DNA of 37,516 nt, taken from Cryomorphaceae bacterium (GTDB taxonomy: Bacteria > Bacteroidota > Bacteroidia > Flavobacteriales > Schleiferiaceae). Shown here piece after piece: positions 1-37,516 of this stretch (positions within the stretch are counted from its first letter, which is position 1; the number at the start of each line of letters is the position of its first letter). Both the position numbers and the translations under genes were made by a program. A model generated the notes under the pieces. It did no database searches and had not been told where the DNA came from. It saw only the letters and a list, made by a program, of their open reading frames with translations. The DNA is taken from the NCBI GenBank assembly GCA_003566715.1, contig PXCF01000053.1:1-37516 (forward strand), read 5' to 3'.

Positions 1-348
1 AATGAACATATGTGCCCAAATAGAACGAGCCAAACGGAATACCGGAGGCGACAAGATAAACATCACAATCGTCAGTGTGATGACAATGTCCCAAATACCC
101 GGATCAAAGAAAATATTCAGTAAAACAACAACCGCTACAAACTGTGCAACGGTTAGTGCATAACTCACATACATTGCCCCGTAGAAAAAACCGGGCTCAG
201 GTTGAAAGTTTTGTCCGCAATTTGGACACTTGTCATGCATAGACGTGAGCTTGGGTAAATCGTACGGATTGCTGTTGGCAAACAGCTTTCCCTCTCTACA
301 TGACGGACAGCGAAAAGAAAATATGGAACCTAAAAAAGAACGGGGCAT
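1..348 (-). CDS. DUF983 family protein (partial, runs off the left edge)
   Basis: The reading frame opens with ATG at 348 and continues to base 1, giving 116 residues without a stop. It holds two CxxC pairs, CPSC near residue 14 and CPNC near residue 41, followed by PEPGFFYGAMYVSYAL and hydrophobic segments. This arrangement is typical of the DUF983 family common in Bacteroidota: a short zinc-ribbon-like N-terminus followed by membrane helices. No biochemical role is established for the family. A perfect -7 promoter element for this strand lies 21 bases upstream of the start codon. The family assignment is firm; the function is unknown and the C-terminus is outside the window. Confidence 0.85.
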   Translation of the reverse strand, partial: MPRSFLGSIFSFRCPSCREGKLFANSNPYDLPKLTSMHDKCPNCGQNFQPEPGFFYGAMYVSYALTVAQFVAVVVLLNIFFDPGIWDIVITLTIVMFILSPPVFRLARSIWAHMFI

Positions 349-368
349 TATAAGATTTTAAATTTATA

Positions 369-376
369 CAAAGGTA
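369..376 (-). promoter_or_regulatory. Bacteroidota -7 element for the DUF983 gene
   Basis: The minus strand reads TACCTTTG, an exact match to TAnnTTTG, 21 bases before the ATG at 348. No good -33 TTG is seen at the usual spacing, so this rests on the -7 box and its position. Confidence 0.5.
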
Positions 377-408
377 ATGATACATTGGTTTACAACTTAC
401 ACGCTTGA

Positions 409-1830
409 TCAAAAGTGATAATTTAAAACCAAGGAGGTATGAAACAAATTAACGCGGTTTATTATGAAATGGGCGGGTAAATCTTCCGAAGACGTTTTAA
501 TTTTTGCCATCAACAATATATAGGTTTCTAAGCCTTTGGCATACCCCTTATGATTGATGTGTAAATCAAAATTGGTATGAACATAGGAAGGTATACCGTA
601 TTTGTTTAATCGGTGTTCAAATGGACTGGGGCGATCCACGTAACCTATGGACAGGGATGACCAAATGTCGCGTCTAGGGAGATTGTACCGCAGTCTGGTT
701 GACACAGCATGCACATCCCCCATCCCTTCCATGCGTTCTCGTGGTATAAAAGCAAAGAAGGGCTCCCTCCCCCACTCTCGCGGAAATTGATATCTACCGT
801 GATCCGTAATACGGTTGTAATTTACAGTTGTTTCCCAATTATTAGACCTATATCCGGAACGAAGACCAAATACGTAGGATTCGTGATCCTCCTTTACATA
901 AGTTAGCGCTTGATTCTTATTACCCCCAAAATTGATTGCATGCTGCGCTACAAACTGAATCCCACCAATAACTCCTACGTTCTTTTGGGCGTTAATGTCT
1001 GCTTGTATCATGGCTGTATTCATCACATTATCGATGTAAAAATCCCACGCATGTATATGCAACCATGACGTTGGTTTGTGATGAATACCCAAAATACCCA
1101 CCCCGGATGACGTAATGTTGTCTCGATATTGATGTGGCTGTCCATCAGGAGCAAACCCCATGGGGTGCCTACCTATGGATGCTCCTGTATTATACCAGCG
1201 AATGGTACTTCGTGGCGAAAATGCATAAATAAAACCACCTTCGATGTGCGTATTTTTCCACTCTCTCGAGTCAAAATAAATGCCCTCAACACCAGTAGGA
1301 CGCATACGACCATCTTGTAGATTGATAAACGGTGTGTTGAGTAGCTGCTTACCAAAAATAATTTCGGTGTTGGAGAATTTATAGTTCAATACCAACTCCT
1401 CCAAGCGATCCATATCCTCGGTGTTAAATGGATTAGTGATGTCAAACAAGGCGACTTCGTAGCGACTTAATTGTCCGGTTGTAGGATCAGGGTTTTGTAA
1501 ATTGTGTGAACCGATATTAAAAATGTAAAACCCACTCACACCAAAAGAAAAGCCGTGAAATCGAGCCGTGTGATAGCGAATACCTCCACCGGCGGCATTG
1601 GCCCAAAAATTTTGAAGATCGCCTTGGTTGTTGGTGCTCATAAACATGTAGCGAAAATGCCCGTGAACACTTCCCCCTTTAAAAGCGCCTAACAAAGAGG
1701 TGGTATCTTCCGATATTTTACCACTTCCCCTCCAGATTTCCGGTTTCTCTAAAACCTCTTGATGCTGAGCAAAACCGAATGTTACCGATAAAATAAACAG
1801 CACCAAAAGTGCCGTCAACTTATTAAACAT
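409..1830 (-). CDS. OprD-like outer membrane porin
   Basis: A 473-residue protein with an N-terminal signal peptide (hydrophobic stretch ending FGFAQ near residue 22) and a C-terminal phenylalanine in LVLNYHF, as expected for an outer-membrane barrel recognised by the BAM machinery. Around residues 155-185 it carries FGKQLLNTPFINLQDGRMRP, which resembles the conserved GRQ...NTP...D.RM.P region of the OprD porin family. Alternating hydrophobic and aromatic strands run through the rest. OprD-type porins take up small organic solutes such as amino acids or peptides; the substrate cannot be read here. It starts 21 bases after the rhodanese gene stop, so the two are probably cotranscribed from the promoter at 2181-2188. 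Confidence 0.75.
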   Translation of the reverse strand: MFNKLTALLVLFILSVTFGFAQHQEVLEKPEIWRGSGKISEDTTSLLGAFKGGSVHGHFRYMFMSTNNQGDLQNFWANAAGGGIRYHTARFHGFSFGVSGFYIFNIGSHNLQNPDPTTGQLSRYEVALFDITNPFNTEDMDRLEELVLNYKFSNTEIIFGKQLLNTPFINLQDGRMRPTGVEGIYFDSREWKNTHIEGGFIYAFSPRSTIRWYNTGASIGRHPMGFAPDGQPHQYRDNITSSGVGILGIHHKPTSWLHIHAWDFYIDNVMNTAMIQADINAQKNVGVIGGIQFVAQHAINFGGNKNQALTYVKEDHESYVFGLRSGYRSNNWETTVNYNRITDHGRYQFPREWGREPFFAFIPRERMEGMGDVHAVSTRLRYNLPRRDIWSSLSIGYVDRPSPFEHRLNKYGIPSYVHTNFDLHINHKGYAKGLETYILLMAKIKTSSEDLPAHFIINRVNLFHTSLVLNYHF

Positions 1831-1851
1831 TTCTTTAAAATTTTGTGTTTA

Positions 1852-2160
1852 TCAACCTTTTACAGTCGAGTCAACACTGCCCCAGCCACCACCGTTGAGT
1901 ACGTCATATCCCTTTTGCGTGAGGATGCGCTTGGCCATGGCACTGCGGCTTCCGGTTCTACAAAAAACAATGACCGGCTTGTCTTGTGGCACTTTTTTAA
2001 GGTTTGTGGATAACTTATCTAAAGGGATATTGATGGCATTTTTCACCGAACCAGTCTTGAACTCTCCTGGCGTTCTTACGTCCAACAGCGTCGCACTGCG
2101 TTCCATATATGCTTTGATTTTTTTCTGCTTGCCACCAAAAAGTGCCGATAAAAGTCCCAT
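1852..2160 (-). CDS. Single-domain rhodanese-like protein
   Basis: A 102-residue protein made almost entirely of one rhodanese fold. It contains LLDVRTPGEF (from residue 25), INIPL (from 43) and the active-site loop CRTGSRS with the catalytic cysteine at residue 67, followed by an LNGGGW ending typical of small GlpE/PspE-like sulfurtransferases. There is no clear signal peptide, although the first ten residues (LLSALFGG) are mildly hydrophobic. The cysteine is present, so sulfur transfer is plausible; the acceptor is unknown. It is the first gene of a leftward pair with the porin and has a strong -7 promoter box 21 bases upstream. Confidence 0.9.
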   Translation of the reverse strand: MGLLSALFGGKQKKIKAYMERSATLLDVRTPGEFKTGSVKNAINIPLDKLSTNLKKVPQDKPVIVFCRTGSRSAMAKRILTQKGYDVLNGGGWGSVDSTVKG

Positions 2161-2180
2161 GATACTTGTATTTGTTTAGG

Positions 2181-2188
2181 CAAAGGTA
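2181..2188 (-). promoter_or_regulatory. -7 element for the rhodanese-porin pair
   Basis: The minus strand reads TACCTTTG, an exact TAnnTTTG match 21 bases upstream of the start at 2160. No convincing -33 TTG is visible. Confidence 0.5.
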
Positions 2189-2234
2189 CATAAATAACTC
2201 CGCCGCTATTGGTGATAAACATCACGCAGGGCAC

Positions 2235-2870
2235 CTACTGACAGGTGTCAAAGTTTGAAAGCGTGGAATATAAAATAATGGCATACAAGAAGAAGCGCGC
2301 AAAACGCGCCAAGGCTATGGTCCAAAATAAGCGGAAGGGGAAGCGCACCATACCTGCTACCACACTTACAGGGGAGAATGGCAAAGGCGCCATGGCCGCA
2401 AGAAAGACCAACAGACCGCCAAACTTTCTTACCTGTGTAAACTGCTTGGAGAATTTATCCTCAACCCAGTATTCAATGGTAGGGATTTTATATAGCAGAG
2501 ATCCGTAGCCATAACTAATCAACCCTCCGATATAACTACTCAAGGCCAAAATGAATACCATTATATAAGTGTTGGGTAGTGATTTTGCCCAAATGATGTA
2601 CATATCCGGGGGAAGCAGGCCTAAAAAAGTCTCAGATAAAAAAAGAGTCCCGACAATTAACGCTTCCGGCAAACGGGTAAACCAATCGCACATGATGGTG
2701 TTCAAATCGATCACATATGATGTAAGCACGTATAGAACAGCACCTAAAATTCCCAATACCAACAATAACTTGATTAGGTTTTTACCCAAAAAGGTGTACC
2801 CTCCGGTTCGTTTGTAGTAATGGTGATAGAGCCTGCTGCGTTCACCCAAATCTCTTTTGTTCTTACCCAC
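2235..2870 (-). CDS. DedA/YqaA-like integral membrane protein
   Basis: A 211-residue protein with a basic N-terminus (GKNKRDLGERSR), a first hydrophobic helix near residues 33-52, and a DedA-like core: LGLLPPDMYIIWA, a glycine-rich helix SSYIGGLISYGYG, then AAMAPLPFSPVSVVAGMVRFPF followed by a helix containing ARFARFF. The proline-rich re-entrant stretch followed by GMVRFPFRLF matches the DedA/SNARE-associated superfamily, YqaA branch. Members are linked to phospholipid flipping and membrane potential maintenance; which applies here is not known. It is a single leftward gene, divergent from the Nramp-like gene. Confidence 0.75.
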   Translation of the reverse strand: MGKNKRDLGERSRLYHHYYKRTGGYTFLGKNLIKLLLVLGILGAVLYVLTSYVIDLNTIMCDWFTRLPEALIVGTLFLSETFLGLLPPDMYIIWAKSLPNTYIMVFILALSSYIGGLISYGYGSLLYKIPTIEYWVEDKFSKQFTQVRKFGGLLVFLAAMAPLPFSPVSVVAGMVRFPFRLFWTIALARFARFFLYAIILYSTLSNFDTCQ

Positions 2871-2895
2871 CCTTTTATCGTCGTTTTAAAGTTTG

Positions 2896-2923
2896 CAAAA
2901 TTAGTTTAGTTGATCAAAAGCAA
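2896..2923 (-). promoter_or_regulatory. Promoter for the DedA-like gene
   Basis: The minus strand has TAATTTTG (2903-2896), a perfect TAnnTTTG box, with TTG at 2923-2921 and a 17-base spacer. The box lies 25 bases upstream of the ATG at 2870. Confidence 0.55.
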
Positions 2924-3019
2924 TCGTTAATATTGCCCAAAATAAAAAGGATGACGGATAATTCATTTATATGTTTCACCTTTGCCTTTACTTTCTAAAC
3001 AAGCGTATTCTTCGTCGAG

Positions 3020-4255
3020 GTGCATACACGTAAACGTATTTCACAAGTGATAAAACACATTGGCCCGGGGTTGCTTTTTGCCGCCGCGGCCATTGGCGTA
3101 TCACACTTGGTACAAAGTACCCGAGCAGGCGCCCTGTACGGACTCTTTTTTATCCCCATCATTCTCATCACCAACTTGCTCAAGTGGCCCTTTTTTGAGG
3201 CCGGTCCTCGTTATGCACAGGTGACGGGAAAAAGTTTAATCTACGCCTATACTAAAGATAACCGCTGGGGGTGGCCAGTTGTTGTAAGCATTACCATATT
3301 AAGCATGTTCATCGTTCAGGCCACAGTTACGATGGTCACTGCAGGATTGTTTCAATTTTTAATTCCCCTTCCTGAATGGGTGATCATTGCCGGTTTACTT
3401 ATTGTCTCATCACTTTTACTTACCAGTGGTGCCTATAAATTACTAGACAAGGTCATTCGCTACGTTGTTCTCATTCTTGCTATTTCTACGGTAGTAGCAG
3501 TTTTAATTGGCCTAAAACTTCCTTTTCCCGCATTTGACATTAAGGCTTTTACTTGGACAAATGCCGTTGACATTGCCTTTTTGGTGGCTTTGCTCGGATG
3601 GATGCCCGCTCCTCTGGATATCAGCATCTGGCACTCTACTTGGACACTTTCAGCAAAAACATCATCCCGTAAAAACAGCTATAATCCTTGGGACTTCAGA
3701 GTTGGGTATTGGGGAACCACGGGCTTCGCCGTTCTCTTTTTATTGCTGGGTGCACTGTTTCTCTTTCACGGGAAAGGTGACATTCCCGGTAGTGCAGTGG
3801 CCTTTTCTACCCACTTGATGAACGTGTACCAATCGGCCTTGGGAAGTGCCTACTGGTTGGTAGTCATTGCCGCATGTGCCTGTATGTTCTCTACCACACT
3901 CACTGTATTAGACGCCTATCCGCGGGTATGTGTTTACCTTAAAGCCAATCAAAACAAAGAGTCGAAAGAGGATACATTACCTATGCGCTACTATCGACCA
4001 CTTGTTTACATCACCGCCGCTATGGCTTTTGTTATCACCACATGGTTTTCCGGACAAATGATTGCGTTGGTTCAGTTGGCCACCACCATTGCCTTCTTGA
4101 GCGCCCCAGTGATTGCGTGGCTCAACATACGAGCCATGCAGCAGCTGCCGGAAAAAAATCAACCAAGTCATTTCAGTAAATGGATGAGTTATTGTGGATT
4201 GGTCTTTCTCATTCTATTCTCAGCATATTATATTTATTGGGTATGGTTGATGTAG
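3020..4255 (+). CDS. Nramp-family-like metal transporter lacking the DPGN motif
   Basis: A 411-residue polytopic membrane protein, about 11 hydrophobic segments. The first is KHIGPGLLFAAAAIGVSHLV, which aligns with TM1 of Nramp transporters (PGFL...DPGN...), but the DPGN metal-binding quartet is replaced by GVSH (residues 26-29). TM6 keeps an MP pair (M195-P196) in GWMPAPLD, where Nramp proteins have MPHN. A related branch of the family is therefore likely, and manganese or iron as substrate should not be assumed. The GTG at 3020 is chosen because the frame closes with TAA at 2996-2998 and no ATG occurs in between. The last 13 bases overlap the flavoprotein gene, suggesting translational coupling. 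Confidence 0.75.
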   Translation: MHTRKRISQVIKHIGPGLLFAAAAIGVSHLVQSTRAGALYGLFFIPIILITNLLKWPFFEAGPRYAQVTGKSLIYAYTKDNRWGWPVVVSITILSMFIVQATVTMVTAGLFQFLIPLPEWVIIAGLLIVSSLLLTSGAYKLLDKVIRYVVLILAISTVVAVLIGLKLPFPAFDIKAFTWTNAVDIAFLVALLGWMPAPLDISIWHSTWTLSAKTSSRKNSYNPWDFRVGYWGTTGFAVLFLLLGALFLFHGKGDIPGSAVAFSTHLMNVYQSALGSAYWLVVIAACACMFSTTLTVLDAYPRVCVYLKANQNKESKEDTLPMRYYRPLVYITAAMAFVITTWFSGQMIALVQLATTIAFLSAPVIAWLNIRAMQQLPEKNQPSHFSKWMSYCGLVFLILFSAYYIYWVWLM

Positions 4256-5436
4256 TGGTCATAGGTGGTGGGGCAGCCGGTATGTTTGCTGCCATACAAG
4301 CATCTGAACGAGGCGCTAAAGTAGTCGTATTGGAAAAGTCTAACAAACTGCTCAGCAAGGTGCGTATTTCCGGAGGTGGACGCTGCAATGTGACGCATCA
4401 ACCTATGTCGGTCAACGAATTGGTGAAACACTACCCGCGAGGAGGCAAATCTTTAAAACACCTTTTCAATCAATGGCGCTGTGAAGACACCATGGCCTGG
4501 TTTACTGAACGAGGTGTGCCGCTGAAAATTGAAGACGACGGCCGCGTATTTCCCGCTTCCGACAACTCTGAAGACATTATTGCTGCCCTTTTGAAAAGTG
4601 CCCATAAGGTTGATATTCGCATGAAATCTGCCGTTACTGATATTCAACATAATAAAAATGGGTTTTCGATTACCATTAACAACGACAAAACCATCTCTGC
4701 GCGACGAGTGATTGCTGCAGCCGGTGGCAGTCCAAAACGCAGTGGGTTGCAGTTGTGGGAGAAACTCGGCCTACCCATAGTAGACCCCGTTCCCTCGCTG
4801 TTTACCTTTAATATCAAACACGCCCCATTAAACGACCTGATGGGACTGAGTGTACAAGACGCTACGGTTTACTTACCGGAAATCAAGCAGCAATTCTCCG
4901 GGCCGGTTTTGATTACTCACTGGGGACTGAGCGGTCCGGCCGTGTTAAAGCTATCGGCTTTTGCCGCGCGCGAATTGGCCAATCGCCAATACCAATACAA
5001 AGTACGTGTACAGTGGATAAAAGACATCACCCATGAGGAAGTGCTTCAATCGTTCAATGCAAACAAAACGATGATCAACAATAGACCGGAGAGCATTCCT
5101 AAACGCTTGTGGCAATACTTAATGGAACGAGCTGATATGCGACCTGACATCCCCTTTAAAGCATTGTCCAAAAAAGAACAAAACCGCATGGCCGAAATCA
5201 TCATTAACGACACCTATAGTGCAAATGGAAAAAGCACCTACAAGGAAGAGTTTGTCACCGCCGGAGGCATTGCCCTCGAGGCCATTAATCTCAAAACAAT
5301 GGAGGTTAAAGAGATTCCCGGCTTATACATCGCAGGAGAACTGGCCGATATCGACGGCATCACCGGCGGATTCAATTTTCAAGCGGCATGGGCATCGGGA
5401 CGCGTTGCAGGAAAAAACTTAAGTATTAAACATTAA
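4243..5436 (+). CDS. HI0933/BaiN-type FAD-dependent oxidoreductase
   Basis: A 397-residue flavoprotein. The N-terminus VDVVVIGGGAAGMFAA is a dinucleotide-binding GxGxxG fold, followed by KVRISGGGRCNVTH (about residues 43-57), the signature of the HI0933 family. The C-terminus has TAGGIALEAIN and YIAGELADIDGITGGFNFQ, the second flavin contact. Members include BaiN-like enzymes annotated as NAD(P)/FAD-dependent oxidoreductases; the substrate is not predictable. The frame is open from 4180, but the glycine-rich fold begins right after the ATG at 4243, so I place the start there; the extra residues would be the tail of the transporter gene read in another frame. It overlaps the transporter by 13 bases. 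Confidence 0.9.
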   Translation: MVDVVVIGGGAAGMFAAIQASERGAKVVVLEKSNKLLSKVRISGGGRCNVTHQPMSVNELVKHYPRGGKSLKHLFNQWRCEDTMAWFTERGVPLKIEDDGRVFPASDNSEDIIAALLKSAHKVDIRMKSAVTDIQHNKNGFSITINNDKTISARRVIAAAGGSPKRSGLQLWEKLGLPIVDPVPSLFTFNIKHAPLNDLMGLSVQDATVYLPEIKQQFSGPVLITHWGLSGPAVLKLSAFAARELANRQYQYKVRVQWIKDITHEEVLQSFNANKTMINNRPESIPKRLWQYLMERADMRPDIPFKALSKKEQNRMAEIIINDTYSANGKSTYKEEFVTAGGIALEAINLKTMEVKEIPGLYIAGELADIDGITGGFNFQAAWASGRVAGKNLSIKH

Positions 5437-5461
5437 TTCATGATTTTTATAAATTACACCT

Positions 5462-5469
5462 TACTTTTG
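5462..5469 (+). promoter_or_regulatory. -7 element for the lipoprotein gene at 5513
   Basis: TACTTTTG matches TAnnTTTG exactly and sits 43 bases before the ATG. No TTG is seen at 17-23 bases upstream. Confidence 0.4.
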
Positions 5470-5512
5470 TAAATATGATAAAGCATCAAAATCATTGGTT
5501 AAAATAAGAATC

Positions 5513-6178
5513 ATGAAACACCCATTTATTTTTCTCGCGTTTACACTTATTTTAATTTGCTCCTGCTCAAAAACAGAGCAACATGAAATAAGTGGAATTC
5601 TGTACAACAACTGCCACGACATGGAGCCTGCCGGAGGGGTAACCCTCACATTTGACTACTGGAATGACGCCAGTTTATCAAGTTTGAGTAAAAAGTCGGA
5701 GGGATTTTCACATACAACGACCACCAATTCAGATGGAAGCTTTTCTTTTGAGTTTGAAGAAAAATCTTGGCCCACCAGTTTTTATGAAGATTATGAGAAA
5801 GGGGGTTATATTTCAATCACCAACCCTCTCATGATTCGCATACCTCCCGGAAAAACCGATGTAGGTAATCTTTACAGAAGACTTCCAGATCGAATTAACG
5901 CCATAGTTTCCATAGATTTTGACGGCCTTTCTACTTCAGATACGGTGTTAATCAACGCAAAAAAATACACCTACCCTTTTCAAGCAATTACCGATACGAT
6001 TAAAACCAGTGCAAGATCGATATATGGAGACAATGTTTCCCCTGTTTACAATGAAAAAATGAATGCAGGGTTTATTTGGCAAGTTTTCAATAATGATCTT
6101 ATAAAAGAAGATAAAGAGTTATTCCCGATTGAACCATGCGACACGCTAATATATGTTGATTTAACTGTATCAAAATAG
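5513..6178 (+). CDS. Putative lipoprotein of unknown function
   Basis: A 221-residue protein that starts MKHPFIFLAFTLILICSC, a lipoprotein signal peptide with the lipidated cysteine near residue 17 or 19. I prefer the ATG at 5513 over the in-frame start at 5495, since only the shorter form begins with a lysine and a hydrophobic helix. After the signal comes a segment with ISGILYNNC and TNSDGSFSFEFEEK, which resembles the beta-sandwich of carboxypeptidase-regulatory-like domains (a 'thing with an added property, then DGSF/Y' pattern). The rest, including DRINAIVSIDFDG, is not recognised. It stands alone between the flavoprotein and the first small CxC lipoprotein. Location at the outer membrane or periplasm is inferred. 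Confidence 0.6.
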   Translation: MKHPFIFLAFTLILICSCSKTEQHEISGILYNNCHDMEPAGGVTLTFDYWNDASLSSLSKKSEGFSHTTTTNSDGSFSFEFEEKSWPTSFYEDYEKGGYISITNPLMIRIPPGKTDVGNLYRRLPDRINAIVSIDFDGLSTSDTVLINAKKYTYPFQAITDTIKTSARSIYGDNVSPVYNEKMNAGFIWQVFNNDLIKEDKELFPIEPCDTLIYVDLTVSK

Positions 6179-6292
6179 TCAGTCACAAAGGATTTGTCTT
6201 TATGGATTACAAAAAAAATCAAAAAATTGTGCGCCAATTAATTTTTATTACTATCTTGCGCTCGATTTAAGAAACCATTTAATTTTTTTACC

Positions 6293-6526
6293 ATGAAAAA
6301 AGTATTTTTCTCTTTGGCCATTGCTGGATTTTTCGGCTTAGCTTCTTGTAGTTCGGAAAAAGATTGTCGTTGTGCAAGCTTTATGAACGGAGAGGAAGTT
6401 GAAGGCTCTGCCGTGACTCAAACCATCGATTTTAGCGACGTTGACGATGCTAGCGATTGTGATGATTTAAATGAATCAGTATCACAAGGCGGTATGACCG
6501 TTGAAGTAAAGTGTGAAGAAGTTTAA
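6293..6526 (+). CDS. Small four-cysteine lipoprotein, paralog 1
   Basis: A 77-residue protein with a lipoprotein signal peptide (hydrophobic core, then LASC with the lipidated Cys at 19), immediately followed by SSEKDCRC. Beyond that the mature chain is strongly acidic (FSDVDDASDCDDLNES) and ends VKCEEV, so it has four cysteines apart from the lipidated one. The same layout recurs in the genes at 8041 and 8406. I do not recognise the family. The spacing allows two disulfides or a metal site, but neither is shown. A -7-like box CTATCTTGC lies about 40 bases upstream and a strong terminator begins about 20 bases after the stop, so it looks like a stand-alone transcript. Confidence 0.65.
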   Translation: MKKVFFSLAIAGFFGLASCSSEKDCRCASFMNGEEVEGSAVTQTIDFSDVDDASDCDDLNESVSQGGMTVEVKCEEV

Positions 6527-6544
6527 TCTTTGCATTAATGAATT

Positions 6545-6573
6545 AAAACCGGCCATTTGGCCGGTTTTTTTTT
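6545..6573 (+). terminator. Rho-independent terminator after lipoprotein paralog 1
   Basis: AACCGGCC, loop ATTT, GGCCGGTT (8-bp stem), followed by a run of nine T. Very similar to the hairpin after paralog 3. Confidence 0.9.
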
Positions 6574-6588
6574 GCCTTAAACCCAACG

Positions 6589-6596
6589 TATCTTTG
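6589..6596 (+). promoter_or_regulatory. -7 element for the M20 peptidase gene
   Basis: TATCTTTG exactly matches TAnnTTTG, 22 bases before the ATG at 6618 and directly after the upstream terminator. A -33 TTG at proper spacing is not obvious because this part overlaps the terminator T-run. Confidence 0.55.
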
Positions 6597-6617
6597 TGCA
6601 AACAGAAATAATAAGAC

Positions 6618-8009
6618 ATGCATCCATACATCAAAGCAAACAAAGATCGCTTTCTCAACGAACTCATTGAACTCCTCAAAATACCTTCCATTAGTGCCGA
6701 CTCCGCTTATGCCGGTGACGTAAAACGCGCGGCCGATATGGTGGCCTTGCGTTTAAAAGAAGCGGGTATCCCTACCGTAGAAGTTGTGGAAACGCCCGGT
6801 CACCCCGTTGTCTTTGGTGAAAAAATCATCGACCCAAACCTTCCTACGGTTATGGTATATGGCCACTACGACGTGCAACCGCCCGATCCGGTGGAACTTT
6901 GGGACTCTCCTCCGTTTGAACCTGTCATTAAAAAAACCGACATCCATCCCGATGGCGCCATCTTCGCCCGTGGCGCATGTGACGACAAGGGACAAATGTA
7001 TATGCACGTCAAAGCGCTGGAGTTGCTCAACAACAACAACGAGCTTCCTTGCAACGTCAAACTCATGATCGAAGGCGAAGAAGAAGTAGGCTCTGCAAAT
7101 CTGGCCTGGTTTCTTGAAAATCACCGCGAAAAGCTCGACTGCGACATCATTCTCATTTCCGATACCGGCATCATCGACAACGAAACGCCTTCCATTTGCG
7201 TTGGTCTTCGCGGCTTGAGCTATGTGGAAGTGGAAGTAACTGGTCCGAATCGCGACTTACACTCCGGATTATATGGCGGTGCCGCACCCAACCCACTCAA
7301 CTTATTATCAAAAATGGTGGCCTCACTACAAGACGAAAAAGGCCGAATTACCGTCAAAGGATTTTACGACGATGTGGAAGTGCTCTCTACAGAAATGCGC
7401 GAAGAGTTGGGACGCGCCCCATTTGACGAAGAAGCATTCAAAAAATCCATTGGCATCAATGGCGTCATAGGCGAAGCTGAATACAGCGTGCCTGAACGCA
7501 TGTCCATCCGCCCAACCCTCGACGTCAACGGTATGTGGGGCGGATATACCGGCGAAGGCGCAAAAACCGTGATTCCTTCTAAGGCATACGCCAAAATTTC
7601 CATGCGTCTCGTTCCCTTTCAAAATCCGGATAAAATCACCGACTTATTTGTCAAACACTTTGAAAGCATCGCGCCGGAAGGCGTTACCGTTAAAGTTACG
7701 CCCCACCACGGCGGTGTACCATACGTAGCCCCCACCGATACCCCGGCTTACCAGGCAGCCAGCGACGCTATGGAATCTGCCTACGGTAAAAAACCGGTGC
7801 CCGTTCGGTCAGGAGGCAGCATTCCCATCGTCGCACTATTCGAAGAGAAGCTTGGCGCCAAGTCCATCCTCATGGGCTTTGGACTCAACTCTGACGCCAT
7901 TCACTCGCCGAATGAACACTACGGACTATTCAACTACTTTATTGGCATAGAAACCATTGCGAAGTTTTACCCGAACTTCGTAGAAAGACATCAGTCTAAT
8001 GCACAGTAA
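6618..8009 (+). CDS. M20 family metallopeptidase (dipeptidase-like)
   Basis: A 463-residue cytoplasmic-type enzyme with no signal peptide. Visible M20 motifs in order: MVYGHYDVQPPDP (first zinc histidine and aspartate), RGACDDKGQMYMH (bridging aspartate), MIEGEEEVGS (catalytic glutamate pair), LISDTGI, a dimerisation domain in the middle, and the final histidine in SPNEHYGL. The length and motif set fit the M20 dipeptidase branch (PepV/CNDP-like), which hydrolyses dipeptides with two zinc ions. It lies between two of the small lipoprotein genes, and the gene at 8041 follows after only 31 bases, so that one is probably cotranscribed. A functional link to the lipoproteins is only a guess. Confidence 0.9.
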   Translation: MHPYIKANKDRFLNELIELLKIPSISADSAYAGDVKRAADMVALRLKEAGIPTVEVVETPGHPVVFGEKIIDPNLPTVMVYGHYDVQPPDPVELWDSPPFEPVIKKTDIHPDGAIFARGACDDKGQMYMHVKALELLNNNNELPCNVKLMIEGEEEVGSANLAWFLENHREKLDCDIILISDTGIIDNETPSICVGLRGLSYVEVEVTGPNRDLHSGLYGGAAPNPLNLLSKMVASLQDEKGRITVKGFYDDVEVLSTEMREELGRAPFDEEAFKKSIGINGVIGEAEYSVPERMSIRPTLDVNGMWGGYTGEGAKTVIPSKAYAKISMRLVPFQNPDKITDLFVKHFESIAPEGVTVKVTPHHGGVPYVAPTDTPAYQAASDAMESAYGKKPVPVRSGGSIPIVALFEEKLGAKSILMGFGLNSDAIHSPNEHYGLFNYFIGIETIAKFYPNFVERHQSNAQ

Positions 8010-8040
8010 ATAAATAAACGTCTTTTTAATCAATAACCCG

Positions 8041-8289
8041 ATGTTTCGAATTCGTTTATTTTTAGTGTCCTGCGTGATGACCCTTATGGCTTCATGCAGT
8101 GGGGAACTGGATTGCAAGTGCAACTTCAAAAAAGACCCCAGCGCAGAAACAGAGCAAAGGTTCACCACAGATGAAGGAAATTGTTACATTGGTTTGGTCA
8201 ATCAATTGGATGATGAAATCAATGACCTGTTTAATGAACCACTCAATGAAGGCGCTGCAGAATTGATATTTGACTGTGAAGATATGTAA
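8041..8289 (+). CDS. Small four-cysteine lipoprotein, paralog 2
   Basis: An 82-residue protein with a lipoprotein signal (MTLMASC, lipidated Cys near 19) followed by SGELDCKC, matching the CSxExDCxC start of its paralogs at 6293 and 8406. The remainder is acidic, with a cysteine in DEGNCYIG and one in the C-terminal FDCEDM. Unlike the other two copies it has no own terminator or clear promoter: it starts 31 bases after the M20 peptidase stop and is probably read through from it. Function unknown; anchoring to a membrane is inferred from the lipobox. Confidence 0.6.
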   Translation: MFRIRLFLVSCVMTLMASCSGELDCKCNFKKDPSAETEQRFTTDEGNCYIGLVNQLDDEINDLFNEPLNEGAAELIFDCEDM

Positions 8290-8405
8290 TAAAGGTTAAA
8301 TCTGATACATTGACATTCGTCATTACAAAAGGAACGTTGAACATGTTTCTCTATTTAAATACAAATGCTATATTGCAGCTTTAAAAATCAAAAACGCAAA
8401 CTAAA

Positions 8406-8666
8406 ATGAAAAAAGTTTTTTTGACAACTGCTATTATGGGATTAATTGCATTTACATCGTGTAGCAAAGAGAAAGATTGTAAGTGTACGGCTAAAGAACA
8501 AGAGGGTGTCGTGTTTGAGGGTCCAACAGAATTCTCATTCACCACCGAAGAAGACAATTGCACAAAAGGGCTTATTGAGTATAGCATTAATGAACTTGGC
8601 GAATCTCCTGATGAAATTCCTAGCGAATCAGAAGTAAGACAATTTTGGGATTGTCAAGAGGAGTAA
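8406..8666 (+). CDS. Small four-cysteine lipoprotein, paralog 3
   Basis: An 86-residue protein beginning MKKVFLTTAIMGLIAFTSC (lipidated Cys 19), then SKEKDCKC, an acidic middle with TTEEDNCTKG and a C-terminal WDCQEE. It is closest to paralog 2 in the middle (TTDEGNC vs TTEEDNC) and to paralog 1 at the N-terminus (MKKVF). A box CTATATTGC lies about 37 bases before the ATG, like the one before paralog 1, and a nearly identical terminator follows. Function unknown. Confidence 0.65.
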   Translation: MKKVFLTTAIMGLIAFTSCSKEKDCKCTAKEQEGVVFEGPTEFSFTTEEDNCTKGLIEYSINELGESPDEIPSESEVRQFWDCQEE

Positions 8667-8670
8667 TCAC

Positions 8671-8703
8671 AAAAAAACCGGCCAATTGGCCGGTTTTTTT
8701 TTT
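8671..8703. terminator. Bidirectional terminator between paralog 3 and the Omp85-like gene
   Basis: A perfect palindrome AAAACCGGCC-AATT-GGCCGGTTTT flanked by an A-run on the left and a T-run on the right, between two convergent genes, so it can serve both strands. Confidence 0.9.
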
Positions 8704-8715
8704 GTGTTTTCATCT

Positions 8716-10185
8716 TTAGAATATGTGGTTGAATCCAAAGAACACTTGTGAGCCTTCCGGACTTTGTGCGTAGTCTAAGCGCACGATGGTTGATTGATTC
8801 CACGCCATACGCGCTCCGATGCCCGGCGCACCTCTCCAGCGCTGAAATGACATTTTGTCTAAGCCGTCAAACACATTTCCGAAATCAAAAAAAGGCGTTA
8901 ATCCAATATTGAATTTTTGATTTAATAACTTGAAATCATACAAACGTGAGCGCATTTCCAGATTAACCAAGGCAATGGTTGGCGCCATAAATCGAGCTTC
9001 GCGGTAGCCACGTAAAGAACGCTCACCGCCCAACACAAGAATACCTCCCGCCTCGGCTTGGCTAGACAAGTCCCACATTTCAATAAAGTTGATATTTGGC
9101 CCCCATACATGACCCAAAGCAGCCAAACCAGCAAAGGTGATTCGGTTCTTATTATTTTTCCAACGTTTTAGTGTTTTGATGAACTGACCTTGTAGCATCA
9201 TTTTATTAAAATTAAACATCGAACCTAACCACGGTGCTGAATACTCGTGTGAATATTGAAGAAATAAACCATTTGATGGGTCGGGTTCAAAATCACGCGT
9301 ATCATAAATCAAAGCACCGGCAAGCATACTGGTGAAATTAAATCTTCCATTACCTATTTGATCAAAACCTGATAGGTTAAAACGCTCCCACGTGCCATCT
9401 CTTTTCTGTTGTTCAATTAATGTTTCATTATTGATGGCCGGCACCTCATTTCCTTCAATATCAAAAGCCTCTTCTGCTGTGCGCCCTCCATACGACTCAA
9501 ATCCTGTAAACAAGGCTTCATAACCAAACATAAAGCGAAGCTTACCGCCCATCATCACACGCTCTCCAAGAAAATTGTATAATTGCTCTCGTTGTATAAA
9601 CTGGTTAAAATGATGATCCGTTCGCCAAATACCATCCACATCTTGCTCGGCAATAGAAAGATTTTCTTCATAATCCCTCACACTTCGAAAAGTAGCCATG
9701 CCTACTCCTGGATTGGTTTTATCACGAAAAGTCAACCGACGATTTGAGGAACTGCGTCCAAAACCCCAGTACTGCGCATTGGGGTCTTCCCAGTACACTG
9801 CATCAGCGCGCAAACGCCACTTGGAGTTGAAAATATACGGCGCATCATATTTAAACTCATAGCGAATACGACCATTTTCAAACACAAAAAACTCCCCCGA
9901 CACGCGATGACGGTAGGGCGTGTATTCAAAAAACGGATCACTTTTATCGCCGTTAAAAAATAAAAATATGTTACCCCCGGCGCCAAAACCGCGAATGGGA
10001 TCAAATTCAAAGCGCGGCAAGCCCGTGAGAAATGCACCCTCTTTTTTGTCTTCTAACTCAAAGTCTGGCAACTTCTTAGCCTGGTCAATGTAGAATGGCA
10101 ATTCTGGAGAAATAACAGAACCATCATTCTGTGCGTGTAAAAAAGGATAAAATAAAAAACACAGAACTGTTAAACGAATACACAT
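8716..10185 (-). CDS. Omp85/BamA-superfamily outer membrane protein without POTRA domains
   Basis: A 489-residue protein with an N-terminal signal peptide (ending LHAQ near residue 19) and a C-terminal FFGFNHIF suited to barrel insertion. Near residues 380-400 it has GGERSLRGYREARF, the conserved (V/L)RG(Y/F) motif of the Omp85 surface-antigen (D15) barrel domain, followed by LVNLEMRSRLYDF and PFFDFGNVFD, also typical of the family. There is little room for POTRA repeats: only about 30 residues separate the signal from the first strand-like segment. A small stand-alone Omp85 barrel is therefore likely; its client or substrate is unknown. The gene is single and convergent with the lipoprotein genes. 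Confidence 0.8.
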   Translation of the reverse strand: MCIRLTVLCFLFYPFLHAQNDGSVISPELPFYIDQAKKLPDFELEDKKEGAFLTGLPRFEFDPIRGFGAGGNIFLFFNGDKSDPFFEYTPYRHRVSGEFFVFENGRIRYEFKYDAPYIFNSKWRLRADAVYWEDPNAQYWGFGRSSSNRRLTFRDKTNPGVGMATFRSVRDYEENLSIAEQDVDGIWRTDHHFNQFIQREQLYNFLGERVMMGGKLRFMFGYEALFTGFESYGGRTAEEAFDIEGNEVPAINNETLIEQQKRDGTWERFNLSGFDQIGNGRFNFTSMLAGALIYDTRDFEPDPSNGLFLQYSHEYSAPWLGSMFNFNKMMLQGQFIKTLKRWKNNKNRITFAGLAALGHVWGPNINFIEMWDLSSQAEAGGILVLGGERSLRGYREARFMAPTIALVNLEMRSRLYDFKLLNQKFNIGLTPFFDFGNVFDGLDKMSFQRWRGAPGIGARMAWNQSTIVRLDYAQSPEGSQVFFGFNHIF

Positions 10186-10525
10186 TACAATTTATTTATC
10201 TGTCAATATAATAAAAAAGTCATTATTCACAAATCCAATGCATTTCCCGTTAGCTGTTAACATATTTAATATGTGAGACAAAAATATATGCGACAAAACT
10301 GTTTCTAGTTCATCCTTGTATTTTTTTATGATGTAATTTTGTTAAATGTTATTAGGAACAAATGACATTCATAAGCCTGACATTAAATGAGGTATATACA
10401 TTTTGATTTTCGAGTTGTCTGCATTAATAAAATCCCATAAAATACAAGCCTTTTTATTAGAACAACTAAGAAATTTCAACGTTAATAATCATTACTTACA
10501 AATAAATCAAACGCGTTAATTAACC
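10186..10525. other. AT-rich intergenic region between divergent genes
   Basis: About 340 bases with no convincing ORF. It must hold the promoters for the Omp85-like gene (left) and ribE (right). A perfect 15-base palindrome ACATATT-T-AATATGT lies at 10260-10274 and a TAATTTTG box for the rightward strand at 10334-10341. I searched for the conserved pieces of an FMN riboswitch and found none. Confidence 0.5.
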
Positions 10526-11119
10526 ATGTTTACCGGAATTATTGAATCAATGGGCACCGTGGCCGACCTACAAAAGGAAGGCAGTAACGTGCATATCCAT
10601 ATAGAGAGCACACTATCTGACGAGCTCTCAATCGACCAAAGCATTGCCCACAATGGCGTATGCTTAACTGTTGTCGACTTCCCTAAAAATGGCCAATATG
10701 TTGTAACTGCCATCAATGAGACACTAAAGAAAAGCAATTTAGACAATCTCAAAATCGGCGATTTCGTAAATCTTGAACGTTGTTTGCGCGCCGGCGATCG
10801 CTTAGACGGCCATATGGTTCAAGGTCACGTGGACACTACGGCCGTTTGCGAGGATATCCGCGACGAGAACGGCAGTTGGGTCTTTCGCTTTTCTCACGAA
10901 AAAAACGCACACTTTATTACCGTTGAAAAAGGGTCTGTATGTGTCAACGGGATTAGCTTAACCGTGGTTGATTCGCATTCCGATGGTTTTTCTGTAGCCA
11001 TTATTCCGTACACCTACGAACACACCAACCTCCACACCTTAAAAATCGGTGACAGAATCAATGTAGAATTTGATATTTTGGGTAAGTATATTGCCAAGCT
11101 CCACCAAAATGGTCAATGA
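10526..11119 (+). CDS. ribE: Riboflavin synthase alpha subunit
   Basis: A 197-residue protein with the two-fold repeat of riboflavin synthase: MFTGIIESMGTV at the N-terminus and SIAHNGVCLTVV, then a second copy with HMVQGHVDTTA (about 95) and SVCVNGISLTVVD (about 140). It joins two 6,7-dimethyl-8-ribityllumazine molecules to give riboflavin. The N-terminal MFTGII, which marks the true start in this family, fits the ATG at 10526. It stands alone; no other riboflavin genes are nearby and no FMN riboswitch was seen upstream. The symbol is ribC in some naming systems. Confidence 0.95.
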   Translation: MFTGIIESMGTVADLQKEGSNVHIHIESTLSDELSIDQSIAHNGVCLTVVDFPKNGQYVVTAINETLKKSNLDNLKIGDFVNLERCLRAGDRLDGHMVQGHVDTTAVCEDIRDENGSWVFRFSHEKNAHFITVEKGSVCVNGISLTVVDSHSDGFSVAIIPYTYEHTNLHTLKIGDRINVEFDILGKYIAKLHQNGQ

Positions 11120-11271
11120 AACTAAGAAAATAATTAGTCGTTTTTGAAAAAACGCTAAAATCGCTGATTATTAGACAGTTTCATTTCAATATTAAATCTT
11201 TCGATTGACTTGGTTTAAGTGCAAAGTATTCCATTACTTTGCGACTCAAATCAATGCCCCGAAAAAGGCAC

Positions 11272-12408
11272 ATGGATCTAAAACAACTTAACCGCAAGTA
11301 CGACTCACCGTTTGTTGGAAAGCGATCGCGCGTAACGCGCATGTTTCTGTTCAAAGAACGCAAATTTTTGCGCCTCTTGTTCATCCTCTTTTTGGTGACT
11401 GGTGCTCTTTACCCCTACCCTTACCTGGCCATGTGGGTAGGCTTTGCCTTTGCAGGTTATTCTGCGATTGCCAATGACAGTATTCAAACCATTGGCACAT
11501 TTTTGAGTTCCAATGCCGATCGAAAATGGTGGGCACTATGGTTGTTTTTGGGCGGGATTTTTGTTGCCGTGATGACCACCGGATGGATTGTCAATAGCGG
11601 CGATGTATCGTTTGGTCGCTTGCAATCCAAAGGGTTTGATAAACAACCGGAAAGCTTCCGTTACCTCCAAGTGGCCGCTCCGTTGGTGCTGCTGTTTCTC
11701 ACCCGGTTGCGCATGCCCGTATCCACTACGTTTTTACTTCTCAGTGCCTTTTCGGCCAGCTCAGCAGGTATTTTTGGCGTGCTTACCAAGAGTTTGAGCG
11801 GTTATTTTATTGCCTTTGCAACGGCTATTACCATTTGGTATTTGCTTTCCAAACAAATAAAAAAATTCGTCAAGGGCAAATACCACCCCGGCTGGCGCGT
11901 GATGCAGTGGATGATATCCGGCTTGCTGTGGGCCGTATGGTTGATGCAAGACGCGGCCAACATCGCCGTATTCCTCCCGCGCGATTTATCGTTGTGGCAA
12001 TTCGTTGCTTTTGTGTCGTACATATTCTTTGGACTTGGCTTATTGCTGTATTTCCGAGGCGGCCGCATTCAAAACATCATCAACGAAAAATCGGACGTCA
12101 AAGAAATCAAGGGAGCAACCGTCATCGATTTGGTCTATGCCATGGTTCTTCTCATTTTCTATTACTGGAGCAAAGTTCCCATGAGTACCACATGGGTGTT
12201 TTTGGGACTGCTGGCCGGTAGAGAACTTGCCATGAAATTGGCGCCTGCTTACAAGACCAAGCGCAGTTTAAAGAAGATTTTCAAACTCATACGCAAAGAC
12301 GCCACCAATGCCATCATTGGCCTGATCATTTCCATCATTTTGGCCATTTTGGTGAATCCCCTTATTCAGAAGGAGATATTGGAAATTATTGGACTTGGTA
12401 GGGGTTAG
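11272..12408 (+). CDS. PiT/PHO4-like inorganic phosphate transporter homolog (divergent)
   Basis: A 378-residue membrane protein with about nine to ten hydrophobic helices. Two halves carry degenerate PiT signatures: GYSAIANDSIQTIGTF (residues 62-77) resembles the GANDVANAxGT motif, and MQDAANIAVFL (near 224) is its weaker second copy. Each half also has a P-x-STT element (MPVSTT near 148, VPMSTTW near 304), as seen in PHO4 family proteins. Phosphate or another anion is plausible but not assured because the second motif is poorly kept. The frame is open from a TTG at 11239, but a -7-like TTACTTTG occupies 11234-11241, so the ATG at 11272 (or 11254) is the better start. The coding stop lies inside the terminator hairpin. 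Confidence 0.7.
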   Translation: MDLKQLNRKYDSPFVGKRSRVTRMFLFKERKFLRLLFILFLVTGALYPYPYLAMWVGFAFAGYSAIANDSIQTIGTFLSSNADRKWWALWLFLGGIFVAVMTTGWIVNSGDVSFGRLQSKGFDKQPESFRYLQVAAPLVLLFLTRLRMPVSTTFLLLSAFSASSAGIFGVLTKSLSGYFIAFATAITIWYLLSKQIKKFVKGKYHPGWRVMQWMISGLLWAVWLMQDAANIAVFLPRDLSLWQFVAFVSYIFFGLGLLLYFRGGRIQNIINEKSDVKEIKGATVIDLVYAMVLLIFYYWSKVPMSTTWVFLGLLAGRELAMKLAPAYKTKRSLKKIFKLIRKDATNAIIGLIISIILAILVNPLIQKEILEIIGLGRG

Positions 12409-12425
12409 CCTTGCGCTAACCTTTT
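12403..12425 (+). terminator. Terminator overlapping the stop codon of the PiT-like gene
   Basis: GGTTAGC, loop CTTGC, GCTAACC, then TTTT. The stem is 7 bp and contains the TAG stop codon (12406-12408). The T-run is short, so strength is uncertain. Confidence 0.6.
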
Positions 12426-12449
12426 AAGCTACCACGATATCATTGCGCA

Positions 12450-14264
12450 CTACTCAATCCCCTGCAATGTACACAAACGATGATATTGACCTTCTGTCGC
12501 CATAAGAGCATCGTGTGTGCCTTTCTCCACGATTCTGCCCTCGTTTAATACCACAATCACATCGGCTGAGCGAACGGTTGACAAGCGGTGGGCAATGACC
12601 AATGACGTGCGCTCCTTCATCAAATTGTCTAAGGCATCTTGAACGTAACGCTCCGACTCGGTATCCAAGGCCGAAGTAGCTTCGTCTAAAATGAGCAGCG
12701 GCGGATTCTTCACGATGGCGCGGGCGATGGACAAGCGCTGTCGCTGTCCGCCAGACAACTTCATCCCCAAATCACCAATATTGGTGTCGTAACCTTCTGG
12801 CATCTCTCTGATAAAATCGTGCGCAAAGGCCACCTTGGCGGCTTCTTCCACTTCTTGTCTGCTGGCGTTGGGTTTTCCGAGAGCGATATTATTGTGAATG
12901 GTGTCGTTGAAGAGAATGGCTTCCTGCCCCACGATTCCCATCATTTTTCGTAAATCGTATAACTTAAGGTCGCGAATGTCGATGCCGTCTACGGTAATCT
13001 TGCCTTTTTTGACGTCATAAAACCTGGGAATGAGGTTGGCAATAGACGTTTTACCACTTCCCGACAAGCCAACCAACGCCACTGTTTTTCCCACGGGTAT
13101 CTCCAATTGAATATCGTGCAGAACGCCCTTTTTTCCGTAGGCGAAAGACACGTTTTCAAATGTCAACCCTTGTTCAAAAGCAGGTGGTGTTTTCGGCGAC
13201 ACCGGATCAGTTATAGGGTTCTTGGCTTCAAGCACGGAAAGAATACGCTTAGAGGCCGCATCGGCGCGCTGAAGGTGAAAACTCGCTTTGGACAGCGATT
13301 TGGCTGGTGGTATGATTTGATAGAAAAACAAAATGTACGCTATGAATTGCTCTGGACCAAAGGAAGTACTACTGATGACTATTTTTCCCCCAAACCAAAT
13401 AACGATGGCCATAATAGAGGCCCCGAGGGTTTCACTCAGCGGACTGGCCAAATCACTGCGACGCAACACGCGATTCATCATTCTAAAGTAACGGTCATTG
13501 GCACGATTAAAATTCTCGTGCACATGCTTTTCCGCATTGAATGCCTTAAGTATGCGCAAGCCTCCAACTGTTTCGTCAATGCGTGATATCAACTCCCCCA
13601 TAAACTCTTGTGCTGAGGTTGAGGATTTTTTCAGGGAACGCCCAACCCTTGTAATAATGAACGACACCACCGGCAACATCACCAGTACAAACAAAGTTAA
13701 TTGCGCATTCATGTAAATCAATACGGCCAGCGAAGCCAAAATCATGATGGGTTCCTTAAAAAGCAACTCCACCGTCATCATAGCCGCCCATTCCACTTCC
13801 TTAAGGTCGTTGGTCATTCGTGAGATGATATCGCCCTTTTTTCGCTCGGAAAAATATCCCAAAGGCAAAGCCAATACTTTCTGGTGCATATCGCTGCGAA
13901 GATCTCGGGTGACACCATTTCGCAAAGGCGCTATCACGTACATCGCCAAATAGGAGAACATGTTTTTGAAAAAGAAGGCCACAATTACCCAAATGACCAC
14001 CAAAAACAAGGCGTTACCCTGGGACGTCTCACTGATGCGATGTTGAATCTGACTGTAAAACCAGTATTTAATTTGCTCACCCAGCCAAGTTGGCTCCGAC
14101 AGTTCCTGCGGGGTGTTTTCGAAGATAATTTGCAAAACGGGCACCACCAATCCAATGGATACCAAGGCAAAAAGTGTAGCCAAGGTAGTAAGCCCTACGT
14201 GTATTGCTATACGCGAACCGTAAGGGCGCGCATAAGGCCATATTTTTTTAAACGATTTGATCAT
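12450..14264 (-). CDS. MsbA-like ABC exporter (fused permease and ATPase)
   Basis: A 604-residue half-transporter. The N-terminal 330 residues hold six membrane helices (first near 22-42); the C-terminal nucleotide-binding domain has Walker A GLSGSGKTS, Q-loop VGQE, signature LSGGQRQR and Walker B LLILDEAT, then the switch histidine in VIAHRLST. All catalytic parts are intact. The full length and the NBD sequence fit the MsbA/lipid exporter and multidrug branch; in Bacteroidota single copies are often annotated as lipid A or phospholipid flippases, but substrate is not decided by sequence here. A perfect TATCTTTG (14280-14273) lies 8 bases before the start codon, so the leader would be very short. 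Confidence 0.9.
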   Translation of the reverse strand: MIKSFKKIWPYARPYGSRIAIHVGLTTLATLFALVSIGLVVPVLQIIFENTPQELSEPTWLGEQIKYWFYSQIQHRISETSQGNALFLVVIWVIVAFFFKNMFSYLAMYVIAPLRNGVTRDLRSDMHQKVLALPLGYFSERKKGDIISRMTNDLKEVEWAAMMTVELLFKEPIMILASLAVLIYMNAQLTLFVLVMLPVVSFIITRVGRSLKKSSTSAQEFMGELISRIDETVGGLRILKAFNAEKHVHENFNRANDRYFRMMNRVLRRSDLASPLSETLGASIMAIVIWFGGKIVISSTSFGPEQFIAYILFFYQIIPPAKSLSKASFHLQRADAASKRILSVLEAKNPITDPVSPKTPPAFEQGLTFENVSFAYGKKGVLHDIQLEIPVGKTVALVGLSGSGKTSIANLIPRFYDVKKGKITVDGIDIRDLKLYDLRKMMGIVGQEAILFNDTIHNNIALGKPNASRQEVEEAAKVAFAHDFIREMPEGYDTNIGDLGMKLSGGQRQRLSIARAIVKNPPLLILDEATSALDTESERYVQDALDNLMKERTSLVIAHRLSTVRSADVIVVLNEGRIVEKGTHDALMATEGQYHRLCTLQGIE

Positions 14265-14272
14265 CTTGGGGG

Positions 14273-14280
14273 CAAAGATA
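14273..14280 (-). promoter_or_regulatory. -7-like element close to the ABC exporter start
   Basis: The minus strand reads TATCTTTG, an exact TAnnTTTG match, only 8 bases upstream of the ATG at 14264. If used, the transcript would have almost no leader. No clear -33 TTG. Confidence 0.4.
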
Positions 14281-14346
14281 ATTGGAAAACCGCCCTAAGT
14301 AATATTTAATCATAACTCAACTTAAAAAACCACTGTGGCTGAGAAA

Positions 14347-14465
14347 GAAAGTTTGAGAGCAAGGCTTGCAAACCCCGATAGCTATCGGGATAAAATCAGG
14401 GCGTTTACATTAGTAAATGACTAAATTTTGGACTAAGCATAACGCAGCTATCGGACTTTATAGAC
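14347..14465 (+). repeat. Dispersed structured repeat, copy A
   Basis: About 119 bases that recur in reverse orientation at 27840-27941. Inside are the perfect palindromes GCAAGGCTTGC and CCCGATAGCTATCGGG, the inverted pair TTTAC...GTAAA, and the word GCATAACGCAGCTATCG. It contains about 14 extra bases (CTAAATTTTGGACT) that copy B lacks. No ORF is inside. It sits between divergent genes, upstream of the homogentisate dioxygenase gene. It has the size and shape of a small non-autonomous or REP-like element. Confidence 0.8.
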
Positions 14466-14517
14466 AACCACAAATTTAAAATATGACCATCATCATTAAA
14501 TCCCAAATCTAAATTCG

Positions 14518-14525
14518 TAAATTTG
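14518..14525 (+). promoter_or_regulatory. -7 element for homogentisate dioxygenase
   Basis: TAAATTTG matches TAnnTTTG exactly, 27 bases before the ATG at 14552. AT-rich context and no -33 TTG, so only moderate support. Confidence 0.4.
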
Positions 14526-14551
14526 TCAACCACAATAAATTTCAACATCTT

Positions 14552-15709
14552 ATGCCCTTCTATCATACGCTGGGGAAAATTCCTCACAAACGACATACGA
14601 CATTTAAAAAACCAGACGGCAGTCTGCATTACGAACAATTATTTGGCACAGAAGGCTTTAGCGGCATGAGCTCGTTGCTCTATCACCTGCACCGTCCGAC
14701 CATGATTAAGTCCATCAGCAATCCGGTAGACGACACGCCAGTGGCCGCGGTATCAAAAAACATCACCTCGCAGATGTTGAGAGGCTGGGATGTGCCACCG
14801 GCCGATGATTTTCTTGCCAGTCGCAAGGTGGTTTTGTTCAACAACGATCTGAATATTGCCTTGGCGTCTCCTCGTCAGTCACTTACCGACTACTTTTACA
14901 AAAACGCCGATGCCGATGAGGTGATTTTCGTGCACAAAGGCAGTGGCTTACTTCGCACCATGCTGGGCAACATTCACTTTGGATACGGCGATTACCTCGT
15001 CATTCCCCGCGGGATGATTTACCAAATCTCTTTCGACGACCAAGACAACCGTTTGCTGATCACCGAATCGTTTAGTCCGGTGGTAACGCCCAAGCGCTAT
15101 CGCAATAACTTCGGGCAAATGCTGGAACATGCGCCATTTTGCGAGCGCGATCTTCGCCGACCTACCGAACTGGAAACCCACGACGAGAAGGGCGAATTTA
15201 CCATTAAAATTCGCAAGGAAAACCACATCCACTCTGTGGTATACGCCTCTCACCCCTTCGATGTGGTGGGTTGGGACGGATACAATTTCCCTTACGCCTT
15301 TAATGCGAAGGACTTTGAACCCATTACCGGCCGCGTTCACCAACCACCTCCGGTGCACCAAACCTTCGAAGGGCACAACTTCGTGATTTGCACCTTTGCC
15401 CCGCGTTTGTACGACTACCACCCCGAGGCCATTCCCGCGCCTTATAACCATTCCAACATCGACTCCGACGAGGTGTTGTATTACGTAGACGGGGATTTTA
15501 TGAGTCGCAACCACGTAGAAAAAGGTTACATCAGTTTGCACCCCGCCGGTATTCCTCATGGCCCGCATCCCGGTGCATATGAGCGCTCTGTTGGTCAGAA
15601 AGAAACAGCAGAGTTGGCCGTCATGATCGACACCTTCAAGCCTTTGAGAATTACGCAAACGGCCTTAGATATCGCCGATGAGAGTTACTGGAAATCATGG
15701 CTGGGTTAG
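14552..15709 (+). CDS. hmgA: Homogentisate 1,2-dioxygenase
   Basis: A 385-residue enzyme that opens the ring of homogentisate to maleylacetoacetate in tyrosine and phenylalanine breakdown. It starts MPFYHTLGKIPHKRHT and has GSGLLRTMLGNI and GDYLVIPRGMIY in the cupin fold. By comparison with the human enzyme, the iron ligands map to H300 (PYNHSN), E307 (SDEVLYY) and H336 (GIPHGPH); the glutamate sits one residue further from the first histidine than in the human protein. Length is typical of the short bacterial form. The next gene encodes the preceding step of the same pathway, which strongly supports the call. No maleylacetoacetate isomerase or fumarylacetoacetase lies in this window. Confidence 0.92.
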   Translation: MPFYHTLGKIPHKRHTTFKKPDGSLHYEQLFGTEGFSGMSSLLYHLHRPTMIKSISNPVDDTPVAAVSKNITSQMLRGWDVPPADDFLASRKVVLFNNDLNIALASPRQSLTDYFYKNADADEVIFVHKGSGLLRTMLGNIHFGYGDYLVIPRGMIYQISFDDQDNRLLITESFSPVVTPKRYRNNFGQMLEHAPFCERDLRRPTELETHDEKGEFTIKIRKENHIHSVVYASHPFDVVGWDGYNFPYAFNAKDFEPITGRVHQPPPVHQTFEGHNFVICTFAPRLYDYHPEAIPAPYNHSNIDSDEVLYYVDGDFMSRNHVEKGYISLHPAGIPHGPHPGAYERSVGQKETAELAVMIDTFKPLRITQTALDIADESYWKSWLG

Positions 15710-15719
15710 AGATATCCGC

Positions 15720-15727
15720 TATCTTTG
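15720..15727 (+). promoter_or_regulatory. -7 element in front of 4-hydroxyphenylpyruvate dioxygenase
   Basis: TATCTTTG is an exact TAnnTTTG match in the 52-base gap after hmgA, 34 bases before the ATG at 15762. It would give the second gene its own promoter besides read-through. Confidence 0.55.
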
Positions 15728-15761
15728 TCGAACCAAAAATAATCAATTAAAACATCGAGAT

Positions 15762-16904
15762 ATGTCCACCCAATCTACCTCGGCTGCAGAGCCGAAAAAA
15801 ATATTCAAAGACGCTGAGGATTTTCTTCCCATCAACGGCACCGATTACGTAGAATTATATGTAGGCAACGCCAAACAGGCCGCTCACTTTTACAAAACGG
15901 CGTTTGGGTTTCAGTCGCTCGCATATTCCGGCTTAGAGACCGGCGACAAGGAAAAGACCTCTTACGTATTGCAGCAAGGAAAAATCAGACTGATTCTCAC
16001 CTCGCCCATTAACCAAAATTCAGAAATCAACGAGCACCTCCGCGTACACGGGGATGGCGTTAAAAACGTTGCCCTCTGGGTCGACGATGCACGCAAGAGT
16101 TTTGAGGAAACCACCAAGCGCGGCGCCGAAGTCGCCTTCGAACCCTACACCATCAACGACCAGCACGGTGAGGTGGTGATGGCCGGAATTAAAACCTACG
16201 GGGAAACCGTTCACGTATTTGTGGAGCGCAAAAACTACAAAGGCACCTTTATGCCCGGTTTTCGCGATTGGAAGAGCGACTACAACCCACCTTCTGCCGG
16301 ATTAAAATACATCGATCACATGGTGGGCAACGTGGGCTGGAACGAAATGAATACTTGGGTGGAGTTTTACAAAAACGTGATGGGCTTTGCACAGCTCGTA
16401 TCCTTCGACGACAAAGACATCTCAACCGACTACACTGCCTTGATGAGTAAAGTGATGACCAATGGCAATGGCCGCATCAAGTTCCCCATCAACGAACCAG
16501 CCGAGGGCAAGAAAAAATCCCAGATTGAGGAGTACTTGGACTTCTACAACGGCGCTGGCGTACAGCACATTGCCGTGGCTACCGACGACATCGTAACTAC
16601 GGTAAAACAACTCAAAGCCAACGGCGTTGAATTCCTATATGTGCCCGAAACTTATTACGACGACGTGCTTGACCGCGTAGGTGAAATTGAAGAAGACCTC
16701 GCCCCGTTGCGTGAATTGGGCATCTTGATTGATCGCGACGATGAGGGATATTTGCTTCAGTTGTTCACCAAGCCCGTTGCCGACCGTCCGACCTTATTTT
16801 TTGAAATCATTCAGAGAAAAGGCGCGCAGTCCTTCGGCAAAGGAAACTTCAAAGCGTTATTTGAAGCAATCGAACGCGAGCAAGGAAACAGGGGTACGCT
16901 GTAA
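15762..16904 (+). CDS. hppD: 4-hydroxyphenylpyruvate dioxygenase
   Basis: A 380-residue Fe(II)-dependent dioxygenase that converts 4-hydroxyphenylpyruvate to homogentisate. It has two vicinal-oxygen-chelate halves; the iron triad is visible as H186 (YIDHMVGN), H269 (GVQHIAVATDD) and E348 (PTLFFEIIQRKG). The start is placed at ATG 15762 (MSTQSTSAAEPKK); the open frame reaches back to 15678 but that part overlaps hmgA and contains the promoter-like box. It lies 52 bases after hmgA in the same direction, giving two successive steps of tyrosine degradation side by side. A strong bidirectional terminator follows. Confidence 0.95.
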   Translation: MSTQSTSAAEPKKIFKDAEDFLPINGTDYVELYVGNAKQAAHFYKTAFGFQSLAYSGLETGDKEKTSYVLQQGKIRLILTSPINQNSEINEHLRVHGDGVKNVALWVDDARKSFEETTKRGAEVAFEPYTINDQHGEVVMAGIKTYGETVHVFVERKNYKGTFMPGFRDWKSDYNPPSAGLKYIDHMVGNVGWNEMNTWVEFYKNVMGFAQLVSFDDKDISTDYTALMSKVMTNGNGRIKFPINEPAEGKKKSQIEEYLDFYNGAGVQHIAVATDDIVTTVKQLKANGVEFLYVPETYYDDVLDRVGEIEEDLAPLRELGILIDRDDEGYLLQLFTKPVADRPTLFFEIIQRKGAQSFGKGNFKALFEAIEREQGNRGTL

Positions 16905-16924
16905 TAATCGTTAGAATGATTACG

Positions 16925-16959
16925 AAAAAGCCGTGCTGAAAAAGCACGGCTTTTTTTTT
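16925..16959. terminator. Bidirectional terminator between hppD and the HTTM gene
   Basis: AAGCCGTGCT / AGCACGGCTT stem of 10 bp with a GAAA-rich loop, an A-run before and nine T after, between two convergent genes. Confidence 0.92.
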
Positions 16960-17033
16960 GTGGAGCTATACGGGTAAGAACATGGCTTTCCCCTACGCTT
17001 AACCAAGAAAAAAACATTTAGAAGGAGAGTACT

Positions 17034-18368
17034 CTAATCAAACGAGAAGTCCGTAATCCAAGGATTCGCAGAAAAAAACTGCCACGGCACATCCGCTAGA
17101 TCAACACCAGAATCGATCAGTGGCTTATTTGGCCTACCATTTAAACTCACCCAGGCGTCGGCGTAAACCGCCATATCAACGCCTTCTTTTTCGTGGCTTC
17201 TACGCAGGTATTGGGCAAACTGCCATATCATATCCGGATGCGTAGCCAAACCTCTGATTTGCTTTGGCGTCAAGTGCTCACTCAACTGCACCGACCGTCG
17301 CTCTTCGGTGTTTTTGTTAACGGTATAAAACGTTACATAACCCGATTTACTCCGCAGCATCATGCGCCAACTCATGCGGTGACCTTCTTCCGACCAAAAC
17401 ACATTGCTGTCAATCCAATGATGGCGCAGCGGAAGAATGAGTTGCACCGCAAAAAAAATAAAAACAAACCCTTTAACTAAGTTTGCACGTTTAGGTAGGT
17501 GAACACGCTTCATCATGGATGGTGGCTTGCCCGACAAAAAGCGTCTTCTAATATCATCCGGCGGATATAAGAGCAGGATAAACGCCAGCGACATATATGG
17601 GAAAATGCCAATTTGAAACACCGCTGAATTGAATAAGTGAAATACAAAAGAGGCTATAACTGCCAATGTTCGCGTTCTACGCCAAAGGAGCGCGGGAACG
17701 ATAAACATGTCGAATAAAATACCGGTGTAACTGATGAAATAGTGGAACGTTTCGTGACTAAAAAGTTCGTTCAACCAAGGTGTTTGGTAGCGATTGGTAA
17801 ATGCACGTCGGATAAAAGTGGCATCCAGCCAATCGGGATAAATCTTGGCCACACTGCCGTATACATAGGCGATGGTCATCATTAGAATCAGAATCCAACG
17901 ATGCCAGTTGTACATGTGGTGGCGCGAGCGAACTCTGCCGGTTTTCACATCCACAGAAGCATAGTGATGGGCAGGAAGCAAACACATGATAAAACTCACC
18001 AGCACCAGCAAATAATAATGGTTGTTGTACGAAGTTTTCTGCATGAGATAGGTCCCCGTCCACATAAGGGTAAAAGCCACCATGGCCAGTCGATACCGCC
18101 AACCTACCATTACCATCAGTCCAAATATGCCCATAATAGAGTAGTAGATGTACATCTGCGGACCAAGCAGCACATTCATCCATTCAAAACCAATAAATGT
18201 AAAGGAGAAGGTTGGCTCCACCATATTCACCCGAACCCATCCGGTAAAAATGGCCCCCACCGATTCCAAAAATATCAACAAACCAAACAGCCACCGAAAG
18301 ATGACGAGTGCTGCATTGTCAATGGGTTTGAAAAACAATCGGTTGAGCATGATGACAAATGTAATCAT
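17034..18368 (-). CDS. HTTM-domain membrane protein (vitamin K-dependent gamma-carboxylase-like)
   Basis: A 444-residue protein with repeated membrane helices in the first 300 residues (for example LVIFRWLFGLLIFLESVGAI and LILMMTIAYVYGSVAKIYPDW) and a soluble C-terminal part. The segment YGSVAKIYPDWL (K175) lines up with the lysine-containing region AGVKKLDADW of the animal gamma-glutamyl carboxylase, whose lysine acts as the base in vitamin K epoxidation. Bacterial members are labelled HTTM (horizontally transferred transmembrane) domain proteins; their reaction is largely untested. An alternative start is the ATG at 18350 (MLNRLFF), which has a -7-like TACATTTG just upstream. It lies convergent to hppD, with tRNA-Ala divergent. 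Confidence 0.8.
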   Translation of the reverse strand: MITFVIMLNRLFFKPIDNAALVIFRWLFGLLIFLESVGAIFTGWVRVNMVEPTFSFTFIGFEWMNVLLGPQMYIYYSIMGIFGLMVMVGWRYRLAMVAFTLMWTGTYLMQKTSYNNHYYLLVLVSFIMCLLPAHHYASVDVKTGRVRSRHHMYNWHRWILILMMTIAYVYGSVAKIYPDWLDATFIRRAFTNRYQTPWLNELFSHETFHYFISYTGILFDMFIVPALLWRRTRTLAVIASFVFHLFNSAVFQIGIFPYMSLAFILLLYPPDDIRRRFLSGKPPSMMKRVHLPKRANLVKGFVFIFFAVQLILPLRHHWIDSNVFWSEEGHRMSWRMMLRSKSGYVTFYTVNKNTEERRSVQLSEHLTPKQIRGLATHPDMIWQFAQYLRRSHEKEGVDMAVYADAWVSLNGRPNKPLIDSGVDLADVPWQFFSANPWITDFSFD

Positions 18369-18407
18369 GAGAAGGTCAAGAAAAAACCATCGACCATAAA
18401 AAAATCG

Positions 18408-18437
18408 TTGTGTATTTTTTGTGTGGTTGTATCTTTG
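18408..18437 (+). promoter_or_regulatory. Textbook Bacteroidota promoter for tRNA-Ala
   Basis: TTG at 18408-18410, a 19-base spacer, then TATCTTTG at 18430-18437, exactly the TTG-N19-TAnnTTTG consensus of the major sigma factor in this phylum. It ends 19 bases before the first base of the tRNA. Confidence 0.85.
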
Positions 18438-18456
18438 CCGCGCTAAATTATAATAT

Positions 18457-18533
<77 letters not shown>

Positions 18534-18540
18534 AAATCAA

Positions 18541-18572
18541 AAAAAGCCTCAACGTTTAGATGGGGCTTTTTT
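18541..18572 (+). terminator. Terminator of the tRNA-Ala transcript
   Basis: AAAAAGCCTC, an 11-base loop, then GGGGCTTTTTT; ten pairs including one G-U, ending in a T-run. Confidence 0.88.
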
Positions 18573-18649
18573 ATTGTCCATTGGACGCATTTCACGTATT
18601 TTAGCCGACGAAATTTTACGCCCCCAAACCATCCCATATTCTCGACAGC

Positions 18650-19606
18650 ATGAATAGTGAACTGCAGAAGCGAATAGATTTACTCGCCGAAAAATACGAA
18701 GCCAGTGGACAAGACCTTTTGGCCTTTTTAGATGGACTGCTGTATGCCAACTACATCACTTATTGGGATTACATCCACTTAGATACGCTACTGTGCTTAC
18801 AAAAGCCTCGTACAGACATACCTGATGAACCCATTTTCATTATGTACCATCAAATTACGGAGCTTTACTTTAAGTTGTCACTGCACGAGATTCGCCAAAT
18901 CAATGCTTGGAAAAAGCCGGATGCCAACGAATTTTTGGAGAAGATTGAACGCATCAATCGTTATTTTTTGGCGTTGACCACCTCGTTTGGCGTGATGGAA
19001 AAAGGGATGAAGCGGGAAGAATTTCTCAAGTTTCGATTGGCACTGATTCCTGCCAGCGGATTTCAGTCCGGACAATACCGTCAGATTGAAATTGGCTGCA
19101 CCGACCTAATCAACCTGGTAGATGCTGAACATCGTTCACGCTTAAAAGGTGCGAGTATTGAAGATCAAATGGAGTATATCTACTGGCGCAATGGGGCCAC
19201 CATCGCGGAGACCGGAGAAAAAACGCTCACCCTTAAGCAGTTTGAAGATAAGTACAATCAGCAGTTTATTGAGGACGCGCGCAACTACAACAAAAACAAC
19301 ATTTGGCAACAGTTTAAGCGCTGCGAATGCGACGAGACACTAAAGAATGACATCATCAAAGCACTACGGGTGCTTGATTACAATGTGAATGTCAATTGGC
19401 CACTGCAACACTACAAAACAGCCGTTGCCTATCTGGCGCGCCGTCCGGAAGACGTAGCAGCAACGGGAGGAACCAACTGGCAGAAATATTTGCCACCTCG
19501 TTTTCAGAGACGCATTTTTTACCCCGAATTATGGTCGAAGCAAGAGATTAAAGAGTGGGGAAAAACATGGGTTGAATCGGTATTGAAGGATTTAGATAAT
19601 GGCTAA
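18650..19606 (+). CDS. kynA: Tryptophan 2,3-dioxygenase
   Basis: A 318-residue haem enzyme that opens the indole ring of tryptophan to N-formylkynurenine. The signature IMYHQITELYFKLSLHEI contains the active-site H67; the haem-ligand histidine is probably H254 in PLQHYKTAV; and AATGGTNWQKYLPPRFQRRIFYPELW is the conserved substrate-loop and C-terminal region (TGG motif). There is no signal peptide. With hmgA and hppD it makes a cluster for aromatic amino acid breakdown, though it has its own transcript. The gene overlaps the next one by 8 bases, so translation may be coupled. Confidence 0.93.
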   Translation: MNSELQKRIDLLAEKYEASGQDLLAFLDGLLYANYITYWDYIHLDTLLCLQKPRTDIPDEPIFIMYHQITELYFKLSLHEIRQINAWKKPDANEFLEKIERINRYFLALTTSFGVMEKGMKREEFLKFRLALIPASGFQSGQYRQIEIGCTDLINLVDAEHRSRLKGASIEDQMEYIYWRNGATIAETGEKTLTLKQFEDKYNQQFIEDARNYNKNNIWQQFKRCECDETLKNDIIKALRVLDYNVNVNWPLQHYKTAVAYLARRPEDVAATGGTNWQKYLPPRFQRRIFYPELWSKQEIKEWGKTWVESVLKDLDNG

Positions 19607-20903
19607 AAAAACCAATAGGTACAGAATATCTAAATCGATTGTTGCTACCGTTCTTCTCCTGTCATTTCCAACGATTTTCCTGTTGAATCAGTGGATTAAG
19701 CAATCCGAAACCCAGACCGAAATTGTTGATATCGATCTCATTGAGGAAAACACGCACCCTCCTGTTGAGCCTCCAAAGCGATTTGGCTTCGACACGACGG
19801 AATTTAGAATAACCGATGCAACCCTAAAGTCGGGCGAGACTTTAGGCGCGCTTTTTCTATCTGCCGGGTTCAGCCATGTTCAAGTGCACAACATCGTTCA
19901 AGCAGCGGAAGGTATATTTGACGCCCGTTATGTAAAAGTTGGCGAGGCTTATCATTGGATTTACAGCAATCCGAACGACACCTTACCCACGCACTTGATT
20001 TACGAAAAAAGCCCTTTGATTTACTACCAGTTTGATCTCGGCGACACCTTACAAGTGGTTCGTCACGAAAAGGAGACCAGCATCCGGGTGGATACAGCAA
20101 CGGCCATTGTTCAATCATCCTTGTATCAAGACTTACGCAACGAGGGCGTGCCGGTGCAGGTCATCATGCATTTGGCCGATGTATACGGTTGGGTCATCGA
20201 CTTTTTCCGCATACAGAAGGGCGACTACATCAAGCTTACCTACGAGCTGAAAGTGGTTGACGACACAGCGGTTGTGGGGTACGGCAAAATTCCTTCTGCG
20301 TTGTTTTACCACGGCGGCAAAGAACTATTTGCCTTTTACTATCAAAATGAAGACGACACGTACCGTGGGTATTTCAACGAAGAGGGCGATGCCATGCGCA
20401 AAGCTTTTCTCAAAGCTCCACTGGACTTCTTTCGCATAAGCAGTCGGTATAACCCCAAGCGTTTTCACCCGGTACTGAAAAGAATGAAGCCGCATTTGGG
20501 CACAGATTACGCAGCTCCTACCGGCACCCCCATTCGCACAACCGCTGATGGGATTATAGAAAAAATGGGATATACCAGTGGAAATGGTAATTTTGTAAAA
20601 GTTCGTCACAACAGCACCTACAGCACGCAATACTTGCATATGAGTAAATTTGCCCAAGGGATGAAAACGGGAAAACACGTGTCGCAGGGAGACGTTATAG
20701 GTTATGTAGGTAGTACCGGACTGGCAACTGGTCCACACGTTTGTTATCGCTTTTGGAAAAATGGCGTTCAAGTCGATCCTTTGAAAGAAGAGCTGCCTAC
20801 CGCCGAACCCATCGACGAGAATGAGCGTGAAAACTTTTTGCTTATGATGGAAGTTAGAAAAGAAGCATTGTTACAATTACCTTTACCTCAACCGAATGTC
20901 TGA
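19599..20903 (+). CDS. M23-family peptidoglycan peptidase, membrane-anchored
   Basis: A 434-residue protein with an N-terminal membrane helix (about residues 13-33, VATVLLLSFPTIFLLNQWI), then a periplasmic region with an OapA/LysM-like segment (LKSGETLGALFLSAGFS near 70) and a C-terminal M23 domain from about residue 300. The zinc motifs are HLGTDYAAPTGTPI (H and D) and, later, HMSKF and GPHVCYRFW with the HxH-type histidine. It should cut peptide cross-links in peptidoglycan, LytM-like. Overlaps of 8 bases both upstream (kynA) and downstream put it in the middle of a three-gene operon whose first member is metabolic, an unusual pairing. Confidence 0.88.
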   Translation: MAKKTNRYRISKSIVATVLLLSFPTIFLLNQWIKQSETQTEIVDIDLIEENTHPPVEPPKRFGFDTTEFRITDATLKSGETLGALFLSAGFSHVQVHNIVQAAEGIFDARYVKVGEAYHWIYSNPNDTLPTHLIYEKSPLIYYQFDLGDTLQVVRHEKETSIRVDTATAIVQSSLYQDLRNEGVPVQVIMHLADVYGWVIDFFRIQKGDYIKLTYELKVVDDTAVVGYGKIPSALFYHGGKELFAFYYQNEDDTYRGYFNEEGDAMRKAFLKAPLDFFRISSRYNPKRFHPVLKRMKPHLGTDYAAPTGTPIRTTADGIIEKMGYTSGNGNFVKVRHNSTYSTQYLHMSKFAQGMKTGKHVSQGDVIGYVGSTGLATGPHVCYRFWKNGVQVDPLKEELPTAEPIDENERENFLLMMEVRKEALLQLPLPQPNV

Positions 20904-21723
20904 CCATAGATTGCTACATCACACCATTCATCGCAGCTCCGACGAGAATGCGCCTTGGCTGGTCTTTGTCCACGGTGCCGGAGGAAGCAGTACGGTATGG
21001 TTTAAGCAATTACGCAATTTCCGCGAAGGTAATTACAATATTTTGATGATCGACTTACGCGGTCACGGCGGATCGGTTTTTTTTCGCGATTGGATTTCCA
21101 ATGAACCCCATGCTTTTGAAGAAATCTGTAAAGACGTGGTTGACGTTCTCAATCACCACAACATTCCACCCTCGCACATGGTTGGAATTTCTTTAGGCAC
21201 CTTAGTTATCAGAAAAATCGCTGAGGATTATCCGGAGTATGTTTCATCCTTGATTATGGGGGGCGCCATAGTGAAATTTAACCTGCGTTCCAGATTTTTG
21301 GTATGGCTTGTTCACAGAGTGAAAAAGCTGTTGCCTTTTATTTGGATTTACAAAATCTATGCGTTTATACTCATGCCGCGCAAACGCCACCGAAAATCGC
21401 GAAACCTCTTTGTCAGACAGGCCAAGAAGCTCTACCACCAAGAATTTCTCAGATGGATCGGCATCACTCAACAGATCAAGCCATTGATGAAGTTTTTCCG
21501 AGAAAACAATACGCAGCATCCCGTTCTCTATATTATGGGAGATGAAGACTACATGTTTTTACCTTCCGTTAAAATGGTAGCTTCCAGACATAAAAATGCC
21601 CGTTTGGTGATCGTGCCGGAGAGCGGACACGTGGTGAATGTCGATCAACCCCGACATTTCAATAGAATTGTACGAACGTTTGTCAACGGATTGACCGCAC
21701 GTAAATTTAACGATCCAAAGTGA
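20896..21723 (+). CDS. Alpha/beta hydrolase
   Basis: A 275-residue protein with the alpha/beta-hydrolase fold: oxyanion-hole HGAGGSS near residue 26, the nucleophile elbow GISLG (serine about 97), an aspartate in MGDEDYMFLP and the histidine in ESGHVVNVDQP. All three triad residues are visible. The basic helical cap (VHRVKKLLPFIWI, MPRKRHRKSRN) is rich in Arg and Lys. Substrate is unknown; such enzymes range from esterases to C-C hydrolases. It overlaps the M23 gene by 8 bases and its end overlaps the convergent lipoprotein gene by 17 bases. Confidence 0.85.
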   Translation: MSDHRLLHHTIHRSSDENAPWLVFVHGAGGSSTVWFKQLRNFREGNYNILMIDLRGHGGSVFFRDWISNEPHAFEEICKDVVDVLNHHNIPPSHMVGISLGTLVIRKIAEDYPEYVSSLIMGGAIVKFNLRSRFLVWLVHRVKKLLPFIWIYKIYAFILMPRKRHRKSRNLFVRQAKKLYHQEFLRWIGITQQIKPLMKFFRENNTQHPVLYIMGDEDYMFLPSVKMVASRHKNARLVIVPESGHVVNVDQPRHFNRIVRTFVNGLTARKFNDPK

Positions 21724-22318
21724 TTTTAATGACGCCGACGGCCTGCTGAGAACCACTGGTCCCGGGCAAAACCCCTCCTAGATCTATACTGCCATCAATA
21801 TCGCCTTGTAAACGAAGGCGCTTGGTGGTTCTTTCAGCCACACTAAAAATCATATCGTCTAGTTCAATGCCATCAATTAGCTTCAAGGGCTCATCGGAGG
21901 AGTCATTCTCATCTACATAAAATCGAAGTTCATTTTCACCTAAGATTTCAAACGTCATTTGTGTCTTTAACGCTAATTCGAGGGTATCTGGATTACTTGT
22001 TCCACCAACGTCCAGCGTCAGCACGGCATCCAATGTGTTATCAAACAAGACCTTTTGATTGTTGAAGGACACCTTCCCTTCATAGTTCTTTCCTTGCACG
22101 GCAACGTACAACATGTTACCTTCCACGTTTACCTCCATATCAGCGTCAAAATCCTTCATTTCATATGCACCGGTAGTTGCTTGTTGGATACTTACCGTTT
22201 CGGGGAGAGATGGTGTATCTCCATTGCTTTCATCATCGTCGCTGCTACAGCCGACAAACACCAACATGGTTGTGGCTGCAATTAGGCGGGAATACTTTAC
22301 AATATGACGTGTATTCAT
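21707..22318 (-). CDS. Putative lipoprotein, tandem paralog 1
   Basis: A 203-residue protein with a lipoprotein signal (LVFVGC, lipidated Cys at 24) followed by the acidic linker SSDDDESNGD. The mature part is a beta-rich domain with LRFYVDENDSSDEPLKLID (about 135-155) and a terminal VGVIKITLDR. The neighbour at 22346 has the same core: FRFYVNDSSDRPIEMFD. I know of no function for this family. The pair is leftward with a 27-base gap, so probably an operon; the stop lies within the end of the opposite alpha/beta-hydrolase gene. Confidence 0.65.
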   Translation of the reverse strand: MNTRHIVKYSRLIAATTMLVFVGCSSDDDESNGDTPSLPETVSIQQATTGAYEMKDFDADMEVNVEGNMLYVAVQGKNYEGKVSFNNQKVLFDNTLDAVLTLDVGGTSNPDTLELALKTQMTFEILGENELRFYVDENDSSDEPLKLIDGIELDDMIFSVAERTTKRLRLQGDIDGSIDLGGVLPGTSGSQQAVGVIKITLDR

Positions 22319-22345
22319 GGGAAAGATATATGAAATTCTGTTGAT

Positions 22346-22966
22346 TTATTGATCCGCTACTTTTTGTAAACGGATATAAATTGTACCGGTGGTTGGGATA
22401 TCACCCGCAGGAAGTTCAGGCACCTCACTGGCTAAGTCACCAAAGTTATTCATTACATTTACTTGGGCTTGTAAGTCAAGATATTCATCCGTTTTTTCTA
22501 CGGCAAAAAACGTAAGGTCATCAAATGCGATATAGTCAAACATTTCAATGGGACGATCTGATGAATCGTTGACATAAAAGCGGAAATAATTGTTGTCAAT
22601 GATTTCCCAGCTCAATCGATTATCGATAGGCACTTGATCCTCGCTTTCCTCGTGTAATTTAAAATTACCCAAAGACGCCGTGATGGTCATGTCCGTAAAG
22701 ACATCAAACTTTGCCTTTTGATTATCATTTTCATCAAAGAAAAAAGTAACGCCTCCATTCACGTTTTCATTTTTAATCTCTACAGAAACGTTTAGGGGCG
22801 GGATTGAAGCCACCAAATCAGCATGTAAGTAGGTGGTTTCCCAGTATCCGGGAAGCTCCGCCGCCATGTCGATATCCAGCGGTTTTACCTCATCGTCATC
22901 GTCGCCACCACAAGCGGTAACGGCAATAAATAAGGCAGACATGATTAAAATATTAATTGCTTTCAT
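22346..22966 (-). CDS. Putative lipoprotein, tandem paralog 2
   Basis: A 206-residue protein with a signal peptide ending AVTAC (Cys 19) and an acidic linker GGDDDDEV. Its mature core matches the next gene: a lipocalin-like order of strands with GYWETTYLHADL near residue 40, VTFFFDENDNQKAKF in the middle and FRFYVNDSSDRPIEMFDY near 135. GxW plus beta strands suggests a lipocalin-type fold, but that is an inference. It is the upstream gene of the pair. Confidence 0.65.
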   Translation of the reverse strand: MKAINILIMSALFIAVTACGGDDDDEVKPLDIDMAAELPGYWETTYLHADLVASIPPLNVSVEIKNENVNGGVTFFFDENDNQKAKFDVFTDMTITASLGNFKLHEESEDQVPIDNRLSWEIIDNNYFRFYVNDSSDRPIEMFDYIAFDDLTFFAVEKTDEYLDLQAQVNVMNNFGDLASEVPELPAGDIPTTGTIYIRLQKVADQ

Positions 22967-23069
22967 TTGATATTTGGATTGATTCTACAAATATTTTGAT
23001 TGCCATCATTAAAAAGCCATCAAACACAAAACGCATGTTGCATTTTATGATTTGTAAATATACAACCAA

Positions 23070-24794
23070 TTACGATTGATTGGTATACCAATTTTCCACG
23101 TCTGCTAACTGAAGTGCATCGATGGCTAATTTATTCTTTTTTCGGTATCCATTAAGCGCTTGGTGTACTTGTGTTGGCTTAGCGTCCAGAAGTTGTTTGA
23201 CGCTGGGATAATTCTTCATCACGTGGTCAACCCATGCATTGGGGACACCAATCTCCATAAAGTCTTCTTTACGTGGCGCAGCTGCTTTTTTCTCTGGCCT
23301 CATTTGCGGGAAGAAGAGAACTTCTTGGATACTGCTGTTATTCGTCAAAAACATGGTCAATCGATCAATTCCAATTCCCAATCCGGCAGCTGGCGGCATA
23401 CCATACTCGAGGGCGCGCAAGAAGTCGTGATCTATAAACATGGCTTCGTCGTCGCCTTTCTCACTAAGTGTAAGCTGCTCTTCAAAGCGTTCCCGTTGAT
23501 CAATAGGGTCGTTCAGTTCAGAATATGCGTTGGCCAACTCTTTACCATTCACCATCAGCTCAAAGCGCTCGGTTAAATTGGGGTTATCGCGGTGACGCTT
23601 ACACAACGGCGACATTTCTTTGGGATAGTCCGTAATAAAAGTCGGTTGGATATAGTGTTTTTCACAGGCCTCGCCAAAAATCTCATCGATGAGCTTGGCT
23701 TTACCCATGGTTTCATCGGTATCGATATCGAGCTTTTCACACACCTCTCTTAGTTCGTTTTCACCCATACTACTCACATCAAAACCCGTGTGTTCCTTGA
23801 TGGCCTCAAGAATAGGCACACGCTTGAAAGGTGTTTTGAAATCAATAGAATTTTCACCAAACGTTACCTTTGTACTGCCTTCATTGACCTCTTTCACGAC
23901 TCTTTCGAGCATATTTTCTGTGAATGTCATCATCCACTTATAGTCCTTGTAAGCCACGTAGATTTCCATAACTGTAAACTCAGGATTATGGGTTCTGTCC
24001 ATGCCTTCGTTGCGGAAATCTTTGGCAAATTCATACACCCCGTCAAAGCCGCCCACAAGGAGACGCTTGAGGTACAATTCATTGGCTATTCGCAAATAAA
24101 GAGGAATGTCCAGTGCATTGTGGTGGGTGATAAACGGGCGAGCTGCTGCGCCACCGGGAATGGGCTGTAAAATGGGGGTTTCTACTTCCAGGTACCCTTG
24201 CTCATTAAAAATATTGCGCATGCTGTTAATGATCTGCGCGCGCTTCATAAAGGTTTCTTTTACGCCGGCGTTGACAATCAAGTCAACGTAGCGCTGACGA
24301 TAGCGCTGCTCCGGATCGGTAAAAGCGTCGTAAACATTTCCATCGGCATCGGTTTTCACGATGGGTAATGGACGTAAACTTTTGCTCAAAAAGACGAACG
24401 ACTTAACCAACACCGAAATTTCTCCCATGCGGGTTTTAAATACCTCGCCGGTTACGCCAAGAAAATCTCCGATGTCTGTAAGCTTCTTGTAAACTTCGTT
24501 ATAGGCGGTTTTGTCATCACCCGGACATATCTCATCACGATTGAAGTACAACTGAACACGAGCGGTATGGTCTTTCAAATCAGAAAAAGCAGCTTTGCCC
24601 ATGATGCGCTTGCTCATGATGCGCCCCGCAAGTGCTACCTGTTTATAATCATCTGGGTTTTCATCAAAACCGTTGAGAATATCTTCAGCAGTATGAGTTA
24701 CCTCGTATCCTTCTGCGGGATAAGGCTCGTATCCGAGTTCACGTAAACGACTAAGTGCCTCACGGCGTTGAATTTCCTGTTCTGAAAGCATCAC
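23070..24794 (-). CDS. lysS: Lysyl-tRNA synthetase, class II
   Basis: A 574-residue class II synthetase that loads lysine on its tRNA. The N-terminal anticodon-binding OB fold has [18 protein letters not shown]; class II motif 2 is [18 protein letters not shown] and motif 3 is [13 protein letters not shown]. The usual bacterial enzyme is about 500 residues; the extra 70 residues after motif 3 (from [15 protein letters not shown] on) form a lysine-rich, helical tail seen in Bacteroidota. A -7 box lies 25 bases upstream. It is a single leftward gene. Confidence 0.96.
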
Positions 24795-24818
24795 TAATCT
24801 TGTAAATTATTAAGGGTG

Positions 24819-24850
24819 CAAAAGTAGCGTAACTTTCAGGCACAAACCAA
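24819..24850 (-). promoter_or_regulatory. Promoter for lysS
   Basis: The minus strand has TACTTTTG (24826-24819), an exact TAnnTTTG, with TTG at 24850-24848 and a 21-base spacer. The box lies 25 bases before the start. Confidence 0.55.
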
Positions 24851-24932
24851 AAGGTTGTTCAATCTATTGGTAATAATTGACGTAATTAGATTCAATTTTT
24901 GAGAAAACGACTAAACAAAGAACTTTTCATCA

Positions 24933-26120
24933 TCAAAGTCGGATAATCCAAGTATCGGGGACTTCCTTTTTTGCAGCATCTCTGGCTTCAATTGCCTGAT
25001 CTAAGGAATCAAAACTCTTGTAAATGACGCGGTACGTTTCTAGCTTTTCGGAGTACAACACAATCATTTGCTTTTTGCTTAGATTGGTGCGTGCAATAAA
25101 TCTATTCGCCAACTCTCTACTGGGGTAACTACCTACCACAACGCGCCATTTTGCTTCTCCTTGTTCGGCTATAACGACATTTATGTCATCACCTTTTTGA
25201 TCACTAGACTTTTTGACTGTTTCCGAAATCTGGGTGCCGTCGGCAAGCAACAATTGCAGCGAATCAATTTCTTTGAGCAACACATCCATTTCTCTTTGAA
25301 GAGCAATAGACATTGCATTGTGATCTTCAGACATCATCTCTCTTGTGAGCTTTTCTTCTTCCAAAGATTGATTGAGTTCCGCAACTTTATTGTTTAGTGA
25401 GCGATACTTTTCTTCATTTAACACGACTTGGTTTTTACCGGCTACATGTCTCAAATTATAGGATATACCAACAAAAGGCATGACGACGATATCACTGTGC
25501 TGATCGCCTTCGCGATTTGCGTCCAACCAAGGGTTCCCCAATGCCATCATCATTTGCGCCCCTATGTTAAAATCTAAATCGTTATAAACGGCCGTAGAGA
25601 AGCGCAAACCACTAACAATAATGGTTGCCAAACTTGCCGAACCCCTATTAGCTGGAATACGCGTTAGTAGATTAGGTCGAACATCGTTGTTTGTTCGCTG
25701 CATCAAATTTGATTTAAACAACATCCCCCCCAAGCCAACGTCGAGCACCAATCGCGTCTTCCCAGAATAATCATCCCCCTGAAGTGCAAGAAAATTAAAG
25801 GTTGCTCTAATATCACTTTCTCCATAATAACCTTCGTAATAAAGAAGCGAACCATCTGAACCGGTTGAAATCCCTGTAAAAATATTGCCCTTGACACCAA
25901 AGAACTCATTGAAATTATACTGTGCATATACCTGACCTGCCAACGGCAAACTATAACCGTAAAAATCAGCACTAGTAAATTGGGAACTCGTAAAAAACAT
26001 GCCCCCTCCATCAATTCCGGCAGACCAAAAACTTGTTTTGTCCGAGTCAATTACTCTGCTTTGTCCAATTACAGACGTTGAAATTAAAGCCAAACATGCT
26101 ACCAAGTAATTTTTCATCAT
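24933..26120 (-). CDS. Outer-membrane barrel-like protein with C-terminal SPOR domain
   Basis: A 395-residue protein in three parts. After the signal peptide (ending VIGQ) there is a beta-barrel-like region up to about 230 (alternating aromatics, FNEFFGVKGNIFTG, YNLRHVAG). Then comes a coiled coil of about 60 residues (NKVAELNQSLEEEKLTREMM, QREMDVLLKEIDSLQLL), and last a SPOR domain from about 320 (KWRVVVGSYPSRELANRFI, ETYRVIYKSF, DTWIIRL). SPOR domains bind glycan strands lacking stem peptides, so the protein could link the outer membrane to peptidoglycan. The order barrel, coil, SPOR is seen in the sequence; the linker role is inferred. Confidence 0.75.
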   Translation of the reverse strand: MMKNYLVACLALISTSVIGQSRVIDSDKTSFWSAGIDGGGMFFTSSQFTSADFYGYSLPLAGQVYAQYNFNEFFGVKGNIFTGISTGSDGSLLYYEGYYGESDIRATFNFLALQGDDYSGKTRLVLDVGLGGMLFKSNLMQRTNNDVRPNLLTRIPANRGSASLATIIVSGLRFSTAVYNDLDFNIGAQMMMALGNPWLDANREGDQHSDIVVMPFVGISYNLRHVAGKNQVVLNEEKYRSLNNKVAELNQSLEEEKLTREMMSEDHNAMSIALQREMDVLLKEIDSLQLLLADGTQISETVKKSSDQKGDDINVVIAEQGEAKWRVVVGSYPSRELANRFIARTNLSKKQMIVLYSEKLETYRVIYKSFDSLDQAIEARDAAKKEVPDTWIIRL

Positions 26121-26290
26121 GACACGTAAAAATTTTTGTATTCCACCTTATTCATTGGGTAAATCTCAAGCAGTAGTCACTAACGTGTTACTAGCCGATA
26201 CTTTTCATCGGTAAAAATACATTTTAAGAAATCAATACCAAAACAATAACATCAAATTAAACTAAAAAAACTAAAAACAAGGGCCGAATA

Positions 26291-26316
26291 CATTGATAAA
26301 ACAGCCACTATCAATG
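26291..26316. repeat. Inverted repeat CATTGATA-N10-TATCAATG
   Basis: Perfect 8-base arms separated by 10 bases. There is no T-run after it, so not an obvious terminator; it could be an operator or a hairpin. Confidence 0.6.
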
Positions 26317-26451
26317 ATATAAACAACTAAAAACAAACAACTAATAATATTTCGTCGATTAAATTTTACATCGCCATTATACACATAAATTCATCAACAA
26401 TGAATAAATTTGATTTCCCAAGATAATACAGAGAGTTATTAAAGTGTTTTG

Positions 26452-26459
26452 TAAATTTG
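26452..26459 (+). promoter_or_regulatory. -7 element for trigger factor
   Basis: TAAATTTG, exact TAnnTTTG match, 28 bases upstream of the ATG at 26488. No TTG at the standard spacing. Confidence 0.45.
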
Positions 26460-26487
26460 CAGCCATTTTAAAATACCACGCATTTAC

Positions 26488-27831
26488 ATGAAAATATCTC
26501 AGCGCCAATTAAATGAGCTACACGACGTCATCAGTGTAGAAATTGAGAAAAGTGACTATCAGCCAAAAGTAGAGGAAAAATTGCGCGACTATCGCAAAAA
26601 GGCCAGCATTCCAGGATTCCGTCCGGGCAAAGTACCCATCGGCCTAATTCGCAAACAATACGAAAAACCGTTGATGTATGAAGAAGTCAACGCCCTACTC
26701 AGCACGGAAGTCAACAAGTATATTGGCGAAAAGAAAATCAATATCATCGGTTATCCCGTACCTGTACCCAACGACAACATCGACTGGGAAAAAGACGAAT
26801 CCATGACCTTTGAATTTGAAATTGGTATTGAGCCGGAAATAAAAGTTGATCTTGCCGCTATTAAAGGACTGACCAAAGCAGAAATCGAGATGGACGACAA
26901 AACCCTCGATGAAGAAGTAGAAAACTTTGCTCGTCGTTTTGGCAGCATGGAAGATATCGAAGTGGCCGAAAGAGAAGATTTTCTCCAAGGGAAATACATA
27001 CAAGCCGACAACAAAGGAAACCCTGTTGAAGGCGAAGATCGTCTGGAAAAAGAGGGCTCACTTCCTCTGCGCGCCCTCACCGATAAAGCCGCCAAAAACT
27101 GGACAGGCAAAAAAGCCGGTGACCATGGCGTTCTCAATTTAGACAAAGACATCAAAGAAGGATTCAACGAAGCTTCCGTTACCGGTTTTGACCAAGGTGA
27201 CCTTGATGAAGCACGTACTTTTGCATTTGAAATTGAAAAAGTCAGTCGCTTAAAACCAGCCGAACTCAACAAAGAGTTGTTTGACAAAGCTTTTGGTGAA
27301 GGTGAGGTATCTTCAGAAGAAGAACTCCGCAACCGCTTGGGCGAGCAACTCAAAGCCGAGTTTAGCAAGCAATCAAGCCAATACCTCTTCAATCAGGTTT
27401 ACGAAAAACTGATGGAGATGGACATCACCATGCCCGAAAAATTCCTTCAGCGATGGCTGAGTACATCCGGTGAAGAGCCTATGAGCGAAAAAGAAGCCGA
27501 AGAGCAAATGCCATCGGTTCTTCCCGCCATCAAATGGCAATTCATCCGCGACAGCATTCTTCGCGAGCACGAAGTGATGATTGACGAAGCTTCCATTATG
27601 ACCGCCATGAAAGAACGCCTCCGCAGTCAGTTCCAACTTCCAGGTGGCGCCGATGATATGGACGAAATCCTCAACGGAATTGCCAAACAAGCTCTAGACA
27701 ACGAAGAGCAAAGACAACGCATCGTAGACGAATTGATGATTGGTCACCTAACCAGTATTTTTGATGAAAAGGTGAAGGCCAAGAGCAAGAAGATGAGTTG
27801 GGATAAGTTTATAAAAGAAGCATCAAAATAA
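26488..27831 (+). CDS. tig: Trigger factor (ribosome-associated chaperone)
   Basis: A 447-residue protein. The N-terminal ribosome-binding domain contains IPGFRPGKVPIGLIRK (about residues 36-52), the signature loop GFRxGxxP that touches ribosomal protein uL23. The middle PPIase-like domain (about 150-240) is degenerate compared with the Escherichia coli form, as is usual in Bacteroidota, and the C-terminal part is helical and charged. It folds new chains at the ribosome exit. The order tig-clpP-clpX that follows is the classic proteostasis cluster. Confidence 0.93.
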   Translation: MKISQRQLNELHDVISVEIEKSDYQPKVEEKLRDYRKKASIPGFRPGKVPIGLIRKQYEKPLMYEEVNALLSTEVNKYIGEKKINIIGYPVPVPNDNIDWEKDESMTFEFEIGIEPEIKVDLAAIKGLTKAEIEMDDKTLDEEVENFARRFGSMEDIEVAEREDFLQGKYIQADNKGNPVEGEDRLEKEGSLPLRALTDKAAKNWTGKKAGDHGVLNLDKDIKEGFNEASVTGFDQGDLDEARTFAFEIEKVSRLKPAELNKELFDKAFGEGEVSSEEELRNRLGEQLKAEFSKQSSQYLFNQVYEKLMEMDITMPEKFLQRWLSTSGEEPMSEKEAEEQMPSVLPAIKWQFIRDSILREHEVMIDEASIMTAMKERLRSQFQLPGGADDMDEILNGIAKQALDNEEQRQRIVDELMIGHLTSIFDEKVKAKSKKMSWDKFIKEASK

Positions 27832-27839
27832 AAGTGCCA

Positions 27840-27941
27840 GTCTATAAAGTTCGATAGCTGCGTTATGCTCATTTACTCTACGTAAACTCTGCTTTTTATC
27901 CCGATAGCTATCGGGACCGCAAGCCTTGCTCTTGAACTTTC
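27840..27941 (-). repeat. Dispersed structured repeat, copy B
   Basis: About 102 bases, the reverse complement of the repeat at 14347-14465. The words GCATAACGCAGCTATCG, CCCGATAGCTATCGGG and GAGCAAGGCTTGC are identical in both. The ends carry a short inverted repeat AAAGTTC...GAACTTT. The insert of about 14 bases in copy A is missing. It lies between tig and clpP. Confidence 0.8.
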
Positions 27942-28027
27942 TAGTCCAGTTACTTGGATTTATTGGCAGACTTTAATTTTACCTGTCAATTAAATCTAAA
28001 CAAAGGGGCAAATTGTATTGCGTCCCC

Positions 28028-28035
28028 TAAATTTG
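28028..28035 (+). promoter_or_regulatory. Possible -7 element for clpP
   Basis: TAAATTTG, exact TAnnTTTG match, 85 bases upstream of the clpP ATG. No good TTG upstream; AT-rich sequence makes chance matches likely. Confidence 0.3.
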
Positions 28036-28120
28036 ATGATATAACCTTCAGGGATTAACTTGCACAACCAAAACAAACCACAGTGGTTTGCGTTTTAGAG
28101 AAAACTATAAATACGACAAT

Positions 28121-28792
28121 ATGGACTTCGGAAGAGAATTTGCCCACTACGCCACCAAACATCACGGCATTAGCAGCCTGCATGTCGGCAGCTACATTAC
28201 CTCATCATTGACGCCTTATATCATCGAGGAGCGTCAAATGAATGTTGCACAAATGGACGTTTTTTCGAGATTGATGATGGACCGCATTATTTTTCTTGGA
28301 ACAGGCATCAACGACCAAGTGGCCAATATCGTAGAAGCTCAGTTGCTGTTTTTAGAATCGGTTGATGCTAAAAAAGATATCCAAATCTATTTGAACTCTC
28401 CAGGTGGATCTGTCTATGCCGGCCTCGGTATTTACGACACCATGCAGGTAGTATCCCCTGATGTAGCTACCATTTGTACCGGTATTGCAGCCTCCATGGC
28501 AGCGGTACTTTTATGTGCCGGTGAAAAAGGAAAGCGCACGGCTTTACCACACTCACGAGTAATGATTCACCAACCTCTCGGTGGCGCTCAAGGACAGGCA
28601 TCAGACATTGAAATCACCACCCGTGAGATTTTAAAACTCAAAAAAGAGCTTTACGAAATTATCTCCAGTCATTCCGGTCAGCCGTTTGAAAAAGTTGAAG
28701 ACGACAGTGACCGCGATTACTGGATGATTGCCCATGAAGCGCTCGAGTATGGCATGATCGACGAAGTGCTGAAAAGCAAGCGAAACAAATAA
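28121..28792 (+). CDS. clpP: ATP-dependent Clp protease proteolytic subunit
   Basis: A 223-residue serine protease. The catalytic triad is visible as S125 (TGIAASMAAV), H150 (RVMIHQPLGG) and D195 (EDDSDRDYW). The N-terminus MDFGREFAHYA fits ATG 28121; the frame is open from 28088 but without a better start. It forms the 14-subunit chamber that degrades proteins delivered by ClpX, encoded 26 bases downstream. All residues for activity are present. Confidence 0.97.
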   Translation: MDFGREFAHYATKHHGISSLHVGSYITSSLTPYIIEERQMNVAQMDVFSRLMMDRIIFLGTGINDQVANIVEAQLLFLESVDAKKDIQIYLNSPGGSVYAGLGIYDTMQVVSPDVATICTGIAASMAAVLLCAGEKGKRTALPHSRVMIHQPLGGAQGQASDIEITTREILKLKKELYEIISSHSGQPFEKVEDDSDRDYWMIAHEALEYGMIDEVLKSKRNK

Positions 28793-28818
28793 TTTATCAC
28801 CCATCACCTAACCTCGTT

Positions 28819-30060
28819 ATGAGTAGAAAACCATACATGAACTGTTCGTTCTGTGGCCGAGAAAAAAAAGATACCAAAATGCTTATTGCCGGTGTCAATG
28901 CTCATATTTGTGATCAGTGCATTTCTCAAGCCTACAACATCATCAGTGAAGAGCTAGGAAACAATGGCGATGGTGATGCATTTAGTGGTGATTTTTCCAA
29001 CATCTTACCCCGCGATATCAAAGCGCACTTAGACGAGTACGTGATTGGACAGGATGAAGCAAAAAAGATACTTTCTGTAGCCGTTTACAACCACTACAAA
29101 CGCTTGAATTACCGTGAACAGGAAGAGGTGGAAATAGAAAAGTCCAACATCATGATGGTGGGGGAAACCGGTACCGGAAAAACACTATTGGCCCGTACTA
29201 TTGCACGTTTTTTGAAGGTTCCTTTCACCATTGTAGACGCCACTATTCTTACAGAAGCGGGCTATGTGGGTGAAGATGTGGAAAGCATCTTGTCGCGCTT
29301 ACTACAGGCGGCCAACTACGATGTCAACGCTGCACAGAAGGGTATTGTATTTATTGATGAAGTCGATAAAGTGGCGCGTAAAAGCGACAACCCTTCCATC
29401 ACCAGAGACGTGTCGGGTGAAGGTGTTCAACAAGCCATGCTCAAACTATTGGAAGGAGCAAAAGTAAACGTTCCGCCTCAAGGTGGTCGCAAGCACCCGG
29501 ATCAAAAGTTTGTGGAAATCGATACGTCAAACATCCTCTTTATTGCCGGCGGTGCTTTTGACGGCATTCAAAGACACATTGCCAAACGCCTCAATACAAG
29601 CTCGGTTGGCTTTCAAAACCACAAGAGTGATGCAAGCAGTGTAGACAAAGAAAACCTGTTGTCATATGTCGCGCCTCAAGACTTGAAAAGTTTTGGCTTA
29701 ATCCCAGAGTTAATCGGACGTATGCCGGTATTGACTTACCTCAATCCATTAGATGCTGAGGCATTGCGCAATATTCTCACCAAACCTAAAAATGCCATTA
29801 TCAAACAGTACACACAACTGTTTGCCATGGATGGCATTGTCTTAGACGTGCCCGACGACACCCTTGACTTTATCGTCGAAAAAGCGATGGAATTTAAATT
29901 GGGTGCTCGTGGACTTCGCTCCATTTGCGAAGCCATTCTCACCGATGCTATGTTTGAACTCCCCGGGGATGATGGCAACACCGAATTTACGCTGACGCGT
30001 GATTATGCAGAGGCTAAGTTTGGACGGTACTCACAAGAGAAGCTCCGCGCAGTCAGTTAA
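28819..30060 (+). CDS. clpX: ATP-dependent Clp protease ATP-binding subunit ClpX
   Basis: A 413-residue AAA+ unfoldase. An N-terminal zinc finger has CSFCGREKK and CDQC (four cysteines); Walker A is GETGTGKT, the pore loop GYVGED, and Walker B IVFIDEVDK. The ClpP-docking loop reads SSVGFQNHK with VGF at residues 263-265, the place of the IGF loop. It feeds unfolded substrates into ClpP. Gap of 26 bases from clpP, so one operon; no lon gene follows in this window. Confidence 0.97.
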   Translation: MSRKPYMNCSFCGREKKDTKMLIAGVNAHICDQCISQAYNIISEELGNNGDGDAFSGDFSNILPRDIKAHLDEYVIGQDEAKKILSVAVYNHYKRLNYREQEEVEIEKSNIMMVGETGTGKTLLARTIARFLKVPFTIVDATILTEAGYVGEDVESILSRLLQAANYDVNAAQKGIVFIDEVDKVARKSDNPSITRDVSGEGVQQAMLKLLEGAKVNVPPQGGRKHPDQKFVEIDTSNILFIAGGAFDGIQRHIAKRLNTSSVGFQNHKSDASSVDKENLLSYVAPQDLKSFGLIPELIGRMPVLTYLNPLDAEALRNILTKPKNAIIKQYTQLFAMDGIVLDVPDDTLDFIVEKAMEFKLGARGLRSICEAILTDAMFELPGDDGNTEFTLTRDYAEAKFGRYSQEKLRAVS

Positions 30061-30068
30061 GTAACTTT

Positions 30069-30089
30069 TACAAAGCCCGGTAGCTGCGT
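30069..30089 (-). repeat. Possible truncated end of the dispersed repeat, copy C
   Basis: TACAAAGCCCGGTAGCTGCGT matches 17 of 21 positions with TATAAAGTTCGATAGCTGCGT of copy B, with only C/T and A/G differences. Only the end of the element is recognisable; it lies between convergent clpX and map. Confidence 0.45.
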
Positions 30090-30110
30090 GTGTCAGCGCA
30101 AGACTGAACC

Positions 30111-30911
30111 TTACCGCGAAAACGCCTTTACATATTCCGGTGTTCCGATGGCTTCATAAATATAATCGAAGGTAGATAGCACTACCGGATTGCCATCGAC
30201 TACGGCTACGTCGTGTTCAAAATGTGCCGATGGTTTTCCATCCATAGTCACAATACTCCACCCGTCTGATAAGTGCTTAACGCGGTGCGTGCCCATGTTA
30301 ATCATCGGTTCGATGGCTACGACCAAGCCTTCTTTGATCTTTTTGCCACGACCTCGTCTACCGTAATTCGGAACTTGCGGATCTTCGTGCATGCTCTTTC
30401 CTAATCCGTGTCCGACCAATTCTCTTACCACGCCGTAGCCGTGTTTCTCGGCGTGAGTTTGTACAGCGTGACCAATATCCTCAATGCGATTACCAACCCG
30501 ACAAGCAGCTATACCCAACTCCAAACTTTCGTGGGTAACGCGCAACAGTTGCTTAATCTCATCCGAAACGTCACCCACTTCAAAGGTGTAAGCGTGATCG
30601 CCATAATAATTATTCATAAACACACCACAATCAATGCTGATGATATCACCATTCTCAAGTGGCTTTTTAGTGGGAATGCCGTGTACCACTTGCTCGTTGA
30701 CCGAGGTGCAAAGCGAATTGGGAAAATCATACATGCCCAAAAATCCGGGAATCCCTCCGTGGTCGCGGATAAAGGTTTCGGCTAATTTATCCAGCTTCAG
30801 TGGTGAAACGCCGGGTTTAATCTCTGCGGCTAACATACCCAGTGTCTTAGACACCAGCAATGCCGATGTTCTAATGATTTCAACTTCTTCTTTTGACTTG
30901 TAATGAATCAT
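30111..30911 (-). CDS. map: Methionine aminopeptidase type I
   Basis: A 266-residue enzyme that removes the initiator methionine. The metal ligands can be traced: D in SIDCGVFMNNYYGDHAYTF (two aspartates), H in ELVGHGLGKSMHEDP, E in VAIEPMIN and E in AHFEHDVAV. Length and motifs are typical of the bacterial type I form. It is last in a leftward operon: gpmI, HAD-like hydrolase (overlap 4 bases), then map after 4 bases. Confidence 0.96.
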   Translation of the reverse strand: MIHYKSKEEVEIIRTSALLVSKTLGMLAAEIKPGVSPLKLDKLAETFIRDHGGIPGFLGMYDFPNSLCTSVNEQVVHGIPTKKPLENGDIISIDCGVFMNNYYGDHAYTFEVGDVSDEIKQLLRVTHESLELGIAACRVGNRIEDIGHAVQTHAEKHGYGVVRELVGHGLGKSMHEDPQVPNYGRRGRGKKIKEGLVVAIEPMINMGTHRVKHLSDGWSIVTMDGKPSAHFEHDVAVVDGNPVVLSTFDYIYEAIGTPEYVKAFSR

Positions 30912-30915
30912 ATAG

Positions 30916-31338
30916 CTACTTAAAAAATTTGGGCCACTTGCTCTTTAGCTTCGGTGACTTTTTGTTCCTTGGAAGTTCTTCTCCTTTCGAAATTTCTTGA
31001 TAAACCTCACCCCAGCCTTTAAATCCTCCAATATTTCTATCATCAATAAATATATCGGCATTGATTTTTCTCGACATTTTTTTGCGATCGTATTCTTCTT
31101 CAGGGTAACTTTTGTTCACAGCGTAAAACTGTAACCCGTTATTTTCACAAAAATCGACTGCTTCCTGAAGTTCCTTACCGTAACGATACGTCCACAAGAT
31201 AACTCTGTGGCCCTCGGCAATTAACTTTCTCAGGGCATCAAACGCAAAAGGCATGGGTTTCCCTATTTTTGGATAGGCGTCTTCCACAATGGTTCCATCA
31301 AAATCTACGGCAATTATCTTAGCGTTTGGGTTGATCAT
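30916..31338 (-). CDS. BT0820-like HAD-fold hydrolase
   Basis: A 140-residue protein with the HAD nucleophile motif IIAVDFDGTIVED (aspartates at about 11 and 13), a threonine-containing VILWTYR as motif II, and DIFIDDRNIGG as motif IV. It has no cap domain, which makes it one of the small HAD phosphatase-like proteins of Bacteroidota. Substrate unknown. The start overlaps gpmI by 4 bases (ATGA), and map follows directly, so the three genes are likely one transcript. Confidence 0.8.
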   Translation of the reverse strand: MINPNAKIIAVDFDGTIVEDAYPKIGKPMPFAFDALRKLIAEGHRVILWTYRYGKELQEAVDFCENNGLQFYAVNKSYPEEEYDRKKMSRKINADIFIDDRNIGGFKGWGEVYQEISKGEELPRNKKSPKLKSKWPKFFK

Positions 31339-32867
31339 GCTTCATTCATTTTTTCTTCTTGTACAAACAATACGTCACCCGTCATTTCCTCAGGTATTGG
31401 CAAACCAATGAGCGACAAAACTGTAGGCGCAATGTCACCAAGCTTGCCGTCCTTTAATTCTAGGCGTAAGTGATTGTCCAACACAAAAAACGGAACCGGC
31501 TGATTGGTATGTGCCGTATTTATGGTACCGTCCGGGTTTTTCATACAGTCTGCATTTCCGTGGTCGGCCAAAATAAGGCATGTATAGTCATTGTCCAAAG
31601 CGGCGTTGACCACCTCTCTCGTGCAAGCATCCACCGTTTCACAAGCCTTTACTGCTGCTTCCATTACACCGGTATGCCCAACCATGTCGGGATTGGCAAA
31701 GTTCAAGCAAATAAAATCTGCTTCTCTTGACTTGAGCTCTGGAATAATGGCATTGGTGATGTCCCATGCGCTCATTTCCGGCTGTAAATCGTAGGTTGGC
31801 ACCTTGGGCGATGGACAAAGTATACGCTTTTCACCGGGAAAGGCCTCCTCTCTTCCGCCAGAAAAAAAGAAGGTGACGTGCGGATACTTTTCAGTTTCTG
31901 CAATGCGGATTTGCTTCTTACCGTGATTGGCCAGTACTTCACCAATGGTGTTTGACAGATTGTCTTTTTCGTACAACACGCCAATATTTTCAAAGGATTC
32001 GTCGTACCGCGTCATGGTATAGTACTGTAACTTGAGTGGCTTCATTTGCTGATCTTCAAACGGGCGAACAAACAAAGCTTGGGTGATTTGTCGACCGCGA
32101 TCGGTGCGGAAATTGGCATTAATCACGACATCCCCATCGCGTATGTTGTCATCTTCATCGCCAAGCCATATGGGCTTGATAAATTCATCGGTTACGCCAT
32201 CAGCATAGCTTGCAGACAAAGCTTCTAACACATTAGAAGATGGCGTACCTTTCTTATGAATCAAAAGGTCGTAAGCCAATTTAACCCGTTCCCAGCGCTG
32301 GTCTCTATCCATGGCGTAATAGCGGCCCACTACCGAGACGACTTTGGCATTGGTATGTTCTATGTGATTGAGCAGGGTTTTCAAATATGACACACCTCCG
32401 TTGGGATCGGTATCGCGGCCATCGGCAAACATGTGCAGTCTAACAGGCACCTCCTTTTCTTTCGCGGCAGTTACCAAAGCCATGATGTGATTGATATGGG
32501 CATGTACGCCACCGTCAGAAAGCAAGCCCATAATGTGCATGGGACGGTTAGACGCCTTGGCTTTGTCCAGCGCCTGATTCAATTGGGCATTTTTAAAAAA
32601 ATCACCCTTGTCAATGTCGTTGTTGATGCGCACCAAATCTTGATACACCACCCGACCGGCACCCAAATTCATATGACCAACCTCAGAATTACCCATTTGT
32701 CCATCGGGCAATCCTACCGCCAATCCGGAAGCTTCCAGTCTGCTGTTGGCCGATACGTGATACAAATTATCGACGAATGGTGTATGCGCCTTGTCAATAG
32801 CCGATACGTTGGGGTTTTTGGCAATACCCCATCCGTCCAATATGACAAGAATGACTTTTTTCTGCAT
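31335..32867 (-). CDS. gpmI: 2,3-bisphosphoglycerate-independent phosphoglycerate mutase
   Basis: A 510-residue alkaline-phosphatase-fold enzyme that interconverts 3- and 2-phosphoglycerate with two manganese ions. It begins VILVILDGWGIAKN (metal aspartate), then has GQMGNSEVGHMNLGAGR with the catalytic serine near residue 62, and DHGNAD near the end as the second metal site. Length matches the family. First gene of the operon with the HAD hydrolase and map; a TATCTTTG box lies about 90 bases upstream. Confidence 0.97.
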   Translation of the reverse strand: MQKKVILVILDGWGIAKNPNVSAIDKAHTPFVDNLYHVSANSRLEASGLAVGLPDGQMGNSEVGHMNLGAGRVVYQDLVRINNDIDKGDFFKNAQLNQALDKAKASNRPMHIMGLLSDGGVHAHINHIMALVTAAKEKEVPVRLHMFADGRDTDPNGGVSYLKTLLNHIEHTNAKVVSVVGRYYAMDRDQRWERVKLAYDLLIHKKGTPSSNVLEALSASYADGVTDEFIKPIWLGDEDDNIRDGDVVINANFRTDRGRQITQALFVRPFEDQQMKPLKLQYYTMTRYDESFENIGVLYEKDNLSNTIGEVLANHGKKQIRIAETEKYPHVTFFFSGGREEAFPGEKRILCPSPKVPTYDLQPEMSAWDITNAIIPELKSREADFICLNFANPDMVGHTGVMEAAVKACETVDACTREVVNAALDNDYTCLILADHGNADCMKNPDGTINTAHTNQPVPFFVLDNHLRLELKDGKLGDIAPTVLSLIGLPIPEEMTGDVLFVQEEKMNEA

Positions 32868-32957
32868 TCGAGAATGTTTATAAGCTTAAAACGGCCTTGA
32901 ACTTTTTGTCAAACCCCGGTGATTTTACACGTTTTACAACACATTTATACATCGTCG

Positions 32958-32965
32958 CAAAGATA
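32958..32965 (-). promoter_or_regulatory. -7 element for the gpmI operon
   Basis: The minus strand reads TATCTTTG, exact match, about 90 bases before the gpmI start. No standard -33. Confidence 0.45.
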
Positions 32966-33038
32966 GTTAAAATATAGGCATTCCGGACATTTCCCCAAAA
33001 TCATCAAGGGCGTCATTCGGGCGTTGCTATATGCTAAG

Positions 33039-33055
33039 GGCGTATACTATACGCC
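33039..33055. repeat. Perfect palindrome GGCGTATA-C-TATACGCC
   Basis: Seventeen bases with perfect arms and a single centre base, directly after the hemW stop codon. Two more GGGCGT words stand at 33008-33013 and 33019-33024. No T-run in either direction, so not a standard terminator. Confidence 0.6.
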
Positions 33056-34183
33056 TCAACCGCCGCAAAACAATTCAGATGCGATTCCATCGGCATATAG
33101 CCAATTCCCCCTGTCCAAAACCAAGAACCCTTCATCGAATATCAAATCACCCTGGTGGTCGGATTCTTCCACGCGCTTCATCAATGCCTCAACAGCCTGA
33201 TCTCCACCTATGCCCGCAACGCGATTCAGGTCAATGCCTTTTTGCGTTCTGAGACCAAGCATCACCGCCTCGTTGATGCGGTCTTCAACTGAAAGGACTT
33301 CATAGTCAAACCAGTCGTTTTCGCCATCTAGTCCACGCATGTACTTGGCGTTATTGGCCACATTCCAACGCCTTTGCGAGCCATCAAACGAATGCGCCGA
33401 CGGACCAAACCCCATGTAAGGCTCGCCGTACCAGTAATTACTGTTGTGAAGGGCTTCCATGCCCGGTTTAGCGTAATTCGAGACTTCGTAATGTTGAAAT
33501 CCGTGTTTTTCTAAAAACACATCGGCAGCTAAGAACTCATCGGCTTGCTGAGATTCATCAGGCGCAGCAAAACGCCCTTTGCGAATCCAGTGATTGAGCA
33601 GCGTTTTTTGCTCCACGGTAAGTGCATAAAGCGACATGTGCGGGATGTTTTCATCCGCTGCCCACTGCAACTGCGACAGCCATTCATCCACGAACATACC
33701 GGGCATACCGTAAATAAAGTCCACTGTATAATTGGTAAATCCTGCCGCTTTTACTTTTTGAGGGAATGAGCGAATATGTGCACTGCGGTGCGTTCGCCCC
33801 ATCCAGTCGAGGTCGTCGTCGCGCAAACTCTGAAACCCTACACTGAGGCGATCAATGCCAATGTCTCTCAACGAACGCAGTTGGTCTTCGGTGCCATCGT
33901 CGGGGTTCAGTTCAAACGTCCATTCTTTGAGTGCCAAGGGATAGTGATTATGCAAAACTTGGTAAATGTCTGCCAACTGCTTTGCCGACAAAACCGAGGG
34001 CGTACCTCCACCAAAATATAGCGTCTCCACCACACCGAATTTCCATTCCGGCGCGCGGGCAATAATTTCCTTTTTTAAGGCCTCAACAAAACTTGGAATA
34101 CCCACCAAACGAGTAGAAAAGTGAAAATCACAATAGGTGCATGCCTTGCGACAAAAAGGGATATGAATGTAGATGCCTGCCAT
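33056..34183 (-). CDS. hemW: Radical SAM protein HemW (haem chaperone)
   Basis: A 375-residue protein starting MAGIYIHIPFCRKACTYCDFHFS, the HemW/HemN radical SAM motif with cysteines spaced Cx3CxxC and an aromatic-rich follow-up. Further on, ETLYFGGGTPSVL and the SAM-binding NPDDGTEDQ are clear. HemW proteins carry haem to acceptors and lack the coproporphyrinogen oxidase activity of HemN; the N-terminus has no HemN-type extension, so I prefer HemW. Third in a leftward operon after the histidine kinase (gap 7 bases). Confidence 0.9.
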   Translation of the reverse strand: MAGIYIHIPFCRKACTYCDFHFSTRLVGIPSFVEALKKEIIARAPEWKFGVVETLYFGGGTPSVLSAKQLADIYQVLHNHYPLALKEWTFELNPDDGTEDQLRSLRDIGIDRLSVGFQSLRDDDLDWMGRTHRSAHIRSFPQKVKAAGFTNYTVDFIYGMPGMFVDEWLSQLQWAADENIPHMSLYALTVEQKTLLNHWIRKGRFAAPDESQQADEFLAADVFLEKHGFQHYEVSNYAKPGMEALHNSNYWYGEPYMGFGPSAHSFDGSQRRWNVANNAKYMRGLDGENDWFDYEVLSVEDRINEAVMLGLRTQKGIDLNRVAGIGGDQAVEALMKRVEESDHQGDLIFDEGFLVLDRGNWLYADGIASELFCGG

Positions 34184-34190
34184 TAAAACA

Positions 34191-35363
34191 TTACGCTTTA
34201 TTCTTCTTTAACTGAATTCTAAATACCGATCCCTTACCTAATTCTGATTGGGCAACAAAAATTTTTCCCTTGTGATAATCGTTGATGATACGGCGCGATA
34301 ACGAAAGCCCCAGTCCCCAACCACGGCTTTTGGTGGTAAATCCCGGCCTAAAAATGGCCTCTTGTTGGCGCAGAGGAATGCCCTTCCCGGTGTCTATAAT
34401 TTCGATGAAGTAGTACGAGGGCTGTTCGCCCATAATGACCTTCACCTCTCCGGCGCCTTGGATGGAGTCTATTCCGTTTCTAATCAAATTTTCAATGACC
34501 CACTGAAACAATGGCAGGTTAAGAGGTGCTTCGACCTTTGTTAAGCGAATGGGCACATTTAACGTAAGCTCAATTTTCCTTGGCACACGCATTTGCAGGT
34601 AATCAACAATATCTTTAAGACCTTCATAAATAACCGTAGGCTTAAGTTGTGGCTTGGAGCCAATTTTAGAAAAGCGATCGGTGATGCGCGTCAGTCGGTC
34701 GATGTCTTTTTCAATTTCTACGATGATTTCGTCGTCGACATTTTTGGTGCGTAAAATTTCCAACCACCCCATGAGCGAACTGAGTGGGGTGCCGATTTGA
34801 TGTGCCGTTTCCTTGGCCAGTCCGGTCCACACGCGATCTTGCTCGGCGCGTCTGCTGCTGGAAAAGGTGACGTATGCAATGATTAAAAACGACGCAATGA
34901 CCGCCAGCAACACCCGGGGGTAAACGCGCAGTTGGGAGAGCAATACCGAGTCGTCGAAATACACCCTCAGGGTTTCACCATAGGGAAAAAGTATTTCAAT
35001 GGGTTCGCGTTTGTCCATGAGTCTGTCACGATACCTCTCTAAGGCCTCCGGTGTTTCGAGGAATTTTTCCGGAATGTTGCGCCAAGACTGCACTTCTCCC
35101 GCATCGTCAATCATGACGATGGGAATGGTCGTGTTGTTTTTCATCACCGTATTGGACAATTGCAACTGTGCGTCCTCCACCTCTTCACTTACCGATGTAC
35201 GCAAACTCTCCGCCCAAATCTCCATTTTTTTTACCTCCTCATTGCGCAGTTTGGACAAGAACGTCTCGGTATAGATCAACGTACCGGCACCAATCAGCAA
35301 AGCGGTAATCAGCATCAGCCCTTTCCAGGCGTTTTTATTGGAATAAAAATCAAAAAATCGCAT
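34191..35363 (-). CDS. Membrane sensor histidine kinase, orphan
   Basis: A 390-residue two-helix kinase. TM1 is near 15-33 (LMLITALLIGAGTLIYTE), a periplasmic stretch of about 110 residues has an amphipathic part, and TM2 near 147-165 (VLLAVIASFLIIAYVTF). The cytoplasmic part has the H-box AKETAHQIGTPLSSLMGW (phosphorylated H188), N-box NLIRNGIDSI, G1-box DTGKGI, F-box FRPGFTTKSRG and G2 WGLGLSLS. No response regulator is adjacent; HPK type with the 'HQIGTPL' variant common in Bacteroidota. It starts at the base next to the glycosyltransferase stop. Confidence 0.9.
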   Translation of the reverse strand: MRFFDFYSNKNAWKGLMLITALLIGAGTLIYTETFLSKLRNEEVKKMEIWAESLRTSVSEEVEDAQLQLSNTVMKNNTTIPIVMIDDAGEVQSWRNIPEKFLETPEALERYRDRLMDKREPIEILFPYGETLRVYFDDSVLLSQLRVYPRVLLAVIASFLIIAYVTFSSSRRAEQDRVWTGLAKETAHQIGTPLSSLMGWLEILRTKNVDDEIIVEIEKDIDRLTRITDRFSKIGSKPQLKPTVIYEGLKDIVDYLQMRVPRKIELTLNVPIRLTKVEAPLNLPLFQWVIENLIRNGIDSIQGAGEVKVIMGEQPSYYFIEIIDTGKGIPLRQQEAIFRPGFTTKSRGWGLGLSLSRRIINDYHKGKIFVAQSELGKGSVFRIQLKKNKA

Positions 35364-36458
35364 TTACTTCCAGTGCTTATTCGGTGGTTGTGGTACTTGC
35401 AACAACGTCATGGCTACCACCATTGTTATGTAGATTGGATAAATCAATGCCAATACCAGCACATCAATCGTTTTTGCTTTCAAATGATACTTAGCAGCCA
35501 TGCGTTTTACAATGGCCATATCCGCAATGGTTTTTGTCAACCATACGATGCCCCAAAGATAGAAGGAAATCATCCAACCAAAGAGTTGAAATAGTGCCAA
35601 TAAAAAAACGGCAATGGCAATGGCTTGGGCAAATCGGCTTTTGTAGTGACTGGTTTTGGCCGCCCACCGACTGCGTTGATTCATCAGCGCCTTAAAAGTT
35701 AGAGGTAAATCCGTGTAAACAGCCGCATCGATGTGTGATGCGTGCGCCGTCTTTTTCCCCAAGGCGTGCAAGGCGTGCAATAAAAACACGTCGTCACCCG
35801 AAGCCAAGCCGGCATCGTGCCTAATGACTTCAGCTTCACGCCATGCGTCTACTTCGAATATGCTGTTGGCCCCGTTCGACATAAACGGTTGACTGCGATG
35901 AAAACTTCCTTCGGTAGAGGCTTGCAAGCTCAAAAACTCCAAGGCGACCAAACGGCTCCACCACCCTTTGCCTTCTGTTGGCAAAACCGGTCCAGCCGTG
36001 TATAACGCCTCGTTTGTTAAGTGCACATCAACCATGCTTTGCAGCCATTTTTCGCCGATATGCACATCTGCATCTAGAGTAAGAATGTGTTGTCCGGTTG
36101 CCTGACCGATACCCAAATGCTGCGCCGCTTTTTTCCCTTTTTCCTTGGCGTGTATGAGTTTTACATCGATGGAAGCTCGTTTTATTTGCTCCGCCAAATG
36201 CTCTTCTCCTTTGTCTTCGCTGTAATCGTTTACAAATATGACCTCCCACTGAATCGTCACGTCATAGACTTGATGTTCTAATTGCTCAAGAAGAGCCGCC
36301 GTTTGCTGTCCTTCATTTCTAAAGGGAACAACCACCGAAATCGAAACGGGTTGTTGATTTTTTTTGATGTTCACCCTAGTTTTAATGGCGCTAAACCAAC
36401 CAAAGGTTAACCAGAGGTAAAAGATAAGTGGCAAAAAAATGAGAACACCAATGGTCAT
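35364..36458 (-). CDS. Glycosyltransferase family 2, membrane-bound
   Basis: A 364-residue protein with an N-terminal membrane helix (VLIFLPLIFYLWLTFGW), then the GT-A fold: SVVVPFRNEG, IFVNDYSED, the metal site LTLDADVHIG (DxD) and QRSRWAAKTS, which corresponds to the Q(Q/R)xRW motif of processive GT2 enzymes. Two or three C-terminal helices follow (residues about 275-350). It probably adds a sugar at the inner membrane; substrate unknown. First in the operon with the histidine kinase and hemW; zero-base gap to the kinase. Confidence 0.85.
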   Translation of the reverse strand: MTIGVLIFLPLIFYLWLTFGWFSAIKTRVNIKKNQQPVSISVVVPFRNEGQQTAALLEQLEHQVYDVTIQWEVIFVNDYSEDKGEEHLAEQIKRASIDVKLIHAKEKGKKAAQHLGIGQATGQHILTLDADVHIGEKWLQSMVDVHLTNEALYTAGPVLPTEGKGWWSRLVALEFLSLQASTEGSFHRSQPFMSNGANSIFEVDAWREAEVIRHDAGLASGDDVFLLHALHALGKKTAHASHIDAAVYTDLPLTFKALMNQRSRWAAKTSHYKSRFAQAIAIAVFLLALFQLFGWMISFYLWGIVWLTKTIADMAIVKRMAAKYHLKAKTIDVLVLALIYPIYITMVVAMTLLQVPQPPNKHWK

Positions 36459-36462
36459 GTTA

Positions 36463-36470
36463 TACCTTTG
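36463..36470 (+). promoter_or_regulatory. -7 element for ruvC
   Basis: TACCTTTG, exact TAnnTTTG match 27 bases before the ruvC ATG, in the 39-base gap between divergent genes. No clear -33 TTG upstream, where it would lie inside the glycosyltransferase gene. Confidence 0.5.
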
Positions 36471-36497
36471 TAAGCATTAAAAACGGATGAACCGAGA

Positions 36498-37061
36498 ATG
36501 GCCACAAAAGTAAAGGAAAGACGCATACTGGGGATAGACCCCGGAACGACCGTTATGGGGTACGGCATCATTGAAGGGAAAGGTCAAAAGGCGCATTTGA
36601 TCAACTTAGATGTAGTTGCCATGAGGAAAATCACCGACCCCATGGAGAAATTAAAGTGCATTTTCGAGTCGACGGTACGCATTATTGAGCAATATCTACC
36701 GGACGAAATGGCTGTTGAAGCGCCGTTTTTTGGAAAAAATGTGCAATCGATGCTCAAACTCGGCAGGGCACAAGGGGTGGTCATTGCCGCTGCGATGTAC
36801 AAAAACATTCCCATCAGCGAGTATTCGCCGAGAAAAATCAAGCAGTCCATCACCGGCAAGGGAAGCGCGTCGAAGGAACAAGTGGCGGCGGCGCTTCCTT
36901 ATGTGTTATCGGAAAAAATGCCCGAAAACAGCAAACTCGATGCGACCGATGCGGTGGCCGTGGCGCTTTGTCACTTTTTTCAAAATGGGCAGAGCAGTGC
37001 GGGGAAGAGCTATTCCGGTTGGGCGTCGTTTGTTAAGCAGAATCCGGGGAGGTTGGGGTGA
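36498..37061 (+). CDS. ruvC: Crossover junction endodeoxyribonuclease RuvC
   Basis: A 187-residue Holliday-junction resolvase. Motif 1 RRILGIDPGTTVMGYG holds the first catalytic aspartate (D14), AVEAPFFGKN has the catalytic glutamate (E74) and LDATDAVAVALCH near residue 150 supplies the last acidic pair. It cuts junctions with RuvAB in recombination. The C-terminal tail beyond 165 is short and basic. It is divergent from the glycosyltransferase operon, 39 bases apart. Confidence 0.95.
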   Translation: MATKVKERRILGIDPGTTVMGYGIIEGKGQKAHLINLDVVAMRKITDPMEKLKCIFESTVRIIEQYLPDEMAVEAPFFGKNVQSMLKLGRAQGVVIAAAMYKNIPISEYSPRKIKQSITGKGSASKEQVAAALPYVLSEKMPENSKLDATDAVAVALCHFFQNGQSSAGKSYSGWASFVKQNPGRLG

Positions 37062-37067
37062 AGGACG

Positions 37068-37250
37068 CATAGGTTTTTATGTAACGCACATGTTTTTAAC
37101 CATATAGACACATAGAAATACATAGATTCGCTTCGCTCATTTTTTTACTATTTAGGGCGCATAGGGAGGCACATAGGTTGCTTTGCTCTTTTATTAAGGT
37201 AGCATAGGTTTTAAGTAGAGCATATAGGTTTAAAAGAATACATAGGGAGT
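37068..37250. repeat. Degenerate ATAG(G/A) repeat region
   Basis: Nine copies of ATAGG or ATAGA within 180 bases (starting at 37069, 37104, 37112, 37122, 37161, 37173, 37204, 37224 and 37242), usually preceded by C. A longer unit also recurs: CATAGATTCGCTTCGCTC (37121) and CATAGGTTGCTTTGCTC (37172). No ORF. Spacing is uneven, so this is not a simple tandem array. Confidence 0.6.
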
Positions 37251-37358
37251 CTATTTAAAAAGTTTGTCAAAAAATAATTCGTACATTTACTGACACTAAG
37301 ATTACACATCTGATTAACAGCAGATATATCAGATTTAATTCCAAAAATAAATTCAAAC

Positions 37359-37516
37359 ATGAGAAATACCTTACTCCTTCTTTTTATTCCAATTTCATTT
37401 GCATTTGCCCAGCAACCTTATGGCAAAAACGCCGATTGGTTTTTGACATTTAATGGAAACCATATGGGGTATGGCGCTGGATACGGTCATGTTTATCACC
37501 ATAAAGACAGCATTAT
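37359..37516 (+). CDS. Secreted protein, N-terminus only (runs off the right edge)
   Basis: An ATG at 37359 opens 52 codons to the window end. The first 17 residues (MRNTLLLLFIPISFAFA) are a signal peptide with cleavage at FAFA-QQ. The mature start QPYGKNADWFLTFNGNHMGYGAGYGHVYHHKDSI resembles the start of a surface or type IX-secreted protein, but too little is visible to name it. Upstream lies the ATAGG repeat region. Confidence 0.6.
   Translation, partial: MRNTLLLLFIPISFAFAQQPYGKNADWFLTFNGNHMGYGAGYGHVYHHKDSI

Follow-up and report, generated by a model that had tools for sequence, protein, structure and literature searches.

A previously undescribed family of non-coding, hairpin-forming mini-transposons in a genus of Cryomorphaceae

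Related mobile and palindromic repeats

Prokaryotic MITEs, including ERIC, the Correia elements and RUP, are short intergenic sequences that are non-coding, carry terminal inverted repeats and lack a transposase of their own; their direct repeats wane with age, they form stable hairpins, and some of these units lie at gene 3' ends (PMC10969869). The family described here shares these features. Judged by the descriptions of ERIC, the Correia elements and RUP, it is set apart from such MITEs through its TANNTA target, its covarying stems, the lack of any Rfam, phage, plasmid or viral-contig match, and two left ends, one a transposition end and the other a structural arm, against a single right end. 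Another MITE from Bacteroidota, carrying a minisatellite, belongs to Porphyromonas gingivalis (PMC4596501), and what it shares with the present family is being a MITE of this phylum.

REP sequences are palindromes of 20-40 bp tagged with GTAG or CGTC, the GTAG type being tied to Y1 transposases (PMC3733652). The present elements resemble such tagged palindromes in the alternative complementary residues of their stems, in their intergenic location near gene ends and in having the hairpin as the conserved feature, but differ from them in a length of 150-170 bp with terminal inverted repeats and a target-site duplication.

Two copies in the window

The window, referring to the whole stretch of 37,516 nucleotides analysed from contig PXCF01000053.1, contains two copies of the element in opposite orientations, which an earlier note had placed at 14347-14465 on the plus strand (copy A) and 27840-27941 on the minus strand (copy B). 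Both were found at these positions with the sequence blocks that the note had quoted; the full-length alignment gave 76% identity, a search against the whole genome scored copy B against copy A with 77 bits (E=1.9e-15), and likeness by chance is excluded. The limits were too narrow as a full unit, since both ends had been missed: copy A covers about 14334-14474, and copy B covers about 27831-27954 with a decayed outer end reaching to about 27977.

Alignment with other copies placed the hairpin body of copy A, from TGTGGCT to the right end, at 14334-14474 (+), preceded by a decayed outer left end at about 14312-14333 (+). The body is built, on the plus strand throughout, from a terminal stem with the left arm GAAAGTTTGAGAGC plus GCAAGGCTTGC (14347-14369), the optional hairpin P1 CCCGATAGCTATCGGG (14374-14389), which is missing in many aligned copies, the central stem P2 with the conserved core GTTTAC-ATTA-GTAAATGA (14390-14434), and the right arm AGCATAACGCAGCTATCGGACTTTATAGAC (14436-14465). 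The copy is flanked by divergent genes encoding an ABC transporter and a homogentisate dioxygenase-like protein.

The hairpin body of copy B (27831-27954, minus strand) lies between tig and clpP, directly after the trigger factor gene, whose TAA stop (27829-27831) its right end abuts, and ahead of clpP and clpX. Its decayed outer left end (ATTAAAGTCTGCCAATAAATCC) is located at 27955-27977 (-), the optional hairpin P1 at 27900-27915 (-), and the central core GTTTAC-GTAGA-GTAAA at 27869-27889 (-), with the 3' arm of the stem deleted. At this point GTAAATGAGC runs directly into ATAACG, where other copies have the arm and a second TGAGC, and the arm was probably lost by deletion between the TGAGC repeats. 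The two copies differ in length because of this loss, so the extra bases that had been noticed inside copy A are largely a deletion in copy B instead. The matching ends AAAGTTC/GAACTTT reported for copy B are present, but the terminal stem to which they belong is imperfect and extends further. Both copies are decayed, without a clear duplication, and represent two old members of the MITE-like family, with old and young judged from decay rather than from a species tree.

Two near-identical palindromes AAAACCGGCCATTTGGCCGGTTTTTTTTT at 6545-6573 and 8674-8702 of the window look like ordinary intrinsic terminators. A tRNA gene is present at 18457-18530 (+), and copies elsewhere (L004, L011 and L019) also adjoin tRNA genes.

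Anatomy of the element

A complete copy measures about 150-170 bp. In the aligned copies, TAGAGCCTGTCCATAAAGTC as the outer left end is followed after a few bases by the body, made up of AGTGGCTnnnCTAGAAAGTTCGAGAGCAAGGCTTGCG, the inner part and GAGCATAACGCAGCTATCGGACTTTATAGACAGCCAC. The hairpin body ends in GACTTTATAGACAGCCAC, the terminal inverted repeats are TAGAGCCTGTCCATAAAGTC and GACTTTATAGACAGCCACTA, and a target-site duplication of 5-6 bp with the pattern TANNTA flanks the complete element. The body folds as a long imperfect hairpin, with a mean z of about -5 to -6 in 30 copies relative to dinucleotide-shuffled sequences. The inner part typically contains GGAGTTTAC-N4-GTAAATGA at the stem tip, and the arms that carry it vary among copies yet remain complementary, as exemplified by GCAGCGCCTGAAG/CTTCAGGCGCTGC in L202.

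Two side hairpins are optional, namely P1 CCCCGATAGCTATCGGGG on the 5' side, which is the palindrome spotted in the earlier note, and P3 GCCCTAAAACCTTCGGTAAGGGC on the 3' side, which occurs in several copies of the genome G002. CCCGATAGCTATCGGG was rejected as the defining repeat, since it is an optional module: seven of its nine exact sites in the genome fall within copies of the element, and the remaining two lie in tRNA-Asn-like remnants. The latter two remnants are arranged in tandem (L237) and carry the P1 palindrome at G000:C19:157-172 and 575-590, outside recognisable copies, which gives it the look of a hairpin that is mobile in its own right.

GTAG-type REP-like hairpins (GTAGGGGTTAGC..GCTAACCC) were observed at L030, L055, L098, L029 and L262, some of them exactly replacing the inner hairpin of the element; in L030, L055 and L098 such a hairpin makes up the inner part. 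Bacteroidetes are not among the phyla listed with GTAG repeats (PMC3733652). Isolated right ends (ATACTTTATRGACAGACACTA) were also seen directly upstream of intact copies, in L114 around 6633 (G002:C49) and in L197 around 390 (G003:C143), and are possibly remnants from a copy inserting beside an older one.

Size and distribution of the family

In total, about 40 recognisable copies or remnants, nearly 30 of them close to complete, were counted by sequence searches in the own genome of the window (G000; 2.46 Mb in 153 contigs), giving a short, non-coding, multi-copy and dispersed element as in other MITEs. The earlier note had named tens of intergenic copies as support for a mobile or REP-type element and, as circumstances that would speak against its reading, only two copies in the genome and none in relatives, neither of which was found. 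The family was present in all five genomes of the genus (G000-G004), and few copies were carried by 2 of 55 further genomes of the family or order, each in another genus; it was absent in 53 of the 60 genomes of relatives. When 84,980 genomes were scanned with an exact pattern, every match fell in a MAG whose title names Cryomorphaceae or Flavobacteriales, while the phage, plasmid and viral-contig collections searched contained no match to the family, and no carriage by phages or plasmids was seen. The open literature yielded no paper describing this mini-transposon family, which is a previously undescribed family of non-coding, hairpin-forming mini-transposons of a Cryomorphaceae genus.

Transposition and target sites

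The target-site duplication was examined in the 54 copies that retain a recognisable outer left end. Hexamers flanking both ends matched at 262 of 324 positions, compared with 216.7 +- 4.5 after permutation (z=10, 0 of 5000 permutations), with TAATTA, TATTTA, TACTTA, TAAGTA and TAACTA as typical hexamers. The signal was present in G002 and not detectable in G000, G001 and G004. An alternative left boundary at AGTGGCT with a duplication of its own was considered for the decayed genomes and gave no signal.

Copy A is missing in the sister genome G001, where the two flanks directly adjoin and some 187 bp present in G000 are lacking, although the decay of the copy leaves no base-exact junction. 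Copy B is missing from the same gene spacer in G001, G002 and G004. The spacer of G001 at this site is 57 nt long and contains a possible right-end remnant (TAGTAGCCGTCAATAAA), so copy B may have been lost in G001 rather than gained in G000, which counts against transposition as the best explanation.

The copy number, the duplication statistics and the missing copy A at the orthologous place bear out the suggestion of a dispersed, non-coding, intergenic element mobilised in trans, whereas the linked transposase that had been looked for alongside it was not found. Loci of PF01609 and PF01797 in these draft genomes showed no matching element ends and no autonomous partner among them, and a search for a partner by end patterns returned none, the lone ends being degenerate copies. 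The parent element of a MITE is often missing.

The earlier note had also offered a REP-like sequence as an alternative. Intergenic palindromes, the importance of the hairpin, the better folding of the plus strand and the GTAG-type hairpins inside some copies (L030, L055, L098) would suit a REP/BIME-type repeat that a Y1 (RAYT) transposase moves in single-stranded DNA form. Such a repeat is very improbable here, as it is already contradicted by the TANNTA target duplication, and the copies have long terminal inverted repeats, carry no GTAG/CGTC tag at their ends and reside in genomes (G000, G001 and G004) without any hit to the Y1 transposase family PF01797. Integron attC-like recombination sites, which are likewise imperfect folded sites whose ends are conserved and whose inner hairpin varies, are more improbable still, because the copies are scattered singly between conserved chromosomal genes with target duplications instead of forming an array behind an integrase, and no R-box signature was seen. 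Both readings were rejected on the target duplication and the context.

Dispersed intergenic copies, terminal inverted repeats, a target duplication in the less decayed copies, the missing copy A in the sister genome, a covarying hairpin body and a preference of the right end for gene 3' ends make a MITE-like, non-autonomous DNA transposon family the probable identity of these elements. The mobilising enzyme would be a DDE-type transposase encoded elsewhere, with the outer left end TAGAGCCTGTCCATAAAGTC and the right end GACTTTATAGACAGCCACTA as its recognition sites. It would have placed the element into TANNTA sites, often with overlap of a stop codon, the ends of the element bringing a stop of their own there and the host gene surviving. 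Both outer end and duplication would subsequently decay, leaving a still foldable body composed of the terminal stem, the optional side hairpins P1 and P3 and the central stem around GGAGTTTAC-N4-GTAAATGA. Its fold may be kept either because the cell uses the folded RNA or single-stranded DNA, or because the copies convert one another.

Placement at gene 3' ends

Simple ORF calls around 97 distinct copies put the right end within 15 nt of the stop codon of a neighbouring gene in 51 copies, compared with 15 copies for the left end (p=1e-5). As both ends offer stops in all frames, the element itself partly accounts for ORFs that end there, but not for the asymmetry between right and left. For L008, the element-free relative G004 has a stop at the same codon. 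The right-to-left asymmetry amounted to 20:1 in the decayed genomes versus 29:13 (p=0.02). Genes whose stop abuts the right end transcribe the minus strand, which is the less well-folding one, and selection against a strong fold inside mRNAs is one reading of the placement, a 3'-end function being another.

Maintenance of the fold

Pairing within the body covaries strongly. In the terminal stem (inner left with right), Watson-Crick cells outnumbered those of shuffled partners by 96 with a z of about 14-15, compared with -4.6 to 1.2 when the partners were slid by 1-5 columns. The central stem reached a z of 16, its slid controls falling between -4.2 and 0.7 except for 6.4 at slide -1, which was attributed to single-base indels. 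The outer left end paired with the right end gave a z of 0.8 and hence no covariation. In 43 copies from G000, G001 and G004, outer pairs had fallen to 63%, while inner pairs still stood at 91% (z 11.3); likewise, identity of the outer end to the consensus was 0.57 in G000 versus 0.87 in G002, whereas that of the inner arm and frame was 0.88 in both.

Non-canonical pairs of the core were conserved as G.T in 76, A.G in 79 and G.A in 74 of 80 copies, which were found by a pattern fixing part of this core. The covariation exceeds the slid controls, yet the variable arms of the central stem show no excess of G.T over A.C (33:34). The plus strand folds better than the minus strand in 90 of 99 copies, with averages of -46.8 and -39.9 kcal/mol, respectively. 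Scanning ten loci against Rfam returned only tRNAs at gathering level and nothing inside the element at E<=1, the one sub-threshold snoRNA-type hit being located outside it.

One explanation is that the host took up former MITEs as an RNA element, protecting mRNA 3' ends, serving as an RNase processing site or acting as an intercistronic regulator, with purifying selection on the stems. Conservation of the body during decay of the outer end and duplication points in this direction, as does the central stem of L019 and L046, a same-site pair from G000 and G001, which differ by three paired changes and zero unpaired ones. Conserved non-canonical pairs that are all G.A or G.T on the better-folding plus strand, and the one-sided placement at gene 3' ends that is stronger in the decayed set, are also in keeping with it. 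Such uptake is nevertheless somewhat unlikely, as the stop-abutting genes transcribe the other strand, the excess of G.T over A.C expected from RNA-level selection on one strand is lacking, copies are freely gained, lost and remodelled, and Rfam holds no match.

Comparison of copies at the same site showed exchange of the inner part while the element stays in place. L005 (G000) and L098 (G004) agree almost completely in the frame but carry different inner hairpins, that of L098 being the GTAG-type hairpin, and L048 (G004) and L260 (G000) differ by P1 and P3. In L028 and L253 the element lies in opposite orientations (local score 148 flipped versus 55.5 unflipped), which would have arisen by inversion or by separate insertion; the pair was not accepted as proof of inversion in place, since other copies resemble L028 more closely than L253 does. 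Exchange of the inner part would fit recombination or conversion between copies.

These differences, together with the equal counts of G.T and A.C that suit a process at the DNA level, favour a second explanation, by which the elements have no host function and are kept alike through ectopic gene conversion and arm-to-arm template switching in an imperfect palindrome, with decay visible only outside the converted tract. It is a possible account to be held tentatively, because conversion would be expected to make the central stem uniform too, whereas most copies differ in this stem against a likeness of about 88% in the frame, and arm-to-arm copying does not explain the conserved non-canonical core GGAGTTTAC/GTAAATGA.

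Implications for the family

The elements form a new MITE family whose mobility is well supported and whose covarying hairpin body is unusually well kept. In a further reading, the transposition end and the structural body would be separate, and after the loss of mobility the hairpin body would have been kept as an RNA (or single-stranded DNA) element of the host, in a single orientation at the 3' ends of genes and with side hairpins that can be exchanged freely. Such a MITE family on its way to a structured regulatory element is an unlikely reading. The family adds a distinct mini-transposon to a poorly studied group and provides a natural series from less decayed insertions with duplications in G002 to decayed ones in G000, in which the transposition end is gone and the fold is kept. 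Along this series it can be asked whether selection or concerted evolution is the keeper of transposon hairpins, and whether such elements become signals at mRNA 3' ends.
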